A stretch of 64,000 nucleotides of DNA from Williamsia faeni (GTDB lineage Bacteria; Actinomycetota; Actinomycetes; Mycobacteriales; Mycobacteriaceae), in assembly GCA_003202005.1 (NCBI GenBank), contig QJJF01000001.1:775099-839098 (forward strand), in the 5' to 3' direction. Shown here one piece after another: positions 1 to 64,000 of this stretch. Below the pieces are notes generated by a model that ran no database searches, was not told the DNA's origin, and was given only the letters and a program-made list of their open reading frames with translations. The position numbers were made by a program, and so were the translations under genes. How positions within the stretch are numbered: the stretch's first letter is position 1; the number at the start of each line of letters is the position of its first letter.

Positions 1-512
1 CATCGATCGCCGATGAGGTCGGCATCGGCCAAACCGCGCTCTACCACTACTTCGAGTCCAAAGCGCACTGCCTGTTGACGATCATGCGCCTCGAGCTCGC
101 CGATACCGCCGACCGATTCACCACCGCGACGGCGGGTATTCCAGATCCTGCCGAAGCGCTCCGCGCAGCCGTCGCAGCGTCATTGAACGCCACGCCCACC
201 GATGCATCTGCGCGGCGAATCCTGCAGAACCACATGGATTTGCTGGCCACCGAGCGCCACTCCGTCAAAGAAGAGGACGAACGCCTGCAGTCACGCCGGC
301 TCGTCGGCGAGATCGAGCAGGACTGGGCCGACATGATCACACGCGGCATCAAATCCGGCGACTTCGTCGATTCCGACCCACATCTGCTGGCTCGTCTGGT
401 GCTCGCCCTGGTCATCAGTGTCTGGCGATGGTACCGACCGGGCGGAAAGATCACGCTCGACGAGATCACCGCACTGGTCACCGACGCCGCATTGCGGGTC
501 GTCCGCAAGTAG
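1..512 (+). CDS. TetR-family transcriptional regulator, 5'-truncated by window edge
   Basis: The reading frame is open from base 3 of the window, so the true start lies upstream. The first residues visible (IADEVGIGQTALYHYFESK) are the recognition helix end of a TetR-type helix-turn-helix, followed by about 145 residues of an all-helical ligand-binding domain ending in RVVRK. The family comprises dimeric repressors released by small ligands. Its target is not visible because the upstream neighbour is outside the window. It is followed by about 100 bp without a gene and then the 3' end of the convergent Mop gene. Family confidence is high; role unknown. Confidence 0.85.
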   Translation, partial: SIADEVGIGQTALYHYFESKAHCLLTIMRLELADTADRFTTATAGIPDPAEALRAAVAASLNATPTDASARRILQNHMDLLATERHSVKEEDERLQSRRLVGEIEQDWADMITRGIKSGDFVDSDPHLLARLVLALVISVWRWYRPGGKITLDEITALVTDAALRVVRK

Positions 513-609
513 ACCCGGCGCCGCGATCGTCCCCGGTAGTGGTGATCGAGGGCAGATTTCCCTCGGTCTGACCTGTCGGGACAGTTTTCAGGGGTTGCTC
601 ATTGCCGGT

Positions 610-822
610 CTATTCCACGCCGATGGTGACTTCGGTCGACTTGATCAGCACGGTCGCGGGCTGTCCGGCTTCCAGACCGAGGTCGACCGCGGCATCTTTA
701 GTGATCGATGAGGTGACCACCTGATCGCCGCCGTCGAGGCGGACCTTGACTGTGGCCATGACCGAGCCCAGGGTGACCTCGGTGATGACGCCGGTGAGCT
801 GGTTGCGTGTTGAGAGCCGCAT
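610..822 (-). CDS. Small molybdopterin/molybdate-binding protein (Mop/TOBE domain)
   Basis: This 70-residue protein is a single TOBE/Mop domain (NQLTGVITEVTLGSVMATVK near the N-terminus, TVLIKSTEVTIGVE at the end). Such stand-alone Mop proteins oligomerise and bind molybdate or tungstate oxyanions in the cytoplasm. The start at 822 was chosen over the longer frame because GGAGG sits just upstream of this ATG and the residues before it do not resemble the family. It lies downstream of modC on the same strand with a 135-bp gap, so it may be the last gene of the molybdate operon or separately expressed. A storage or buffering role is inferred from the family. Confidence 0.85.
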   Translation of the reverse strand: MRLSTRNQLTGVITEVTLGSVMATVKVRLDGGDQVVTSSITKDAAVDLGLEAGQPATVLIKSTEVTIGVE

Positions 823-957
823 TGCTTCCTCCAGATTGTTGGGGTTTCCAGCAATGGTCAACCACTGCGGACCGGGCGCAAAATCTCTGCGTACCTGCGG
901 CCGACACACGGGCCCACATACGCGGATGCGGCGGAGGCTGTCCACAACCGCCCTTGG

Positions 958-2028
958 TTACCACACCTGGCGAGGGCGGTACAGCGTGACCTCACTGGCC
1001 TTGATCACCAGATAGACCTCGTCGTCAGCCACCAGTCCGAGATCGGCGACGGCGGCCCACGTTATTGCCGCGGCAACCGTCTGTGGTCCCACCCCAGTGT
1101 CCACGCGGGCCAGATCACCCTGAGGAACTATTCGCGCGACAACCGCTTTCACCACATTGCGGGGGCTGCCCACCGGCGGTGTCCGGTAGATCGCCACCGC
1201 GGCTGGTGAAAACGCGGCCATGACGGGATCACCGACCGCCGGCCGGGTGTCGGTCAAACCGGTGATTCCGAAGGAGCCGGCATCGAGTGCGTCGCCATCC
1301 CACTGCCCGGCAACAAGATTGAGGCCGGCCAGCTGTGCAGCAAACTGATTTGCGGGGCTGGTGAGCAGCTCACGCACCGGACCCCGGTCGACGATCTTGC
1401 CGTCGCTCAAGATGATCGCCGAGTCGGCCAGCGTCACCGCGTCGGCGATGTCGTGGGTGACCAACAATGTCGTGCGGGCCCGATCGGCGAGAATACCTCG
1501 CAACAACACCCGGATACGTTGGGCCACATCGACATCGAGTGCACTGAATGGTTCGTCGAGGAGCAGGAGCGCCGGATCGGCTGCCAGTGCCCGGGCCAGG
1601 GACACGCGCTGCGCCTGGCCACCTGACAGCTGCGCGGGCTTGCGATCCGCCAGGTCGATGGCATCGACCGCTACCAGCCACCGCTCTGTTCGCGCCTTCA
1701 CTTCGGCGCGGGGCAAGTGGGCTGCCGCCGGGGCGAACGCGACGTTCTGCCGGACGGTCAGGTGAGGGAAGAGCATGCCCTGTTGCGACAGCATCGCGAC
1801 ACCGCGTTTGTGCGGCGGGACAAACACTTTCGGTCCGATGAGTTGGCGTTCTCCGACAGCGAGCGAGCCGTCGGTGGGCTTCAGCAGACCGGCCAGCAGG
1901 TTCATCAACGTGCTCTTGCCGGCACCGTTGGGGCCCAGGATCGCCACCGTGGCCCCGGCCGGAACCGTCAGTTGCAGGTCCAGGAAGGGCACCTCACTGC
2001 GGAGTTCGGCGACCAGATCTCCGGTCAT
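958..2028 (-). CDS. modC: Molybdate ABC transporter ATP-binding protein ModC
   Basis: This is the cytoplasmic ATPase that powers molybdate import with ModB and ModA. The 356-residue chain has a Walker [10 protein letters not shown] at about residues 32-40, ABC signature LSGGQAQR near 135, Walker B LLLLDEPF near 157 and the H-loop in [10 protein letters not shown]. The last ~70 residues form a TOBE oxyanion-binding domain ending [13 protein letters not shown], the usual ModC arrangement. Its start overlaps the modB stop by 4 bp, so the two are translationally coupled. Length and architecture match the family. Sulfate/thiosulfate specificity is less likely given the Mop and HTH-TOBE neighbours. 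Confidence 0.93.
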
Positions 2029-2825
2029 ACCGCCATCACCTGTCGGGAATCTCGCAGGTGCACTGCGATGACCACCAGCAGGGCAACAAGCACCAGCACC
2101 ATCGAGAGCGGCAATGCTTGTTCCGGTTCGCTGATCGATTCCACATAGATCGCCAACGGCGCGGTCTGGGTGACGCCCTGCAGGTTGCCGGCAAACGTGA
2201 TCGTGGCCCCGAACTCACCGAGCGCACGCGCAAATGCCAGGACCATTCCGGAGAGCAGCGCCGGAAACACCAGCGGCATGGTCACTTTCCACAGGGTATG
2301 TGTCGGTGAGGCACCCAACGTGGCAGCGACCTGTTCGTACCGACCGCCGACGCTGCGCAGTGCGCCTTCGAGACTGATCACCAGAAAGGGAAGTGCCACA
2401 AAGGTTTGCGCCAGGATCACGGCGGTGGTGGAGAACGCGATGTCGATTCCGATCGCACTCAGATGTTCACCGACCAGACCGAACTTGCCGAAGGCATAGA
2501 TCAATCCGATACCACCGACCACCGGCGGCAGCACCAGCGGCAACAACACGACCGCGCGCAACAACCGGACAACCACGCCCGTTCGGCGTGCGAAGACTAT
2601 CGCCATCGGCACACCCAGCACTATGCACAGCACAGTGCTGACACCTGCAGTCTTCAAACTCAGCTTCAGTGCATCCCGGGATACGTCGGAGGTGATGTTC
2701 TCCCAGAAATCACTCCATGGTGTGTTGACCGCCAGCGCGATGAGCGGCAGCAGGACCAGGGCCACGCCGAACGCGGCCGGGATGTACAGCCAGGCCGGAA
2801 CAGCTTTGAGCCCACTGGTTCTCAA
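2025..2825 (-). CDS. modB: Molybdate ABC transporter permease ModB
   Basis: The 266-residue integral membrane protein has about five to six hydrophobic segments and the cytoplasmic EAA-type loop ([19 protein letters not shown], about residues 163-181) that contacts the ATPase. It forms the membrane channel for molybdate handed over by ModA. It overlaps modA upstream and modC downstream by 4 bp each, a coupled operon. Length is normal for ModB. Nothing is missing. Confidence 0.92.
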
Positions 2826-3604
2826 CTGGCGGGACCAAAGCCCATCGACCGCAGCAACGCCGCACCCTGCGGACCGAGCACCATGTCGACGAACTTCTGC
2901 GCGGCTTCTTTGTTCTCGCTCGCAGCCACTACCCCGATCGGGTACGTGTTCACCACTGCGGCGAACGCGGGATCGGAGATAGCGGTCACGGTGTCGCCGG
3001 CACCGGCTGCGTCCGTGACGTACACCAGTCCGGCGTCGGCCTGCTTGGTCTGAACCTTGGTGAGAACACCGGTCACCGCCGTCTCCTCACTGACGGGTTT
3101 GAAGTCGATTCCGGTGTTCTCTTCGACCTGCGCAGTGGCGTTGCCACACGGAACATCGACGGCGCAGATCACCGTACTCACATCCGGCTTGGTCAGATCG
3201 GCCAGACTCTGAATGTTCTTGGGGTTACCGGGCTGGGTCACGATGGTGAGCACATTGGTCGCGAAGATCTGCGGATCACTCACCGCGTCACCGAGTTTGG
3301 CCATGTTCTTCTCATCCGCGGTGGCGATCACGTCCGCAGGCGCACCCTGCTGGATCTGTGTGACAAGGGCCGAAGATCCGTCGAAGCTGAACTTCACCTC
3401 GATGTCCGGGTTGTCCTGGGAGAACTCCTCCGCCAAAGCGGTGAAGCTGTTCTTGAGCGACGCCGCGGCGAAGACGGTGAGCGTGACCTTCTCGGTGCCG
3501 GACGCGCTGGTACCACCGGTGTCATCGTCGTTCGACGAGCACCCCACCAGAAGCAGCGTCGCCGACAGCAGCAGAGCGAGGACAGCGATGATCCTGGACT
3601 TCAT
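2822..3604 (-). CDS. modA: Molybdate-binding lipoprotein ModA
   Basis: This is the extracytoplasmic solute-binding component of the ModABC importer. The start at 3604 was chosen because it gives a clean lipoprotein signal peptide: basic MKSR, a hydrophobic stretch, then LLVGC with the lipidated cysteine at residue 22. The mature part begins the classic ModA fold ([20 protein letters not shown]) and contains [20 protein letters not shown]. The long version starting at 3733 would bury the signal peptide. The start overlaps the stop of the upstream HTH-TOBE gene by 4 bp, so regulator and transporter are co-transcribed. Confidence 0.93.
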
Positions 3605-4005
3605 TCGAAAGGCCTCGTTTCGACGATGACGTTCGTGGCTTTGACGACGGCCGTTGCCACCGAACCGGGTTTGAGATCGAGTTCGCGCACCGCGTCGGTA
3701 CTCATCAGTGAGGTGACCTCGAAAGGGCCACACTGCATCGTCACCTGGCTCATCACCGGATCCGACTTCACCTCGGTCACCAGACCGACAAAGCGGTTGC
3801 GGGCCGAGCGTGCGACGGGTGCGTCGGATGATGAGACCACCGGCGCCCGCTGGCTTGCGAGCCTGGCCAGTTCGGCACCGTCGACGACCTGGCGGCCACT
3901 CGCATCGGTATGGGCAGACAGCTCAGCCGAGGCGATCAGCCGCCGAACGGTGTCGTCGCTGATGCCCAGGAGTTCTGCGGCTTGGCGGATTCGCAGGTCG
4001 GTCAC
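3601..4005 (-). CDS. HTH-TOBE fusion protein, probable molybdate-responsive regulator
   Basis: The 134-residue protein has an N-terminal excisionase/MerR-like helix-turn-helix (IRQAAELLGISDDTVRRLIA, residues 6-25) and a C-terminal TOBE/Mop domain (about 68-132, RNRFVGLVTEVKSDPVMSQV). The combination of DNA-binding and oxyanion-binding domains is functionally like ModE but uses a different HTH and only one TOBE unit. It is the first gene of the modABC operon with a 4-bp overlap, so it probably senses molybdate and autoregulates import. That role is inference from domains and context. Two small palindromes upstream (4019-4062) are candidate operators. Confidence 0.85.
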   Translation of the reverse strand: MTDLRIRQAAELLGISDDTVRRLIASAELSAHTDASGRQVVDGAELARLASQRAPVVSSSDAPVARSARNRFVGLVTEVKSDPVMSQVTMQCGPFEVTSLMSTDAVRELDLKPGSVATAVVKATNVIVETRPFE

Positions 4006-4018
4006 CCGTTGAGATTCG

Positions 4019-4062
4019 TCCGCTGATGCGGATCTGTCAAGCCGATATCACCGCAAGTGCGG
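4019..4062. promoter_or_regulatory. Two short palindromes upstream of the molybdate operon
   Basis: TCCGC-TGAT-GCGGA (4019-4032) and CCGCA-AG-TGCGG (4051-4062) lie 14-57 bp upstream of the HTH-TOBE start and share the GCGGA half-site. They could be operators for that regulator. Short GC-rich palindromes are common in this DNA, so confidence is low. Confidence 0.3.
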
Positions 4063-4149
4063 ACGGATCTGGCCAACACAATCGTTCCGGAGCACGCTGG
4101 TCCATGTCCGTGAGGCCCTCGCGCCGCCTGCCAGGAGGAGACCAACGCA

Positions 4150-4935
4150 ATGCCTGCCATCGACTCACAACCCGACGGCGCTCCCGTCTGGTTCGACCTG
4201 TCCAGCTCCGACCCGGCTGCCGCCGCGAAGTTCTACGGAGACCTGTTCGGCTGGGGCCAGTACGAACTGCCGGTGGAGTTCGGCGGCTACTCGTACTTCA
4301 CGTACGAGGGCAAAATGGTCGCGGGACTGGGCCCCAAACCCCCGGGTGAGGAAATTCCCGATATCTGGTGCACGTACTTCCAGACGTCGGACATCGAGAA
4401 GTCCGTGACGCAGGTAGCCGCAGCAGGCGGTTCGGTACTCGCCGGACCGATGGACATCCCCCTACAGGGATTCATGGCCTTCGCGACAGACCGTGCCGGC
4501 GCGGTGTTCGGGCTCTGGCAACCGCGCGAGCACCGGGGCTTCGGGATCTTCATGGAACCCAGCGCCCCCTGCTACTTCGAACTTCAGACCACCGACTACC
4601 CCGCCGCTCTCGAGTTCTATCGTGATGTCCTCGGCAATCCGGTGATCACCGTCGCCGACACCGACGACTTCCGCTACAGCCAACTGGCCCAACAAGACCT
4701 GGAGGCCGGCGAACGTCATGCCGGCATCGTGGATGCGTCGAAGGACCTGCCGCCCGAGGTGCCCTCGCACTGGTCCGTCTACATCGGAGTCGAAAGTGCG
4801 GACGCCACAGCTGCCAAGGCCACCGAACTCGGCGGCACCGTGGTCCAGGCTCCTGAAGACACTCCGCATGGACGCATCGCCACACTCGGTGACCCCTGGG
4901 GAGCAACGATCAAGCTCTATCAGCTCAAGGTGTGA
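4150..4935 (+). CDS. VOC-family (glyoxalase/bleomycin-resistance fold) protein, two domains
   Basis: The 261-residue protein contains two VOC half-modules: residues ~11-118 (PVWFDLSSSDPAAAAKFYGDLFGW) and ~135-258 (PCYFELQTTDYPAALEFYRDVLG). Tandem VOC modules form a metal- or ligand-binding cup; members include dioxygenases, glyoxalases and binding proteins, and the substrate cannot be told from sequence. It resembles the mycobacterial CFP30B/27-kDa antigen family. GGAGG sits about 10 bp before the ATG. The next gene is a close paralogue, so this is a local tandem duplication. Confidence 0.85.
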   Translation: MPAIDSQPDGAPVWFDLSSSDPAAAAKFYGDLFGWGQYELPVEFGGYSYFTYEGKMVAGLGPKPPGEEIPDIWCTYFQTSDIEKSVTQVAAAGGSVLAGPMDIPLQGFMAFATDRAGAVFGLWQPREHRGFGIFMEPSAPCYFELQTTDYPAALEFYRDVLGNPVITVADTDDFRYSQLAQQDLEAGERHAGIVDASKDLPPEVPSHWSVYIGVESADATAAKATELGGTVVQAPEDTPHGRIATLGDPWGATIKLYQLKV

Positions 4936-5021
4936 GACTCGCTCTGGCCTCGATGAGTTTTCACGCGCACCCTGGTCTATGCCTGTGAAGCTTTAATCGC
5001 CGCCCGGAGGAGACCATCACC

Positions 5022-5843
5022 ATGCCCACCATCGACTCACACCCCGACAGCGTTCCCGTCTGGTTCGACCTGTCCAGCTCAGAGCCCGTTGCCGCCGCGA
5101 AGTTCTATGGAGACCTGTTCAACTGGGACTGCACCGAACCCAACGAGGAGTTCGGCGGGTACGCAACGTTCAGCTATCAGGACAAGCGCATCGCCGGCAT
5201 CGGTCCGAAGATGGCTCCGGATACACCGGACTACTGGGGGATGTACTTCCAGACTTCCGACATCGACGCCTCCGTCAAAAAGGTTTCCGAAGCCGGCGGG
5301 AGCATTCTCGTCGAATCGATGGAGATCCCCGAGCTGGGAAAGATGGCCATCGTCACCGACCGTGGCAGCAACCCCGACACCTCGCCGGGCCTCAATCCCC
5401 ACGGAGCGGTATTCGGCTTCTGGGAACCCCAATCCCACAAGGGCTTTCAGCTCTATAACGAAGTCAGCGCACCCTGCTACTTCGAATTGCAGACCACCGA
5501 CCACGCCGCGGCGGTGGACTTCTACGGCCAGGTTCTGGACAGTCCGGTGGTGACGGTCAGTGATACCGACGAGTTCCGCTACAGCCAATTGGCCCAACAG
5601 GGCCAGGGGCCCGGCGAAGGGCACGCCGGGATCATGGACGCGTCGGGCTACCTGCCACCGGAGGTGCCATCACATTGGGCCATCTACATCGGAGTCGAAA
5701 GTGCGGACGCCACCGCCGCCAAGGCCACCGAACTCGGTGGCACAGTGGTCCAGGCTCCCGAAGACACCCCATATGGACGCCTCGCCACCATCAGCGATCC
5801 CTGGGGCGCGATGATCAAACTCCATCAAGTTGCCGAATCGTGA
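5022..5843 (+). CDS. VOC-family protein, tandem paralogue of the preceding gene
   Basis: This 273-residue two-module VOC protein is nearly collinear with the upstream gene: both begin with a TIDS/AIDS-plus-VPVWFDLSSS stretch and share the C-terminal block SHWxxYIGVESADATAAKAT. It differs by a ~12-residue insertion after residue ~110 (SNPDTSPGLNPHG). A GGAGG ribosome-binding site precedes the ATG, and the 86-bp gap suggests co-transcription. Function is not recognisable beyond the fold. The strong residual DNA identity at the 3' ends suggests recent duplication or gene conversion. Confidence 0.85.
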   Translation: MPTIDSHPDSVPVWFDLSSSEPVAAAKFYGDLFNWDCTEPNEEFGGYATFSYQDKRIAGIGPKMAPDTPDYWGMYFQTSDIDASVKKVSEAGGSILVESMEIPELGKMAIVTDRGSNPDTSPGLNPHGAVFGFWEPQSHKGFQLYNEVSAPCYFELQTTDHAAAVDFYGQVLDSPVVTVSDTDEFRYSQLAQQGQGPGEGHAGIMDASGYLPPEVPSHWAIYIGVESADATAAKATELGGTVVQAPEDTPYGRLATISDPWGAMIKLHQVAES

Positions 5844-5911
5844 TCACCCCGAACTGACTGCACCCGCCGGAATTCCGGCCTCCACGACGACATTTCGAAT
5901 GGGCGGAGCCA

Positions 5912-5954
5912 CCCGATCCTTGACTTCAAGCGCACTTGAAGTCGCAGGATCGGG
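5912..5954 (+). promoter_or_regulatory. MerR/SoxR-type promoter-operator for the ABC exporter
   Basis: A -35-like TTGACT (5920-5925) and a -10-like CAGGAT (5945-5950) are 19 bp apart, the stretched spacing typical of MerR-family promoters. The spacer region holds a perfect palindrome, GACTTCAAG-CGCA-CTTGAAGTC (5922-5943), flanked by a second inverted pair CCCGATCC/GGATCGGG. The core CTTCAAG-N4-CTTGAAG resembles SoxR boxes (CCTCAAG-N4-CTTGAGG). Predicted transcription start is about 38 bp before the GTG of the ABC ATPase. No SoxR gene is nearby. The -10 is weak, as expected for an activated promoter. Confidence 0.6.
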
Positions 5955-5994
5955 GGCAACGCTCTGCACCCAAAGCGACTGAAGGGGAATCCAA

Positions 5995-7062
5995 GTGTCC
6001 GTACTTGGCAGCAAATCCATCGGGATCGGCAAAAAAATCACTGGCACCGCGTCAGACCACGTCGCTACCGTTGCACCCATGACTTCCACCGCCATCGCCA
6101 CCGATTACGCCGTCGAGGCCATCGACCTGGTCAAAGAGTTCGATGGTGTCCGGGCCGTCGACGGAGTGAGCTTCCAGGTTCCGCCGGGCTCGGTTCTGGG
6201 CCTGCTCGGTCCCAACGGGGCCGGCAAAACCACTGTGGTCCGCATGATGACCACGCTGAGCAAACCCACCTCGGGCACCGCGAAGATCGCGGGCTACGAC
6301 GTAACAGAACACCCCGACCTGGTACGCAGCAATATGGGCCTGACCGGGCAGGCCGCCACGGTCGACGAACTGCTGACCGGCCGGGAGAACCTGTGGATGA
6401 TCGGGAATCTGTACGGACTCCCCCGCAAGCAGGTGCGCTCATCCGGCGATGCGCTTCTCGAGCAGTTCTCGCTGACGGACGCCGCTGATCGTGTGGTCAA
6501 GACATACTCGGGCGGTATGCGTCGCCGGCTTGATCTGGCGGTCAGCCTCCTGGCATCCCCACCCGTCCTGTTCCTCGACGAACCGACCACCGGCCTCGAC
6601 CCGAGGAGCCGGCAGGAACTCTGGGATGTGCTGCGATCGCTGGTCAACAACGGCACCACCCTGCTGCTCACCACGCAATACCTCGAAGAAGCCGACCAAC
6701 TCGCCGACGACATCGTCGTCATCGACAAGGGCAAGATCATCGCCGCCGGCACGCCGCTGCAACTCAAGGAACAGTCCGGCAAGGCAAGTCTGGTCATCAC
6801 GGTGTCGTTGTCCGACGACCTCCCCGAGGCGACGAGGCTGCTGCGAGAGAACAGTGGCGAGGTCTTTGTCGACGAATCGGCACGCCAGCTCTCCGCGAGC
6901 GCCAACGGGATTCACGACCTGACCAAGATTGCCGGAATCTTCGAACGCAGTGAGATCGAGGTCGACGACATCGGACTCACCCGCCCCAGCCTGGACGACG
7001 TCTTCCTCTCGCTCACCGGACACCGCGCAGAAGACGCCGACGACGAGGAGAACAACTCATGA
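5995..7062 (+). CDS. ABC exporter ATP-binding subunit, DrrA-like
   Basis: The 355-residue ATPase has Walker A GPNGAGKTT (about 72-80), signature YSGGMRRRLDLA, Walker B VLFLDEPTTGLDP and a C-terminal extension with the PSLDDVFLSLTG motif typical of the daunorubicin-resistance DrrA subfamily. It should energise the permease encoded immediately downstream for export of a hydrophobic drug or lipid-like substrate. GTG 5995 is preferred because AAGGGG lies just upstream; an internal ATG at 6079 has no ribosome-binding site but would give a more typical N-terminus. It overlaps the permease gene by 4 bp. Confidence 0.9.
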   Translation: MSVLGSKSIGIGKKITGTASDHVATVAPMTSTAIATDYAVEAIDLVKEFDGVRAVDGVSFQVPPGSVLGLLGPNGAGKTTVVRMMTTLSKPTSGTAKIAGYDVTEHPDLVRSNMGLTGQAATVDELLTGRENLWMIGNLYGLPRKQVRSSGDALLEQFSLTDAADRVVKTYSGGMRRRLDLAVSLLASPPVLFLDEPTTGLDPRSRQELWDVLRSLVNNGTTLLLTTQYLEEADQLADDIVVIDKGKIIAAGTPLQLKEQSGKASLVITVSLSDDLPEATRLLRENSGEVFVDESARQLSASANGIHDLTKIAGIFERSEIEVDDIGLTRPSLDDVFLSLTGHRAEDADDEENNS

Positions 7063-7913
7063 CCACAACTGCCTCTGGTACCAGAGCCAAACCAACGCCG
7101 TCCACCTTCACCGCCGGCAAACCGGATCTGCTCCGGGAATCACTGGTGATGGTGCGGCGCAATCTGATTCACACCAAACGGCAGCCCGAGATGTTGTCGG
7201 ACGTGACCATACAGCCGATCATGTTCGTGCTGCTGTTCGCGTATGTGTTCGGTGCGTCCATCAACCCCGGGTCAGGTTTCGACTACAAAGAGTGGTTGCT
7301 GCCCGGGATCATGGGCCAGACGATCGCGTTCTCCGCGTTCATCGTTGCGCTGGGCCTGACAAACGACCTGGAGAAGGGCATCATCGACCGATTCCGGTCG
7401 CTGCCGATGGCAAAGTCGTCGGTGCTCGTCGGCAGATCGGTGGCCGGATTGATCCACTCATCGATCGGCATCGTGGTCATGGCGCTCACCGGTTTGCTGA
7501 TCGGGTGGCGCATCCACGAAGGATTTGCGAAGGCGGTTCTCGCGTTTGCCCTGGTCCTGATGTTCGGGTTCGCGATGGTCTGGTTCGGCATCCTCATCGG
7601 TTCGATCATGAAATCACCGGAAGCCGTCAATGGCGTCATGTTCACCCTGCTGTTCCCGCTCACATTCCTGTCGAACGCCTTTGTGCCCACGGCACCGATG
7701 CCCGGCTGGTTGCAGACGGTCGCAGAATGGAACCCGATTTCGTCGCTGGTTCAGTCGATGCGTGTGCTCTGGGGTAACGGCCCGGCCGCGCCGGCAGATG
7801 CGCCATGGCCTCTGCAGAACCCGGAGCTCTCGACGGTGTTGTGGTCGATCGCGCTGACGCTGATCTTCGCCCCATTCGCCCTGCGCGCCTACCACAACCG
7901 CACCACCGACTGA
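7059..7913 (+). CDS. ABC-2 type transporter permease, DrrB-like
   Basis: The 284-residue membrane protein has about six transmembrane segments and the ABC-2 conserved block around FPLTFLSNAFVPTAPMPGW (about residues 199-217), characteristic of DrrB exporters. It pairs with the upstream ATPase (4-bp overlap) to make a complete exporter. The substrate is unknown; resistance to redox-active or aromatic drugs would fit the SoxR-like promoter but is inference. The gene ends just before a repeat array that separates it from the convergent ROK gene. Confidence 0.88.
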   Translation: MTTTASGTRAKPTPSTFTAGKPDLLRESLVMVRRNLIHTKRQPEMLSDVTIQPIMFVLLFAYVFGASINPGSGFDYKEWLLPGIMGQTIAFSAFIVALGLTNDLEKGIIDRFRSLPMAKSSVLVGRSVAGLIHSSIGIVVMALTGLLIGWRIHEGFAKAVLAFALVLMFGFAMVWFGILIGSIMKSPEAVNGVMFTLLFPLTFLSNAFVPTAPMPGWLQTVAEWNPISSLVQSMRVLWGNGPAAPADAPWPLQNPELSTVLWSIALTLIFAPFALRAYHNRTTD

Positions 7914-7943
7914 CCGTCCCGACGACCCGTCGAACTCATCTCT

Positions 7944-8139
7944 CGCCGACCGTGCCAATCCGTCGAGCGTGCCAAAACTACCGTCGAGCGTGCCCCAATT
8001 ACCGTTGACCGTGCCAAAGATGTTGGCGCACCGGTAGTTTCGGCACGCTCGGCGGTTTTTTGGGCACGCTCGACGGCGGTTTGGGCACGCTCGGCGGCGG
8101 TTTGGGCCCGCTCGGCGGCGGTTTGGGCCCGCTCGGCGG
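7944..8139. repeat. Two converging arrays of 21-bp repeats between convergent genes
   Basis: Three plus-orientation units begin at 7960, 7981 and 8002, with a shortened degenerate copy at 7944. Five minus-orientation units occupy 8035-8055, 8056-8076, 8077-8097, 8098-8118 and 8119-8139. All full units are exactly 21 bp and share the core CCGNCGAGCGTGCC followed by an A-rich stretch. The two arrays point toward a 12-bp centre (8023-8034), so the locus could form a large cruciform or mRNA hairpin. The last units are almost identical, implying recent expansion. It may terminate transcription from both sides. Confidence 0.8.
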
Positions 8140-8144
8140 AGGGT

Positions 8145-9503
8145 CTAGGCAGTACGGGCGAGGGCCTCGATGGGATCGCTGTAGATCGCATCGAGTGAGA
8201 CCGCACCGGCGGCCTGTTGCTGAACCGTTGCGCCGGAACGGGACACGCGAACGTCGCGTCGCGGGGCGACAGAGGTTTCGCGGACCGCCTGGGCGACCAT
8301 CGGAAGGGTCGACGGCGCATCGGTGAATGCCTGGCCACCGAGAACGATGTGATCGGGATTGAAGATGTCGCCGATCAGACCGACCGCACGACCCAGGATC
8401 ACCGCACGTTCGGCCAGGATTGCCCGGGCGACATCATTGCCCTCGGCCGCCAGTTGGTGCACCTCGTCGACGTTGTCGATCGCAAGGCCGGCCGCAATCG
8501 CGGCATCCACGATGCCGGTGTCACTGACCGTCGACTCGAGCTGTCCGGTTCCGGTCGGATCGAGCAGTTCGGTCTTGCCGACCGGGAAGTGTCCGATCTC
8601 CGGGGGTCCACCGGCCGGGGTGTAAACGCTGCCGCCGACGGTGAATGCGATACCCACCGATTCACGGGCGTAGAAGTAGACGAAGCTGCCACCCTCTTTT
8701 GCCGGGTCGACCAGCAGTTCGGCCTGGGGGTTGAGCAGCAGTTCGGCGGCGGCCATGGCTTCGACGTGGGAGGCCACCGAGATCGGGAGTCCGATGACCG
8801 ACGCGAGCACCTCGCCGACCGGTGCGGAATCCCACGCCAATCGCGGATGGGTGTTGCGTCCGGCCTTGTCGACCCGACCGGCCAGCGCGACGCCTGTCCA
8901 CAGCATCTTCTTGTTCGGCCAGCGCGACAGGAATCGCTTGGCACTCAGACCGATCGACGTCAGGGTCTGCTCCGGCGTATCGGCAACCGGTGTCGGGATC
9001 TGAATGGCACCGACAACACGGTGGAAGAGGTCGTGGGTGGTGATCGACGTGACCTTGAGGCCGATATGGATGCCCACGGTCAGGAAGTCTGCGGAGTTCA
9101 GTTCGAACGGCAGACGAGGGCGGCCGATTGCACCGGCCGGAGCCAGATCGGCTCGTTCGCGCAACAGACCGGCCTTGAGAAGTGCGCTGACCTGCCGGTT
9201 CACTGTCGAGATGCTGAGCCCCGAAGCGCTTGACGCCGCATCGCGGAACACCGGTCCGTGCAGACGCGCAGCCCGCAACACAACTGCTGCCGGCTTGGTC
9301 GACAGATGTAGCTGCGGGTTCGCGATGTGAATCTTGGCTGCCTTCTTCGGGCCGGGAACACCCTGCGGACGGGCAGGGCGACCGGGCGCGGTGACGCGAG
9401 AGCCGACGAGGGGTCGCGAACCGCTGCGCTCGGACGGGCGGACGGGGGTAGAGCGGGTGTCGGTGGAGCCAGAAGTGATGCGGTGATCAAGTGTTGCAGT
9501 CAT
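8145..9503 (-). CDS. ROK-family transcriptional regulator, degenerate and cysteine-free
   Basis: The 452-residue protein has a basic, disordered N-terminus (1-55), a winged-helix region (about 75-125, SASGLSISTVNRQVSALLKA) and a ROK domain (about 140-440). The ROK phosphate-binding glycines are altered (TVGIHIGLKVT instead of the DIGGT type). The usual zinc cluster CxCGxxGCxE is absent, with EIGHFPV retained but no cysteine after it; the whole protein contains no Cys. It is therefore probably a regulator without kinase activity. It is divergent from the organosulfur genes and preceded by a cysteine-containing leader peptide, suggesting it controls sulfur acquisition. GAGGA lies before the ATG. 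Confidence 0.82.
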   Translation of the reverse strand: MTATLDHRITSGSTDTRSTPVRPSERSGSRPLVGSRVTAPGRPARPQGVPGPKKAAKIHIANPQLHLSTKPAAVVLRAARLHGPVFRDAASSASGLSISTVNRQVSALLKAGLLRERADLAPAGAIGRPRLPFELNSADFLTVGIHIGLKVTSITTHDLFHRVVGAIQIPTPVADTPEQTLTSIGLSAKRFLSRWPNKKMLWTGVALAGRVDKAGRNTHPRLAWDSAPVGEVLASVIGLPISVASHVEAMAAAELLLNPQAELLVDPAKEGGSFVYFYARESVGIAFTVGGSVYTPAGGPPEIGHFPVGKTELLDPTGTGQLESTVSDTGIVDAAIAAGLAIDNVDEVHQLAAEGNDVARAILAERAVILGRAVGLIGDIFNPDHIVLGGQAFTDAPSTLPMVAQAVRETSVAPRRDVRVSRSGATVQQQAAGAVSLDAIYSDPIEALARTA

Positions 9504-9576
9504 CGGAAGTCCTCGTCGAATGATCGCGCCAAAAACCCCATGGTTTCGGTGCGAAGTTTTGTTGATGCGGAAAATG

Positions 9577-9590
9577 CCGCGAGCGCGGCG
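9577..9590 (-). terminator. Candidate attenuator hairpin between leader peptide and ROK gene
   Basis: On the minus strand, GCCGCG-CT-CGCGGC is a perfect 6-bp stem starting about 9 nt after the leader-peptide stop and followed by ATTTT. Its position between the leader ORF and the ROK start is what an attenuator would have. The T-tract is short, so Rho-dependent control is equally possible. Confidence 0.4.
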
Positions 9591-9598
9591 AGATCAGA

Positions 9599-9661
9599 TC
9601 AGGACATTCGACAACAGAGGACGCGAGCGAGTGGCAGACGACATCCCAGCGCGGTGATCAC
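9599..9661 (-). CDS. Cysteine-containing leader peptide upstream of the ROK gene
   Basis: A 20-codon ORF reads MITALGCRLPLARVLCCRMS, starting with GTG at 9661 behind a perfect GGAGG (9670-9674) at 8-nt spacing. Three of its codons are cysteine (residues 7, 16, 17), all TGT, whereas high-GC genomes prefer TGC. It ends 95 bp before the ROK start on the same strand, with a GC-rich hairpin between. Short cysteine-rich leader ORFs ahead of sulfur genes are known in mycobacteria as translational attenuators. Assignment here is inference from position, ribosome-binding site and composition. Confidence 0.6.
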   Translation of the reverse strand: MITALGCRLPLARVLCCRMS

Positions 9662-9707
9662 ATAGGTGACCTCCGGGATGTGGTGACCGGTGCTCGACAT
9701 AGGCAAA

Positions 9708-9737
9708 AACATATCAGCGACGCGACCCGGCTGCCAA
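9708..9737 (-). promoter_or_regulatory. Predicted sigma-A promoter for the leader peptide/ROK transcript
   Basis: On the minus strand TTGGCA (9732-9737, 5 of 6 matches to TTGACA) and TATGTT (9708-9713) are separated by 18 bp. Transcription would start near 9701, leaving about 40 nt before the leader-peptide GTG. No other good promoter is visible between here and the ROK gene. Confidence 0.5.
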
Positions 9738-9880
9738 CAATCCGCCTGGCGGCCGCACGTGATGTGAACCGGATGCGGCAGCGAAGCCAACACCCGTCGA
9801 AGACCGGTTCACCGGCGACAATAGACCCGGCGCCCTCCCGCTCGTCGACTTGGAATCACAGCGAACGAAATTGTGGAAAG

Positions 9881-9915
9881 GGATCGAGGCCGCGGCCCAC
9901 ACTGGGCTTCGATCC
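9881..9915 (+). promoter_or_regulatory. Hairpin in the leader of the ssuD-like gene
   Basis: GGATCGAGGCC (9881-9891) pairs with GGCTTCGATCC (9905-9915) as an 11-bp stem with one G-U wobble and a 13-nt loop. It ends 26 nt before the ssuD GTG and just upstream of the ribosome-binding site (GAAAGG). It may be an operator palindrome or an RNA element controlling translation. It matches no riboswitch I recognise. The rest of 9738-9880 shows no convincing feature. Confidence 0.45.
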
Positions 9916-9941
9916 TCGTTTCCAACAGAAAGGCACGTGAC

Positions 9942-11120
9942 GTGTCCCTGCATTTCCACTGGTTCCTGCCGACGTACGGCGACTCCCGGAATCTGATGGC
10001 AGGTGGTCACGGTTCGGACATGTCAGGCGATCGTCCGGCGACGCTGCGTTATCTGAAGCAACTGGCCGGCGCTGCCGAGGTCAATGGCTTCGAAGCCGTC
10101 CTCACACCTACCGGCATGTGGTGCGAGGACGCCTGGTTGTCGACGGCGATGCTCCTGGAGACCACCGACACCCTCAAGTTCCTGGTGGCGATGCGCCCGG
10201 GTCTGACCAGCCCGACGCTGGCGGCACAGATGGCAGCCACCTACCAGTGGCAGTCCCAGGGACGACTCCTCCTCAATGTCGTGACCGGTGGCGAATCCTC
10301 TGAGCAGCGCGCATTCGGCGACTTCCTCTCGAAAGACGCCCGCTACGAACGGTGCGGCGAGTACCTCGACATCGTCCGGCGTCTGTGGACCCAGGAAGGG
10401 CCGGTCGACTTCACCGGCAGGCACCTGCGGGTGCAGGGTGCCCAGCTCGCCCGTCGGCCCGATCCGTTGCCCCCGGTCTTCTTCGGCGGGTCCTCGGCGG
10501 CGGCCGGCGCCGTTGCCTCGAAGTTCGCCGACACCTATCTGACCTGGGGCGAGAAGCCCGACGCCGTCGCCGCCAAGCTCGACTGGATCCGCGGGCTGGC
10601 CGCTGCCGAAGGGCGCGAACTGACATACGGGATCCGGCTGCATGTCATCTCCCGCGACACCTCCGAGCAGGCGTGGGCAGAAGCCGACCGACTGCTCGGC
10701 GCGCTCGATCCAGCGGTGGTAGCCGGCGCTCAGCAGAACCTCGCGCAGTCCGAGTCCGAGGGACAGAAGCGGATGCTCGAACTCCACGGTGGCGGAGCCG
10801 CTTTCAACGCCGAAACCGGTGCCCGGTCATTGGAGATCTACCCCAACCTGTGGTCCGGCGTGGGCCTGGTCCGCGGTGGTGCCGGAACCGCACTCGTCGG
10901 ATCCCACGAGGAGGTCGCCGACCGGATCGCGGAATACGCCGCCCTGGGCCTCGACCACTTCATCCTCTCGGGTTACCCGCATGTCGAGGAGGCCTACCAC
11001 TTCGGTGAGGGCGTTCGTCCCCGGCTGATCAAGCGCGGATTGCTCGACGCCGACGATCACGCACCCGAACCGGTTCGTGGAGCATTCCTGACCTCGTACG
11101 AGCCCGCCAGCGCCTCCTGA
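9942..11120 (+). CDS. ssuD: FMNH2-dependent alkanesulfonate monooxygenase-like (SsuD family)
   Basis: SsuD-type enzymes use reduced FMN and O2 to release sulfite from alkanesulfonates during sulfur starvation. The 392-residue protein follows the family closely: FHWFLPTYGDSRNL at the N-terminus, LLLNVVTGG near residue 120, and DARYERCGEYLDIVRRLW. The GTG at 9942 is preferred over the frame start at 9873 because the family N-terminus begins there and AAAGG lies about 10 nt upstream. It opens a three-gene run with sfnG and sfnB. No SsuABC importer or SsuE flavin reductase is in the window, so reductant and substrate supply come from elsewhere. Confidence 0.88.
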   Translation: MSLHFHWFLPTYGDSRNLMAGGHGSDMSGDRPATLRYLKQLAGAAEVNGFEAVLTPTGMWCEDAWLSTAMLLETTDTLKFLVAMRPGLTSPTLAAQMAATYQWQSQGRLLLNVVTGGESSEQRAFGDFLSKDARYERCGEYLDIVRRLWTQEGPVDFTGRHLRVQGAQLARRPDPLPPVFFGGSSAAAGAVASKFADTYLTWGEKPDAVAAKLDWIRGLAAAEGRELTYGIRLHVISRDTSEQAWAEADRLLGALDPAVVAGAQQNLAQSESEGQKRMLELHGGGAAFNAETGARSLEIYPNLWSGVGLVRGGAGTALVGSHEEVADRIAEYAALGLDHFILSGYPHVEEAYHFGEGVRPRLIKRGLLDADDHAPEPVRGAFLTSYEPASAS

Positions 11121-11151
11121 CAACCCGGCCTCAACAACTTCTGGAGAATCC

Positions 11152-12270
11152 ATGACCACCGAAAAGATTGCCGATCAGATCAAATTCGCCTACTGGGTGC
11201 CCAACGTCAGTGGCGGCCTGGTCACCAGCGACATCGAACAGCGCACCGGCTGGGACTTCGAATACAACAAGAAGCTGGCCCGGACGGCGGAGAACAACGG
11301 CTTCGAGTACGCCCTGTCCCAGGTGCGGTACATGGCCTCCTACGGCGCCGAGTTCCAGCACGAGTCAACAGCTTTCAGCCTCGCACTCCTGGGAGCCACG
11401 GAGAAGCTGAAGGTCATCGCGGCCATCCACCCCGGACTCTGGCATCCCGCGGTACTCGCGAAGTTCGGTGCCACCGCCGACCACCTGTCCAACGGACGCT
11501 TTGCGATCAATGTGGTGTCCGGCTGGTTTTCCGGCGAGTTCAAAGCCCTCGGTGAACCGTGGCTCGAGCACGACGAGCGTTACCGTCGCAGCGCCGAGTT
11601 CCTCGAGGTGATCCGGAAGATCTGGACCGAGGACAACGTCGAATACGCCGGCGACTTCTACCGGATCCGCGACTTCACCCTCAAGCCGAAGCCGCTCAAT
11701 ACCCCGGAGCGCCCGAATCCTGAACTGTTCCAGGGTGGTAACTCCACCGCGGCCCGCAACAACGGTGGCCGCTACGCCGACTGGTACTTCTCCAACGGCA
11801 AGGACTTCGACGGCGTCACCGAGCAGGTGGAGGACCTGCGGGCCGTCGCACGAGCGCACAGCCGTGAGGTCAAGTTCGGACTCAACGGATTCATCATCGC
11901 CCGCGACACCGAGGCCGAGGCACACGACACCCTCCGCGAGATCATCTCGAAGGCCAATCGTCCTGCGGTGGAAGGCTTCCGCGACGCGGTACAGCAGGCG
12001 GGTGCGTCGACCTCCGACAAGAAGGGCATGTGGGCCAACTCCTCATTCGAGGACCTCGTCCAGTACAACGACGGCTTCAAGACCAAGCTCATCGGCACCC
12101 CTGAGCAGGTCGCCGAACGGATCGTCGCCTACAAGCGACTCGGAGTCGACCTGGTTCTCGGCGGCTTCCTGCACTTCCAGGAAGAGATCGAGTACTTCGG
12201 AGCCAAGGTGCTCCCGCTGGTTCGTGAGATCGAGGCGGCCGACAAAGCCGCAGGTGTCAGCGCGTCGTGA
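11152..12270 (+). CDS. sfnG: Dimethylsulfone monooxygenase SfnG-like
   Basis: SfnG uses FMNH2 to convert dimethyl sulfone to methanesulfinate, feeding sulfur to SsuD-type desulfonation. The 372-residue LLM-fold protein carries family features such as FAYWVPNVSGGLVTSDI at the N-terminus, FAINVVSGWFSGEFKALGEP (about 118-137) and HDERYRRSAEFLEVIRKIW. It follows ssuD by 31 bp and overlaps the downstream acyl-CoA-dehydrogenase-like gene by 4 bp. This order is typical of sulfone-utilisation operons. Confidence 0.88.
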   Translation: MTTEKIADQIKFAYWVPNVSGGLVTSDIEQRTGWDFEYNKKLARTAENNGFEYALSQVRYMASYGAEFQHESTAFSLALLGATEKLKVIAAIHPGLWHPAVLAKFGATADHLSNGRFAINVVSGWFSGEFKALGEPWLEHDERYRRSAEFLEVIRKIWTEDNVEYAGDFYRIRDFTLKPKPLNTPERPNPELFQGGNSTAARNNGGRYADWYFSNGKDFDGVTEQVEDLRAVARAHSREVKFGLNGFIIARDTEAEAHDTLREIISKANRPAVEGFRDAVQQAGASTSDKKGMWANSSFEDLVQYNDGFKTKLIGTPEQVAERIVAYKRLGVDLVLGGFLHFQEEIEYFGAKVLPLVREIEAADKAAGVSAS

Positions 12271-13493
12271 GCAGCACCGCAATCGCGACCCGGATCGACT
12301 CTGCGGAACAAGCACTTTCGACCGCACGCACCCTGGCGGCACACTTCGCCACCGGGGCGGTAGCACGCGATCGCGACCGCAAACTCCCGTACCGCGAGCT
12401 CGACGAGCTCTCCGCCAGCGGTCTGCTGGCGATCACCGTGCCGGCTCAGTACGGCGGCGCCGACCTGGCCCCGAGCGTCGTTGCCGAGGTCTTCCGGATC
12501 CTGGCCGCGGCCGATCCGAACATCGCGCAGATCCCCCACAGCCACTTTGTGTACCTGAATCTGTTGCGGCTGGCCGGGACTCCGACACAGCAACGGGATC
12601 TGTTCTCGGATGTTCTCGGCGGCGGTCGTATCGCCAACGCGCAGTCCGAGCGCGGTGGCAAGACCATTGCCGCCATCTCCACAACCATCAAGCCCGAATC
12701 GGGGAATCTGCGGCTCGACGGTTCGAAGTTCTACTGTACGGGTTCCCTGTACGCCCATACTCTGGCGGTACTCGCCCGACTTGAGGATCCGTCCGGTGAA
12801 TCAGGTTTGGAGCCAGGCGAATATGTGGCGTTCATACCGGCTGACATCGCCGGCGTCCGCATCGTCGACGACTGGAACGGCCTCGGGCAGCGCACCACCG
12901 GCAGCGGGACAATCTCGTTCGAGGCGGTCACCGTACATCCGAAGCAACTGGTGGCGCGGGCCAAGGCGATCAACGCACCGGCGGGCTACGGCGCCTTCGC
13001 CCAGTTGCTGCACGTTGCCATCGACGTCGGCATCGCAGCCGGCGCCCTGCGCGCCGCAACCGGATTCGCCCGCACGAAGAGCCGTCCGTGGTTCGAGGCC
13101 GCTGTCGATCGGGCCATCGATGATCCACTGCTGATCCAGCGTTTCGGTGAACTCGCCGTCGAGGTCCGGACCGCCGAGGCAACACTGGTCGCTGCCGGAA
13201 ACGCCGTCGACGCCACGTTCTCGTCGACACCGGCCGACACGACGGAGCGTGCGGCGGAAGCCTCGATCGCGGTCGCGACGGCCAAGATCGTTGCCGACCG
13301 GGCCGCCAACGAGGTGTCGTCGGCGCTGTTCGAGGTGTCGGGAACACGCAGCGCCGCCGCTGATCTCGGACTCGATCACTTCTGGCGCAATGCCCGCACC
13401 CACACCCTGCACGATCCGGTGCGCTGGAAGTATCAGCACATCGGGCGGGCTCTGCTCCACGATGCGCCACCGCCGTTGCACGGCGTCATCTGA
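12267..13493 (+). CDS. sfnB: SfnB-family acyl-CoA dehydrogenase-like sulfur acquisition oxidoreductase
   Basis: The 408-residue protein has the acyl-CoA dehydrogenase fold with the SfnB-type central block (GSKFYCTGSLYAHTLAVLAR, about 152-171) and the C-terminal segment ending LHDPVRWKYQHIGRALLHD. SfnB/DszC-like flavoproteins are thought to oxidise organosulfur compounds or assist sulfone use. The exact reaction is not established. GTG 12267 overlaps the sfnG stop by 4 bp, so the genes are coupled. It is convergent with, and only 7 bp from, the BrkB gene. Confidence 0.85.
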   Translation: MSSTAIATRIDSAEQALSTARTLAAHFATGAVARDRDRKLPYRELDELSASGLLAITVPAQYGGADLAPSVVAEVFRILAAADPNIAQIPHSHFVYLNLLRLAGTPTQQRDLFSDVLGGGRIANAQSERGGKTIAAISTTIKPESGNLRLDGSKFYCTGSLYAHTLAVLARLEDPSGESGLEPGEYVAFIPADIAGVRIVDDWNGLGQRTTGSGTISFEAVTVHPKQLVARAKAINAPAGYGAFAQLLHVAIDVGIAAGALRAATGFARTKSRPWFEAAVDRAIDDPLLIQRFGELAVEVRTAEATLVAAGNAVDATFSSTPADTTERAAEASIAVATAKIVADRAANEVSSALFEVSGTRSAAADLGLDHFWRNARTHTLHDPVRWKYQHIGRALLHDAPPPLHGVI

Positions 13494-13500
13494 GGTCAGA

Positions 13501-14475
13501 TCAGGAGTCTGAGTCCTCGGGTTTGTCGAATGTCACAGTGACCTGCTCGAACCCCTTGAGCCGCTGAGCTTTCGCCTGCCTGGTGTAGGTCTTTCGATCT
13601 CCACGGGTGAGGTCGACCTTGTCTGTGAAGGGGGTCAGCAAGGCGCGCGGATACAGCCGGTGTTTACGCACCACGTTTATCTCGCCGGATATGACGATGG
13701 CGGTCGCCGCCAGGTAGAAGTACGCGAGCAGACCCAGGACCACCGCGAAAACACTGTTGGTGGTGCTGGCGTTCTTGACCACGACGTTCACGTAGACCGT
13801 TCCGAATGTCTGCAACAGCTGCCACACCACGCCCATGACAACCGCGCCGGGCAACACATCGCGATAACCCACCCTCTCGGAAGTCGTACTCAGCCGGAAT
13901 GCAACGGCGAAGATCGCCGAGTTCACCATCACCACAGTGATCGCCACCCCGGTGCCCTGCGACAGGTTCAGTGGGCCCGCCAGACCGCCGACGGTCGACA
14001 GCACCGTCGTCGCGATCAGCGCCAGGGCGATGAGGATGAGCAGCACCAGACTGCGCAGACGCGACAGGATCGGATTGGGCCGGCTGTTCCGCGGTACCTG
14101 CCAGGCCGTGTTCATCGCGTTCTGGGTGGCCTGACCGATGCCGGAAGCGCCATAGAGCGCACCCAGCACACCGATGACGATGGCAGGGGTACCGCCGCTC
14201 AATTCCTGCGGTGTCCCGAGCTGGTCGCCGATGACCGGGAACTGGCTCAGCGCCGAATCGATCACGGTCTTCTGTAGTTCGGGATCGCCATCCAGGACGA
14301 TCCCGACGGTGGTGACCAACAGCAGCAAAATGGGGAACATCGACAAAAACGCGTAGTACGTGATCAGGACCGAGAGATATCCACCTTGATCATCGACGAA
14401 TTTGTAGATTACCCCGATCCAGAACCCCAGGATCGGGTGCCGCCTCTGCAGCTTGTCCAGACGCTCGATCATCAC
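13501..14475 (-). CDS. YihY/BrkB-family inner-membrane protein (YhjD-like)
   Basis: The 324-residue protein has about six transmembrane segments and the family landmarks GGYLSVLITYYAFLSMFPIL near the N-terminus, LYGASGIGQATQNAMNTAW (about 108-126) and a C-terminal SGEINVVRKH. Family members were misnamed RNase BN; YhjD has been linked to lipid A export suppression in E. coli, but the function in actinobacteria is unknown. GTG 14475 and ATG 14472 are adjacent start candidates. It lies 68 bp downstream of the DUF72 gene. Confidence 0.88.
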   Translation of the reverse strand: MMIERLDKLQRRHPILGFWIGVIYKFVDDQGGYLSVLITYYAFLSMFPILLLLVTTVGIVLDGDPELQKTVIDSALSQFPVIGDQLGTPQELSGGTPAIVIGVLGALYGASGIGQATQNAMNTAWQVPRNSRPNPILSRLRSLVLLILIALALIATTVLSTVGGLAGPLNLSQGTGVAITVVMVNSAIFAVAFRLSTTSERVGYRDVLPGAVVMGVVWQLLQTFGTVYVNVVVKNASTTNSVFAVVLGLLAYFYLAATAIVISGEINVVRKHRLYPRALLTPFTDKVDLTRGDRKTYTRQAKAQRLKGFEQVTVTFDKPEDSDS

Positions 14476-14543
14476 AGCACCCCAGTCCTACGTGACGCCG
14501 TTTCGAAGATTCGTGCGCTGGCGGACAACGCTACCCGAGAGCA

Positions 14544-15347
14544 CTACTCCAGCCGGTCCAGTAGAGACCGTGCGTCGTGTGGCGCACGCACTTTGGCGTC
14601 GTTGTCGAAGTAGACATACACGTCGGCACCGCGGGCGCGCTCGGAGAAGCGCGATGCCCACCGGTCGAGGGCGTCATCGGTGTATCCACTGGTGTAGAGC
14701 TCGTGATCGCCGTGGAGCCGGGCATATACGAAATCGGCGGTCACCTCATCGATGACCGGGAACTTACCCGCCGAATCAGCGAGAACCAGGGCGATCCCCT
14801 TCTCCCGCAACAGCTCCGGTACCTCCGGGTTGTCAAAACTCGGATGACGCACCTCCATCGCGTGCCGGAGCGGTCGATCGGCATCCGTGGTGGTCCAGGC
14901 CCGCCCGGCGACATGGTCGCTGTGGCCCTCGGACATGGCTGCGGCCTGGGCGGTGGTCCGCGGCAGCAGGTCGGCAAACGCCGCAACGGCTTCGGGATCG
15001 AAGGGCAGATTCGGGGGCAGCTGCCAGAGCATCGGCCCCAGCTTGGGCCCGAGCGCCAAGACCCCCGAGGCCAGGAACGTCGCAAGCGGTTCGTCGACGC
15101 CGACCAGGCGCTTCATATGCGTGATGAACCGGGGCCCCTTGACGGAGAACACGAAGTCGTCGGGAACCTGCTGCGCCCACTTCTGATAGCTCGTCGGACG
15201 TTGCAGCGCGTAGAAGGAACCGTTGATCTCGACCGAGTTGAGGGTGCGGGACAGATACTCCAGCTCGCGACGCTGCGCCAGGCCAGGTGGATAGAACGCA
15301 CCTCGCCAGGGGGGATAGACCCACCCGGAAGTCCCGACTCGAATCAC
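14544..15347 (-). CDS. DUF72 domain-containing protein
   Basis: The 267-residue protein is a single DUF72 (YecE-like, TIM-barrel) domain: IRVGTSGWVYPPWRGAFYP at the N-terminus, LEYLSRTLNSVEINGSFYAL, then a conserved AMEVRHPSF and FVYARLHGDHELYTSGY. No reaction is established for the family, although the barrel resembles sugar isomerase/endonuclease IV folds. It is divergent from the sigma-factor gene, sharing an 81-bp intergenic region in which I see no clear promoter. Confidence 0.88.
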   Translation of the reverse strand: MIRVGTSGWVYPPWRGAFYPPGLAQRRELEYLSRTLNSVEINGSFYALQRPTSYQKWAQQVPDDFVFSVKGPRFITHMKRLVGVDEPLATFLASGVLALGPKLGPMLWQLPPNLPFDPEAVAAFADLLPRTTAQAAAMSEGHSDHVAGRAWTTTDADRPLRHAMEVRHPSFDNPEVPELLREKGIALVLADSAGKFPVIDEVTADFVYARLHGDHELYTSGYTDDALDRWASRFSERARGADVYVYFDNDAKVRAPHDARSLLDRLE

Positions 15348-15428
15348 TTCTCAACATGTACACCACGAAGCGCCCGAATTGCCCTTTTGGGCTGGTCGGT
15401 GTCGGACCACTCCCGTAATCTGTGTGAC

Positions 15429-16466
15429 ATGACTGTCGAGGCAACAGTAGACGCGGACTTCTTGGAAATCGCCGAGCCGTTCCGCCGCGAATTGCTCGCG
15501 CACTGCTATCGAATGATGGGCTCTCACCACGACGCCGAGGACCTGCTCCAGGAGACCTACATCCGGGCCTGGCGCGGATACTCCAACTTCGACGGCCGCG
15601 CCTCGGTTCGCACGTGGCTCTACAAGATAGCCACCAACACCTGCTTGACCGCACTGGGTTCCAAACAACGCCGGCCGTTGCCCTCAGGTCTCGGTGGCGA
15701 CTCGTACGACCCCCAGGCCCCGCTGCTACAGGATAACGAGGTGCCCTGGCTCGAGCCGTTTCCCGACAACGAGGAGACGTTGTCCGAGACCGCGGATCCG
15801 GCGAACATTGTCGGCGCCCGCGAATCGATCCGGCTCGCGTTCATCGCCGCGCTCCAATACCTGCCCGAGCGCCAGCGGGCAGTCCTGATCCTGCGTGACG
15901 TGTTGCAGTGGCGGGCGGCAGAGGTCGCCGAGACGCTCGACCTGACCACCGCGACCGTCAACAGCCTGCTGCAGCGGGCCCGGGCCCAGCTCAAAGAGGC
16001 CTCACCGGAACGTGACTCCGTCACCGAACCCGACGACGCAGCACAGCGGGAACTGCTTCAGAAGTGGGTCGAGGCCTTCGAGACCTACAACATCGATGCC
16101 ATCGTGGCACTCTTCACCGACAAGGCCATCTGGGAGATGCCACCGTTCACCGGTTGGTATCAGGGACCGGCCGTCATCGGCAGTCTCATCGAGCACAACT
16201 GCCCGGCCGAAAAGGCCGACGACATGGTGCTACTCCCGGCGACCGCCAACGGTCAGCCGGCATTCGGGTTGTACATGCTCGATCCCGAGGACGGTGTACA
16301 CCGCCCTTTTCAGCTGCAGGTCCTCGACATCACACAATCCGGTGTCGCGCATGTCGTGGTGTTCTTCTCGGAAACGATGGAAGACGATTTTGCCCGATTC
16401 GGGTTGCCGGCAACCGCATCGCCGACAACCCGGACAGCTGTTGCTCAGCCGTTGATCGCCGACTGA
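15429..16466 (+). CDS. ECF sigma factor with C-terminal SnoaL-like domain (SigG/SigX5 type)
   Basis: The 345-residue protein has sigma region 2 (LLAHCYRMMGSHHDAEDLLQ, about 19-38), a long linker, region 4 (QRAVLILRDVLQWRAAEVAE near 152) and a SnoaL/NTF2-like C-terminal domain (about 210-325). This is the ECF41/SigG-SigJ type, in which the C-terminal domain tunes activity instead of a classic anti-sigma factor. The frame runs open far upstream, but homology starts at ATG 15429. It overlaps the convergent VOC gene by 22 bp; in SigG/ECF41 loci a small neighbouring gene is often the target. Confidence 0.88.
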   Translation: MTVEATVDADFLEIAEPFRRELLAHCYRMMGSHHDAEDLLQETYIRAWRGYSNFDGRASVRTWLYKIATNTCLTALGSKQRRPLPSGLGGDSYDPQAPLLQDNEVPWLEPFPDNEETLSETADPANIVGARESIRLAFIAALQYLPERQRAVLILRDVLQWRAAEVAETLDLTTATVNSLLQRARAQLKEASPERDSVTEPDDAAQRELLQKWVEAFETYNIDAIVALFTDKAIWEMPPFTGWYQGPAVIGSLIEHNCPAEKADDMVLLPATANGQPAFGLYMLDPEDGVHRPFQLQVLDITQSGVAHVVVFFSETMEDDFARFGLPATASPTTRTAVAQPLIAD

Positions 16467-16849
16467 TCCATCCAGGTGACCTCCCATACGTGACCGTCCA
16501 GGTCGCGGAAGCTCCGGCCGTACATGAAGCCATGGTCCTGCGGGTCCATCCAGGCAGAACCTCCGGTTACGAGGGCCTTGTCGGCCATGGCGTCGACAGC
16601 CTCACGCGACTCGGCCGACACCGCGATCAGGACTTCACGGTCCTTGCTCGTGTCGGTGATCCCACCGGTGATGAAGTCCTGAAACCGGGCCGGTGTCATC
16701 AACATCGCGACGGTCAGTTCGTTGATGACCAGGCAGGCCGTGTTCTCGTCGCTGAACGTCTCGTTGAATTCGAATCCCAAGCCCGTGAAAAACGTTCGCG
16801 TGGCCGGGATGTCAGAGGCGGTGGTGTTCAGGAACAACATGCGGGACAT
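16445..16849 (-). CDS. VOC-family protein (glyoxalase-like, single domain)
   Basis: The 134-residue protein (MSRMLFLNTTASDIPATRTF... ending DLDGHVWEVTWMD) is a single VOC domain of the kind annotated as lactoylglutathione-lyase-related; it lacks a clear glyoxalase I metal set, so no enzyme activity is assigned. The start at 16849 matches the family N-terminus; the longer frame adds unrelated residues. Its 3' end overlaps the sigma-factor gene by 22 bp on the opposite strand. Confidence 0.83.
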   Translation of the reverse strand: MSRMLFLNTTASDIPATRTFFTGLGFEFNETFSDENTACLVINELTVAMLMTPARFQDFITGGITDTSKDREVLIAVSAESREAVDAMADKALVTGGSAWMDPQDHGFMYGRSFRDLDGHVWEVTWMDQSAING

Positions 16850-16995
16850 AGGTGACTCCGTTTCGGCTGTATTTGTCTGTGCACTGGGGCAGACCGTGCC
16901 CACTGCAGAACTTAATCGCAGTACGGAGGAATGGACGCCGGTCCGCGCAGGTTGCACAAAGGAATCCATCGGTTGAGCAATCAAAGGGGTCATGA

Positions 16996-17655
16996 GTGAA
17001 AATCGGAATAATCGGCGCGGGTTTCATCGGCGGGACGCTCACGCGTCGCCTGACACAGTTGGGCCACGAGGTTCGAGTCTCCAATTCGCGAGATCCTCAG
17101 ACTCTTGCCGAGCTGACCGCGGAAACCGGTGCAGAGGCGGTCTGGGCAAAAGACGCCGCCACCGACGCCGATCTGGTGATCGTGAGCATTCCGCAAAAGA
17201 ACACGCCTGACCTCGCCGACGGGATCGTGTCGGCCCGCAAACCCGGTGCGCCGGTCATCGAGACGAACAACTACTACCCGCAGCAGCGCGATGGCAAGAT
17301 CGCAGCCATCGAAAACGGAACACCCGAAAGTGTTTGGGTCTCAGAGTTGTTGGACGCGCCCGTGTACAAGGTCTTCAACGGCATCTACTGGAAACACCTG
17401 TTGGAGAAGGGCGTTCCGGCGGGCACCGCAGGGCGGATAGCCTTGCCCATCGCAGGCGACGACGAAGTGGGGAAGAAAGCTGTCTCCGCCCTCGTCGATG
17501 AACTCGGGTTCGACCCGGTCGATGCCGGCTCCCTCGCCGACTCCTGGCGGCAGCAACCCGGAACCCCTGTGTACGGCAAAGACTTCGGCATCGACGCAAC
17601 CGTCGAAGCGCTGGCGCAGGCATCACCGGACCGCACGGCCGAATGGCGAGCCTGA
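16996..17655 (+). CDS. NADPH-dependent F420 reductase-like oxidoreductase
   Basis: The 219-residue protein opens with a Rossmann motif IGIIGAGFIGGTLTRRL and is built like the F420:NADP oxidoreductase/ProC-type NAD(P)-binding family (SNSRDPQTL, VIVSIPQKN, VIETNNYYPQQRDG). The substrate is uncertain; many members are not true Fno enzymes. GTG 16996 is used because the fold starts at its second codon; the ATG at 16992 is in another frame. AAAGGGG is centred about 9 nt upstream. A strong terminator follows. Confidence 0.82.
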   Translation: MKIGIIGAGFIGGTLTRRLTQLGHEVRVSNSRDPQTLAELTAETGAEAVWAKDAATDADLVIVSIPQKNTPDLADGIVSARKPGAPVIETNNYYPQQRDGKIAAIENGTPESVWVSELLDAPVYKVFNGIYWKHLLEKGVPAGTAGRIALPIAGDDEVGKKAVSALVDELGFDPVDAGSLADSWRQQPGTPVYGKDFGIDATVEALAQASPDRTAEWRA

Positions 17656-17663
17656 CTCACAAA

Positions 17664-17696
17664 AAAAGCCCACCTTCTTGAAGAAGGTGGGCTTTT
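17664..17696. terminator. Bidirectional intrinsic terminator
   Basis: AAAAGCCCACCTTCTT (17664-17679) is the exact reverse complement of 17681-17696, giving a 16-bp stem with A-tract and T-tract on the two sides. It sits between the convergent F420-reductase-like gene (ending 17655) and the TetR gene (ending 17703), so it can stop transcription from both directions. Confidence 0.92.
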
Positions 17697-17702
17697 GTGA
17701 AT

Positions 17703-18317
17703 TCAGGCGAGAATGAGTTCGATGCTGTCGACGAGCGCGGTGACCAGCTCCTCGAGTGAATCCGACCCCAGCACCCCGACCATCTCATCCGACCGCATGC
17801 TGATCACCGACTCGACCAGACGGAACGGCAGATGGCGTCGCGCGTCGGACTCGTCACCGAGGACTTCGCCGGCGAGCCGTGCGTAGATGCGAGCCAAGTC
17901 GCTACGGGCACTTCGGAACTCGGCAAAACGATCGGTCCGCAGCTCCGGCAGCAGGTAGAGCGCACCGAGGTTCCAGCGAGACCCGGCCAGTTGTCCGGCG
18001 TCGAAGCGAGCCAGCGTCAGCAACCGATCCAGTGCCGAGCCTTCGGCATCGATCAGGTCCACTGCGTGCTCGAGCGGCGCGAGGACGGTGTCCTGCAACA
18101 GCGACTCGAGGATGTCGTCTTTGGTCTTGAAGTGGTGATAGAGCGAGGCCTGACGGATACCCACCGCCTCTGCGATCATCCGGGTTGACGTACCCGAATA
18201 TCCACGCGTCGTGAACAACTCGGCGGCGGCGTCGAGTATCTCGTCGCGCGCCGTCGCCCCACGGCGGCGCTGTTCCACCAACCGTGGGCGTCCGGGCCCT
18301 GCCGCAACCTGACTCAC
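17703..18317 (-). CDS. TetR-family regulator divergent from the permease/urea-guanidine operon
   Basis: The 204-residue protein has the HTH at about residues 22-66 (SGTSTRMIAEAVGIRQASLY then HHFKTKDDIL) and a helical ligand domain. GTG 18317 is preferred over GTG 18362 because AAGG precedes it and the extra 15 residues look non-family. It is divergent from the APC permease operon, and two similar palindromes lie between them, so it is the likely repressor of that operon. The ligand is unknown; guanidine, urea or carboxylated derivatives are possibilities. Confidence 0.83.
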   Translation of the reverse strand: MSQVAAGPGRPRLVEQRRRGATARDEILDAAAELFTTRGYSGTSTRMIAEAVGIRQASLYHHFKTKDDILESLLQDTVLAPLEHAVDLIDAEGSALDRLLTLARFDAGQLAGSRWNLGALYLLPELRTDRFAEFRSARSDLARIYARLAGEVLGDESDARRHLPFRLVESVISMRSDEMVGVLGSDSLEELVTALVDSIELILA

Positions 18318-18443
18318 GCACCCAACCTTACTGCCGCCCGGGCACATCCTGATGGACCCCACCGATACGTAGGCCCCCCACCTGCAACGCAGTGCAATTC
18401 CGGAAACATAATTGTTTCACGTCGTAGCACCCCGTTAACAAAC

Positions 18444-18489
18444 CTGTCACTCGATAGAAACTGCCAGGCGATTATCTATCACTCGACAG
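18444..18489. promoter_or_regulatory. Paired TetR-type operators upstream of the permease operon
   Basis: CTGTC-ACTC-GATAG (18444-18457) and CTATC-ACTC-GACAG (18476-18489) both fit CTRTC-N4-GAYAG and are 32 bp apart centre to centre, about three helical turns on the same face. The 3' site ends 40 bp before the permease ATG, a typical repressor position. The outer half-sites and inner half-sites match each other in inverted order. They are the obvious candidates for binding by the divergent TetR protein. Confidence 0.65.
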
Positions 18490-18529
18490 GTTCACCGGGC
18501 CGCAGAGTCCACGACCAGGAAGATTCTCC

Positions 18530-20092
18530 ATGACTGCAACAGCGCAACCACCCTCGGCTCCGGCCACCGGCGGTACCTCGCAGATCGGCGACTCCGACGA
18601 CCTCTCCGCGTTCGGTTACACCCAGCAGTTGCACCGGTCGCTGGGTACGTTCGCATCCTTTGCGGCCGGATTCTCGTTTGTCTCGATCCTGACCACGATC
18701 TTCCAGCTCTTCGGCCTGGGCTTCTCGTTCGGCGGGCCGGCCTTCTTCTGGACCTGGCCCATCGTCTACATCGGCCAGTTCGGCGTTGCGCTCTGCTTTG
18801 CCGAGATCGCGGCACGCTACCCGATCTCCGGTGCCATCTACCAGTGGTCGCGGCGCATGGGCGGCGAGGTCATCGGATGGTTCGGCGGCTGGTTCATGAT
18901 GCTGGCGCAGATCGTCACCGCATCCGCTGCCGCCATCGCATTGCAGGTGGTCATGCCGTCGATCTGGGACGGCTTCCAGATCATCGGCACCGACGCCGCA
19001 CTGACCAGCACCAGCGGCGCGGCCAACGCGGTCCTGCTCGGCTCGATCCTGCTCGTCATCACCACCTTCATCAACTGCATCGGCGTCAACTGGATGAGCC
19101 GGATCAACAACATCGGCGTCACCTGCGAGATCGTCGGCGTGATCGCGGTGATCCTGGCACTGTTCACCCACGCCGAACGTGGACCCGGCGTCGTCTTCGA
19201 CACCGGAATTCCCGGTGAGCAGCCCGGATACATCTGGGCTTTCATCGTCTCCGGTTTGATGGCCGCCTACGTGATGGTCGGATTCGGTTCCGCCGGCGAA
19301 CTCGCGGAAGAGACCAAGAACCCGCGCCGCGTTGCCCCGCGCACCATCCGACTGGCCCTGACGGTCTCCGCGATCGGTGGCGGCCTGATGTTGCTCGGCG
19401 CACTGATGGCCGCACCGACCCTGGGCGAAGAGCTCGCCGTCGGTGGTCTCCCCTACGTCCTCGACTCGGTCCTCGGGTCGTTCTGGGGCAAGGTCCTGTT
19501 GTGCGACGTGGTGATCGCGATCTTCATCTGCACCCTGGCAATCCAGACCGCGTGCTCTCGACTGATGTTCTCGATGGCGCGTGACGACCGGCTGCCCGCC
19601 TCCAAGATCCTGGCCCACGTCAACCCGAAGACCGGAACCCCGATCGCACCTTCGATCCTGATCGGCGTCCTGTGCATCGGCGTGCTGGTGGTCAACGTCG
19701 GCAACTCCGCGATCTTCGCAACCCTGGCCAGCGTCTGCATCATCCTGATCTACCTCGCCTACCTGTCGGTCACCGGCCCGATGCTCTGGCGCCGGATCAA
19801 GGGATGGCCCGGCGAGAATGTCCCGGTCGACTCCGAGGGCAAGAAGCTGTTCAGCCTGGGGCGCTTCGGTATCCCGGTCAACATCTTCGCCGTGGTCTAC
19901 GGACTGCTGATGGTCGTCAACCTGTCCTGGCCACGCGCCGAGATCTTCGATCCCACAGGCGAAATGCCGATCCTCAAGTGGGCCGGCCCGATCTGCATCG
20001 TCGGCGCGGCGATCATCGGCATCGCCTGCTTCCCGCACGGCAAGACACATCCGATGCCGGTCCCGGCCCCGTCGGCCGCAGATTCCAAGTAG
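18530..20092 (+). CDS. APC-superfamily amino acid/amine permease
   Basis: The 520-residue protein has about 12 transmembrane segments and the APC signature near the start of the membrane region (FASFAAGFSFVSILTTIFQL, about 43-62) plus AEIAARYPISGAIYQWSRR. It is the first gene of an operon with two UAAP proteins, a carboxyltransferase and allophanate hydrolase, so it probably imports the compound that feeds that pathway, such as guanidine, a guanidino compound or a urea-like amide. That substrate is inference. A very long antisense frame over this gene is a GC-bias shadow. Confidence 0.9.
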   Translation: MTATAQPPSAPATGGTSQIGDSDDLSAFGYTQQLHRSLGTFASFAAGFSFVSILTTIFQLFGLGFSFGGPAFFWTWPIVYIGQFGVALCFAEIAARYPISGAIYQWSRRMGGEVIGWFGGWFMMLAQIVTASAAAIALQVVMPSIWDGFQIIGTDAALTSTSGAANAVLLGSILLVITTFINCIGVNWMSRINNIGVTCEIVGVIAVILALFTHAERGPGVVFDTGIPGEQPGYIWAFIVSGLMAAYVMVGFGSAGELAEETKNPRRVAPRTIRLALTVSAIGGGLMLLGALMAAPTLGEELAVGGLPYVLDSVLGSFWGKVLLCDVVIAIFICTLAIQTACSRLMFSMARDDRLPASKILAHVNPKTGTPIAPSILIGVLCIGVLVVNVGNSAIFATLASVCIILIYLAYLSVTGPMLWRRIKGWPGENVPVDSEGKKLFSLGRFGIPVNIFAVVYGLLMVVNLSWPRAEIFDPTGEMPILKWAGPICIVGAAIIGIACFPHGKTHPMPVPAPSAADSK

Positions 20093-20132
20093 CCCGCTGA
20101 TCAATCCCCGCACCAGCACAAGGACATTCATC

Positions 20133-20993
20133 ATGACAACAACCGGAACAACCACCGGGACCACCGCAGGCGCCCGTGAACACGCCCGCGCCCAAGCCCA
20201 GGCGATCACCGACTCCATGCCGGTCGTCCCCGCCTCGGCCTGGCCCACTGTTCCCGATCAGACTGCACCGCAAGACATGACATGGGCCGAGACCATCCCC
20301 GGCGGCCGCTACAGCGTAAAAGTACTCGCCCGGGGAACCCGCCTGCGGCTCCGCGACGTGACCGGCAGCGGATGCGCACACCTACTGCTCTGGCGGTCTG
20401 AAGCACCGTGGGAGCGCCTCAATGTCGCCGACACCGTGAAGGTTCCGTGGCAGGCCTATCTCGGCGCCGGACATCCCCTGCTCAGCGATCAGGGCCGGGC
20501 CCTGGCGACCATCGTCGAGGACACCTCGGGCCATCACGATGCTCTGTGTGGCACGACCACACTGGCGGCCAACACCGAGAAATACGGTGCGGGCGAGGTC
20601 TATTCACACTCGCCCGCCGGACGCGAGCTGTTCACGTTGGCGGCGGCCAAGCAGGGGCTCACCCCCACCGATGTCGTGCCGTCGCTCTCCTTCTTCCACA
20701 GCATCGTGGTCGGCGACGACGGTTCACTGATCTCGAAGGGATCGGCGGGCCAGGATAAGTCCGTGGATCTTCTGCTCCACCTGCCCTGCACTGTCGCGAT
20801 CGTCAACACCGCACATCCACTCGATCCCTCCCCGACGTTTGATGTCGGGCCGGTCGAAGTTCTGGCCTGGAAGGCACTCGCCGACCTCGACGCCGCCGTT
20901 GCCGGGCTCGACGACACCGACCCCGAATACCAGCGCGCAGTCCTCAACTCCGAAGATGCCTGGAACGCCGCACATTTCGAAAGGACCGTCTGA
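20133..20993 (+). CDS. Urea carboxylase-associated protein 2 (DUF1989), putative carboxyguanidine deiminase subunit
   Basis: The 286-residue DUF1989 protein matches UAAP2: WAETIPGGRYSVKVLARGTR, SGCAHLLLWRSEAPWERLNV, then DTSGHHDALCGTT with His and Cys residues suited to metal binding. UAAP1/UAAP2 pairs were originally tied to urea carboxylase but have been reassigned as the two subunits (CgdA/CgdB) of carboxyguanidine deiminase, which makes allophanate (N-carboxyurea) from carboxyguanidine. The stop overlaps the next start by one base. Which of the two is catalytic is not decidable here. Confidence 0.85.
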   Translation: MTTTGTTTGTTAGAREHARAQAQAITDSMPVVPASAWPTVPDQTAPQDMTWAETIPGGRYSVKVLARGTRLRLRDVTGSGCAHLLLWRSEAPWERLNVADTVKVPWQAYLGAGHPLLSDQGRALATIVEDTSGHHDALCGTTTLAANTEKYGAGEVYSHSPAGRELFTLAAAKQGLTPTDVVPSLSFFHSIVVGDDGSLISKGSAGQDKSVDLLLHLPCTVAIVNTAHPLDPSPTFDVGPVEVLAWKALADLDAAVAGLDDTDPEYQRAVLNSEDAWNAAHFERTV

Positions 20994-21682
20994 TGTCCAC
21001 CACCGCAACATCCACCCCGACCACCGCAACCGCCGCAGACCTGGCCCTGGTTCCCGGTGAGGTGATCGGTGACCACGTGATCGGCGAACGCGCACCCTGG
21101 TCTGGTGTCGTGGCGGCCGGCGACGTCCTGACCATCGTCGACCTGCACGGCAATCAAGCCGTCGACACGCTGTTCTTCGGCGCCGACGACCATGCGGTCC
21201 GCTACTCCGCACAGGCCACGATCTCTGCGCAGGGCAACATCTTTCTGACTACCGGCACCGTCATCCGGGATCACGACTCGGCACCGATGATGACCATCGT
21301 GGCCGACGAGGTCGGCAATCACGACACGGTCGGTGGTGCGTGCTCGCAGGAATCGAACACGCTGCGCTACGGGCACCACACCAAACATCAGCACGCCTGC
21401 GTCGAGAACTTCCTCATCGGAGGCGCGCCACACGGTTTGGGCAAGGCCGATCTCGTCGGCAACGTCAACTTCTTCATGAACGTGCCGGTCGATGCCGACG
21501 GGTCGCTCGGCATCGTCGACGGATTGTCCGCACCGGGACTGCGATTGGCCCTGCGCGCCGAGATCGACACGCTGGTCCTGATCTCCAATTGCCCGCAGAT
21601 CAACAACCCCTGCAACGGATTCGACCCCACGGCCGTCCGGGTCATCGTGACCCGCCCGTCAGCAGATCCGAAAGGCGCCTGA
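20993..21682 (+). CDS. Urea carboxylase-associated protein 1 (DUF1989), putative carboxyguanidine deiminase subunit
   Basis: The 229-residue DUF1989 protein matches UAAP1: VAAGDVLTIVDLHGNQAVDT, VGNHDTVGGACSQESNTLRY and the C-terminal NCPQINNPCNGFDPTAVRV. Conserved His, Cys and Glu residues fit a metal-dependent deiminase. It overlaps the UAAP2 gene by one base (TGATG) and is 4 bp from the carboxyltransferase gene, so the pair is made together, consistent with a heteromeric CgdAB-like enzyme. Confidence 0.86.
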   Translation: MSTTATSTPTTATAADLALVPGEVIGDHVIGERAPWSGVVAAGDVLTIVDLHGNQAVDTLFFGADDHAVRYSAQATISAQGNIFLTTGTVIRDHDSAPMMTIVADEVGNHDTVGGACSQESNTLRYGHHTKHQHACVENFLIGGAPHGLGKADLVGNVNFFMNVPVDADGSLGIVDGLSAPGLRLALRAEIDTLVLISNCPQINNPCNGFDPTAVRVIVTRPSADPKGA

Positions 21683-21686
21683 AGAG

Positions 21687-23690
21687 ATGACGACGATCTC
21701 GGTACTGCGGGCGGGCCCGCAGACCACCATCCAGGATTGGCCCGGACGGATCCGGCACTGGCAGGTCGGCGTCCCACCATCGGGACCGATGGACGATCTG
21801 TCGTTCCGGCTGGCCAACGTGGCAGTCGGAAACCCGGAGGGCACAGCCGGACTCGAGTGCACGATGATGGGTCCGCGACTGACCTTCTCCGAGGACACCG
21901 TCGTGGCGATCACGGGCGCGCCGGTCGTTGTCACGGTCAATTCGATGCCGGCGCCACAGTGGACCCCGATCACCGTGAAGGCCGGAGATGTTCTCGACAT
22001 CGGCGCCGCCGGGCCGGTCGGGATGCGGGTGTACCTGGCTGTGGCCGGAGGTGTCGATGCCGAAGAGTATCTCGGCAGCCGTTCCACGTTCACACTCGGC
22101 AAGTTCGGCGGCAAGGATGGTCGTCCGCTGATCGAAGGGGACACGCTCAGTTGTGCCGGCGCTGCTCTGGCCAGCGCACCGCGGCGCATCCTGAACGACG
22201 AGAAGCCGGCGCTGACCGACAACTGGCAGCTCGCGGTGACCGTCGGACCGCACAGCGCGCCCGAGTTCTTCACAGCCGAAGACATCGACGATCTCTACAA
22301 CACGCCCTATGAAGTCCACTTCAACTCCGACCGGACCGGTGTGCGGCTGGTCGGGCCTCAGCCCCGCTGGGCCCGGACCGACGGTGGCGAAGCCGGCCTG
22401 CATCCGTCGAATATCCACGACAACGCGTACTCCGTCGGCGCCCTGGACTTCACCGGTGACACGCCGATCCTGCTCGGTCCCGACGGCCCCAGCCTCGGCG
22501 GGTTCGTCTGCCCCGTCACCGTCACCACCGCCGACCGCTGGAAGATAGGCCAGCTCAAGCCGGGCAACACCGTGCGCTTCGTCCCGGTTCGCTCGGCCGA
22601 GGCCGCCAGCCCGGCCGACCTCGGGTCGGCACGCCGCTCTGACATCAGCGTCGTGCTGTCCAGCGGCGGTGACCACGACGGCGGCGTCCTCGGGTCGACC
22701 ATGACCGCGGACGGCAGCACCGTTGTCACCTATCGGCGCAGCGGCGACGACAACATCCTCGTCGAATACGGCGACATGACCCTCGACCTGGCGCTCCGGG
22801 CCCGTGTCCACGCGCTCGCCGAGCGCATCGCCGCAGACCGGCCCGCCGGACTCATCGACCTCACCCCGGGCATCCGGTCGTTGCAGGTCAAGGTCGATCC
22901 GACCAAGCTGCGGCAGTCGGTTCTCCTGGACTGGCTGATCGAGTGCGAGGCCCAGCTGCCGGCCGCATCAGAGCTTGTGGTCCCGAGCCGCACCGTCCAC
23001 CTGCCCCTGTCCTGGGACGACCCAGCAACGCGGGAGGCCATCCAGCGATACATGCTCGGCGTCCGCTCGGACGCGCCGTGGTGCCCATGGAACATCGAGT
23101 TCATCCGGCGCATGAACGGCCTCGGTTCGGTCGACGACGTACATCGCATCGTCTTCGACGCGGAATACCTCGTACTGGGTCTGGGCGACGTCTATCTCGG
23201 TGCACCGGTCGCGGTGCCACTTGATCCACGCCACCGATTGGTGACCACCAAGTACAACCCCGCCCGCACCTGGACTCCGGAGAACGCGGTCGGTATCGGC
23301 GGAGCCTACATGTGCATCTACGGCATGGAAGGTCCCGGCGGTTACCAGTTCGTCGGTCGCACCACGCAAGTGTGGAATCATCGGCATCCACTGGAGGCGG
23401 CCGGATTCGATCCCGAGCATCCGTGGCTGCTCCGCTTCTTCGACAAGATCAGGTGGTACCCGGTGAGTGCAGACGAACTGCTGGACCTGCGGGCCGATAC
23501 CGCCGCCGGACGCGGCCGGGTACAGATCGAGCACGGCACCTTCTCGCTCGCAGAGCACCAGATGTTTCTCGACGAGAACGCCGCCGACATCAACGCACAA
23601 CGGTCGATGATGGAGATCGCCCGCACAGAAGAACGCCGGCGCTGGTCCGACAGTGGCGAGTTCGCCATCAAAACAGGAAGGGTGGCATGA
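21687..23690 (+). CDS. Carboxyltransferase-only urea/guanidine carboxylase-like protein
   Basis: The 667-residue protein has a KipA/AHS2 module (about 1-320; PPSGPMDDLSFRLANVAVGN) followed by a KipI/AHS1 module (about 350-620; KYNPARTWTPENAVGIGGAY, GMEGPGGYQFVGRT). This is the order and close sequence of the carboxyltransferase half of urea/guanidine carboxylase. Full enzymes are about 1200 residues with an N-terminal biotin carboxylase and a C-terminal biotin carrier with a lysine motif; both are absent here, and the chain stops at the normal linker to the biotin domain. It may partner with a biotin-carboxylase/BCCP subunit encoded elsewhere. It overlaps atzF-like allophanate hydrolase by 4 bp. 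Confidence 0.85.
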   Translation: MTTISVLRAGPQTTIQDWPGRIRHWQVGVPPSGPMDDLSFRLANVAVGNPEGTAGLECTMMGPRLTFSEDTVVAITGAPVVVTVNSMPAPQWTPITVKAGDVLDIGAAGPVGMRVYLAVAGGVDAEEYLGSRSTFTLGKFGGKDGRPLIEGDTLSCAGAALASAPRRILNDEKPALTDNWQLAVTVGPHSAPEFFTAEDIDDLYNTPYEVHFNSDRTGVRLVGPQPRWARTDGGEAGLHPSNIHDNAYSVGALDFTGDTPILLGPDGPSLGGFVCPVTVTTADRWKIGQLKPGNTVRFVPVRSAEAASPADLGSARRSDISVVLSSGGDHDGGVLGSTMTADGSTVVTYRRSGDDNILVEYGDMTLDLALRARVHALAERIAADRPAGLIDLTPGIRSLQVKVDPTKLRQSVLLDWLIECEAQLPAASELVVPSRTVHLPLSWDDPATREAIQRYMLGVRSDAPWCPWNIEFIRRMNGLGSVDDVHRIVFDAEYLVLGLGDVYLGAPVAVPLDPRHRLVTTKYNPARTWTPENAVGIGGAYMCIYGMEGPGGYQFVGRTTQVWNHRHPLEAAGFDPEHPWLLRFFDKIRWYPVSADELLDLRADTAAGRGRVQIEHGTFSLAEHQMFLDENAADINAQRSMMEIARTEERRRWSDSGEFAIKTGRVA

Positions 23691-25348
23691 GCCGCATCGC
23701 CGAGATCTTTGCCGCGATCGCCGCGGCCGACCGTCCGGAGGTCTTCATCACGCTGCGTGACGAAGCCGACGTGACCCGGGAACACGCTGCGTCACTTGCC
23801 GCGGGCGGACCCCTGGCCGGTGTTGTCCTGGCCGTGAAGGACAACGTGGACGTGGCCGGACTTCCGACCACCGCTGCCTGCCCGGGGTTCGAATACCGGC
23901 CCGAGATCGATGCCGCCGCGGTCGCCGCGCTCCGTGCCGCCGGCGCGGTGGTCATCGGCAAGACCAACCTCGACCAGTTCGCCACCGGACTCGTCGGAAC
24001 CCGCAGTCCCTATGGTGCGGTGCGTGATTCACGCCGCGACGACCGCATCTCGGGTGGGTCCAGCTCCGGATCCGCAGTCGCGGTGGCACTCGGGTTTGCC
24101 GACATCGCCATCGGTACCGACACCGCCGGATCAGGGCGCGTGCCCGCCGGCCTGCAGGGCATCGTGGGTATCAAACCGACATTGGGTGTGGTCAGCAACT
24201 CCGGTGTTGTCCCGGCCTGCGCCAGCTATGACTGCGTCACGATCCTTGCCGCCGACCTCGATCTCGCCAACCGGGCGATGGGCGTCATGTCCGATACCGG
24301 AATATGGCCCGCCGGCACTCATTTCGCCGCGTCCGAGAGTCCCGTGGTGGCCGCTCCGGACACCCTCACCGCACTCGACCCGGCCTGGCAAGCCGCCTTC
24401 GAAGCCGCCGTCGCACAGGCACAGTCGGTCGGCATCGAGGTCAGACGCATCAACATCGACGACTTCCTCGCCGCAGCCAAACTACTGTACGACGGTGCAC
24501 TGGTCGCCGAGCGCTACGACGCTGTCGGCGAGTTCATCTCGGCAGCAAAGGATTCCGATGGCCTCGATCCGACCGTCGCCGGAATCATCGGTGCCGCCGA
24601 CCGCTTCCGCGCAACCGATCTGCTGGCCGATCGCCGGAAAGTCGAAGAGCTCCGCATTCGGGCACTGTCCGCGCTCGGTGACGCCGCCGCACTGATCGTG
24701 CCGACCGCGCCGATGCATCCGACCCTCGAGCAGGTCGCGGCCGACCCGGTCGGTGTCAACGCAACGATGGGCACATACACCAACTTCTGCAACCTCTTCG
24801 ATCTGTGCGCGGTGGCCGTCCCGGTCAGCGAAGTTGTCGAATCAGATGGCAGCACAGCTCAGTTCGGTATCACCGTGATCGGTCGGGCATACGACGACGC
24901 GGTTGTCCTCGACATCGCCGGGCGCATCGGCAGCAGCTTGCCTGCCACCGGGCCGTCGTGGCCGGAACGTGCGGGCGCCGAGGTCGCCGAAGTGTTTGTC
25001 GTGGGGGCGCATCTGCGTGGACAGCCGCTGGCCGGACAGCTGACCGGACGCGGGGCACGATGGTCGGGTGAGGCCGCAACCGCACCCACCTATCGACTGG
25101 TCGCCCTCGACACCCGACCCGCCAAGCCCGGACTCATACGCGACACCGACCACGGACAGTCGATCCGCGGCGAACTCTGGACCCTGTCACCGGCCGCGCT
25201 CGGCGAGTTCCTTGCCGAACTGCCCGCGCCGATGGCCCTGGGCCCGGTGCAACTCGCCGATGGACGTTGGACCGTCGGCTTCGGCTGCAGCCACGACTCC
25301 GTGGCAGCTGCCGAACCGCTGACCGCGACACACTGGCTGGAGCGCTGA
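23687..25348 (+). CDS. atzF: Allophanate hydrolase
   Basis: The 553-residue enzyme hydrolyses allophanate to ammonia and CO2, the last step after urea or guanidine carboxylation. The amidase-signature domain shows the catalytic Lys51 in LAVKDNVDVAG, the glycine/serine stretch SGGSSSGSAVAVALG and the catalytic serine in GTDTAGSGRVPAG. The C-terminal ~125 residues form the AtzF-type second domain. ATG 23687 was chosen over the long upstream frame because AGGAAG precedes it and it overlaps the carboxyltransferase stop by 4 bp. It ends the operon. Confidence 0.9.
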   Translation: MSRIAEIFAAIAAADRPEVFITLRDEADVTREHAASLAAGGPLAGVVLAVKDNVDVAGLPTTAACPGFEYRPEIDAAAVAALRAAGAVVIGKTNLDQFATGLVGTRSPYGAVRDSRRDDRISGGSSSGSAVAVALGFADIAIGTDTAGSGRVPAGLQGIVGIKPTLGVVSNSGVVPACASYDCVTILAADLDLANRAMGVMSDTGIWPAGTHFAASESPVVAAPDTLTALDPAWQAAFEAAVAQAQSVGIEVRRINIDDFLAAAKLLYDGALVAERYDAVGEFISAAKDSDGLDPTVAGIIGAADRFRATDLLADRRKVEELRIRALSALGDAAALIVPTAPMHPTLEQVAADPVGVNATMGTYTNFCNLFDLCAVAVPVSEVVESDGSTAQFGITVIGRAYDDAVVLDIAGRIGSSLPATGPSWPERAGAEVAEVFVVGAHLRGQPLAGQLTGRGARWSGEAATAPTYRLVALDTRPAKPGLIRDTDHGQSIRGELWTLSPAALGEFLAELPAPMALGPVQLADGRWTVGFGCSHDSVAAAEPLTATHWLER

Positions 25349-25367
25349 ACCACGCGCCACATGCGTT

Positions 25368-25560
25368 TCAGGCACTCAGGTCGAGCACCGTACCTGTGCC
25401 GTTGCGTAGCGCGCCGTCCACGAGGATTCTCGCAGTAACCAAGTCCTGCAACCCGATTCCAGCGGAGTTGAATACCGTGATCTCGTCATCCGACCGGCGT
25501 GCACGCTCGAGATGGTTCCGGTCAGACTCGCAGTGCCGAGGCGTTACTCGGCCACCCCCC
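25368..25560 (-). pseudogene. Remnant of ornithine cyclodeaminase family gene (C-terminal end only)
   Basis: A minus-strand frame of about 45 codons reads SDDEITVFNSAGIGLQDLVT and ARILVDGALRNGTGTVLDLS, the characteristic C-terminal end of ornithine cyclodeaminase/mu-crystallin proteins. The rest of the ~320-residue gene is missing; upstream of residue ~24 the frame is unrelated and runs into the end of the nucleoside deaminase gene. It is a 5'-deleted leftover, not a functional gene. It fills the space between allophanate hydrolase and the deaminase. Confidence 0.7.
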
Positions 25561-26038
25561 TTGGCTTGAAGCACGTTGCGTGGAGGCTTTTCATCTCATC
25601 CTCGAAGATTCGGACTGGTCCCTCTACGAGGACGTCCGGTGCGACCGCGTTGATCGGCAGTGACGCGACCGGCGACGGCGGTACCTCCCACTCCGTCAGC
25701 CACTCGGTCAGCTGTGCGCCGGAAACCGCATAGACGATGCGGCCCAATCCAACCCAGGCGTGCGCGGCTGCGCACATCGGGCAATGTTCTCCGGAGGTAT
25801 AGACGGTCGCCTCGGCGCGTGCCACCGGAGACATGTTCGCCACTGCCCACAGGGCGATGGTCAATTCGGGATGGCGGGTGTGGTCGCCTCCTTTGACCCG
25901 GTTGCGGTCCTCGAAGATCACCTTGCCGGTGCCGTCGACCAGAATCGATCCAAACGGTTCGTCACCGTCATCGAGGGCTTCGGACGCCAAGTCGACACAG
26001 CGCCGCAGATGTTTCATGTCACGATCGGAGATACTCAC
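25544..26038 (-). CDS. Nucleoside/cytosine deaminase-family protein
   Basis: The 164-residue protein has the zinc-dependent deaminase motifs HPELTIAL (His-x-Glu) and EHCPMCAAAHAW (CxxC), with the proton-donating glutamate following the histidine. It most resembles guanine deaminase/nucleoside deaminase relatives. The substrate is uncertain. It is adjacent to the nitrogen operon and to the ornithine cyclodeaminase remnant, and 17 bp downstream of the LLM gene on the same strand. Confidence 0.86.
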   Translation of the reverse strand: MSISDRDMKHLRRCVDLASEALDDGDEPFGSILVDGTGKVIFEDRNRVKGGDHTRHPELTIALWAVANMSPVARAEATVYTSGEHCPMCAAAHAWVGLGRIVYAVSGAQLTEWLTEWEVPPSPVASLPINAVAPDVLVEGPVRIFEDEMKSLHATCFKPRGVAE

Positions 26039-26055
26039 AGCGACAAGGATACGGG

Positions 26056-26913
26056 CTACGAACCGCGCAACTCTGAGATTATCCGGCCATAGGCCTGCAG
26101 ATCGGCAGTGGATGGATCGATCGGCGTGATGTAGGTGATTCCGAACCTGTCTCGCAGTTCCCTGATCCTGGCCACGACGTCTTTCTGACTGCCACGCAGT
26201 CCGTTTGGCAGTGCCAGGAGTTCGGCATCGGTGGCGCCGCGCCGATGGCTCCTCAAAGTGTCGAGGTCGGGTTCGCGATCAATGGCGAGATCGAAGATGA
26301 TCAGGTTGATCTCGAGTTCACCGAATCGGTTGCCGGCCTTGGACCGCACGAAGTCGACGCGCTCGGCCAGGGCGGTCTCGTCGGCGACTGCGGCGAGGGC
26401 AACGATGTCTGCGTGCTGCGCCGCCAGGGTCAATACCTTGTCACCGATACCGGCGATCATGATCGGCGGTGGCGTCTGCACCGACCGAGGCTCATGGTCG
26501 GCGCGGCCGAGGAGCTCTCTCAGCGCGAGCACGGTCTCACGCAGGTGCTGCACCCGCTGCCCGTGTGTTCCGAAAGGGATTCCGGCAGCATCGAACTCGG
26601 TCTTCACATAACCGGCACCGAGCCCGATCTCGAACCGTCCCCCACTGAGTTGATCAATACTGGCGATATCGCGCGCCAACAGAGCCGGCCGATAGAAGCC
26701 GGCATTGAGGACGAAGGTCCCAACCCGCACGGTCGGAGCAGCGCTCGCCGCGGCAACAAGCATCGGGAACGGCGCCCCGAGCTCCAGGTGATCGGGCAAA
26801 AGGACGACGTCGACACCACAACCTTCAGCTTCGCGAACCTGTGCAAGGAAATGGTCGACCCCACCGCGTCCAAGAAGATTCACTCCGAAACGGAAGTCAC
26901 GCGCTGTAGCCAT
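26056..26913 (-). CDS. LLM-class F420-dependent oxidoreductase
   Basis: The 285-residue TIM-barrel protein (DFRFGVNLLGRGGVDHFLAQ, LPDHLELGAPFPML, GRFEIGLGAGYVKTEFDAAG) belongs to the luciferase-like F420-dependent families of actinobacteria. Substrate is unknown. The start at 26913 is the ATG where homology begins; the longer frame adds 29 unrelated residues. It may be co-transcribed with the downstream deaminase. It is divergent from the 13E12 gene. Confidence 0.85.
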   Translation of the reverse strand: MATARDFRFGVNLLGRGGVDHFLAQVREAEGCGVDVVLLPDHLELGAPFPMLVAAASAAPTVRVGTFVLNAGFYRPALLARDIASIDQLSGGRFEIGLGAGYVKTEFDAAGIPFGTHGQRVQHLRETVLALRELLGRADHEPRSVQTPPPIMIAGIGDKVLTLAAQHADIVALAAVADETALAERVDFVRSKAGNRFGELEINLIIFDLAIDREPDLDTLRSHRRGATDAELLALPNGLRGSQKDVVARIRELRDRFGITYITPIDPSTADLQAYGRIISELRGS

Positions 26914-27022
26914 GAAATCCAGCGTATCGAACGTGTCCGACCTCGTCGCTATGATAGGAGGTTTGCGTGCGTTCGTACGAGTAAAGATGTTGCAGTGCAA
27001 TAGAATTGGTGACCTCGAACAC

Positions 27023-27051
27023 TTGTGCTAACCGAGATTTGCGGGTATGCT
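27023..27051 (+). promoter_or_regulatory. Promoter giving a leaderless 13E12 transcript
   Basis: TTGTGC (27023-27028) and TATGCT (27046-27051) are spaced by 17 bp, and the ATG of the 13E12 gene begins 6 nt after the -10. Transcription would start at or next to the ATG, so the mRNA is probably leaderless, explaining the lack of a ribosome-binding site. Confidence 0.55.
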
Positions 27052-27057
27052 GAAGTC

Positions 27058-28344
27058 ATGGACTTCGGGGGAATGTTCGCCAGACTTTCAGATCTGGCAG
27101 GGGATGCGGCTTTGGTTGCCGGTGATGACACTGAGGTGTCATCGCGTACGGTAGCGGTTATTCGACTCAATCATGTAGTGGAACAACTACTTTTCCGACT
27201 GGTGGGTGAAATTGACACTCGTGGGATCGCGCAGAAATCCGGAAAGGGATCTACGGCGAAGTTGCTACAGGAAGCCGGGATGGCGCCGGCGGTCGCGCAT
27301 CGCTATGTTCGGGTCGGTACCGCGTTGGACGATATTCCGACGGTGGCGTCGTATGGCATCGACGGCACACGGTCAGGTGAACATCTAGATTCGATTGTGA
27401 AGGGCCTCAACCATATTGCCCGCCGCAACCCGGATCCGCCGGACACTGAACGTACGGACTGCGTGCGAGGCCTGTTGGCGGAAGCGTTGACCGCCACACC
27501 TTCCTCGGTATCAGCCCGGGCAAGGCACATGGCGATTGTGTTGTCGCCGCCGGACAAGCCGATCCCCGACGCCGAGAATCACGAGCTCAATGAGTTCTCG
27601 TTCGGGACCGGTGACGACGGGCGCAGTCACGGCACGTTGGACCCGGACAACCTGCTGGGTGAGAAGCTTCGGGTGGCGCTCGATCCGTTGTCGAAGCCGG
27701 TGCCCGAACCGGACGGTTCACCCGACAGTCGCACGAGTGCTCAAGTGCGCGCGGATGCGCTGGAGCAACTGCTCGATTCCTACCTTGATCAGGAAGACCG
27801 GCCGACCCGCGGCGGCGCGAAACCGCACGTCAACCTGACGGTGTCACCCGAACATCTACAGGCAGTACAACTGCGTGGGTTGGGTGGTGTGAAGCCGCCG
27901 GCGTTGGCAGCCTCGTTTGAATGGACCGGACCCGCCTCCGCATCGACAGCCCAGATGGTGGCCTGCGACTCGGTGATCACGAGAATCTTGGTCGACAACA
28001 ACATGGTCCCGCTCGATGTCGGACGGGACCACCGGACCGTGACACCGGCGATCCGCAAAGCGTTGATCGCCCGGGACCAGGGATGTGCGTACCCAGGGTG
28101 CGGTTGCCCAGCAGGGAGGACGGACGCCCACCACATCGTGCAGTGGAGTCAAGGCGGGGTCACCAGCCTGACCAACACCGTTCTCCTGTGCCGGCGCCAC
28201 CACCGGTACATCCATCACATGCGTTGGGAAGTCTTCATCGGTACCGACGGGCATCCCTGGTTCATCAACCCTGACGACGCCACCAGAACGCCTCTGCGAT
28301 CCCACGCCCGCAGGACCATGACGTCCGACCTCGCCGCCGCATAA
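27058..28344 (+). CDS. DUF222 / HNH endonuclease (13E12 repeat family)
   Basis: The 428-residue protein has a DUF222 helical region (about 25-300) and a C-terminal HNH nuclease domain (about 335-395) with RDQGCAYPGCGCPAGRTDAH, HIVQWSQGG and LLCRRHHRYIHH; the cysteines are structural and the histidines catalytic. The 13E12 family is multicopy in mycobacteria and relatives, sometimes within mobile elements, with undefined function. ATG 27058 is favoured over GTG 27025 because a promoter places transcription start there. A second family member lies at 53276-54991. Confidence 0.88.
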   Translation: MDFGGMFARLSDLAGDAALVAGDDTEVSSRTVAVIRLNHVVEQLLFRLVGEIDTRGIAQKSGKGSTAKLLQEAGMAPAVAHRYVRVGTALDDIPTVASYGIDGTRSGEHLDSIVKGLNHIARRNPDPPDTERTDCVRGLLAEALTATPSSVSARARHMAIVLSPPDKPIPDAENHELNEFSFGTGDDGRSHGTLDPDNLLGEKLRVALDPLSKPVPEPDGSPDSRTSAQVRADALEQLLDSYLDQEDRPTRGGAKPHVNLTVSPEHLQAVQLRGLGGVKPPALAASFEWTGPASASTAQMVACDSVITRILVDNNMVPLDVGRDHRTVTPAIRKALIARDQGCAYPGCGCPAGRTDAHHIVQWSQGGVTSLTNTVLLCRRHHRYIHHMRWEVFIGTDGHPWFINPDDATRTPLRSHARRTMTSDLAAA

Positions 28345-28597
28345 CCAGGCGAGGCCGGAACCGCAAGACCACCAACCTACGACGACATATTCCAAGTACC
28401 CCAAGCAACACAGCAACCGCTGTGTACTGCCTGATCTTTGAGAACTTCATAGTGAAACCACGAGGGCCGCTATGAACTCGGCAGCCGAGTGAACTCGCAA
28501 CGGTGCGGAAGGTTCACCCGGCCGCCGGGCTCATGGTCCTCGGAAGAATCCGCACGACCGAATCCCAATTTTCGTCGTTTTGTAGCAGGATGTCGGC

Positions 28598-30436
28598 ATG
28601 AGTGACGGGGTTGGGACCACGCTGGTCCTGCAGCGTGGGGTTTTCAGAGGTCCAATGGCCGCAACCGACGCCGAGCTGTATGCAACTGTGGCACAGGGTG
28701 AAGCGGCTCGCGAACGGCATGGCTTGCACCTGAGTCCCGGAGCCACGGTCGACACCGATACCTATTTCGGGCGACTCCCCGCCGGCTATTTCCGCCGGTG
28801 GACCACCCTGACGCAGGTGGATCTCGCATTTCGATTCGAGGCCACCGCACGTTCCCGGGTGACCGTACGCGGCTCGGACCACACCGGCATGGTCCACGAT
28901 CTACACGACATCGACCTCGAAGGCGCCGATGCCCTGGCCCTGACGGTCGATCTGACGCCTTTCACCGACGGCGGCAATGTCTGGCTGACATTCATGGCCG
29001 GCGACGGATCGTTGACGATCGACGACGTGCGGTGGTCGACCATCGCGCAGCAGCCGCTACGGCAGCCCGCGGTGGCGATCTGCACCTTCAACCGACCGGC
29101 CGACTGTGTCACCACCCTGGCAACTCTCGTCTCAGATTCAGTGGTCGCACACGAACTGCTGGCTGTCTGTGTCGTTGATCAAGGCACCGACCGCGTGGAT
29201 GACCAACCCGACTTCCCCGGGGTGAGCGCCGGCCTCTCGGACCGGTTCACCTACGTACAACAACCGAATCTCGGTGGCGCCGGTGGATTCACGCGCGGGA
29301 TGTGTGAAATCACGGAACGCCACGACAACGTCAACATCATCCTGATGGACGACGATATCCGGTGCGAGCCGGAATCCGTCTTGCGCCTCAACGCCTTTGC
29401 CAACCTGACCACCGAGCCCATGATTGTCGGCGCACAGATGCTCTACCTGTTGCATCCGACCCGGCTTCATGTCGGTGCGGAGGAAGCGAACCTCGAAAAG
29501 CTCAGGGCCGGACAGTGGTCGGAGCACGCTCTGCACGATGCCGACATGCTGACCGAACGTCAAGACCGGATAGCCGACGCCGGCTACAACGGCTGGTGGA
29601 CGTGCCTGATCCCCGCCGAGATCATCAAGACCATGGACCTGCCGATTCCGATGTTTTTCCAGTGGGACGACATCGAGTACGGCATTCGAGCCAACTTGGC
29701 GGGCGGATACCGCACCGTCACACTCCCGGGTGCTGCGGTGTGGCACATGGACTTCGCGGTCAAAGACCACGACGACTGGACCCTCTACTTCAGTATCCGG
29801 AATTCACTGATCACCGCCGCGCTGCACAGCGACTTCGACACCGCACAGCTGAGCGTCCGGCTGTTCCGCGAGATCGCACAGTACCTGGTGTCGATGCGAT
29901 ACGGCCTGGCCCTCACCATGATCCGGAGCATCGAGGATTTCCTCGTCGGCCCAGAGATTCTCGAAGACGGTGGACGCCAAGCCCTCGTCGATATCCGGAC
30001 CGAACGAAAGCGATTCCCCGAGACCACCATCTCGCCCGAGTCGGCGATACCCGGTGGCTCCTACGACGCTCTGCCCCTGCACCCGGCCGGTATTCCACCC
30101 GCGAAAGACAAGTTCGATCTCGTGCTGTCCAAACGCGCGGCAACCCAGCTGACAGGTCGAGTCCAGCGAGGTTGTGTGACGATACCGCCACAGAATGAAC
30201 ACTGGTGGCACGTGTCGCTGTTCGATCAGGTGGTTGTCACCGATGCCTCCGGCAGCGGCTACCGGGTCCGCACCCGCGATGTCAGGCTCGCTCGACAGCT
30301 GACCAAGCGAACCCTCCTGCTGATGAGGCGTTTTCGCGCCGACGGCACGAAGACCGCGCAGGCGTACCGCGATGCACTGCCACGCCTGACCAGCATAGAG
30401 AACTGGCGGCGCCTGTTCGAGACCCCGGAGCGGTGA
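28598..30436 (+). CDS. GlfT2-family galactofuranosyltransferase-like protein
   Basis: The 612-residue glycosyltransferase matches GlfT2, which polymerises galactofuranose in mycobacterial arabinogalactan using UDP-Galf. It keeps an N-terminal jelly-roll part, the GT2 domain with AICTFNRPADC, a DDD metal motif at 251-253, the catalytic WDD at 356-358 and His383 in AVWH. It is not next to the usual glf/aft/emb cell-wall genes, so it may be a paralogue for another glycan or the displaced main enzyme. The preceding 28345-28597 contains two GC-rich 6-bp hairpins (near 28477 and 28518) but no gene. Confidence 0.85.
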   Translation: MSDGVGTTLVLQRGVFRGPMAATDAELYATVAQGEAARERHGLHLSPGATVDTDTYFGRLPAGYFRRWTTLTQVDLAFRFEATARSRVTVRGSDHTGMVHDLHDIDLEGADALALTVDLTPFTDGGNVWLTFMAGDGSLTIDDVRWSTIAQQPLRQPAVAICTFNRPADCVTTLATLVSDSVVAHELLAVCVVDQGTDRVDDQPDFPGVSAGLSDRFTYVQQPNLGGAGGFTRGMCEITERHDNVNIILMDDDIRCEPESVLRLNAFANLTTEPMIVGAQMLYLLHPTRLHVGAEEANLEKLRAGQWSEHALHDADMLTERQDRIADAGYNGWWTCLIPAEIIKTMDLPIPMFFQWDDIEYGIRANLAGGYRTVTLPGAAVWHMDFAVKDHDDWTLYFSIRNSLITAALHSDFDTAQLSVRLFREIAQYLVSMRYGLALTMIRSIEDFLVGPEILEDGGRQALVDIRTERKRFPETTISPESAIPGGSYDALPLHPAGIPPAKDKFDLVLSKRAATQLTGRVQRGCVTIPPQNEHWWHVSLFDQVVVTDASGSGYRVRTRDVRLARQLTKRTLLLMRRFRADGTKTAQAYRDALPRLTSIENWRRLFETPER

Positions 30437-30439
30437 CGG

Positions 30440-31495
30440 CTACCGTGCCGACCGGCCCCGGCTGACACCACGTACCCCACGAACGGCCTTACGCGCCGCA
30501 CGCCGCGTCACGTTGCGGATCGAGATGGGCGGATTCGCCCGTAGCGCCGCCATCTCGTTGTGGTGCCGACGCTGGAGTTCGGCAATCTCGCGATGATGCT
30601 CGTCCCGCTGCCGATCGAGCTGATGGACCAGCTCGTCGCGGTTGACGGCCGCCGCGGCCATCTCGTACTGCATCGCGAGGACCCGCGTGTACAAGGCGAT
30701 CCGATTGTTCTCCATGGCTGCCAGCAACGGCGAGTCACTATAAGGCTCGAGCGCGCTCCGCAGGCGGTCAACGCGGTCCGGATCTCCGGTCGGGTAGATG
30801 ATCCCGAGTCCAAAAATCGCTGGTACCAAGGCGAATTCGTGCGACCCCTGCGGCTGTGCGGCAAGAGCGTCTTCGACGGCGGTCAGTACGCCGTTGCCCT
30901 CACCCCCGGCCTCGGTAGCGACAGTGAACTGACCGAGTCCCACGAACCCGGCGGGAGTGACTTCGTCATGCCACACGGTTGGCCCGTCGTCGCCGTGCTC
31001 GTGGACACAATCGGTATCGATCGCGGCGGCGTTGTAGTACAGATCGCGGCGGCCCCAGGGCCACAAGACATCGTGCAGGATGACAATCGCATCCGGTACT
31101 TTCGCCAGAATCCAATCGAGCTCACGACGGACCGTCACATAGTTGTGGTCCCCGTCGAGAATATAGACATCGCCGTTCGGAATACTGTCGAGGATTTCGG
31201 GTGAAAATCCTTCGACCAGATGGAGATTGGCGTTGGCCGCCAGAGTATTGCGCATCTCCTCGGTCGGACTCGATTCGATGCAGTACACGTCATCTGCACC
31301 GTGATCGAGATAGATCGAACTCGCTCCACCGGATTCGACCCCGACCTCCACCACCGTCGCCGGACGAGCTGCGGCAAAGATACGGCCGATCACCTCGGAG
31401 AACAGCGTCAGCGAATGCAGCAGCAGCGGGGCGTTCCGCGCATTCCGCGCTTGGGCGTGTGGATCGTCTCGATCCCCGAACTCAGGTGTCGTCAT
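30440..31495 (-). CDS. Class I SAM-dependent methyltransferase with coiled-coil tail
   Basis: The 351-residue protein has a Rossmann methyltransferase core with motif I VVEVGVESGGASS (about 47-59) and an acidic VYILDGDHNY segment (about 112), like CmcI-type and Methyltransf_24 enzymes in polysaccharide loci. Residues ~285-325 form a charged coiled coil (DELVHQLDRQRDEHHREIAE), followed by a basic tail that could bind membrane or nucleic acid. It overlaps the large HAD protein gene by 14 bp on the same strand and is 4 bp from the convergent GlfT2-like gene. Glycan O-methylation is the inferred role. Confidence 0.82.
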   Translation of the reverse strand: MTTPEFGDRDDPHAQARNARNAPLLLHSLTLFSEVIGRIFAAARPATVVEVGVESGGASSIYLDHGADDVYCIESSPTEEMRNTLAANANLHLVEGFSPEILDSIPNGDVYILDGDHNYVTVRRELDWILAKVPDAIVILHDVLWPWGRRDLYYNAAAIDTDCVHEHGDDGPTVWHDEVTPAGFVGLGQFTVATEAGGEGNGVLTAVEDALAAQPQGSHEFALVPAIFGLGIIYPTGDPDRVDRLRSALEPYSDSPLLAAMENNRIALYTRVLAMQYEMAAAAVNRDELVHQLDRQRDEHHREIAELQRRHHNEMAALRANPPISIRNVTRRAARKAVRGVRGVSRGRSAR

Positions 31496-34163
31496 TGTCG
31501 TCCTCTTCCTGCGGCAGAGGTGGAGGACCTCCGGCGCGCGTCACGATCCTGGCGACTCCGGCGGCCAGGGCCAAGGGGCCACCGGCGCGGTATTCTTCTT
31601 TGGCGCGCGAGGTCAACCGGGTGAGTCGGCGTCCCGGTGGCGGCCGATGCTGCAGTCCCGACAATGACTGTGGGAGAACAGCAAACGCGATCGTGATCGC
31701 AGCAGTGCTCACGGGCGCGCCCGCTCGCGCGGCGAGTGGCAACCACAACGCCGAATGCGGTTGGTGGAACTCGACCAGATTGCCGCCCAGCCAGGTCGAT
31801 TCCGCGTAGACCAGGCCGGAGAAGTCCCCCGGCTGATCCCAACGCAGCGGCTCCGGCAGGCGATGCCCACCGGCGGTGACGGTCGCCTCGATCCAGTCCA
31901 CCCGCACCAGCGCGGGGCGACCGGGAATGGCCAGTGAGATGTCCGTCGCGTCGAATGCCTCGAAGTTCAAGCGCGCGAACGACAATCCGTTCCGGTTGAT
32001 GCGCAGCGGGACCTTGGGTCCGTCGTGCCACTTGCCATCGCCGGTCCGAAAGCGCAGCACTGTCTCGCTACCGGGCGCATCGGGCTCGAAGACCTCGGCC
32101 GGCACAGCCCCCGAGTTCACGGCTTCTGCGGCGGCGGCCAGTTTCGGGTCCGTTGCTGCCAGCACCTGCGGCCAGAATGAATCCCGCATCAGGAGGTCAC
32201 CGAGGTCTCCCGGCGACATATACGGGACCGCCGGCAGGAGATCGACCGGGACAACGTGGGTCACGAGATCCGAGCCGAAGTTGTCCTCGTGTTCCCATGC
32301 ACCGAAGACAGCAGCCTCGTCGGGGGTGGGAGAAATGATGGACGTCGCCAGGATGTTGCCCAGCTGCACCACCTCGCCACCGTTGAACGCGGGCCACTCC
32401 GGCAACTCCGAGGCGTAGCGCAGCCATTCGTTCTGGAACGCATGAACTGCCTCGTGGAGAGCGGCACGTGCGTGCAACTGCGATGCCGAACCGGCAATCG
32501 GGCCGAGGATCGGTTCGCCCTCGGGAGTGAAATCGAGCAACGACCCGCAGAGGCTGCTGACGCCTTGTTCCAGAACCTCCGGGCTGCGGACCAATGGACC
32601 GACGATGTCTTCGGGTTCACCGGCGGAGCCGAGATAGCCCTCGAGACGCAGACCACGCAGCGCCACCTTGGTGCTGCGTTTGTCGGTCGCGAGATACAGA
32701 CCGGCCGGTTTGATCGGGATTCCGGACAGCTCCAGAGCCGTGGCCAACTGGCTCTGGATCGTGGCGCCCCAGCCGAGATCCACCAATGTGAGTTCGCCCG
32801 AGTCGAGTGCGCCGACCAGCCGCAGATGCGCCAGGAGCCGTTCGCGGGTGGCCGTCGCGGTGGTCGCGATCCGGTTCCGCAGGGCCGGCGACTCGGTCAG
32901 GGCGGTCGCGACGTCGTCGGCGATGATGCCGTTGTCGAGCACCGTGCCCAGCCGGGCCGACAGCGCCGGTACGTCGCCGGGCCGCAGTTGCAGTATGCCG
33001 AGCAGGCCGCCGATGGTCATCCCGTGCCGGCGGCGCATGAAGGTGTGGATGCTGTCCTGATCGACAACCCCCAGCGCCGCGACCGATGTCAGATGCCGCG
33101 ACAGCCAGACCGGCTTGGCGGTGACATCGAAGCCGTGTTGGCGGGCGGCGTTGTTGATCAGGGTCGAAAGCATCTCCCCTTCCCGCATCGGGCACCACAG
33201 CACCGAGGTGCCCTCTTCGTGCGCCCGGCGCGCCGCCCATTCGGCAAAGCCGGTGAGTACCGGTCCGAGCACGGATGCGCCATAGCGCCACGCGCACGCC
33301 ACATCGGGTGCGACTGCATCGAGCTGCGCATCCTCGATCAACTTGGCGCGCAGGCTGGTGATACCGAAGTCGCCCTGAGTCAGGTCCAGTCGCGGCGCAC
33401 AGGCACCGAACGGTTCGAGCGGGCTGCGCTCGCGACGGAGGATCGGCTCGTACCTCTCACCGATCCGGGTGAAATGCACCGTCCGGACACCCAGCTTGCC
33501 GGGCACCGTCACATCCGGACGCTTGTTGTCACCGATGTGCACGATCTGGCCGGGGAGTACACCCAGCGCTTTCACGACGATCTTCCACAGACCGTCGGCC
33601 TTGTCGACGCCGTGTTCATGAGAGCGGAAGAACTTCGCAGACTTGAGCGGTTCGAGGCCGGGCTGATCGAGGAAGCGGTCGAGATGTTCCTGGAGGAAGT
33701 AGGTGTCGGACACCACGACAATCGGGATCGAATGTGCGTGAGCGGTGTTGATCAGGGCGGCGATGTCGAGGTCCGGCACCAGGGTCCGGTACTCCTCGTC
33801 GATCTCCGCCTCGACGTAGAAGTCGATATTGCCGCGCAGCATGATCGCGGTGGGCATCTCACGCCAGATGTCGTATATCGACACCTCGGGGCCCAGCGCG
33901 CCCCGCCGCTCGCGCGAATCCGATTCGGCGACGATCCGCATCCGGCGAAATGTCGCGGCATCCACCCACGGCGGGATGGCGCCCTCACGCACGAGTCGCT
34001 CGCCCAACAGGGCGAAGAGGTCGGTGGGCCGCGGAACCCGCCGCCACAAAATGGTGTCGAATATGTCGAGCGACAAGACAGAACACGAGCCGTCACGCAG
34101 CATCTGATGCACGTCTTCGAGGCTGGTGCGGCCACGCCGCACCACCCGCTTTTGGGAGTCCAT
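31482..34163 (-). CDS. Very large HAD-superfamily protein of a surface-glycan locus
   Basis: The ~893-residue protein starts with a HAD hydrolase domain (about 25-260): motif I SLDIFDTILW (Asp33), motif II VVVSDTYF, a lysine in VDKADG and motif IV IGDNKRPD. After this come ~600 residues of a conserved but uncharacterised region (for example WCPMREGEML and LVDLGWGATIQSQL), seen next to glycosyltransferases in capsule and rhamnan clusters, and a C-terminal beta-rich part. It probably handles a phosphorylated sugar or glycan intermediate. Its start is uncertain: ATG 34163 is used, but no strong ribosome-binding site is visible and the frame is open to 34244. Confidence 0.72.
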   Translation of the reverse strand: MDSQKRVVRRGRTSLEDVHQMLRDGSCSVLSLDIFDTILWRRVPRPTDLFALLGERLVREGAIPPWVDAATFRRMRIVAESDSRERRGALGPEVSIYDIWREMPTAIMLRGNIDFYVEAEIDEEYRTLVPDLDIAALINTAHAHSIPIVVVSDTYFLQEHLDRFLDQPGLEPLKSAKFFRSHEHGVDKADGLWKIVVKALGVLPGQIVHIGDNKRPDVTVPGKLGVRTVHFTRIGERYEPILRRERSPLEPFGACAPRLDLTQGDFGITSLRAKLIEDAQLDAVAPDVACAWRYGASVLGPVLTGFAEWAARRAHEEGTSVLWCPMREGEMLSTLINNAARQHGFDVTAKPVWLSRHLTSVAALGVVDQDSIHTFMRRRHGMTIGGLLGILQLRPGDVPALSARLGTVLDNGIIADDVATALTESPALRNRIATTATATRERLLAHLRLVGALDSGELTLVDLGWGATIQSQLATALELSGIPIKPAGLYLATDKRSTKVALRGLRLEGYLGSAGEPEDIVGPLVRSPEVLEQGVSSLCGSLLDFTPEGEPILGPIAGSASQLHARAALHEAVHAFQNEWLRYASELPEWPAFNGGEVVQLGNILATSIISPTPDEAAVFGAWEHEDNFGSDLVTHVVPVDLLPAVPYMSPGDLGDLLMRDSFWPQVLAATDPKLAAAAEAVNSGAVPAEVFEPDAPGSETVLRFRTGDGKWHDGPKVPLRINRNGLSFARLNFEAFDATDISLAIPGRPALVRVDWIEATVTAGGHRLPEPLRWDQPGDFSGLVYAESTWLGGNLVEFHQPHSALWLPLAARAGAPVSTAAITIAFAVLPQSLSGLQHRPPPGRRLTRLTSRAKEEYRAGGPLALAAGVARIVTRAGGPPPLPQEEDDNDDT

Positions 34164-34343
34164 CACTTCGTTGATCAGGGCTTTGTCCAATCCTCGTGTC
34201 TTGATCCAGAACCATCCTAGTGACGACGACCACCTCCGGTGCACATGTCCGCTTCGTTTTTGAGGTCGATGATCGAGCGCTGCAGATGCTTTACCGAGAC
34301 TTCGATGGGGTCAGCACGTCGATCCGCGATCGGTACCGGCAAG

Positions 34344-35027
34344 ATGAGTGCCATGGGTGTCATCTATCTGGTTCGACATGGGCAGGCCGGCGTCGACGAG
34401 AACGGCTACGGCAGTTTGACCGAACTCGGGCGGAGGCAAGCCCGCAATGTCGGCAAGACGCTGGCCGCCCGGGCCGGCAAGGTCAACTTCACGGTGTCGG
34501 GAAACCTTGCACGCCAACTCGAGACGATCGAGGAGATCGTGGCGCAGTTCCCGAGCGGCGGGGCACCCGAACCGGTCGTGAATCCCGGCTGGAACGAGTA
34601 CAACCTCGAACGCCTCGCCCAGACCCATGTGCCGCCCACCGGCATCACGCCCGAGGCCACCTCGGCGCAGCGCGGGTTCCAGCGCAACCTCGACGGAGCG
34701 TTGATCGACTGGGCGAACGGCGGTGACAGTTCGTACACCGAATATCGCGCCGGAGTCCGGGATGCACTTGCGCAGATCGCCGAACACGCCGGCCCCGGGC
34801 AGGTTGCCATCGCGGCGTCGTCCGCCGGCACCATCGGCGCGGTGATCGCCGACCTGTGGGGCATCAGCACCGACAACTGGCCGGGCGTCTCCCGGACGAT
34901 GGTGAACGGGTCGATCACCAAACTCCTCGTCGGGCGGTCCGGAATCAACGTCATGTCCGTGAACGATCATGCCCACGCCGACATCGACGACGCCGATGGC
35001 GAACGGCCGATGGTCACCATGCGCTGA
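34344..35027 (+). CDS. Histidine phosphatase superfamily protein
   Basis: The 227-residue protein has the phosphoglycerate-mutase-type motif VIYLVRHGQAG near the N-terminus with the phospho-accepting histidine, and the second conserved histidine region is replaced by IAASSAGTIGAVIADLWG (about 155-172), where serine stands where many family members have His. This makes phosphatase activity less certain. Start candidates are ATG 34344 and 34353; the long frame is rejected. It is divergent from the HAD-protein gene. Confidence 0.8.
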   Translation: MSAMGVIYLVRHGQAGVDENGYGSLTELGRRQARNVGKTLAARAGKVNFTVSGNLARQLETIEEIVAQFPSGGAPEPVVNPGWNEYNLERLAQTHVPPTGITPEATSAQRGFQRNLDGALIDWANGGDSSYTEYRAGVRDALAQIAEHAGPGQVAIAASSAGTIGAVIADLWGISTDNWPGVSRTMVNGSITKLLVGRSGINVMSVNDHAHADIDDADGERPMVTMR

Positions 35028-35087
35028 TCACTGCCCGACAACGGCCGATCAACGTTTGCGAACGGCTGTTCTGGGCATATTGCGTCT

Positions 35088-36479
35088 GTGCAGCCGCAAC
35101 GGACGCAAACCCGCAAGATCCTCGTCACCGGCGCCACCGGATACATCGGCGGGCGCCTCGCTCCCCGGCTGATCAAACGTGGGCACGATGTCCGCGTACT
35201 GGTGCGAACACCCGACAAGCTGCAGGACGCCCCATGGGCCGACGACGCCAGGGTGATCAAGGGAGACCTGTCCGATCCGGCATCCCTGGCCGAGGCGTTC
35301 GACGGCGTCGACGTGGTCTACCACCTGGTTCATTCGATGGGTGGAACGAAGGATTTCGGCGACGAAGAACGTCGTTCGGCGCAGAACGTGGTCGCCGCGG
35401 CCAACAACGCCGGGGTCAGCCGGATCGTGTACCTCAGCGGATTGCATCCATCCGACGTGGAGCTCTCGGCACACCTGAGTTCACGTACTGAGGTCGGTGA
35501 GATCCTGATGGCCTCCGGCATCGAGACGATCGTGCTGCAGGCCGGTGTGGTGATCGGTTCCGGCTCCGCTTCGTTCGAGATGATCCGCCACCTGACCGAA
35601 CGTCTGCCGGTCATGACCACTCCCCGGTGGGTACACAACAAGATTCAGCCGATCGCAGTGAACGACGTGCTCCACTTCCTGATCGAGGCCGCCACCGCGG
35701 CGGTACCGAAGTCCCGGACCTGGGATATCGGTGGCCCCGACGTCCTCGAGTACGGCGACATGATGCAGGTCTACGCCGAGGTGGCCGGGCTCCCGAAGCG
35801 ACGGATGCTCGTATTGCCGCTTCTCACACCAACACTCGCAAGCCGATGGGTGGGTACCGTGACGCCGATACCCGGCGGACTGGCCCGTCCGCTGGTCGAA
35901 TCGCTGGAACACAACGCGGTGGTCTCCGAGAACGACATCATCAGCGTGATACCGCCGCCCACCGAGGGATTGACGCCGTATCGCAGGTCCGTCGAGTTGG
36001 CCCTGGCACGCATCGACCGCGGAGAGGTCGAAAGCGCTTGGGCGAACGCCTCGCCCGACCATCCACCGTCCGATCCGATCCCCACCGACCCCGGGTGGGC
36101 AGGTGAACAGGTCTACGCCACACACCATTCCGGCAACTCGACCGCAGATCCGGCGACGCTGTGGAAAGCGGTCGAGATGATCGGTGAGCGACCGGAATGG
36201 CAGGTCGACGTCTGCGAGCCCGAGAAGGTGCTGCGCCTGCGGTCACGCCAATCGATTCCTGGTACCAAGTGGCTCGAGATCAAGGTGTCAAGCACCGGCA
36301 GCGGATCCCGTCTCGACCTGCGCACAGCGTTCTATCCACGAGGTGTTGCCGGTCGCGGCTACTGGTACGCGATGTGGCCTGGACACCGAAAGATGTTGGA
36401 CGCCACGGCAACCGAGATCATCCGGCGGGCCGATGCCGACGGGAAGCACTCCCCCGACCCAGGGTCAGGCACGCCCTAG
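35088..36479 (+). CDS. NAD(P)-binding SDR-type protein with DUF2867 C-terminus
   Basis: The 463-residue protein begins with an atypical/extended SDR Rossmann motif ILVTGATGYIGGRLAPRL (about 11-28) and the HSMGG segment of NmrA-like proteins, followed by a DUF2867 domain (about 310-460; GRGYWYAMWPGHRKM). Such fusions are common in mycobacteria, with unknown substrates. GTG 35088 is the start. It follows the phosphatase by 60 bp and overlaps the convergent SDR gene by 15 bp. Confidence 0.82.
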   Translation: MQPQRTQTRKILVTGATGYIGGRLAPRLIKRGHDVRVLVRTPDKLQDAPWADDARVIKGDLSDPASLAEAFDGVDVVYHLVHSMGGTKDFGDEERRSAQNVVAAANNAGVSRIVYLSGLHPSDVELSAHLSSRTEVGEILMASGIETIVLQAGVVIGSGSASFEMIRHLTERLPVMTTPRWVHNKIQPIAVNDVLHFLIEAATAAVPKSRTWDIGGPDVLEYGDMMQVYAEVAGLPKRRMLVLPLLTPTLASRWVGTVTPIPGGLARPLVESLEHNAVVSENDIISVIPPPTEGLTPYRRSVELALARIDRGEVESAWANASPDHPPSDPIPTDPGWAGEQVYATHHSGNSTADPATLWKAVEMIGERPEWQVDVCEPEKVLRLRSRQSIPGTKWLEIKVSSTGSGSRLDLRTAFYPRGVAGRGYWYAMWPGHRKMLDATATEIIRRADADGKHSPDPGSGTP

Positions 36480-37208
36480 ATTGGTCCCCGGGCGGGTCAG
36501 GACCACACCGGGCAGCACCGCGTACCGGGACAGCTGGGTCACGGCCAATGCCATCACCGCCACATCGGCCGCGGTGATCATCTCTTCTTGCGGGATCGCG
36601 GTCCACGACGACATGTCGGTGTTGACGTATCCCGGAGAGATGGTGGTGGCCGAAACACCGGCCCCCGACTCCTCCAGATTGAAGGTCTCGCACAACGAGA
36701 TCAACGCTGCCTTGGTGGCGCCGTATGCCGCGAGTTCGGGTTCAGGATGAACACCGGTGATCGAGGCGATGGCGATGACCTTTGCGGCACCGGCCAATTC
36801 GGCGGTACTGCGCAGCGTCGGGATCAGCGCCTGCAACAACACATACGCCGACCGCACGTTCACCTGATACAGCTTGTCGAGCCGCCGGGCGGGCAGCTCA
36901 CTGATCGGACCCTTCTGCCCCATACCCGCATTGAGCACCAGCGCATCGAGGCGGCCGTACTCGGTGGCATGCATGGCGGCCAGATGCGTCAGCTGCTCTT
37001 CGTCGGCGGCGTCGGCGGTCACCACCTCGACGCGCCCACCGAACTTGCCCGACAAGCCAGTTGCCAACTCCCGCAACGGCTCCAGGCTGCGCGCGCTGAT
37101 CGTCAGATCCCAGCCGTCGGCCGCGAACCTGGTCGCGATCTCGGCGCCGATGCCCCGTGAGGCACCGGTCACCAACGCGACTTTACGACCCTCGTCCTGA
37201 TTTCCCAC
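36465..37208 (-). CDS. SDR-family oxidoreductase
   Basis: The 247-residue classical SDR has VTGASRGIGAEI for cofactor binding, the LNAG motif and a YGATK active site (Tyr-x3-Lys). The substrate is unknown, but it is 14 bp downstream of an aminoglycoside-phosphotransferase-like gene and an acyl-CoA dehydrogenase, a trio seen in lipid catabolism loci of mycobacteria. GTG 37208 has AGGGGAA about 10 nt upstream. It is likely the last gene of that operon. Confidence 0.87.
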   Translation of the reverse strand: MGNQDEGRKVALVTGASRGIGAEIATRFAADGWDLTISARSLEPLRELATGLSGKFGGRVEVVTADAADEEQLTHLAAMHATEYGRLDALVLNAGMGQKGPISELPARRLDKLYQVNVRSAYVLLQALIPTLRSTAELAGAAKVIAIASITGVHPEPELAAYGATKAALISLCETFNLEESGAGVSATTISPGYVNTDMSSWTAIPQEEMITAADVAVMALAVTQLSRYAVLPGVVLTRPGTNLGRA

Positions 37209-37221
37209 CTAGAAATTCCCC

Positions 37222-38244
37222 TCAGCTCTTGTTGTTGATCGCCCGCAGGCCGGCCGCCATGAACTCTGCCGTTGCGGTGGCGGCACTTTCGGCGCCGGAA
37301 CCGGACGACGAGCCACTGCGTGCCCGGTGTGTGATGCCCTCACCGATCACACCGAGTTTGAAGTTCGCCAGCGCCAGATAGAAGTTCCAGTCCGACAATT
37401 CACGTCCGGACACCTTGGCATACCGCTCGGCGAGTTCATCCGGCGACGGATAACGGTCACTGGTCCACGCGGCTTCCATGCCGAGTACCGCATCGAAAAT
37501 CGGGGTGCGGTAGGTGCACATCAGCGCCACGTCGGTGAGCGGATCACCGAGTGTCGACATCTCCCAGTCGACCACGGCCTTGACCTTGCCCGGATCGCTC
37601 GCGTCGAGGATCGTGTTGTCGACCCGGAAGTCGCCGTGGACGATCGAGTTGGATGTCTGCGCCGGAATCGCTTCATTCAGTGCCGCATGGAGTTTGGCCA
37701 CGTCGTCGAGTTCCCGGGTCTTGACGTGCTCCCACTGACGGGCCCACGTCTTGACCTGGCGGGCGACAAAACCGTCAGGACGACCGAAGTCACCCAGGCC
37801 CACGGCCTGGTAGTCCACCGCATGCAGGTCGGCAAGTGCCTGAACCAGGCCGTCGACATTGCGTTCCACATCATCGTCGCGCAGTGCCTCGAGGTCGTCG
37901 GCACTGCGCACCACAAGTCCGTCGACGAACTCGACCACGGTGAAGGGCACGCCGAAGACGACGCCTTCTTTGTCGAAGGCAACGGTGCCGGCCACCGGAA
38001 CCGCGGTGTCCTGTAGCCCATTGGTGACGGTCCATTCGCGATTCATGTCGTGGGCCGACGGGGTCAGGCCACCAGTCGGCGGGCGGCGAACCACCCAGTG
38101 GGAGTTGTCGTCATGGGCGCTGAAGGTCAGATTCGACCGTCCGCCGCTGATCAATTCGACAACCAGCTCGCCGGTGACGGTGACACCGTTGTCGATCAGG
38201 AATGTGCGGAGTTTGGCAACATCCATCCCGGGCAACGAGGTCAT
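37222..38244 (-). CDS. Aminoglycoside-phosphotransferase-like protein (ACAD10-type)
   Basis: The 340-residue protein has the phosphotransferase fold with the catalytic loop IVHGDFRVDNTIL (HGDxxxxN) and the metal-binding VVDWEMSTLGDP. Members next to acyl-CoA dehydrogenases resemble the kinase part of human ACAD10 and act on hydroxyacyl-type lipids rather than antibiotics. It overlaps the acyl-CoA dehydrogenase stop by 4 bp, consistent with a joint step. The exact substrate is unknown. Confidence 0.86.
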   Translation of the reverse strand: MTSLPGMDVAKLRTFLIDNGVTVTGELVVELISGGRSNLTFSAHDDNSHWVVRRPPTGGLTPSAHDMNREWTVTNGLQDTAVPVAGTVAFDKEGVVFGVPFTVVEFVDGLVVRSADDLEALRDDDVERNVDGLVQALADLHAVDYQAVGLGDFGRPDGFVARQVKTWARQWEHVKTRELDDVAKLHAALNEAIPAQTSNSIVHGDFRVDNTILDASDPGKVKAVVDWEMSTLGDPLTDVALMCTYRTPIFDAVLGMEAAWTSDRYPSPDELAERYAKVSGRELSDWNFYLALANFKLGVIGEGITHRARSGSSSGSGAESAATATAEFMAAGLRAINNKS

Positions 38245-39455
38245 GACACCTTCCCGGCGGCGATGGCCTTCTTGGTCCTGCCGACCGCGCGCTTGGCGAT
38301 CGCCCAGCGATGCACTTCGGACGGACCGTCGTAGATCTGGAACGGGCGAAGTTCACGCTGCAGACGGGCCAGCGGCAATTCATCCGAGACACCCATTCCA
38401 CCGCACATCTGGATCGAGCGGTCCACGACTCGTGAGAATGCTTCGGCACCAAACGTTTTGGCGATCGAGGTCTCGTCACCGGCATTCGAACCCTGATCAA
38501 GCGCCCAGCAAGCCTTGACCAGCAGTGCGCGGGCAGCAGCGAGATCGATCTCATTTTCCGCGACCATCTGCTGAATCATGCCGAGGTCACCGAGCTTTCC
38601 ACCGAATGCCTCACGCTGCGCGACATAGTTCAGCGCGACGTCATGGGCGCGATTGGCGCTACCCATCCAGCGCATCACGTGTGTCATGCGGGCCGGTCCG
38701 AGCCGCACCTGTGCGTACCGGTAGCCCTCGTCGACCTCGCCGAGGACGTCTTCGTCGGGGACGAACACGTCACGGAAGGCAACCTCACAGTGCCCACCGA
38801 TCATCGCCCTGTCGATCGTGTTGATATGCCGTCCGACGGTGATGCCCGGGGTGCCGGCCGGGGCGAGGAACATCGTCGCTCCACCGCGGTCGCCGGGGAC
38901 ACCTGCCGTGCGGGCCATGATGATGAAGAATCCGGCGCCGTCGGCTCCGGTGATGAACCACTTGTCGCCATTGATCTTCCAGCCACCGTCGACCTTGGTG
39001 GCCGCGGTCCGCAGGGCGGACGGATCGGCGCCGGCGCCGGGCGCGGGTTCGGTCATCGCAAATGCCGAACGCTGGTCACCGGCGGCGAGTGGCGCGAGGT
39101 ACTTCTCCTTCTGCGCGTCACTGGCGATGTGGGCGAGCATGTGCACGTTGCCCTCGTCCGGAGCGCCGATATGCAGTGCGATCGGCCCGAAAACCGAGTA
39201 TCCGGCCGCCTCGAAGACGGGAGAGCGGTCGGACATGTTGAACCCGAGGCCGCCGTACTCGACCGGGGCGTGCGGCGCGAAGATCCCGGCCGCGCGGGCT
39301 TGGTCGCGCATCTGGAGACGACGCTCGTCGCCACCGGCAGCGGCGATGTCGCCGGCGAACTCGTCCTCGATCGGCAGTACGTAGTCGCGGACAAACTCAT
39401 TCGTCTTCTTGATGACGTCCTGGACCTGGGGATCGTAGGAAAGTTGAATCGCCAT
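38241..39455 (-). CDS. Acyl-CoA dehydrogenase
   Basis: The 404-residue flavoenzyme has the acyl-CoA dehydrogenase signatures AMTEPAPGAGADPS and QMCGGMGVSDELPLARLQRE near the C-terminus, with the FAD-binding Arg/Gln positions of the ACAD10/11-like class. It oxidises an unidentified acyl-CoA. ATG 39455 is preceded by GAGGAGG, ruling out the longer frame. It heads an operon with the phosphotransferase-like and SDR genes; a palindromic operator lies 48 bp upstream, next to a TetR gene. Confidence 0.9.
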   Translation of the reverse strand: MAIQLSYDPQVQDVIKKTNEFVRDYVLPIEDEFAGDIAAAGGDERRLQMRDQARAAGIFAPHAPVEYGGLGFNMSDRSPVFEAAGYSVFGPIALHIGAPDEGNVHMLAHIASDAQKEKYLAPLAAGDQRSAFAMTEPAPGAGADPSALRTAATKVDGGWKINGDKWFITGADGAGFFIIMARTAGVPGDRGGATMFLAPAGTPGITVGRHINTIDRAMIGGHCEVAFRDVFVPDEDVLGEVDEGYRYAQVRLGPARMTHVMRWMGSANRAHDVALNYVAQREAFGGKLGDLGMIQQMVAENEIDLAAARALLVKACWALDQGSNAGDETSIAKTFGAEAFSRVVDRSIQMCGGMGVSDELPLARLQRELRPFQIYDGPSEVHRWAIAKRAVGRTKKAIAAGKVS

Positions 39456-39502
39456 GGGCACCTCCTCGTGCGCGACGCCCGACGCCCCGGGAATCCGGAC
39501 CG

Positions 39503-39520
39503 ACCGAGCGATCGTTCGGT
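39503..39520. promoter_or_regulatory. TetR-type operator upstream of the acyl-CoA dehydrogenase operon
   Basis: ACCGAGCGA-TCGTTCGGT is an 18-bp palindrome with one mismatched pair, resembling operators of TetR repressors of lipid catabolism. It lies 48-65 bp upstream of the acyl-CoA dehydrogenase ATG and 50 bp after the stop of the TetR gene on the same strand, which is the likely binder. Confidence 0.6.
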
Positions 39521-39569
39521 TGTGGGGAACACCGTGCCACGCCGATACCGCAGCGGTCAAGGACCGGAC

Positions 39570-40232
39570 TCAGCCGGCTCCGGGCTGAACACCCACCATC
39601 TGCCGCGCGATCAGCAGATATCGGGACACCAACTCATCGGGGCCGAGCTCCCCCTGTGGTCGATACCACGTCGAGACACCCACACACATGGTGGCGACCG
39701 CTCGCGCCGCGTCTTTCGGATTCGGGCAGTCGAAGACACCCGCGGCGACTCCGGCCTCGACGATGTTGTCCACCATCAGCTGCTGGCGGTCCCGCAGTGC
39801 GATGTATTCGAGACGGAAGTCCGGCTCGAGGCTACGGATCTCCGTCGACCCGACGAACGCCCGCGCCCGCCGGTACATGTGAAAGCGAAGCAATGACTCG
39901 ACCACGGCGTCGAACTGTTCCAGTGGCGCCGGCCCGGCCTCGGCCAGCGCCGCCTCCGAACGCTCCAGGAGGTCACTCATCGTCCGCTCGAGCAGGCCCT
40001 TCAGCAGAGACTGCTTGGACGGGTAGTGGTGGTATAGCCCCGGCACACTCAACCCGGCCCTTGCGGCGATGTCCCGCACCGACGTCCCGTGGTAACCGTG
40101 TTCGGCAAATGCAGCCAGCGCAGCCGCGAGGGGAATCGGGAGATCTTCTTCATCCGCGTACTGGCGCCACGTACCTTCGCCCCACACACCGTCATCACTG
40201 ACGTGCGACGTCGGCTCGACCCCGGAGTTCAT
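39570..40232 (-). CDS. TetR-family regulator of the acyl-CoA dehydrogenase operon
   Basis: The 220-residue protein has the TetR HTH (YHGTSVRDIAARAGLSVPGL then YHHYPSKQSL, about 48-77) and a C-terminal ligand domain of the fatty-acid/CoA-responsive type. The start at ATG 40232 fits homology. It lies directly upstream of the acyl-CoA dehydrogenase operon with an 18-bp palindrome in the gap, so it probably represses it until an acyl-CoA ligand binds. It is divergent from the MFS gene. Confidence 0.86.
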   Translation of the reverse strand: MNSGVEPTSHVSDDGVWGEGTWRQYADEEDLPIPLAAALAAFAEHGYHGTSVRDIAARAGLSVPGLYHHYPSKQSLLKGLLERTMSDLLERSEAALAEAGPAPLEQFDAVVESLLRFHMYRRARAFVGSTEIRSLEPDFRLEYIALRDRQQLMVDNIVEAGVAAGVFDCPNPKDAARAVATMCVGVSTWYRPQGELGPDELVSRYLLIARQMVGVQPGAG

Positions 40233-40336
40233 GGATCTCAACTTAGCTTGTCGCCCCCACCGGTCCACGTACTCACCGGTTCGGGTCGCGGATACCCGAT
40301 TCGCAATCAGAACCCCTCATCCGGCAAGCTGACTCC

Positions 40337-41611
40337 ATGCAGGCCGAGCCCACATCGCCGCGGACGGCTTCGGCCGGGATCAGTTCGTCACTGACGCTTT
40401 TGTTCGCCCTCACGTGCGGAGTGTCGGTCTCGTCCCTGTATCTCTTGCAACCGGTTCTCGACGACATCCAGTCGGACTTCGCCGTCAGCACCGCCACCGC
40501 GGCCCTGGTGGTGACGGCCGGACAGCTCGGCTACGTCCTCGGGTTGTTGCTCCTGGTCCCCCTCGGCGACCTGTGGAATCGAAAACTGTTGGCGCCCAGC
40601 ATGATGATCGCATCGGCCGGCGCATTGCTGCTCAGTGGACTGGCCCCGGGATTCATCGCGCTGTTCGCGGCATCGATCCTGGTCGGGATCAGCGCGGCCA
40701 CCGCGCAACTCGTCATCCCCTGGTCATCGTCACTGGCACTGCCCTCCGATCGTGGCCGCGTCGTGGGTGTCGTGATGAGTGGCCTGCTGATGGGCATCCT
40801 GCTCGCCCGCGTGGTCAGCGGCCTCATCGCCGAGTTCGGTGGCTGGCGGTCGGTGATGTTCGTCTGTTCCGGTCTGATGGCGGTCCTCGCCGTGATCGTG
40901 TACTTTCTCGCACCGCCCGACACCTCCCGGCCGCATCAGCCGTACGGAAGACTCTTGCTGTCGGTGGTCCGGATCATCCGCACCGAAACGATGCTGCGCC
41001 AGCGGATGGCTCTGGGTTTCCTGACGATGTTCGGATTCAGTGCGATGTGGACCTCGGCGGCCTTCCTGTTGTCCGGCAGCCGCGGTGAGCACTTCGACTA
41101 CTCCGAGGCGGTGATCGGCGCATTCGGCCTGGCCGGGATCGCGGGCGCGTTGGGCGCGCCGCTGATCGGAAGACTCGCCGACCGTGGACATCTGCGTCTG
41201 GCAACAACATCGGCGTGGCTGGTCACCATCGCCGGCTGGCTACTGCTCGCCTGGCCCGGAACCCCGCTGCCCGCGTTCATCATCGGGCTCGTGGTCTTCG
41301 ACCTCGGCGCGCAGTCGTCACAACTGTCGAATCAAAACGCCATCTACTCGCTGGCGCCCGAGGCCCGTAGCCGAGTCACGACCGCATACATGGTCACGTA
41401 CTTCACCGGCGCGGTCGCCGGATCGGTGTGCTCGGGTTTCGCCTATGCGGGTGGCGGCTGGGGCACGTTGTGCCTGATCGGGATCGGCGCCTCGATCCTC
41501 GGCCTGCTGACGTGGATCGGTTTCGACCGCTGGAACACCCGTGGTCGCGTCAGTGGGTCTGATCAGCCCGTAGCGGAAGCAACTCCGTCACCGCGCCGTA
41601 CATCATCTTGA
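40337..41611 (+). CDS. Major facilitator superfamily transporter
   Basis: The 424-residue protein has about 12 transmembrane segments and an MFS loop motif (GDLWNRKLLAPSMM after segment 2). It resembles drug/proton antiporters. The substrate is unknown. Its 3' end overlaps the convergent TetR gene by 62 bp, an unusually long overlap for this region; both reading frames look real by homology. Confidence 0.86.
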   Translation: MQAEPTSPRTASAGISSSLTLLFALTCGVSVSSLYLLQPVLDDIQSDFAVSTATAALVVTAGQLGYVLGLLLLVPLGDLWNRKLLAPSMMIASAGALLLSGLAPGFIALFAASILVGISAATAQLVIPWSSSLALPSDRGRVVGVVMSGLLMGILLARVVSGLIAEFGGWRSVMFVCSGLMAVLAVIVYFLAPPDTSRPHQPYGRLLLSVVRIIRTETMLRQRMALGFLTMFGFSAMWTSAAFLLSGSRGEHFDYSEAVIGAFGLAGIAGALGAPLIGRLADRGHLRLATTSAWLVTIAGWLLLAWPGTPLPAFIIGLVVFDLGAQSSQLSNQNAIYSLAPEARSRVTTAYMVTYFTGAVAGSVCSGFAYAGGGWGTLCLIGIGASILGLLTWIGFDRWNTRGRVSGSDQPVAEATPSPRRTSS

Positions 41612-42182
41612 CGCACAGATCCACGAGTTCATCGGTGCTGCAGTCAATCCGGCCGTCGATCCAGGCCGACAGGACCTGCCCGAAGCCACCTACGTAGAAG
41701 TGGGCTGCACCCTGAACCTCGGGACCTTCGTCCTCCGCACCCGAGTTCTGCATGGTGAGGGCCGCGAACATCAGGATGGTGTCCATCCGTTTGCTGGCCA
41801 GCTTGCCGCTCAGCAGGGTCTGCGAGAAGAGCACCCTCCCGCGTCTGCGGTCGGCATCGATCCGGTCGACGATGACCTGGACAACCGACGTGATCTGATC
41901 CCGGGGCAATGGGCCGCCGGCCACCACGGCCTCCTGAGCCGCTGCCGCGATGTCGAAAACCACCTCGTCATACGTGGCCGCGACCAGCGCATCGACATCT
42001 TCGAAACTCTCGTAGAAGTATCGGGCCGTCAATCCGGCCTGGCGACACACCCCGCGCACACTGATCGGTCCCCCGTCCGGCGCACCGAGGATCTCCAGTG
42101 CCGCTTCGATCAGCGCAGCCCGGCGACGTTTGACCCGGTCTGCTCCGTTTTCGCCTGCATAGGGGCGCAAGGGGTCAGCCAT
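41550..42182 (-). CDS. TetR-family regulator
   Basis: The 210-residue protein has an HTH at about 37-60 (ISVRGVCRQAGLTARYFYES) and the fold expected of TetR repressors. It is divergent from the MpaB-type oxygenase gene and convergent with an MFS exporter, overlapping the latter by 62 bp, so it may control one or both. I do not see a clean palindrome in the 42183-42290 region; a spaced GATTGA/TCAATC pair around 42213-42244 is the only candidate. Confidence 0.85.
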   Translation of the reverse strand: MADPLRPYAGENGADRVKRRRAALIEAALEILGAPDGGPISVRGVCRQAGLTARYFYESFEDVDALVAATYDEVVFDIAAAAQEAVVAGGPLPRDQITSVVQVIVDRIDADRRRGRVLFSQTLLSGKLASKRMDTILMFAALTMQNSGAEDEGPEVQGAAHFYVGGFGQVLSAWIDGRIDCSTDELVDLCVKMMYGAVTELLPLRADQTH

Positions 42183-42214
42183 TACTCCATCTTCTCACCT
42201 TGTGTTCGGCGGGA

Positions 42215-42243
42215 TTGACATTCGGGCGCCGGATCGGTTCAAT
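42215..42243 (+). promoter_or_regulatory. Predicted promoter of the MpaB-type gene
   Basis: A perfect -35 TTGACA (42215-42220) and a -10 TTCAAT (42238-42243) are spaced by 17 bp, ending 47 bp before the ATG at 42291. The inverted GATTGA/TCAATC pair that encloses the spacer could let the divergent TetR protein control it. Confidence 0.55.
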
Positions 42244-42290
42244 CTATTCGACAACGCACGTAGTCACAATTTGACACTGGAAGGCAGACA

Positions 42291-43172
42291 ATGACGTCTG
42301 GAATCATCGACGGCACCAGCGCTCGCGCTGTGGAGCCACTGGCGCCCGTCTGGACCCGGGACCAGGCCGACAGCGCTTCCGGAGACCTGCTGGAGATGCC
42401 CGGTATCTCGGCTCTCGCCGGTGCGGCGAACGTGATCATGCAACTTTCGCTACCCGCGGTCGGATACGGCGTCGCCGAGAGCAAGGTCGACTCCGGCAAC
42501 CTGTTCAAGCGCCCGGTCAAGCGGGCCCGCACCACGCTGGCGTATCTCGCGGTTGCGGTCAACGGCACCCCCGCCGACCGCAAGGCCTACCGCAAGGCGG
42601 TCGGTCACTCGCACTCCCAGGTCAAGTCCACCGATGCCAGTCCGGTCAAATACAACGCATTCGACCCGACGCTTCAGTTGTGGGTCGCTGCCTGCCTGTA
42701 CAAGGGCTGGGAAGACATGCAGTACCTCTACGGCGATCCCGAAGCCATCACCGAAGAGGCCTATCAGCAGGGCGCGCTCATGGGCACCACGCTGCAGATG
42801 CCGCGGGACATGTGGCCCGCGACCCGCGCCGACTTCCAGGTGTACTGGGACACCACGGTCGCCGGACTCGAGATCGACGACACGATCCGCGACCTGCTTC
42901 TGTCCATCTCCAAGTTCGAGTTCTTGCCGCGGCCGCTGTCCTTCGTGATCGGCGGTTACGGCCTGTTTGTCACCACCGGCTTCCTGCCGTCGGAGTTCCG
43001 CGACAAGATGGGCCTCGAGTGGTCCGATCGGGACCAGCGGGTGTTCGACGTCCACAACCGGATCGCCCGAGCCGTTGCCACCCGACTCCCGCAACCGTTG
43101 CGCGCCTTCCCGTTCAACACCTACCTCTGGGATGTCCGGCGGCGCATCAAGGCCGGAAAACCACTGACCTGA
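42291..43172 (+). CDS. Oxygenase MpaB family protein (DUF2236)
   Basis: The 293-residue protein belongs to the DUF2236/MpaB family that includes latex-clearing rubber oxygenases (Lcp) and mycophenolate pathway oxygenases. Visible landmarks are AVGHSHSQVKSTDASPVKYN, the DPTLQLWVAACLYKGWEDMQ helix and FDVHNRIARAVA near the C-terminus. Family members bind heme b in helices carrying histidine, but here the substrate is unknown. A good sigma-A promoter precedes it. Confidence 0.82.
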   Translation: MTSGIIDGTSARAVEPLAPVWTRDQADSASGDLLEMPGISALAGAANVIMQLSLPAVGYGVAESKVDSGNLFKRPVKRARTTLAYLAVAVNGTPADRKAYRKAVGHSHSQVKSTDASPVKYNAFDPTLQLWVAACLYKGWEDMQYLYGDPEAITEEAYQQGALMGTTLQMPRDMWPATRADFQVYWDTTVAGLEIDDTIRDLLLSISKFEFLPRPLSFVIGGYGLFVTTGFLPSEFRDKMGLEWSDRDQRVFDVHNRIARAVATRLPQPLRAFPFNTYLWDVRRRIKAGKPLT

Positions 43173-43183
43173 CCGGTGCCCGA

Positions 43184-43215
43184 GCGCTCTATCCGACAAC
43201 CTGCGGATAGAGCGC
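43184..43215. terminator. Hairpin terminator between MpaB and SDR genes
   Basis: GCGCTCTATCCG (43184-43195) is the exact reverse complement of 43204-43215 across an 8-nt loop. It lies between the convergent MpaB-type gene (ends 43172) and the SDR gene (ends 43189), overlapping the last codons of the latter. It has no U-tract, as is common in actinobacteria. Confidence 0.7.
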
Positions 43216-43890
43216 CTCGATGGGTCCGGCGAGACCGGCTTTGACCGCGGCACTGACGTCGTCGGCCAGCACTTCGGTCGCGCCGGCCGCGAGGCCGGCA
43301 TACGCGTCGCGGACCACGTCGGCAGGATCATTCTTCTCGGCGTCGACACCGGCGACCATCGGCGTGTCGGTGTAGCCGAGGTGCAATCCCACCACCTGGG
43401 TGCCCTGCGACGCCAGTTCCAGCCGGAGCACATTGGTTGTCATCCACAGCGCCGCCTTCGACACGCTGTACGACCCACCGATCGCCAACCAGCTCAACAC
43501 CGAGTGCACGTTGAGCACCGCGCCGCCACCCCGTGAGGCGAGTACCGGAGCGAATGCCTTGGTCACCAGGAGCGGCCCGTAGACGTTGGTGTCCATCAGG
43601 CCCCGGATTTCGTCGATCGACTGGTCGAGAAGCTTTCCGGGAAGCAGCGTCCCGGCATTGTTGATCACGACATCGACGTCGGACGCCTCCTGCGCCGCCG
43701 CGGCGATCGACTCCGCGTCGGTGACGTCGAGGCGAAGCGGCACGATCCGATCACTGCTCCACTCCCGCGGATTCCGGGCCGCCGCGTAGACCCTGCGCGC
43801 ACCGAGCGCGAGAGCCTGATTGACGAATTCGGTTCCCAGGCCGCCATTGGCGCCGGTGACCAGTACTGCCGCGTCCTTCAGATCCACCAT
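43189..43890 (-). CDS. SDR-family oxidoreductase
   Basis: The 233-residue classical SDR has VTGANGGLGTEF for NAD(P) binding, NNAG, and an active site SYSVSKAAL with Tyr-x3-Lys. It is of the short general-purpose type; no substrate can be assigned. It sits 89 bp downstream of nothing in its own direction and is followed by a hairpin terminator. The alpha-hydroxy-acid oxidase lies on the same strand upstream in gene order, but the two are separated by 89 bp. Confidence 0.87.
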   Translation of the reverse strand: MVDLKDAAVLVTGANGGLGTEFVNQALALGARRVYAAARNPREWSSDRIVPLRLDVTDAESIAAAAQEASDVDVVINNAGTLLPGKLLDQSIDEIRGLMDTNVYGPLLVTKAFAPVLASRGGGAVLNVHSVLSWLAIGGSYSVSKAALWMTTNVLRLELASQGTQVVGLHLGYTDTPMVAGVDAEKNDPADVVRDAYAGLAAGATEVLADDVSAAVKAGLAGPIEALYPQVVG

Positions 43891-43979
43891 GTGACTTCTC
43901 CCATCGCGATCGGGTTGACCGCCTCCATGTGGAGAACCGTAGCCCTCTGACTTTTGTTCCCAATAGTCAGGTGCTGATG

Positions 43980-45296
43980 TCAGGAAACTCGCTTCAACGA
44001 TGCCGGTGTCAGCTCGGCGGTACTCGTGTGTCCCGACAATCCCAGGGTCAGATCCAGCTCGGCGATGATGTTGGCCACGACGTCCCGGGCGCCCTCGGCT
44101 CCGGCCAGTGCCAGCCCGTACATGTGCGGACGGCCCACACAGACCGCATCGGCACCCAGCGCGAGGGCCTTGAAGGCGTCGGCACCACCGCGAATTCCCG
44201 AGTCGAGCAACACTTTTGCGCGTCCCTGCACGGCAGCCACAACATCCACCAGCGCATCCACCGATCCGATCGCTCCGTCGACCTGTCGCCCACCATGGTT
44301 GGACACCAGGATCCCGTCGACACCCAGATCAACCGCCTGCAAGGCATCGTCGGGGTGCAGGATGCCTTTGAGGACGATCGGCAGCGACGTGCGCTCACGC
44401 AGCCCGGCGATGTCGGACCAGTTGAGCGAGGGGCGCGAATAGATCTCCAGAAACGTCTGCACCGATTCCCGCGGAACCGGTGAAAGTAGGTTGCGCACAG
44501 CACTACCCGGGGTATTGCGCGCCATCGACACCAGCGATTTGATGGCACCGACCGTGATCTGCGGACGCTCCTGCGGGAGTGCCGCCGCAATCCGCGCCCG
44601 GACGATGTCGACAAACCGTGGATCCGATGTGTACTGGTCGATCCCGAGCCCCTGCGCAAACGGCAACGATCCCAGATTCAGATCCTGCGGGCGCCAGCCC
44701 AGCATCGTGGTGTCGAGGGTGACGACTATTGCTGCGGCCCCGGACCTTTCGGCCCGCTGCAGGAAACTGTCGACCAGATCCTCGTCGGTCGACCAATACA
44801 GCTGGTACCACCGCGACGCACCGGGCGCGACCGTATCCATCGCGGTCGCGGTCTCCTCCATCGGCACGCTGCCCTGACTGGAGAAGATATAGGGGACACC
44901 GAGCTCGGCCGCGGCACGCCCGATGTGGACGTCGGCCTGCGGAAATGCCAACGCGCCGGCACCGACCGGTGAGAACAGGACCGGCGCCGCCAGCTGCTGC
45001 CCGAACAGTTCTGTCGCCAATGTCCGCTTCGATACATCCCGCAGCATCCGCGGCACGATCGCCCACCGGTCAAAGGCCCGGCGATTGGCCGACATCGTGC
45101 CGCCGTCACCGGCGCCACCTGCCACATACGCCCACGCCTTCGGCGACATCTTCCTCTTGGCCGCCCGCTCGAGCGCGTGAAAATTGGTCGGCACCCGCGG
45201 TTTTCGACCGAACACGCCATCGGAATAGATGGTGTTCTGACGGGCCCGGCCCATCGAATCCGCCCCGCCCGCCACGTCTGACGCGTCGCTGCTCAT
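43980..45296 (-). CDS. FMN-dependent alpha-hydroxy-acid oxidizing protein (lactate monooxygenase/dehydrogenase-like)
   Basis: The 438-residue enzyme has the FMN-binding barrel with the catalytic loop VSNHGGRQVDGAI (His-Gly-Gly-Arg), PVLFSPVGAGALAFPQ, and a VLLDSGIRGGADAFKAL phosphate-binding segment. It oxidises an L-2-hydroxyacid, probably lactate or a related acid, with O2 or the respiratory chain as acceptor. The start at ATG 45296 gives a typical N-terminus; the 515-residue frame adds unrelated residues. It is divergent from the MDR reductase gene. Confidence 0.87.
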   Translation of the reverse strand: MSSDASDVAGGADSMGRARQNTIYSDGVFGRKPRVPTNFHALERAAKRKMSPKAWAYVAGGAGDGGTMSANRRAFDRWAIVPRMLRDVSKRTLATELFGQQLAAPVLFSPVGAGALAFPQADVHIGRAAAELGVPYIFSSQGSVPMEETATAMDTVAPGASRWYQLYWSTDEDLVDSFLQRAERSGAAAIVVTLDTTMLGWRPQDLNLGSLPFAQGLGIDQYTSDPRFVDIVRARIAAALPQERPQITVGAIKSLVSMARNTPGSAVRNLLSPVPRESVQTFLEIYSRPSLNWSDIAGLRERTSLPIVLKGILHPDDALQAVDLGVDGILVSNHGGRQVDGAIGSVDALVDVVAAVQGRAKVLLDSGIRGGADAFKALALGADAVCVGRPHMYGLALAGAEGARDVVANIIAELDLTLGLSGHTSTAELTPASLKRVS

Positions 45297-45378
45297 CGGT
45301 CCACCGTAGTGATACCGAGGTATATGGACAATGGGTGGTGAACAATCGCTGATGGAACGGAACTCGATGAGGAGACAC

Positions 45379-46398
45379 ATGACAAGCGGCACCCGTATCG
45401 TCCTGGCAGCACGTCCGCACGGCGAACCGAAGGACTCCGACTTCCGATTCGAGGAGGTCCCGCTGCGTGAACCGCAGGACGGTGAGGTGTCGTTACAGAC
45501 CCTGTACCTGTCGCTGGATCCGTACATGCGCGGCCGGATGAGTGCCGCGAAGTCCTATGCCCCACCGGTCGAGGTCGGCGACACCATGGTCGGAGCCACG
45601 GTGTCCCGCGTGATCGAATCCACCGTCGACCGATTCTCACCGGGCGACGTGGTGCTGGGTTACGGTGGCTGGCAGACACATTCGGTGGAACCGGCCAAGC
45701 AGTTGCGCCTCCTCGACGCGACGGTGAATCCACCGTCAACCGCGTTGGGTGTGCTCGGTATGCCCGGGTTCACCGCGTATTCGGGGCTGCTGACCATCGG
45801 TGATCCGAAACCCGGTGAAACCGTGGTGGTGGCAGCGGCCGCGGGCCCGGTGGGCTCGGCTGTCGGCCAGATCGCCAAGATCAAGGGCGCCCGCGCCGTT
45901 GGCATCGCCGGGGGTCCCGAGAAGGTCGCGTATCTCGTCGATGAACTCGGGTTCGACGCCGCCATCGACCATCGGGCCGACAACTTCGCCGAGCAATTGG
46001 CCGCGGCCACACCGGACGGGATCGACGTTTACTTCGAAAACGTCGGCGGCACAGTCTTCGACGAGGTGTTCAAGCGGATGAACACATACGGCCGGATCCC
46101 GGTCTGCGGACTTGTCGCCAACTACAACCTGACGTCACTCCCCGAAGGACCGGACCGGTCGGGACAGTTGATGGGCAACATCCTGACCAGGAGCCTGACC
46201 GTGCGGGGCTTCATCCAGACGGAGTTCGCCGCGGAGCAGACACCGCGATTTCTCGAAGAGGCATCCGGTTGGGTGGCCGACGGTTCCCTCAAATACCGGG
46301 AAGACATCACCGACGGACTGGAAAACACACCCGACGCGTTCCGCGGACTACTGGAGGGCCGGAACTTCGGCAAGGCCCTGGTCCGCGTCGCCGAATGA
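45379..46398 (+). CDS. MDR-family NADP-dependent oxidoreductase (CurA/leukotriene B4 12-hydroxydehydrogenase-like)
   Basis: The 339-residue zinc-independent medium-chain reductase has SLDPYMRGRMS near the N-terminus, the cofactor loop VAAAAGPVGSAVGQIAK (about 153-169) and ENVGGTVFDEV. Members reduce alkenals, alkenones and similar enones with NADPH. The start at ATG 45379 follows GATGAGGAG; upstream codons of the frame are not family-like. A long hairpin terminator follows its stop. Confidence 0.87.
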   Translation: MTSGTRIVLAARPHGEPKDSDFRFEEVPLREPQDGEVSLQTLYLSLDPYMRGRMSAAKSYAPPVEVGDTMVGATVSRVIESTVDRFSPGDVVLGYGGWQTHSVEPAKQLRLLDATVNPPSTALGVLGMPGFTAYSGLLTIGDPKPGETVVVAAAAGPVGSAVGQIAKIKGARAVGIAGGPEKVAYLVDELGFDAAIDHRADNFAEQLAAATPDGIDVYFENVGGTVFDEVFKRMNTYGRIPVCGLVANYNLTSLPEGPDRSGQLMGNILTRSLTVRGFIQTEFAAEQTPRFLEEASGWVADGSLKYREDITDGLENTPDAFRGLLEGRNFGKALVRVAE

Positions 46399-46414
46399 CC
46401 GCCACCACCCGATA

Positions 46415-46467
46415 GTGTGCCCTTCTGGCGAACAAAACCCCAGGTGAGGACCGCCAAAAGGGCACAC
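46415..46467. terminator. Long hairpin terminator between MDR and ADH pseudogene
   Basis: GTGTGCCCTTCTGGCG (46415-46430) pairs with CGCCAAAAGGGCACAC (46452-46467) with one mismatch in 16 bp and a 21-nt loop. It lies between convergent transcription units and can act in both directions. Confidence 0.75.
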
Positions 46468-46474
46468 CTCCGGG

Positions 46475-47460
46475 TCAGGCGGGCATGGTCAGTACGGGTT
46501 TGATGGCCGAACCGTCACGCGCCGCATCCCATGCGGTTCCGAAGTCATCGAAGTCGTATGTGGTGACCAGCTTTTCGAGCGGAAGTTCTCCTCGGGTGTG
46601 ATATCCGATCAGTTCCGGGATGAACCGATGCGGAACACTGTCACCTTCGACGACACCTCGCACCCGCAGACCCCTGCCCATGATCAGCCCGACCGGCAGG
46701 TCTGCGGTGGGGGCACCGAGTCCGACGATCGCGAGCTGGCCACGCGGCCGTAGCGCGGCGAGCGCATCCGTCAGCACCGAGGGCAGTGCCGTGGTGTCCA
46801 GCGCGTGGTCGGCACCGCCACCGGTGATCTCGACGAGTTCGGCCACCACGTTCGCCCCCACCGGATCCAGAACGTGGGTTGCACCGAGATCGGCTGCCAG
46901 AGAACGCCTCTCCGCCTTCGGATCCACTGCCACGATGACACCGCAGCCGGCGATCCGGGCACCCATCACCGCGGACAGACCCACGGCACCTGCGCCGAAG
47001 ACCACCAGCGCCTGCCCCGGGGCGGGCGCCAGCGCGTTGAGAACTCCGCCGACCCCGGTTTGCACACTGCACCCCAACGGTGCCGCATACGCGGCGTCGA
47101 TCCCGTCACCGACCGGAATCGTATTGCGCTGGTGGGCAAGTGCGTACGTGGAGAAACTGGATTGGCCGAAGAAGTCGCCGATGATCACCCCGCCCGGATG
47201 ACTCAGGGCATCACCACCGCCACGCATGTTCAGTGTGGTCGACCGCACACAATAGGCCGGGGCTCCGGCCACGCAGCTGGGACAGTTCCCACAGCTGTTG
47301 AACGTCAACACAACCCGGGTACCCACCGGGAGCGTGCGTCGATCCGGACCAGCACCTCGGCACCGACCGGTTCCCTGATCTCGATGTCCTCTGGGTGCGG
47401 CACCCCACCGATCTCTGAGAGGACCGCTGCCCGCGCGCCCGTCCTTTGTTTTCCTGTCAC
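46475..47460 (-). pseudogene. Zinc-dependent alcohol dehydrogenase pseudogene with internal deletion and frameshift
   Basis: The downstream frame (from about 47335 to 46475) encodes a normal medium-chain dehydrogenase from VGTRVVLTFNSCGNCPSC (the structural zinc lobe) through a Rossmann VVFGAGAVGLSAVMGARI to the C-terminus. The N-terminal part (GTG 47460, AVLSEIGGVPHPEDIEIREP to EVLVRIDA) is in another frame. Between them about 50 codons are gone, including the catalytic zinc Cys/His region (CHTD...GHE). The start still overlaps the upstream DUF4334 stop by 4 bp (GTGA), so an intact operon gene once existed. A ~283-residue fragment could be translated from GTG 47326, but could not bind catalytic zinc. 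Confidence 0.8.
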
Positions 47461-47924
47461 TCGCGGACGAGATAGAAGTAGAAGTGCCGATCGCGCACGA
47501 GGCTGGACTTACCGTTCATGATGCCCATGACGTGGGTGTCGTCGACCTTCTTGAAGTGGTCGATCACGGGCTGACCGTCGTAGACCATCGACGCCGTGGT
47601 CTCTCCGCGGAACTCCACTGCCCACAGGCTGGCTTCACCCTTGCCGAGTTCTTTGTTCGAGTACAGGTTGCCGTCGTCGTCGCGGCAGACGAGGGGTTTC
47701 ACGTCGTGGTAGCTGTCGAAGGTCTTGCCGTGCCAGTTGACCAGCGAGAGCTGGCCGTCCATGGCATGACCGCTGGGCAGTTCACCACCCGACCAGGCAC
47801 CCAACATGAAGTCCCGGCCGATCGGCTCTAATCCTGCCCACAACTCGTCGAGCTCCGCCGGTTCACTGACCGCCTGACTCTCCTTGAGTTCAAAGAACGT
47901 GGCAACAGCTTTGTCGTTGTTCAT
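47457..47924 (-). CDS. GXWXG / DUF4334 domain protein
   Basis: The 155-residue protein contains the GXWXG motif (LGAWSGGELPSGHAMDGQ, about 42-59) and a following DUF4334 part (MVYDGQPVIDHFKKVDDTHV and MGIMNG). Such proteins often accompany alcohol dehydrogenases, but function is unknown. The start at ATG 47924 has GAGGTGG just upstream; the first 10 residues of the longer frame are not family-like. It overlaps the alcohol dehydrogenase pseudogene by 4 bp, so it lost its operon partner. Confidence 0.82.
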   Translation of the reverse strand: MNNDKAVATFFELKESQAVSEPAELDELWAGLEPIGRDFMLGAWSGGELPSGHAMDGQLSLVNWHGKTFDSYHDVKPLVCRDDDGNLYSNKELGKGEASLWAVEFRGETTASMVYDGQPVIDHFKKVDDTHVMGIMNGKSSLVRDRHFYFYLVRE

Positions 47925-47995
47925 ATCCACCTCACTACCGAACAAGTTTGACAACGACAGTAATCAGAAAGTTGTCGCCTGTGAAATGTGCCAGG

Positions 47996-48616
47996 TCAGA
48001 ATGCTGCACTGAGTATCAGCCCGGCACCCAGCAATCCCATCACGACCGCGACCACCACATCGAGCAATTGCCAGGCCCGGGGCCGGGCGAACAGCGGTGC
48101 CAGGCGAGACGACCCGAAGCCCAATGCCGCGAACCAGAGCAACGACGCCGCGCAGGCACCGGCAGCGAACACCCACTTGCTCTGCGGACCGTGGCTGTTC
48201 GCAACGGCGCCCAACGTGATGACCGTGTCCAGATAGACGTGAGGGTTGAGCCAGGTCAGCGCGATGGCCGTACCCACCGCTGCCCAGCGCCCCACCTCGG
48301 TCGACCCGCCGGAGACCTTCATCGCGTCGGGGTACATCACCCGGCGCGCAGCCATCGCCGCAAGAATCAGCAGGTAGATACCGCCGGCCACCGTGGCGAC
48401 ATCCACCACCTGTGGATACGCCGCGACCACGGCGCCGAGTCCGGCCACGCCGGCCAGGATCAACACCACGTCCGACACGGTGCAGATCGCCACCACCGGC
48501 ATCACGTGCTCGCGTCTGATGCCTTGGCGGAGCACAAAGACATTCTGCGCGCCGATGGCGATGATCAGGCCGGCGCCGGTCAACAGTCCCGCAATGGCGG
48601 GTACAAAAACGTTCAC
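47996..48616 (-). CDS. lysE: LysE/ArgO-family amino acid exporter
   Basis: The 206-residue protein has about six transmembrane segments and the family motif GAGLIIAIGAQNVFVLRQGI at the N-terminus, plus LTWLNPHVYLDTV. It should export basic amino acids (lysine, arginine). The divergent neighbour is a LysG/ArgP-type LysR regulator, the classic arrangement in corynebacteria and relatives. The start is GTG 48616 with a weak upstream ribosome-binding site. Confidence 0.9.
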   Translation of the reverse strand: MNVFVPAIAGLLTGAGLIIAIGAQNVFVLRQGIRREHVMPVVAICTVSDVVLILAGVAGLGAVVAAYPQVVDVATVAGGIYLLILAAMAARRVMYPDAMKVSGGSTEVGRWAAVGTAIALTWLNPHVYLDTVITLGAVANSHGPQSKWVFAAGACAASLLWFAALGFGSSRLAPLFARPRAWQLLDVVVAVVMGLLGAGLILSAAF

Positions 48617-48684
48617 GAGGACACGCTAAGACGCCGATCCGCGTCAATCCAGCAAATGTTTTTCAGGAACCATTAGATTGATTC

Positions 48685-49611
48685 ATGATGGACATCAGCA
48701 GCGAGGGACTACAGACACTGGCCGCAGTGGTTCGAGAGGGAACCTTCGACGGAGCCGCGGCAGCATTGCACCTGACTCCCTCTGCCGTGAGCCAACGAAT
48801 GAAGGCGCTCGAGAAAGCCGTCGGTGTGGTCCTGGTGCAACGCACCAAGCCTGTCCGGGCGACACCGGACGGCGAGATCTTGCTGCGCCTCGCCGCCCAG
48901 TGGGATCTGCTCCGGCTGGAGGCGGCGGCCGATCTGGCCGGCAAACCCGAACAGGGCGACCCCGCAGCTGACCGGCGGGACTGGCGCGACGTACCGCGAA
49001 TACATCTGCCCATCGCCGCCAACGCGGACTCGATCTCCATCTGGCTGCTGCCGGTGGTTGCCGAGATCCAGCGGCGCCATCCGGTGGCCGTCGAGGTGCT
49101 GCGGGACGACGAGAGCCACTCCACCGGGTTCCTGCGAGCCGGGCAAGCGGTCGGCGCGATCACGTCTGATCCCCGGCCCGTTCGCGGCTGCACCGTGCTG
49201 CCGCTGGGCTCGATGCGCTACCTGCCCGTCGCCAGCACGGAATTCATCAGCACCTGGCTGCCGAACGGACTACGGGCCGCCGACCTCGCACGGGCTCCGA
49301 TGGTCTCCTTCGACCGCAAGGACACCATCCAACTCGATCTGTTGAACAGGCTCACCCGACAACACGTCGATCCACCGGTGACCTACGTACCGGCGTCAGT
49401 CGAATACCACCGCGCCGTCGAGTTGGGCGCCGGCTGGGGCGCGGTACCCGCCACCCAGATCGAACCCGCACTCGCCGCCGGCACCGTCAAGAAACTCGGC
49501 AACCAGCACGTCGACATCAAATTGTTCTGGCAATACTGGAAATTGGGGTCACCGATCATCAACGACCTCACCGATCTCATCAAGGACAGTGCCCGGGACT
49601 TCCTTGTCTGA
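48685..49611 (+). CDS. lysG: LysR-family regulator of amino acid export, LysG/ArgP type
   Basis: The 308-residue protein has a winged HTH (LQTLAAVVREGTFDGAAAAL then HLTPSAVSQRMKALE, about 6-40) and a ligand-binding domain. LysG activates lysE when lysine, arginine or histidine accumulate. Adjacent ATGs at 48685 and 48688 are both possible. Its 3' end overlaps the convergent MFS gene by 63 bp. The 68-bp lysE-lysG spacer should hold the operator, but I see no strong palindrome in it. Confidence 0.9.
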   Translation: MMDISSEGLQTLAAVVREGTFDGAAAALHLTPSAVSQRMKALEKAVGVVLVQRTKPVRATPDGEILLRLAAQWDLLRLEAAADLAGKPEQGDPAADRRDWRDVPRIHLPIAANADSISIWLLPVVAEIQRRHPVAVEVLRDDESHSTGFLRAGQAVGAITSDPRPVRGCTVLPLGSMRYLPVASTEFISTWLPNGLRAADLARAPMVSFDRKDTIQLDLLNRLTRQHVDPPVTYVPASVEYHRAVELGAGWGAVPATQIEPALAAGTVKKLGNQHVDIKLFWQYWKLGSPIINDLTDLIKDSARDFLV

Positions 49612-50907
49612 ACCCACCGACACGAGCTCCTCCACACTCGGGGCATCACGCAACGGATTCGCGATCTCGTCATCACGAAGCCGGAACGCAAAGAAAGCGA
49701 TCGCGGCCAGCGGGACGGGAACCAGCCCGGCGATGACAAACGTGGCCGTGAGCCCGATCAACTCGCTGACCGGAGCCGCGATCACCATCGACACCGGCAT
49801 CAACGCAATCGACACAAAGAAGTCGAGGCTCGAGATCCGGCCGAGCATATGCGGCGGCACCCGACGCTGTAACAGCGTGCCCCACAAGACCATCGGACCG
49901 TCGAAGGCCATCCCGAGAACAAACGCGGCGACAACGAACACCCAGAGCTCGGTGGCGAGCCCAATGGCCACCAACGGCACCGAACACAGACCCCAGATCG
50001 CGAACATCACCGACAGGTAGCGCCGGGGCATCGGCATCGAGGCAAGCACGATCGCACCCAATCCTGCTCCGAACCCGAAGGCCGCCAACACGATCGCGTG
50101 ATCACCCGCGTCGCCACCGAGCCGGTCCTTGATGGCAAACGGCACCAGCACCTCGATCGGCCCCATCACCATCAACACCAGGATCAGCGCATACAACAGC
50201 GTCGCGAGCAGCCAGGGTGTGCGCCACATGTGGGCGAACCCCTCCGCGATATCGGTGACGGCGCCGCGCACCAATTTCGTACCGGCACGACGTTCGTGGC
50301 GTACCGGGGTCGGCACCATCAGCACATAGAAACCGGCGGAGAGCGCCGAGGCCACCGCGGAACCGACAATCGCGAGTCCGGGCGATGAGATGGCGATCAG
50401 TCCACCGGCGAGAGCCGGCCCGGCGGCCTGGAAGATGGTGGGCCGCAAGACACCTTCGATACCGTTGGCGGCCATCAGTTCGTCCCGCGGGACCAGCGAG
50501 GGAACTATCGCCGAATACGTCGGGTAGTAGATACCGGTGGTGACACCACCGATCATCGACACCAGCACCAGATTCCACAGCTGGATGGATCCGGTCATCG
50601 CCAGCACTCCGACCCCACCGACCGCGATGAGTTTGACCGCCTCCAGTGCGATGAGAATCGTTCGCTGCGACATCCGGTCGGCCAACACTCCACCGAGCAG
50701 CGTCGAGGCCACCATGCCGAGGGCGGCGACCGCGGTGACGAGGGACAACTGCCCCGGTCCGCCACCCATCGCGATGACCTGCCAGACAACACCTACCGTC
50801 CAGATACCGTCGGCGAACATCGCGAGCACCAGGCCCGTACACAGCAGGCGATACTGCTGATGCGCGAAGGGCCTCAGGGCACGAGGCAAGCCGGATGATG
50901 CGGTCAT
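49549..50907 (-). CDS. Major facilitator superfamily transporter
   Basis: The 452-residue protein has about 12 transmembrane segments and an MFS-type loop (GVLADRMSQRTIL after segment 2) with a long C-terminal cytoplasmic tail. It resembles macrolide-efflux (MefA/enterobactin exporter) type transporters. Substrate is unknown. The 3' end overlaps lysG by 63 bp. Frames on the opposite strand of this gene are shadows. Confidence 0.87.
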   Translation of the reverse strand: MTASSGLPRALRPFAHQQYRLLCTGLVLAMFADGIWTVGVVWQVIAMGGGPGQLSLVTAVAALGMVASTLLGGVLADRMSQRTILIALEAVKLIAVGGVGVLAMTGSIQLWNLVLVSMIGGVTTGIYYPTYSAIVPSLVPRDELMAANGIEGVLRPTIFQAAGPALAGGLIAISSPGLAIVGSAVASALSAGFYVLMVPTPVRHERRAGTKLVRGAVTDIAEGFAHMWRTPWLLATLLYALILVLMVMGPIEVLVPFAIKDRLGGDAGDHAIVLAAFGFGAGLGAIVLASMPMPRRYLSVMFAIWGLCSVPLVAIGLATELWVFVVAAFVLGMAFDGPMVLWGTLLQRRVPPHMLGRISSLDFFVSIALMPVSMVIAAPVSELIGLTATFVIAGLVPVPLAAIAFFAFRLRDDEIANPLRDAPSVEELVSVGSDKEVPGTVLDEIGEVVDDR

Positions 50908-51029
50908 CAGCCAACTGTGCCCGATGGACCACCGCTTTCACCAGCGATTTTCCTCCACCGACACGCGAAAACTCGCCGCCACCGGATTACGGTGGCGGCG
51001 AGCAAGTTCGGTATGGGCGACCGGTCAGG

Positions 51030-52121
51030 TCAGTTCACACCGATGATCTCCTGTGCGATCGCAGCGAGTCGGGTCTGGGCCGCGGATACGACACCCTGGC
51101 GGTCCTTGTGCGCTTCTTCGTAGGCGACAACTGTCCGGATGTCAGCGGGCTCGGTGAGTTCCTTGATCTCTGCGACCACCTCGCTGACGTTCAGCGCGTC
51201 GTAGTCGGCGATCGGCAGGTCCGCGGGATCGATCACCCCGACGGCATCACGAACCGCATGCACCGCATCTGCTGCGCCGGTTGCACCCTGTGCCCGGGCG
51301 GTGTCCTCAGCGGCGTCGAGCGCCGCATCCCGGGTGGCCTTGGCGGTCTTGCGGGCGGTCTTCCCGATATCGGAGGCACGCCCGACGACCGCCTCGCCGA
51401 CCCCGGTCACCTGCTTGACGGCTGCATCGCTGGTCGAGGTCAGCCGGTCGACGGCACCGTGACCCGCATCGGTCGCTCGCTTGACCGCCGCGCCGCCGGT
51501 TTCCTGTGTCTTGTCGACGAATCCGCCGAACCGGGTGGGGGCGCTGCGGAGAACGTCGACCACCCGCTCGGCGCCACGCGCGGTCAATGTCACCGGAATG
51601 CCGGCAACGCGGAGGGCAGTGCCGCTCGCGGCCTGGAACGGACTACGTCGCAGGGCCACCGGTCCGCCGATGGCCTCCTCGGCCAGGACTGTGGTGATCC
51701 ACTCGACCGTTGCCTCGTGGGCCACGATCAACCGATCGGCGAGCTCGACGATGTCGGTTTCACCCTCGGAGGTCGCCAACGCCTTCAGGTAGATGGCGCG
51801 GTCGAGTAGCTGGTGCTCGAGCGCCAGATCCCCGAGCAAGGCCTCGTCGAAAGGCTGGACCTGTTCGGCCAGTGCCTTGGCGGTCGCCGTAAAGCGTCCG
51901 AAGATCGGGCGGAAGAGATCAGGCAGGCCGCCGAGGTCGCGAATCGACTTCTCGATCGCCACGGCGCGGATTCGGCCATGGGCGGCATTTTCGGAGAGTT
52001 CGCGACGTACTGCCTCGGTTCGCGCCTGCCCGGTGCGGGTCTGGGCAACCTGGATCTCGGTGTTGGTCAAGGTCAACAAGATGCGCAACTGATTGCGCAG
52101 AGTGCTGGTGGAAGTGCTCAT
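51030..52121 (-). CDS. Protein with ferritin-like N-terminal region and LEA/phasin-like helical part
   Basis: The 363-residue protein starts with a helical region resembling ferritin-like DUF-type proteins (LRILLTLTNTEIQVAQTRTG, then helices with EHQLLDRAIYLKALA). Residues ~180-270 are low-complexity, Ala/Lys/Thr-rich amphipathic repeats (VDKTQETGGAAVKRATDAGH) of the LEA or phasin type. The function is unknown; it could be a stress or granule-associated protein. ATG 52121 follows GAGGAG. The gene is flanked by 122 and 138 bp non-coding stretches without recognisable signals. Confidence 0.65.
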   Translation of the reverse strand: MSTSTSTLRNQLRILLTLTNTEIQVAQTRTGQARTEAVRRELSENAAHGRIRAVAIEKSIRDLGGLPDLFRPIFGRFTATAKALAEQVQPFDEALLGDLALEHQLLDRAIYLKALATSEGETDIVELADRLIVAHEATVEWITTVLAEEAIGGPVALRRSPFQAASGTALRVAGIPVTLTARGAERVVDVLRSAPTRFGGFVDKTQETGGAAVKRATDAGHGAVDRLTSTSDAAVKQVTGVGEAVVGRASDIGKTARKTAKATRDAALDAAEDTARAQGATGAADAVHAVRDAVGVIDPADLPIADYDALNVSEVVAEIKELTEPADIRTVVAYEEAHKDRQGVVSAAQTRLAAIAQEIIGVN

Positions 52122-52259
52122 ATTCAGTCTCCTCTGCATTGATTGTGGGTCGATATGCAGCGTTCATAGGAGGCGTACCCGGGAACTCATCCGGTAAACG
52201 GTGCAGATGAGGTACGTCACAATGAGCGGCGGTTACCCCAGTACGGTGAGTCCGACACC

Positions 52260-53279
52260 ATGTCAGGTGTCCGAGGCAAAGGAGTTGGTGTGTCGTCGCT
52301 ACCCGGGGATCCGGTCGAACAGGCCCTGACCGTCGTCGACCTCGCCGACCCGCAAGGCCTGGCTGTGGATTTCTCGGTACCCGGATGCCTAATCGCAATC
52401 GACTCGACCGGCGACCCGCTCTCCGATGACGCCGAACGTCTTGTCGGCCGGTCCACCTTTGCTCTCACTGCGGGCCCGGCCCCCGATCGCCGATTCATCA
52501 CCGTCGATTCGATACCCACCGCCGTCGACGAGCTGAGGCAGCGCGTCGCCGACCGGCCGGTCTCAGCTTCGGTCTGCGACGACGTGCTCCGAGCCGGTGA
52601 CTCGAACACCGACACCTTCGCCGGGGTGATGATCGAGTCTCTCGGGTACTCGACGCTGCAGGCCGGCCGTGAGTTCAAGACCTGGCTGGAGGGGCAGGGA
52701 CCCCGCAGTCTGGCCGATCCGCCGGAACCCGTTGTCCTCGAACGTGACGGTGACACCGTTGTTGTCACGCTCAATCAACCCAAGCGGCACAACGCATTCA
52801 GCAACACCCTGCGGGCCGGACTGATCGACGGCCTCACCGTTGTCCTCAGCGATCCATCTGTCACGCGTGTTGAGTTCCGGGGCAACGGCAAATCATTCTG
52901 CAGCGGAGGCGATCTCAGAGAATTCGGCACCTTCGACGATCCGGCAGAATCCCATCTGGCGCGCACCCGCTTCAGTCCGGCGCTACTTCTCAATGCCGTG
53001 CGCGATCGGCTCGGGGAGAACCTCGTGGCGTTCACACACGGCACCACCATGGGTAGCGGACTCGAGATGGCAGCCGTCTGCGGGCACGTCACCGCACATC
53101 CCGACACAGTTTTCGGCCTGCCCGAACTGACACTCGGATTGATACCCGGAGCAGGAGGGACAGTGAGCATCCCCCGACGCATCGGTCGGTGGCGAACCGC
53201 CTACCTGGTATTGAGCGGCAAAACCATCCACGCCACAACGGCTTTGGACTGGGGCCTGATCGACGAAATCGCGACTTAA
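52260..53279 (+). CDS. Enoyl-CoA hydratase/isomerase family protein with long N-terminal extension
   Basis: The crotonase core begins near residue 158 (PVVLERDGDTVVVTLNQPKR HNAFS) with the oxyanion-hole blocks GKSFCSGGDL and HGTTMGSGLEMAA, then FGLPELTLGLIPGAGGTVSI. The first ~150 residues are an extension without recognised domain. ATG 52260 is listed; GTG 52290 (residue 11), with AAAGGAG 5 nt upstream, is an equally good start. It converges with the second 13E12 gene, overlapping by 4 bp. Substrate unknown. Confidence 0.85.
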   Translation: MSGVRGKGVGVSSLPGDPVEQALTVVDLADPQGLAVDFSVPGCLIAIDSTGDPLSDDAERLVGRSTFALTAGPAPDRRFITVDSIPTAVDELRQRVADRPVSASVCDDVLRAGDSNTDTFAGVMIESLGYSTLQAGREFKTWLEGQGPRSLADPPEPVVLERDGDTVVVTLNQPKRHNAFSNTLRAGLIDGLTVVLSDPSVTRVEFRGNGKSFCSGGDLREFGTFDDPAESHLARTRFSPALLLNAVRDRLGENLVAFTHGTTMGSGLEMAAVCGHVTAHPDTVFGLPELTLGLIPGAGGTVSIPRRIGRWRTAYLVLSGKTIHATTALDWGLIDEIAT

Positions 53280-54991
53280 AACGGCGGCGGATCATTCCTT
53301 TCCTGTTCTTCGCGGAGGCTGCGGTTCCCTAGTCGTTCTTGTTGGCGGCGTGCATGTTTGGCAGCGGTACGTGATTGCTGCCGGGAGTCCGGTGCTGTGG
53401 GCGGTGGCCGGCCGGGCGAGCCGCGTTGATTGTCGAAGACAATCAGCCGAAGTGTCGGGAACAGATCATCACCCGTCCAGGCGGGCCCGTCATAGCTACG
53501 GCCTTCCGGAGTGGTGAAAATCAGCCGCGGGCGTCCAGTCCGCGGATCCGGGTACTGGTCGTCGAGCCAGTCACTGTAGGTCTTCAGCAGATGATGAAAC
53601 CTGCAGAGTGTCTTCATCTCTGACGGATGCGTGCACCCACCCGCATCCGGATCGTGGTGGTTGTATTCGCGGGTGTGATCGAGATCAGCACCCCACGCCT
53701 TCTTGTCACAGCCCGGCCACATGCAATAGCAATCCCGGATCCGGATGTAGCTGTCAAGGACCACCGACGGCCGATACTCGTCACCGAGTTGGGTGGCCGG
53801 CAGTGGAACCACGAACGGTGCTGTAACGGTGTCGCTGTCGCCCTCCGGAAAGTCGCCGACCGGTGGGTTCTCCGGCGACCGCATGTACACGGTTGGCTTG
53901 TCAGGCTTCGACCCCGGTTCCTCAGGGTTCGGTTGTGCGGGTTCGGGTTCAGTCGGCTCGGGCTCGGGCTCGGGTTGTTTTGATTCTGGTTCTGGTTGAA
54001 CAGTCTTGTTGCCCATCGGCCGCACCACTGTTTCGGGACGGTCGGCGATGTCGCGGATGTGGGCGGCGGAGATGACCCCATGACCATCCAGGAACCCCGG
54101 ATTATCGGCCGTCCCCTCAAGCGTGGCCTGGTCGGTGATCACGTGCAGCACGATTTTCACGTCGACGCCGGAGATCACCTGATCAGCCGGGACAGTGGCG
54201 ATTTCGGCGGTGCAGGGATGTTTCGGGTCGTCGGGGCACTGGCAACCGAACGCACGGCCCATCACCGTCGCAAACAACGCATCGGCCATCCGATCAGCTC
54301 TGCGCCGCGGATCAGCCTTGCACGTCGACGTGGCCAGCTTTTCCAGCCGCGCCATGATCATCGTCATCTCTTCAGCGGTCGACTGTGCCTCCAGGACGGC
54401 CATGCCGTGATCAGCGTGCGAGCCCCACACCCCACGCCGGTTCTTCGCATCCTCGCGGGCCTGCCGCACCAGGTCAGGATCGCGGCGAAAGATGATCGCA
54501 TCGACCATGTCCCGCATCCGGTTCTTCGACCACGACCCCCGCCGACCCAACGCGTCGGCGATCGCCTGATCAATGTCCGCCCGATGCGGTGAACCGTCGA
54601 TCAACTCGGTACGCGACACAATGTCCGGAATATGCTGGGCCGCAACTTTTCCTGCCCGCAACACCGCATTGACCGATGGCAACCGATCTCGTAGCGCCAG
54701 AGCCCGGTTGACCTGCAGTTCAGCGGCATGCTGGGTGATCCCTTGTGCCACCGCGAGTCTTGCGGCGCACTGCGCGAACGGATCGAGTGCCCGCATCTCC
54801 GCCTGGGTCCCGACCGTCGGTTCGACCAATTGCTGATGCACCATTGCAGCAGCGGTATAGCGCTCCCACTCCATCCGACTCTGCTGCGCCATCGCCAGCT
54901 TGGTGTTACGCAACAGCTCATTGGTGCGCAGCAGGTAGGCGGGACCGATTTCATCGGCCCCACCAGCATCTTCGATCTCCCCCTCGAACAT
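53276..54991 (-). CDS. DUF222 / HNH endonuclease (13E12 repeat family), second copy
   Basis: The 571-residue protein has a DUF222 helical region (about 25-320), a proline/glutamate-rich linker (about 335-375, rich in PEPEPEP units) and a C-terminal HNH domain with CYCMWPGCDKKAWGADLDHT, REYNHHDPDAGG and LCRFHHLLKTY. The linker is unusual compared with the other copy (27058-28344). ATG 54991 is chosen: a -10-like TAGACT (54999-55004 on the opposite strand) places transcription start at the ATG, so the mRNA is probably leaderless. Function of the family is unknown. Confidence 0.87.
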   Translation of the reverse strand: MFEGEIEDAGGADEIGPAYLLRTNELLRNTKLAMAQQSRMEWERYTAAAMVHQQLVEPTVGTQAEMRALDPFAQCAARLAVAQGITQHAAELQVNRALALRDRLPSVNAVLRAGKVAAQHIPDIVSRTELIDGSPHRADIDQAIADALGRRGSWSKNRMRDMVDAIIFRRDPDLVRQAREDAKNRRGVWGSHADHGMAVLEAQSTAEEMTMIMARLEKLATSTCKADPRRRADRMADALFATVMGRAFGCQCPDDPKHPCTAEIATVPADQVISGVDVKIVLHVITDQATLEGTADNPGFLDGHGVISAAHIRDIADRPETVVRPMGNKTVQPEPESKQPEPEPEPTEPEPAQPNPEEPGSKPDKPTVYMRSPENPPVGDFPEGDSDTVTAPFVVPLPATQLGDEYRPSVVLDSYIRIRDCYCMWPGCDKKAWGADLDHTREYNHHDPDAGGCTHPSEMKTLCRFHHLLKTYSDWLDDQYPDPRTGRPRLIFTTPEGRSYDGPAWTGDDLFPTLRLIVFDNQRGSPGRPPPTAPDSRQQSRTAAKHARRQQERLGNRSLREEQERNDPPPF

Positions 54992-55069
54992 ACATTTGAG
55001 TCTAAACGAGGGGTACGACACATCCCTGGCAGTCAGTTTTCAACCCGGCACGTCGGCACATCCGACGAC

Positions 55070-56677
55070 CTACGCGGTCCTTATCTTCGGTACCGCAAAG
55101 GATTCCGGATCGGCCCGCTGCCAGTCGCGTTCCCATTCCGGACGCGTGGTTCCCCGGACCAGTTCGCCTTCGTCAAGCCATTCGAACAGGTCCTCGAACG
55201 ACTCCGCCGACGAGTGACCCACCCGGCGCATCACCACTGCAGGACCGAGGTCGTCGAAGCTGGTCAATCCCATCGCGGCGAGCACCTGCATCGCCGATTC
55301 CACTGTTCCGCGTTGATAATTGAAGACCCGGTCACCCTTGTCCTCGACGTCGAGTGCCCTGGCCCGGCGGGCGTCCTGCGTGGCAACTCCCACCGGACAG
55401 TTGTTGGTGTGGCACTCCTGCGCCTGGATACAACCGACCGCCATCATCATCGCCCGCGCAGCGTTGGTGAAATCGGCGCCGAGCGCCAGCGCCTTCACGA
55501 TGTCGGAGCCACCGGCGATCTTGCCGGCGGCACCGATCTTGATCCTGCTTCGCAGTCCACTGCCGACGAGGGCGTTGTGCATCGTCATCAGACCGAGTTT
55601 CAGCGGTGTCCCAACATGATCCGCGAACTCCGGCGGTGCCGCACCGGTGCCACCCTCGGCGCCGTCGATCGTGATGAAGTCAGGCAGGATCTCGGTGCGC
55701 AACATCGCTTTACACAGCGCCAGCACATCAGTGCGGGTGCCCACACAGAGCTTGAAGCCCACCGGCTTTCCGCCGGACAGCCGGCGGAGCTCGCCGATGA
55801 ACTGCATCAGTTCGATCGGGCTCGAGAATTCGCCGTGCGCCGGTGGACTGATCACCGTGACACCCTGTTCGACACCCCTGGCCTCCGCGATCGCCGCGGA
55901 GACCTTGCGACCAGGCAACACGCCACCGAGCCCGGGTTTCGCGCCCTGACTCAGTTTGAGCAGGATCGCCTTGACGTTGGGGTGCGCCGACTTCTCGGCA
56001 AAGCGCTGCGGATCGAACTTCCCGTCACGGGTACGGCACCCGAAGTAGCCCGAGCCGATCTCCCAGACCAGCGGAGCACCGTATTCGAGGTGGTGAGTGG
56101 TCAATCCGCCCTCACCCGTCTCGTGGAGAAATCCACCGAGTGCCGCGCCTTTGTTCATCGCTCGCACCGCATTTGCCGACAATGCGCCAAAACTCATCGA
56201 CGAGATGTTGAACAGGGCCGCGTCATACGGCTGGGTGCACTGGGGGCCACCGAGTCGCACGGTCGGGATGGTCTTGGAAATCGGCACCGGCGCCATCGAA
56301 TGCAGCAGGTAGTCGTAGCCGGGTTCGGTGATCTCACGTTCGGTACCGAATGCCGCCTCGGCGTGTAATCCCTTGGACCGCTGGTAGATCAACGACCGCA
56401 CGTTGCGGTCGTACGGTCGACCGTCGTAGTTCCGCTCGATGAAGTACTGCTGCAACTCGGGCCGGATCGATTCGAGCAGAAACCGCATGTGCCCGATCAC
56501 CGGATAGTTCCGAAGTATCGAATGCTGTTTCTGAAGGACGTCGTAGATCGCAACCAACAAGGCGATCACGACGATCACCACCGCATACCACCACACGGTG
56601 TGCCGGTTGACCGCGGCCGCGACCACGAGCACGCCGGCGGCGGCCACCAGCCCCAAGAGCACATTGAACTTCACCAT
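55070..56677 (-). CDS. FMN-binding glutamate synthase family protein (GltB-like, membrane-anchored)
   Basis: The 535-residue protein has two N-terminal transmembrane segments, then a glutamate-synthase central/FMN barrel: FNISSMSFGALSANAVRAMN, GGLTTHHLEYGAPL, DGAEGGTGAAPPEF and the cysteine set CIQAQECHTNNC (Cys-x5-Cys-x4-Cys), as in the Fe-S-binding site of GltS. It lacks the N-terminal glutaminase domain, so it cannot use glutamine directly as amino donor by itself. Its role is unknown. It is 71 bp downstream of the monooxygenase gene on the same strand. Confidence 0.87.
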   Translation of the reverse strand: MVKFNVLLGLVAAAGVLVVAAAVNRHTVWWYAVVIVVIALLVAIYDVLQKQHSILRNYPVIGHMRFLLESIRPELQQYFIERNYDGRPYDRNVRSLIYQRSKGLHAEAAFGTEREITEPGYDYLLHSMAPVPISKTIPTVRLGGPQCTQPYDAALFNISSMSFGALSANAVRAMNKGAALGGFLHETGEGGLTTHHLEYGAPLVWEIGSGYFGCRTRDGKFDPQRFAEKSAHPNVKAILLKLSQGAKPGLGGVLPGRKVSAAIAEARGVEQGVTVISPPAHGEFSSPIELMQFIGELRRLSGGKPVGFKLCVGTRTDVLALCKAMLRTEILPDFITIDGAEGGTGAAPPEFADHVGTPLKLGLMTMHNALVGSGLRSRIKIGAAGKIAGGSDIVKALALGADFTNAARAMMMAVGCIQAQECHTNNCPVGVATQDARRARALDVEDKGDRVFNYQRGTVESAMQVLAAMGLTSFDDLGPAVVMRRVGHSSAESFEDLFEWLDEGELVRGTTRPEWERDWQRADPESFAVPKIRTA

Positions 56678-56748
56678 AGGTGGAGCCTAGCCGCGGTGAG
56701 GCGGCAGCTTTCGAGAGCGTTGGGCTACAACGAATGCATCGAAACCGC

Positions 56749-58254
56749 TCAGACCTCGATCGTCACGGTATCGTCCACCCGACCGAAGACCATGGCCTCC
56801 TCGATCCGGTCGAAACGATGGTCGATCGCGTCCAGGACGTAGTTCTGGCGAACGTTCCAGGGCCGATGAGTTCCCGACTTCGGCAACGCGTCAGGGTTGC
56901 GCTGCACGTACCCCGCCTTGATGTCCCAACTGGGCTTCACCGACATCGATCGATCGCCGAGATGCGGATAGGAGTGCGTATAACCCTTTTCGCCCATGTA
57001 CGCCAACAGTTTTGCCACCGCCTGCGCCGTCATGTCCGAACGCATCGTCCACGAGGCGTTGGTGTAACCAACGCACCAGGCCAAGTTCGGCACGTCCTCG
57101 AGCAGGTGGCCCTTGTAAACAAACCGATCGGTGGTTTTCACCTCGGCGCCGTCGACACTGACGGTGGTGCCGCCGAGCGATTGGAGTTGAAGCCCGGTCG
57201 CGGTTACCACGATATCGGCATCGAGCCTCTCCCCGGACTCCAGCTGAATACCTGAAGAGTCGAATGTTTTGATGCGGTCCGTGACCACCGCTGCACGGCC
57301 CGCGGAGATCGCCTTGAAGATGTCCCCGTCAGGTACCGCGCACATCCGCTGGTCCCACGGCTGATAGGTGGGTTTGAAGTGAGTGTCGACGTCGTATCCG
57401 TCGGGAAGGTTGCGGACTGCAACAAGGCGCAGGAGCTTCTTCATGGTCTCCGGCAGTTTGCGGGAGAACGCATACGAAAGCACGATGATGGCAGAGTTTC
57501 GCCAGCGCATAATTGTATGAGAAACCTTGCGGGGAAACACTTTTCGGATAGCATCGACAGTCTTTGTCCGAGTGGACATGCTGCCGATGTATGTTGGCGA
57601 CCGCTGCAGCATCGTCACCAGGGCCGCGCTTTCGGCCATCGCCGGAACAAGCGTGATCGCCGTGGCACCGCTACCGATCACCACGACCTTCTTGTCGCGG
57701 TAGTCGAAGTCTTCGGGCCAGAACTGCGGGTGAACGATCCGTCCCTTGAACTCGGTCTCACCGGGAAACTCGGGCCGGTAGCCCTCGTCGTAGTTGTAGT
57801 AGCCGGTACCGAAGAAGAGGAACCGGCAACTGTAGGTCACCGTTGCGCCGCCCTGCTCGGCCTGAACATTCCAGGTATCGGTCAGCGAATCCCAATCGGC
57901 TGACCGGACCAGGGTGTCGAAGGTGATGTGACGATCGATCTGATGGCGGCGGGCGGTGTCGGTGAGGTACTCGCGGATGTGCTCGCCGTCCGCGATCGCC
58001 TCGGGCCGTTTCCAGGGCTCAAAGGGATAGCTGAGGGTGAAGATGTCGCTGTCCGAACGGATACCCGGGTATCGGAACAGATCCCACGTGCCACCGATCC
58101 GGCTGCGTCGTTCCAGGATCGCGTAGCTCAGGCCGGGGTTTCGCTCTTTGATGCGGTAGGCGGCGCCGATACCGGACAAGCCGGCTCCGATGATCAGGAC
58201 GTCGGTGAACAAGGCATCCTCATCGGGGACACCTGAGTTTGACTGTGCGGTCAT
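56749..58254 (-). CDS. Flavin-containing monooxygenase, Baeyer-Villiger type (EthA-like)
   Basis: The 501-residue protein has two Rossmann motifs, LIIGAGLSGIGAAYRI (about 20-35, FAD) and VVVIGSGATAITLVPAM (about 188, NADPH). Between them lies FKGRIVHPQFWPE, a variant of the BVMO fingerprint FxGxxxHxxxW. Related EthA activates thioamide prodrugs in mycobacteria. The substrate is unknown. ATG 58254 matches homology; the longer frame is rejected. It is 66 bp downstream of the ECF gene. Confidence 0.87.
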   Translation of the reverse strand: MTAQSNSGVPDEDALFTDVLIIGAGLSGIGAAYRIKERNPGLSYAILERRSRIGGTWDLFRYPGIRSDSDIFTLSYPFEPWKRPEAIADGEHIREYLTDTARRHQIDRHITFDTLVRSADWDSLTDTWNVQAEQGGATVTYSCRFLFFGTGYYNYDEGYRPEFPGETEFKGRIVHPQFWPEDFDYRDKKVVVIGSGATAITLVPAMAESAALVTMLQRSPTYIGSMSTRTKTVDAIRKVFPRKVSHTIMRWRNSAIIVLSYAFSRKLPETMKKLLRLVAVRNLPDGYDVDTHFKPTYQPWDQRMCAVPDGDIFKAISAGRAAVVTDRIKTFDSSGIQLESGERLDADIVVTATGLQLQSLGGTTVSVDGAEVKTTDRFVYKGHLLEDVPNLAWCVGYTNASWTMRSDMTAQAVAKLLAYMGEKGYTHSYPHLGDRSMSVKPSWDIKAGYVQRNPDALPKSGTHRPWNVRQNYVLDAIDHRFDRIEEAMVFGRVDDTVTIEV

Positions 58255-58319
58255 ACGGAAATCTCTCCCAGTCCTCGTCGACTTCGGATCAGTCCGTTCT
58301 TCCCTGCCACCCGGGGGGT

Positions 58320-61118
58320 TCAACCCAAAGCGATGACCGATCCGACCGACCCGAACACCACGATAAGCACCAGAAGGTCGATAAGTCTTGGACTCCGGTC
58401 AGATCGGGCCACGGATCCGATTCCGCCACGGGCTTCGACGGCCGCGGCCAGTTCCCTGCCGTTCTGCACCGCCAGCGAACAAACGACGGTCAAACAGTTG
58501 ATCCAACCGTTGATCTGCTCCGCCGCCGACTGTTTGTGCTCCGGTTTGCGTTGCGACATCGTCTGCAACAGAACGCGGAAGTCGCTGATCATGAAGGGAC
58601 AGAGCCGGAGCGCAAGTGCCACCGAGACCGCGGCGGATTGAGCCGGTATCCGCAAGCGCTCCGCCCAGCCGACCAATCGTTGCGCAAACGAAGGTATTTC
58701 GACCATCGGTGTCGTCCAGCAGAAGAGCAGTGCGCAATAGAGCGACAGCACGGTCATGCAGATGAGGATTCCCCAGTAGAGCGCGCCGCCGAGTCCGAGT
58801 TCCACCCCGGCAATCGTGACGTAGGGGTCTTCGCCGCCCAGCGCCGTGATCAATCCGCCGAACAGGGTGATGAGGATCAGCCACTTCGGAAGCCGCGGCA
58901 GCGCAGCTCGCGGAACCTTGCCGAGGAGGGTCCAGCCCAGGGCGATACCGGCCCCGACCCCGATACTGATCCAGGTCGGTTCGAGCATGAACATCACCGC
59001 GACCGCCGCGAGCAGCAGCAGCTTGGTGCCGACCCACCACCTCCGCGCCGGAGAAGAATGTGGCAGCGCGCGAACGACATTCGCAAGGTTGGCGGTCGAC
59101 TTCACAGTCGAGGGGTCGGGTGCCGGCGCAGTCGGCTGACCATCGACCGTGCCCTCGTCGACGACGACGGTGCGATCGACCAGGTCGGCGAGCTCACCGA
59201 TGTCGTGGGAGATGACCACCAACGTGGTGCCCGAGGCTTTCACCCTGTTGAGTGCCCGGACCATCGCGGCGCGCGCCGGGGTGTCGAGTCCGGCCAGCGG
59301 CTCGTCGAGCACCAGCAGCCTGGGCTTGCAGGCGAGAAGCCCGGCCAGCGCGACGCGGCGCTGCTGGCCCACCGACAGTTGATCGACGAGTTCGTCACCG
59401 AGTACCGCGGGATTGAGACCCAGTTCGATCAGTGCGACGTTCACGGCCAGGTCGTCGACGTCGGCGGCATCTTTGATGTCCGACCGCACCCGCGAACGCA
59501 CCAGTTGCAGTCTGGAGTACTGGAATCCGAGCAGCGCATGCTTGCGGCCGTTGCGAACCGGTTCGCCGTCGAGCATCACCTGCCCTGCTGTCGGCTTCTC
59601 GAGCCCGGTGAGAACCCTTGCCAATGTTGATTTTCCGGCGCCGTTGGGACCGGTGATCAATACCGCTGAACCTGCCTCGATCCGCAGGTTCAGACCGCTG
59701 AAGATCTGGTTGTGCCAGGGCGTCCCCGCATCATGGGCGTAGCCCACGTCGTAGAGCGCAATGTGTGCGCCGTTGATGTGCCCGATCCGGCGACTCGGAT
59801 TGAGCAACTCTGTGGACACCTCACGGTGAGACGAATCCAGCACGATCTCACGGTCGGCCAGGGCGGCCTCGTCGACGTCGTGGGTGATCTGCAGAACGGC
59901 GGTGTCCCCGCTGTCGGCCAGTTCGCGGAAGACCTCGATGACCGATGTCCGGCCTTCTTGGTCGATCATCGCCGTCGACTCGTCACTGATGAGGACAGCC
60001 GGATCACGCGACAGGGCGGCGGCGATCGCAAGGCGCTGCAACTGACCGCCCGACAAAGTGCTCGTCTCGCGGTGGAGCAGACCGCTCAGACCGACCCGAT
60101 CGAGCAGTTCGTTCATCTGCGCCTCGGTCAGATCGTGATTGCCCCATGCCAGGTCGTCGGCGACGACCATACCGAGCACCTGCGTCTCCGGGCGTTGACT
60201 GATGACCGCTGTGCCACCGGGCTTTCCGAGGCCGACCGCCCCCGGGCGGCTCACGGATCCAGAGGTAGGAGCCCGCCCGGCCACCACCTTCCCCAACGTC
60301 GACTTGCCGACGCCGTTGGGACCGGTCACCGCGACCACTTCACCGGCGTCGAGCGTCATCGAGACATCCCAGATTGCCGGCACCGGTGCGCCCGGATACT
60401 GCACCCCGACGCCGTCAAGCCGCATCGGCAGCGGCCGCACGGGCCCGGTCTCACCGATCTTCTCCTCGACGTGCGGCGTACCGAGCCGGGCGATCATGGG
60501 TGGGAGCGGACGCCGGTGAACGACGTACACGGCCAGGCCCGAGAAGGTGACCCCGACGATGCCGATCGCCGGAATCGCGATCCACCAATAGTCGATGCAC
60601 CAGGTGACCACCGGATCGATGACGGCTGTGAGCCCTTCGAGTCCGGCGTTGTTCAAGACCCGCTCGAGGCCCTGCCAACCATTGCGGATCTGCGTGATCA
60701 TGAACTCGCGGTAGTCGCTCAGGAGGGCAATCATCGCCGTCGCGATCGCCGCCGACGGAATTGCGATGAACAGGAGCGTATTCAAGGCCACCTGCGGTGA
60801 CTTCCATCCACGGCGCAGGGCGGTCCCGGACAGGATGCCGAAGATCGCCGCCGAGCCGACCAGGTTCGCCGCCGTCACCCCACCGAAGAGGAACGCAACA
60901 ATCCATCCCGTCATCGCGCCGAGCAGGCTGACACGCAACCGTCGGCGGCCGGCAAGGATGGCGAACGGTACCGACCCGACAAGGACGGCGGCACCACCGA
61001 CGGGCACGACCCGGCTCAGCACACAGATCGCCGCGGCGACGTCGGCAAGGGCGGCGGCCTCCGCGATTTCCACCGCGGTGACGCGGCGACCGATGCGGGC
61101 GCTGCGACGCGCGTTCAC
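58320..61118 (-). CDS. Energy-coupling factor transporter fused as a single polypeptide (membrane S-like, two ATPases, EcfT)
   Basis: The 932-residue protein contains an N-terminal membrane region (about 25-210, six or so segments, MptD/S-component-like), two ABC ATPases with Walker A TGPNGVGKST (near 272) and [10 protein letters not shown] (near 497), signatures LSGGQLQR and a degenerate LSVGQQRR, Walker B ISDESTAMID and LVLDEPLAGLD, and a C-terminal EcfT-like membrane domain with the EARGGIGS motif. ECF transporters normally use separate S, A, A' and T proteins. As I recall, in M. tuberculosis the parts are split (Rv2326c plus Rv2325c). A vitamin or metal substrate is likely but unidentified. 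It is 87 bp downstream of the ku gene's stop region on the same strand as ku. Confidence 0.87.
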   Translation of the reverse strand: MNARRSARIGRRVTAVEIAEAAALADVAAAICVLSRVVPVGGAAVLVGSVPFAILAGRRRLRVSLLGAMTGWIVAFLFGGVTAANLVGSAAIFGILSGTALRRGWKSPQVALNTLLFIAIPSAAIATAMIALLSDYREFMITQIRNGWQGLERVLNNAGLEGLTAVIDPVVTWCIDYWWIAIPAIGIVGVTFSGLAVYVVHRRPLPPMIARLGTPHVEEKIGETGPVRPLPMRLDGVGVQYPGAPVPAIWDVSMTLDAGEVVAVTGPNGVGKSTLGKVVAGRAPTSGSVSRPGAVGLGKPGGTAVISQRPETQVLGMVVADDLAWGNHDLTEAQMNELLDRVGLSGLLHRETSTLSGGQLQRLAIAAALSRDPAVLISDESTAMIDQEGRTSVIEVFRELADSGDTAVLQITHDVDEAALADREIVLDSSHREVSTELLNPSRRIGHINGAHIALYDVGYAHDAGTPWHNQIFSGLNLRIEAGSAVLITGPNGAGKSTLARVLTGLEKPTAGQVMLDGEPVRNGRKHALLGFQYSRLQLVRSRVRSDIKDAADVDDLAVNVALIELGLNPAVLGDELVDQLSVGQQRRVALAGLLACKPRLLVLDEPLAGLDTPARAAMVRALNRVKASGTTLVVISHDIGELADLVDRTVVVDEGTVDGQPTAPAPDPSTVKSTANLANVVRALPHSSPARRWWVGTKLLLLAAVAVMFMLEPTWISIGVGAGIALGWTLLGKVPRAALPRLPKWLILITLFGGLITALGGEDPYVTIAGVELGLGGALYWGILICMTVLSLYCALLFCWTTPMVEIPSFAQRLVGWAERLRIPAQSAAVSVALALRLCPFMISDFRVLLQTMSQRKPEHKQSAAEQINGWINCLTVVCSLAVQNGRELAAAVEARGGIGSVARSDRSPRLIDLLVLIVVFGSVGSVIALG

Positions 61119-61205
61119 GGTGCCGCCACGTTCGGGGCGTGGTTCGTATTGTTCGATCTGTCCAGATTGCCAGACAACCCGACCGCCGGGGGCGGGGCGT
61201 CGGAG

Positions 61206-62126
61206 TCAGCCGGCCTTACGTTTGGCGGGCGCCTTTTTCGCCGGAGCCTTCTTGGCCGCGGCTTTCTTCGCCGGAGCCTTCTTGGCAGCGGCCTTTTTCG
61301 CCGGGGCCTTCTGGTCGGACGTGTCGTCGTCGCTTGCGGGTGAGCCGCCACGGTCTTTCACCGAAGCCCTCAGTGCCGCGAGCAGATCGGCCACTTCCGT
61401 ATCCTCGTCGCTGTCCTCATCCGACTTCTCGGGTTCGGTGAACGCCTCGGTCCCGTCTGCCTTTGCCTCGATCAGCTTGCTGAGCTCATGTTGATACGTG
61501 TCCTCGTACTGACCCGGATCGAAATCGCCCGACATCGACTCGATGAGGGACGCGGCCATTTTGAGTTCCTGCGGCTTGATGTCGGGTGATTCGTCGAGCG
61601 CGGGGAACGCCGCTTCTCGCACCTCGTCGGGCCACAGCAATGTCTGCAGGGTCAAGACGTTGCCGACCACCCGGAGCGCGGCCAGCCGGGTGCGATTGCG
61701 CAGCGTGAACGTCGCGATGGCCAACCGGTCGGTATCTTTGAGGGCTTCCCGCATGAGCGCGTAGGCCTTCGGGGATCTGCTCGCCGGTTCCAGGTAGTAC
61801 GGCTTGTCGAAGAAGATGGGGTCGACCTGATCGACCGGCACAAAATCGGTGATCGCGATCTCGGGACTGCGCTGCACCGGGAGTTCGGACAGGTCATCTT
61901 TGGTCAGCACCACCGTCTGACCGCCATCGCTCTCGTACGCGTTGGCTATCTGTGAGAACTCGACCTCGTCGTCCGTACCCTCACGAACCTTGCGGTAGCG
62001 GATACGGGTGCCGTCCTTGGAATCGACCTGGTGGGACTTACGATCGTGACTTTCCGTGGCCGAGTACACCTTGACCGGCACATTGACCAGCCCGAAGCTG
62101 AGATCGCCCTTCCAAATCGAACGCAT
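61206..62126 (-). CDS. ku: Non-homologous end-joining protein Ku
   Basis: Bacterial Ku is a homodimer that binds DNA double-strand ends and recruits LigD. The 306-residue protein has the Ku core (MRSIWKGDLSFGLVNVPVKV to residues ~260) and a C-terminal lysine-rich tail of repeated AKKAPAKKAAA units (about 270-306, coded by a repetitive stretch at 61206-61315) that helps DNA threading. The start at 62126 gives the classic MRSIWKGD N-terminus. It is divergent from ligD with a 61-bp gap, suggesting joint regulation. Confidence 0.95.
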   Translation of the reverse strand: MRSIWKGDLSFGLVNVPVKVYSATESHDRKSHQVDSKDGTRIRYRKVREGTDDEVEFSQIANAYESDGGQTVVLTKDDLSELPVQRSPEIAITDFVPVDQVDPIFFDKPYYLEPASRSPKAYALMREALKDTDRLAIATFTLRNRTRLAALRVVGNVLTLQTLLWPDEVREAAFPALDESPDIKPQELKMAASLIESMSGDFDPGQYEDTYQHELSKLIEAKADGTEAFTEPEKSDEDSDEDTEVADLLAALRASVKDRGGSPASDDDTSDQKAPAKKAAAKKAPAKKAAAKKAPAKKAPAKRKAG

Positions 62127-62187
62127 AACGCCATTGTGCAGGTCGGAACCATTTGACGCAGCCCCCTGGAGGATGAAAAGTCGGGGC

Positions 62188-64000
62188 ATGCCCAGCCGCA
62201 ACACACTCGAGGTCGACGGGCACAGCATTGCGGTGACCCATCTCGACAAGGTGATCTACCCCGCCACCGGCACGATCAAAGCCCAGGTCATCGAGTACTA
62301 CAACACGATTGCCGACGTGATGTTGCCGCACCTGCGGGACCGGCCGGTGACCCGAAAGCGGTGGCCCGACGGCGTTGAGTCGACACCGTTTTTCGAAAAG
62401 AATCTGCCCGGCCATGCACCGGAGTGGCTCGGCCGGGTGCGGCTGGGCCACAGCGATCGCGACGTGGTGTATCCGGTGTTGTCGGCCCGGGCCGACCTGA
62501 TCTGGCTGGCCCAACAGGCCGCACTCGAACTGCACGTCCCGCAATGGACACTCGACCATTCCACCGGTGGTACCGATGCGAGGTACAAAGTGGATCGACT
62601 GACCGATCGTGTTGTCCTCGATCTGGACCCGGGCCCCGACGTCACCCTGTTCGATTGCGCGCAGGTCGCACTGCGCATCAAAGAAATGCTCGACGCCATC
62701 GGGTTGCCCTCCTTCCCGGTGACCAGCGGATCCAAGGGCATTCACGTCTATTTCAGGCTGCAGGACCCGATATCCCCGGATTCGGCACGGCGGGTCGCCA
62801 AGCAGATCGCGACCAGTCTGCAGTCCGAGAGTCCCGACCTGGTCACCGCGCAGATGACCAAGGCCGTGCGAACCGGCCGGGTATTCGTGGACTGGAGCCA
62901 GAACAGTGCTTCCAAGACCACGCTGGCGCCGTACTCGATGCGTGGTCGCGAACGGCCCTGTGTCGCCGCACCCCGACTCTGGGAAGAGTTGGAAGACAAC
63001 GATATCCAGCACATCATGTTCGACGAGATGGCTGACCGGATCGACCAGTACGGCGACCTGCTGGCCGACCTCGAAACCGAGCCTGACACCTCCCCGAAGT
63101 CCACCCCCACCACACCGGTGGTCGACCTCGGCGCCTACCGGCGCAAACGTGATGAACGAAAGACTCCGGAACCCTTCGGGGACAGCCGGCCGGAGGACTC
63201 CCGGAGCGGCGACCCGATGTTCGTGATCCAAGAACATCACGCACGCCGGCTGCACTACGACTTCCGGCTAGAGCGTGACGGTGTCCTGGTGTCCTGGGCA
63301 GTGCCCAAAAACCTTCCGCTGGAAGGTGATAAGAATCGGCTGGCGGTCCAGACCGAGGATCACCCGATCGACTACGCGGACTTTTCGGGTGACATTCCGT
63401 CGGGAGAGTACGGCGGTGGCCACGTCGAGATCTGGGATCGGGGCACGTATGAAACCGAGAAGTGGCGGGACAAAGAAATCATCGTCCGTCTGCACGGCGA
63501 CCGCATCCAGGGCCGCTACGCACTGATCAAGACCGGCGACAAGAACTGGTTGGCGCACTTGATGTCCGACGAACCGCGGCCGATCCTGCCCGACAGTCTG
63601 CGCGATCCACGACCGATGCTCGCCACCGACGAGACCATCGAGCACCTCACCGACGACAAATGGGCCTTCGAGGGCAAATGGGACGGCTACCGAATCCTGT
63701 TGCGCTACATCGACGGAAAGCTACAGCTGACCTCGCGATCCGGCATCGACATGACCAAGGACTTCCCTCAGATCCACAGGGTCACCGACGATCTGGGACT
63801 TCTCGACGTCGTGCTCGACGGCGAAGTGGTGGTGTTCGACGAGCAGGGACGCACCAACTTCACGCAGCTTGCCGGTCGCAGCAACGCAGGCGACCTCGAC
63901 GTGAAGCTGCTGCTGTTCGACATCCTCTATCTCAACGGGTCCTCTCTCCTCAAACTCAAATGGGAGGACCGGCGCGGACTACTGGAGGAGATCGCGAAGG
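62188..64000 (+). CDS. ligD: Multifunctional NHEJ DNA ligase LigD, 3'-truncated by window edge
   Basis: The visible ~604 residues show the mycobacterial order of domains: polymerase/primase (1 to ~290, with LDLDPGPD catalytic acidic motif), 3'-phosphoesterase (~330-450, HHARRLHYDFRLERDG) and the start of the ATP-dependent ligase with the nucleotidyl lysine Lys497 in EGKWDGYR. M. tuberculosis LigD is 759 residues, so about 150 residues remain beyond the window. ATG 62188 is listed; ATG 62173 in the same frame is possible, with GGAGG directly before it. It works with Ku in end joining, including repair synthesis. Confidence 0.95.
   Translation, partial: MPSRNTLEVDGHSIAVTHLDKVIYPATGTIKAQVIEYYNTIADVMLPHLRDRPVTRKRWPDGVESTPFFEKNLPGHAPEWLGRVRLGHSDRDVVYPVLSARADLIWLAQQAALELHVPQWTLDHSTGGTDARYKVDRLTDRVVLDLDPGPDVTLFDCAQVALRIKEMLDAIGLPSFPVTSGSKGIHVYFRLQDPISPDSARRVAKQIATSLQSESPDLVTAQMTKAVRTGRVFVDWSQNSASKTTLAPYSMRGRERPCVAAPRLWEELEDNDIQHIMFDEMADRIDQYGDLLADLETEPDTSPKSTPTTPVVDLGAYRRKRDERKTPEPFGDSRPEDSRSGDPMFVIQEHHARRLHYDFRLERDGVLVSWAVPKNLPLEGDKNRLAVQTEDHPIDYADFSGDIPSGEYGGGHVEIWDRGTYETEKWRDKEIIVRLHGDRIQGRYALIKTGDKNWLAHLMSDEPRPILPDSLRDPRPMLATDETIEHLTDDKWAFEGKWDGYRILLRYIDGKLQLTSRSGIDMTKDFPQIHRVTDDLGLLDVVLDGEVVVFDEQGRTNFTQLAGRSNAGDLDVKLLLFDILYLNGSSLLKLKWEDRRGLLEEIAK

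Follow-up and report, generated by a model that had tools for sequence, protein, structure and literature searches.

A conserved leader ORF with adjacent cysteine codons ahead of a ROK-family regulator gene in Williamsia faeni

The leader, the regulator gene, and their neighbors

The window that we analyzed is a 64-kb stretch (64,000 nucleotides) of the Williamsia faeni genome. On its minus strand, a short ORF with cysteine codons lies ahead of a gene for a ROK-family regulator; genes for three sulfur-related enzymes lie on the other strand. These are the features, with the leader ORF abbreviated as uORF and the Shine-Dalgarno sequence as SD:

8145..9503, minus strand: ROK-family regulator of 452 amino acids, without Cys and with the zinc motif replaced (PF00480, 55.2 bits; cut-off 22.9)
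9509..9522, minus strand: region sequestered in the predicted fold, CATTCGAC plus GAGGAC, which holds the ROK SD
9576..9589, minus strand: GC hairpin GCCGCGCTCGCGGC, followed by ATTTT; not a conserved terminator
9599..9700, minus strand: leader ORF (uORF), probably leaderless, 33 codons, MSSTGHHIPEVTYVITALGCRLPLARVLCCRMS and a stop codon
9605..9622, minus strand: anti-SD segment GTCCTC-TGTT-GTCGAATG in the uORF, paired with 9522-9509 in the minimum free energy (MFE) fold
9611..9616, minus strand: adjacent Cys codons TGT TGT; an additional Cys codon, TGT, is at 9643-9641
9656..9671, minus strand: palindrome GGTCAC-CTAT-GTGATC within the uORF, an RNA hairpin or a DNA site; its common form is GGTCAC-N4-GTGACC
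9708..9737, minus strand: promoter, with -35 TTGGCA at 9737-9732, N18, and -10 TATGTT at 9713-9708
9873..11120, plus strand: SsuD-like alkanesulfonate monooxygenase, divergent, a possible target (NF001939, 437.7 bits, below the cut-off of 510; start not refined)
11152..12270, plus strand: SfnG dimethylsulfone monooxygenase, a possible target (TIGR04021, 627.9 bits, above the cut-off)
12267..13493, plus strand: SfnB-family sulfur acquisition oxidoreductase, a possible target (TIGR04022, 477.1 bits, above the cut-off)

A sequence-only reading of this DNA had described a GTG-initiated ORF of 20 codons. That ORF, 9661-9599 on the minus strand, does read VITALGCRLPLARVLCCRMS and a stop codon, with three TGT Cys codons, and two further features that it described are present as well: a GGAGG ahead of the GTG (9674-9670, minus strand) and the TTGGCA-N18-TATGTT promoter, which occurs once in the sequence as compared to a mean of 0.1 in shuffled sequences. 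The sequence and the Cys codons of the proposed ORF stand, but its start does not, since the frame extends upstream of the GTG at 9661 to an in-frame ATG at 9700, which is 7 nt after the -10 box, for a peptide of 33 amino acids. To compare loci, we relied on a named set of 29, from Williamsia, Gordonia, and one record labelled Kitasatospora, that came from a scan of genome contigs with the ROK protein. In the window and in all 29 of these loci, the core of the leader is present, and the ATG has a TANNNT element that ends exactly 7 nt before it (30/30). Searching both strands of the window for TANNNT at 6-8 nt before an ATG or GTG ORF of 6-60 amino acids with Cys-Cys gave exactly one result: the leader ORF itself. 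From the spacing to the -10 box, we infer that transcription starts at or adjoining the ATG at 9700, and the leader mRNA is probably leaderless.

The downstream protein belongs to the ROK family by its domain and not by its zinc motif. CxCGxxGC is the zinc motif typical of the family, and it is absent from the window's ROK protein and from its relatives. A match between the ROK profile A2 and Mlc (1z6r), at 5.1e-14, starts at residue 15 of Mlc. For the N-terminal winged helix-turn-helix of the repressor subgroup, the model HTH_24 scores 17.6 bits, below the cut-off of 21.9. In the tree, which has several long branches, the clade of the window (14 rows, support 100/99) is separate from a second group with leaders (21 rows, 99/98). 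The source genome has a second ROK gene (L092), whose placement in the tree is unsure and for which an anatomy scan found no Cys-Cys leader.

As the sequence-only reading noted, there is no cysteine among the 452 residues of the window's ROK protein, a state that reflects the loss of the zinc motif. By the aligned protein, 25 of the 30 Williamsia/Gordonia loci are cysteine-free and the other five have one Cys each. Outside the named set, 24 of 31 leader-controlled ROKs have 3-4 Cys with CxCGxxGC (two of these are partial, and L085 has one change), and 7 of the 31 are cysteine-free (in groups g7, g9, g12, g16, and g18). Among ten further ROKs, the aligned part lacks Cys in four (L124, L126, L129, and L131). 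By this distribution, cysteine seems to have been lost more than once, which keeps alive the idea that a cysteine-free regulator serves sulfur economy. The view of the cysteine-free ROK as a designed feature is weakened because most leader-controlled ROKs elsewhere keep their cysteines, and because Cys is scarce in the window anyway: it is absent from 7 of the 14 counted ORFs, including ROK.

Conservation of the leader and the genes behind it

The sequence-only reading had staked its cysteine idea on conservation of the leader ORF and its Cys codons among relatives, and both are conserved. Across 64 leaders, the first codon of the pair encodes Cys in all 64 (as TGT in 63) and the second encodes Cys in 61. 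In the 14 counted ORFs of the window, the 18 Cys codons have a TGC:TGT ratio of 14:4. Adjacent Cys codons that are conserved and close to the end of the ORF are a feature of the polycysteine leaderless uORF attenuators. Besides the cysteines, the Ala, Gly, Arg, Leu, Pro, and Arg of the core ALGxRLPLxRxLCC are identical in 64/64 leaders, mostly with synonymous variation (the Leu is CTG in 62), although part of the invariance of R-L-P..R is built in, since the leaders were collected by similarity, with that motif as the anchor. The ratio pN/pS across the ALG..LCC core is 0.20 (37 dereplicated leaders), and the peptide alignment, with 21 of the 30 leaders, has 13 invariant columns. Thus, these sequence comparisons confirm the leader ORF and lend good support to the cysteine idea: a cysteine-codon leader is kept by selection ahead of the ROK gene, and it is probably a cysteine attenuator.

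The palindrome within the uORF encodes the block VTY[V/M]T, and a hairpin at this site appears in the MFE fold of the window. Its pair cells are standard in 359 of 384 cases, as compared to 194 or fewer when the pairing is slid. There is no excess of covariation, with 2 double changes (one of them in L104) versus 0-4 in the slid controls. The leader peptide has no model in NCBIfam or Pfam, and Rfam gave one sub-threshold match in the intergenic region, away from the leader.

We searched for leaders using two alignments, A1 (21 of 30 leaders) and A4 (39 of 56 distinct leaders). With A1, 264 of 401 genomes of the GTDB family, the source genome included, have homologous leaders at E ≤ 0.1, and these represent 25 of 31 genera: in 19 genera, the best matches are at 1e-6 or lower, and the remaining six have weak matches only (0.005 or worse). 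At the level of the order, E ≤ 0.01 is reached in 20 of 298 genomes, 17 of them within the family. We rejected the 3 matches outside the family as noise (E of 0.001-0.004; two of them lie inside a 438-aa open frame).

By the ROK profile of the window's group, a ROK gene follows the leader in 31 of 34 further loci from 14 genera, which were chosen among the matches listed; these and the other counts take in related sequences that are not independent, and genus labels outside the named set are inferred. The gap from the uORF to the ROK gene is 92-187 nt in the 29 named-set loci and 71-202 nt in the 31 others, where the ROK starts were picked by rule (the start for L083 is doubtful, and it was kept in the counts). 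In L079, L091, and L094, the leader precedes a gene for a solute-binding protein that is divergent from a sulfatase gene. Pfam confirms SBP_bac_5 and Sulfatase for L079 and L094, the assignments for L091 are from the translation, and TauD adjoins the sulfatase in L094. Each of these three genomes has two leaders; at L093 and L095, the other leader lies ahead of a ROK gene.

We also examined 10 ROK loci (L124, without upstream DNA, among them) from 14 genomes that were picked because they had no leader match or a weak one. In five of the 10, a -10 element lies 6-7 nt before a Cys-rich ORF: L129 has a diverged form of the leader, and the ORFs of L125, L126, L127, and L131 encode other peptides. 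Because other Cys-rich peptides replace the leader at these four loci, cysteine is what persists. L133 has an ORF with three Cys, without Cys-Cys and with the -10 at 8 nt, and was excluded from the count of five; no leader homologous to the window's was found in L132 or L133.

The sequence-only reading had the regulator act on the divergent ssuD, sfnG, and sfnB genes. Their adjacency to ROK hints at such a link only weakly, because ssuD is not a constant neighbor: ssuD is divergent in 10 of the 29 named-set loci, and sfnG and sfnB are divergent in 7 of the 29.

Predicted control of ROK translation

In the MFE fold of the window's leader, GUCCUC and GUCGAAUG pair to CAUUCGAC-GAGGAC, and the UGUU that separates the two is bulged. 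The fold has a z score of -1.91, and 8 of 200 shuffles fold equally well. Placing a ribosome on the Cys-Cys codons reduces the modelled cost of opening the SD from 7.71 to 2.69 kcal/mol, and none of 40 synonymous shuffles reached this gain; the model uses one fixed ribosome footprint, and the shuffles were made without a reproducible seed. The gain averages 2.41 (null, 0.30) in the 30 Williamsia/Gordonia loci and 0.96 (null, 0.25) in the 31 others. Fewer than 10% of the shuffles are at or above a locus's own gain in 15 of the 30 and 10 of the 31, and 12 of the 61 loci (3/30 and 9/31) have a negative modelled gain, as in L095 (-4.03).

We also compared each locus's own duplex, between the uORF and the ribosome binding site (RBS), to duplexes with swapped partners. 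On average, own duplexes beat swapped ones: none of 5,000 permutations did as well for the 61 loci or for 46 dereplicated loci, with swaps that mix clades differing in G+C. The result for Williamsia/Gordonia alone is weaker (174/5,000 for 30 loci and 30/5,000 for 17 dereplicated loci); for the other loci, it is 0/5,000 (31 loci) and 1/5,000 (29 dereplicated). L074, L087, L088, L090, L096, and L103 are among several loci whose uORF forms a weaker duplex with its own RBS than it does on average with those of other loci, and simple Watson-Crick runs from the end of the uORF to the RBS are persuasive for only some Williamsia/Gordonia loci. These models suggest that the pairing of uORF and SD coevolves on average, and that an mRNA structure that hides the RBS and is sensitive to stalling is present in the window, by prediction, and across the loci on average, though not in each of them.

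The switch that these results predict would work as follows. When charged Cys-tRNA is ample, the ribosome would pass the Cys-Cys codons and leave the leader, and the mRNA would then fold so that the two segments flanking the Cys codons pair with the region that holds the ROK SD and hide it. When cysteine is short, the ribosome would stall on UGU UGU, cover the anti-SD segment, and free the SD, and ROK would be made; here we lean on the mycobacterial precedent. The ROK protein might then adjust genes for sulfur acquisition, a role that SsuR and CysR have in Corynebacterium; this is the weakest step. Overall, we consider it quite likely that the switch ahead of ROK responds to cysteine by translational attenuation and belongs to the polycysteine leaderless-ORF kind. 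We read the attenuation as translational because the SD pairing coevolves, the stall model frees the SD, and the terminator scan is empty.

That scan bears on another explanation, in which an intrinsic or Rho-dependent terminator between the uORF and ROK attenuates transcription. The sequence-only reading assigned such a part to the GC hairpin with ATTTT between the leader and the ROK start. The hairpin and its ATTTT (9589-9571) are present, but there are no terminator-like sites (at least 5 T in 8) in 9400-9960, as compared to a mean of 0.5 in shuffles, and so the region lacks the conserved terminator hairpin with a T run that is a feature of trp-type attenuators. Also, the ATTTT becomes ATTCC, ATCTC, or ATTTC in L009-L015, so that the run of four Ts is not kept. 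We therefore rejected a terminator as the main mechanism. A high ratio of 5'UTR to coding sequence is described in PMC4128351 for the Rv0485 orthologues of M. marinum and M. bovis, and Rho-dependent termination is suggested in PMC1262725 behind the Cys leaders of mycobacterial cys operons; both would suit attenuation of transcription, although the high ratio counts in favor of the translational attenuator as well, and a contribution from Rho is possible. Yet the average coevolution of the SD pairing argues against this explanation, and sequestration of the SD fits the models better than a terminator-type hairpin does. On balance, transcription attenuation is unlikely.

Two other alternatives concern the ORF itself. 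The true leader might begin at the GTG at 9661, behind GGAGG, with the ATG at 9700 unused: the spacing between GGAGG and GTG is good in the window, and the codon is GTG in 56 and ATG in 7 of the 64 leaders. However, GGAGG is part of the Pro-Glu-Val codons of the uORF and is kept in just 18 of 30 loci (absent from 12), L104 carries GAG instead of a start codon, the palindrome can account for the GTG, and the ATG with its 7-nt spacing to the -10 element is invariant. We rejected the GTG as the sole start, and an unused ATG seems highly improbable; an extra internal start besides the ATG is possible. Alternatively, the ORF might not sense cysteine at all, if the peptide acts in trans or if the ORF merely loads ribosomes onto the ROK message. 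Conservation of the non-Cys residues at the peptide level would be expected if the peptide acts in trans, but the gaps from the uORF to ROK are far for simple coupling, and the four loci with other Cys-rich peptides in the same place speak against both versions. We give this explanation hardly any credence.

Returning to the translational attenuator, the near-invariance of the core as amino acids while its synonymous sites vary raises a more speculative reading: ALGxRLPLxRxLCC might act in the exit tunnel to arrest the ribosome, so that a short pause at Cys-Cys becomes a decisive stall. Codon and nascent chain together would then sense the charging of Cys-tRNA, and through this a transcription regulator would be controlled. 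With the leader copies ahead of transporter genes that adjoin sulfatase genes, the control would widen to a small ribosome-directed regulon. We regard this reading as tentative and rather doubtful.

Known systems and implications

Rv0485 is a ROK protein with mshA as its neighbor. In G150 and G333, mshA is some 1 kb downstream of the unit of leader and ROK, and 16 of 32 genomes (G142 taken with its second leader) have it no more than 8.5 kb downstream, which fits the Rv0485-mshA gene order. In the source genome, mshA is not near the unit. Another close parallel is with the polycysteine leaderless short ORFs of M. smegmatis that are attributed to Canestrari in 2020, in which cysteine-dependent ribosome speed reportedly controls translation of the next gene. 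Like those attenuators, the window's leader is an ORF, probably leaderless, with contiguous Cys codons; unlike them, it has a Cys pair or triplet and a downstream regulator gene, as read from sequence alone.

The sequence-only reading regarded a sulfur-starvation circuit built on a ROK protein as undescribed, and this claim is untenable. Figure 7B of PMC4633059 includes a conserved, Cys-enriched, leaderless small ORF before Rv0485/Msmeg_0932. As depicted there, that leader resembles the window's, whose mRNA is probably leaderless too, in that a small ORF, conserved and enriched in Cys, stands ahead of the gene for a transcription regulator. The window differs in its genus, in a ROK protein without the zinc motif and without Cys, and in its neighbors ssuD/sfnG/sfnB; its peptide has a third Cys (ALGC) and a Val before LCC. 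Passages in PMC4128351 and other papers term Rv0485 a transcriptional regulator and mainly describe it for pe/ppe expression.

Further precedents link either Cys leaders or ROK proteins to sulfur. PMC1262725 (2005) contains predictions of Cys leader peptides for actinobacterial cys operons. As in the window's leader, the Cys codons of these short ORFs lie close to the stop. The title of Lyubetsky 2014 includes "PF00480 or PF14340 domain proteins ... sulfur metabolism," where PF00480 is ROK, and so, by its title, that paper ties regulation of a ROK gene to sulfur, as here. PMC2580772 describes SsuR and CysR of Corynebacterium glutamicum as ROK-family regulators of the use of sulfonate and sulfate, and cysR itself as leaderless. 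The window's protein shares this family with them through its PF00480 domain, but the small genomes of group g3, which we took to be Corynebacterium, score only 93-107 bits. In Rhodococcus, a ROK protein is listed in PMC8557817 as 18-33-fold up on dibenzothiophene. Thus, the leader-ROK arrangement is a well-conserved relative of the mycobacterial device and not a new kind.

If the proposed switch operates, a translational cysteine sensor is tied to a transcription regulator, and a single check on the charging of Cys-tRNA could set the whole sulfur program. The coevolving pairing provides a concrete sequence-level model for this switch. The parallel with the mycobacterial leader also suggests that Rv0485-like regulators may act in sulfur supply.

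Divergent neighbors and flanking sequence of the leader

In the window, the Cys-Cys uORF upstream of the ROK gene (the leader) is divergent from ssuD, which encodes an SsuD-like alkanesulfonate monooxygenase:
9873-11120, plus strand, ssuD

Among the related loci (L009 to L037), this position is taken in 17 Gordonia loci (L018, L019, L022 to L025, and L027 to L037) by a sigma-factor gene like the one at 14577-16466 of the window. Two other loci, L017 and L020, contain both genes, and there it is ssuD that adjoins the leader.

At about 9780-9860 of the window, in the gap separating the leader from its divergent neighbor, lie blocks such as TGGAATCA and TATTCTCGCCGGTGAACGCC. Judged by eye, similar blocks recur in the same stretch of many of the related loci, and they are found beside ssuD and also beside the sigma-factor gene. 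These blocks are possibly a site for the regulator or a divergent promoter.

On the other side of the ROK gene, directly 3' of it (window 8040-8145), there are GC-rich short tandem repeats that, by eye, are ggtttgggcacgctcggcggc-like. One record, L014, is titled Kitasatospora arboriphila, and its locus is almost identical to that of Williamsia muralis; the genome behind this record may be mislabelled.

Other ROK genes and leaders

The genome of W. faeni (G000) contains a further, diverged ROK gene (L092; G000:C4:34995-36059), for which our scan found no Cys-Cys leader. The same contig carries another leaderless poly-Cys ORF, MQLGRELMLTRRRAIDFCRIANCCCLSR (L148 and L151; region G000:C4:173447-174217), with a -10 element at 7 nt. 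It is upstream of a 322-aa ORF located at a rhodanese match, and probably serves as a leader of the cysA2 type. The peptide's core, LTRRR..D..R, is similar to Streptomyces leader peptides.

In the wider family set, the leader peptide found before the ROK gene also precedes a solute-binding-protein gene, with a sulfatase gene divergent from it, at three loci (L079, L091, and L094; Pfam confirms the gene identities at L079 and L094).

A possible input to the Rv0485-like regulators

Rv0485 is a mycobacterial regulator that also has a Cys-enriched leaderless ORF in front. A CRP binding site located upstream of Rv0485 is mentioned in PMC4117774. CRP is a possible additional input to the Rv0485-like group of regulators.
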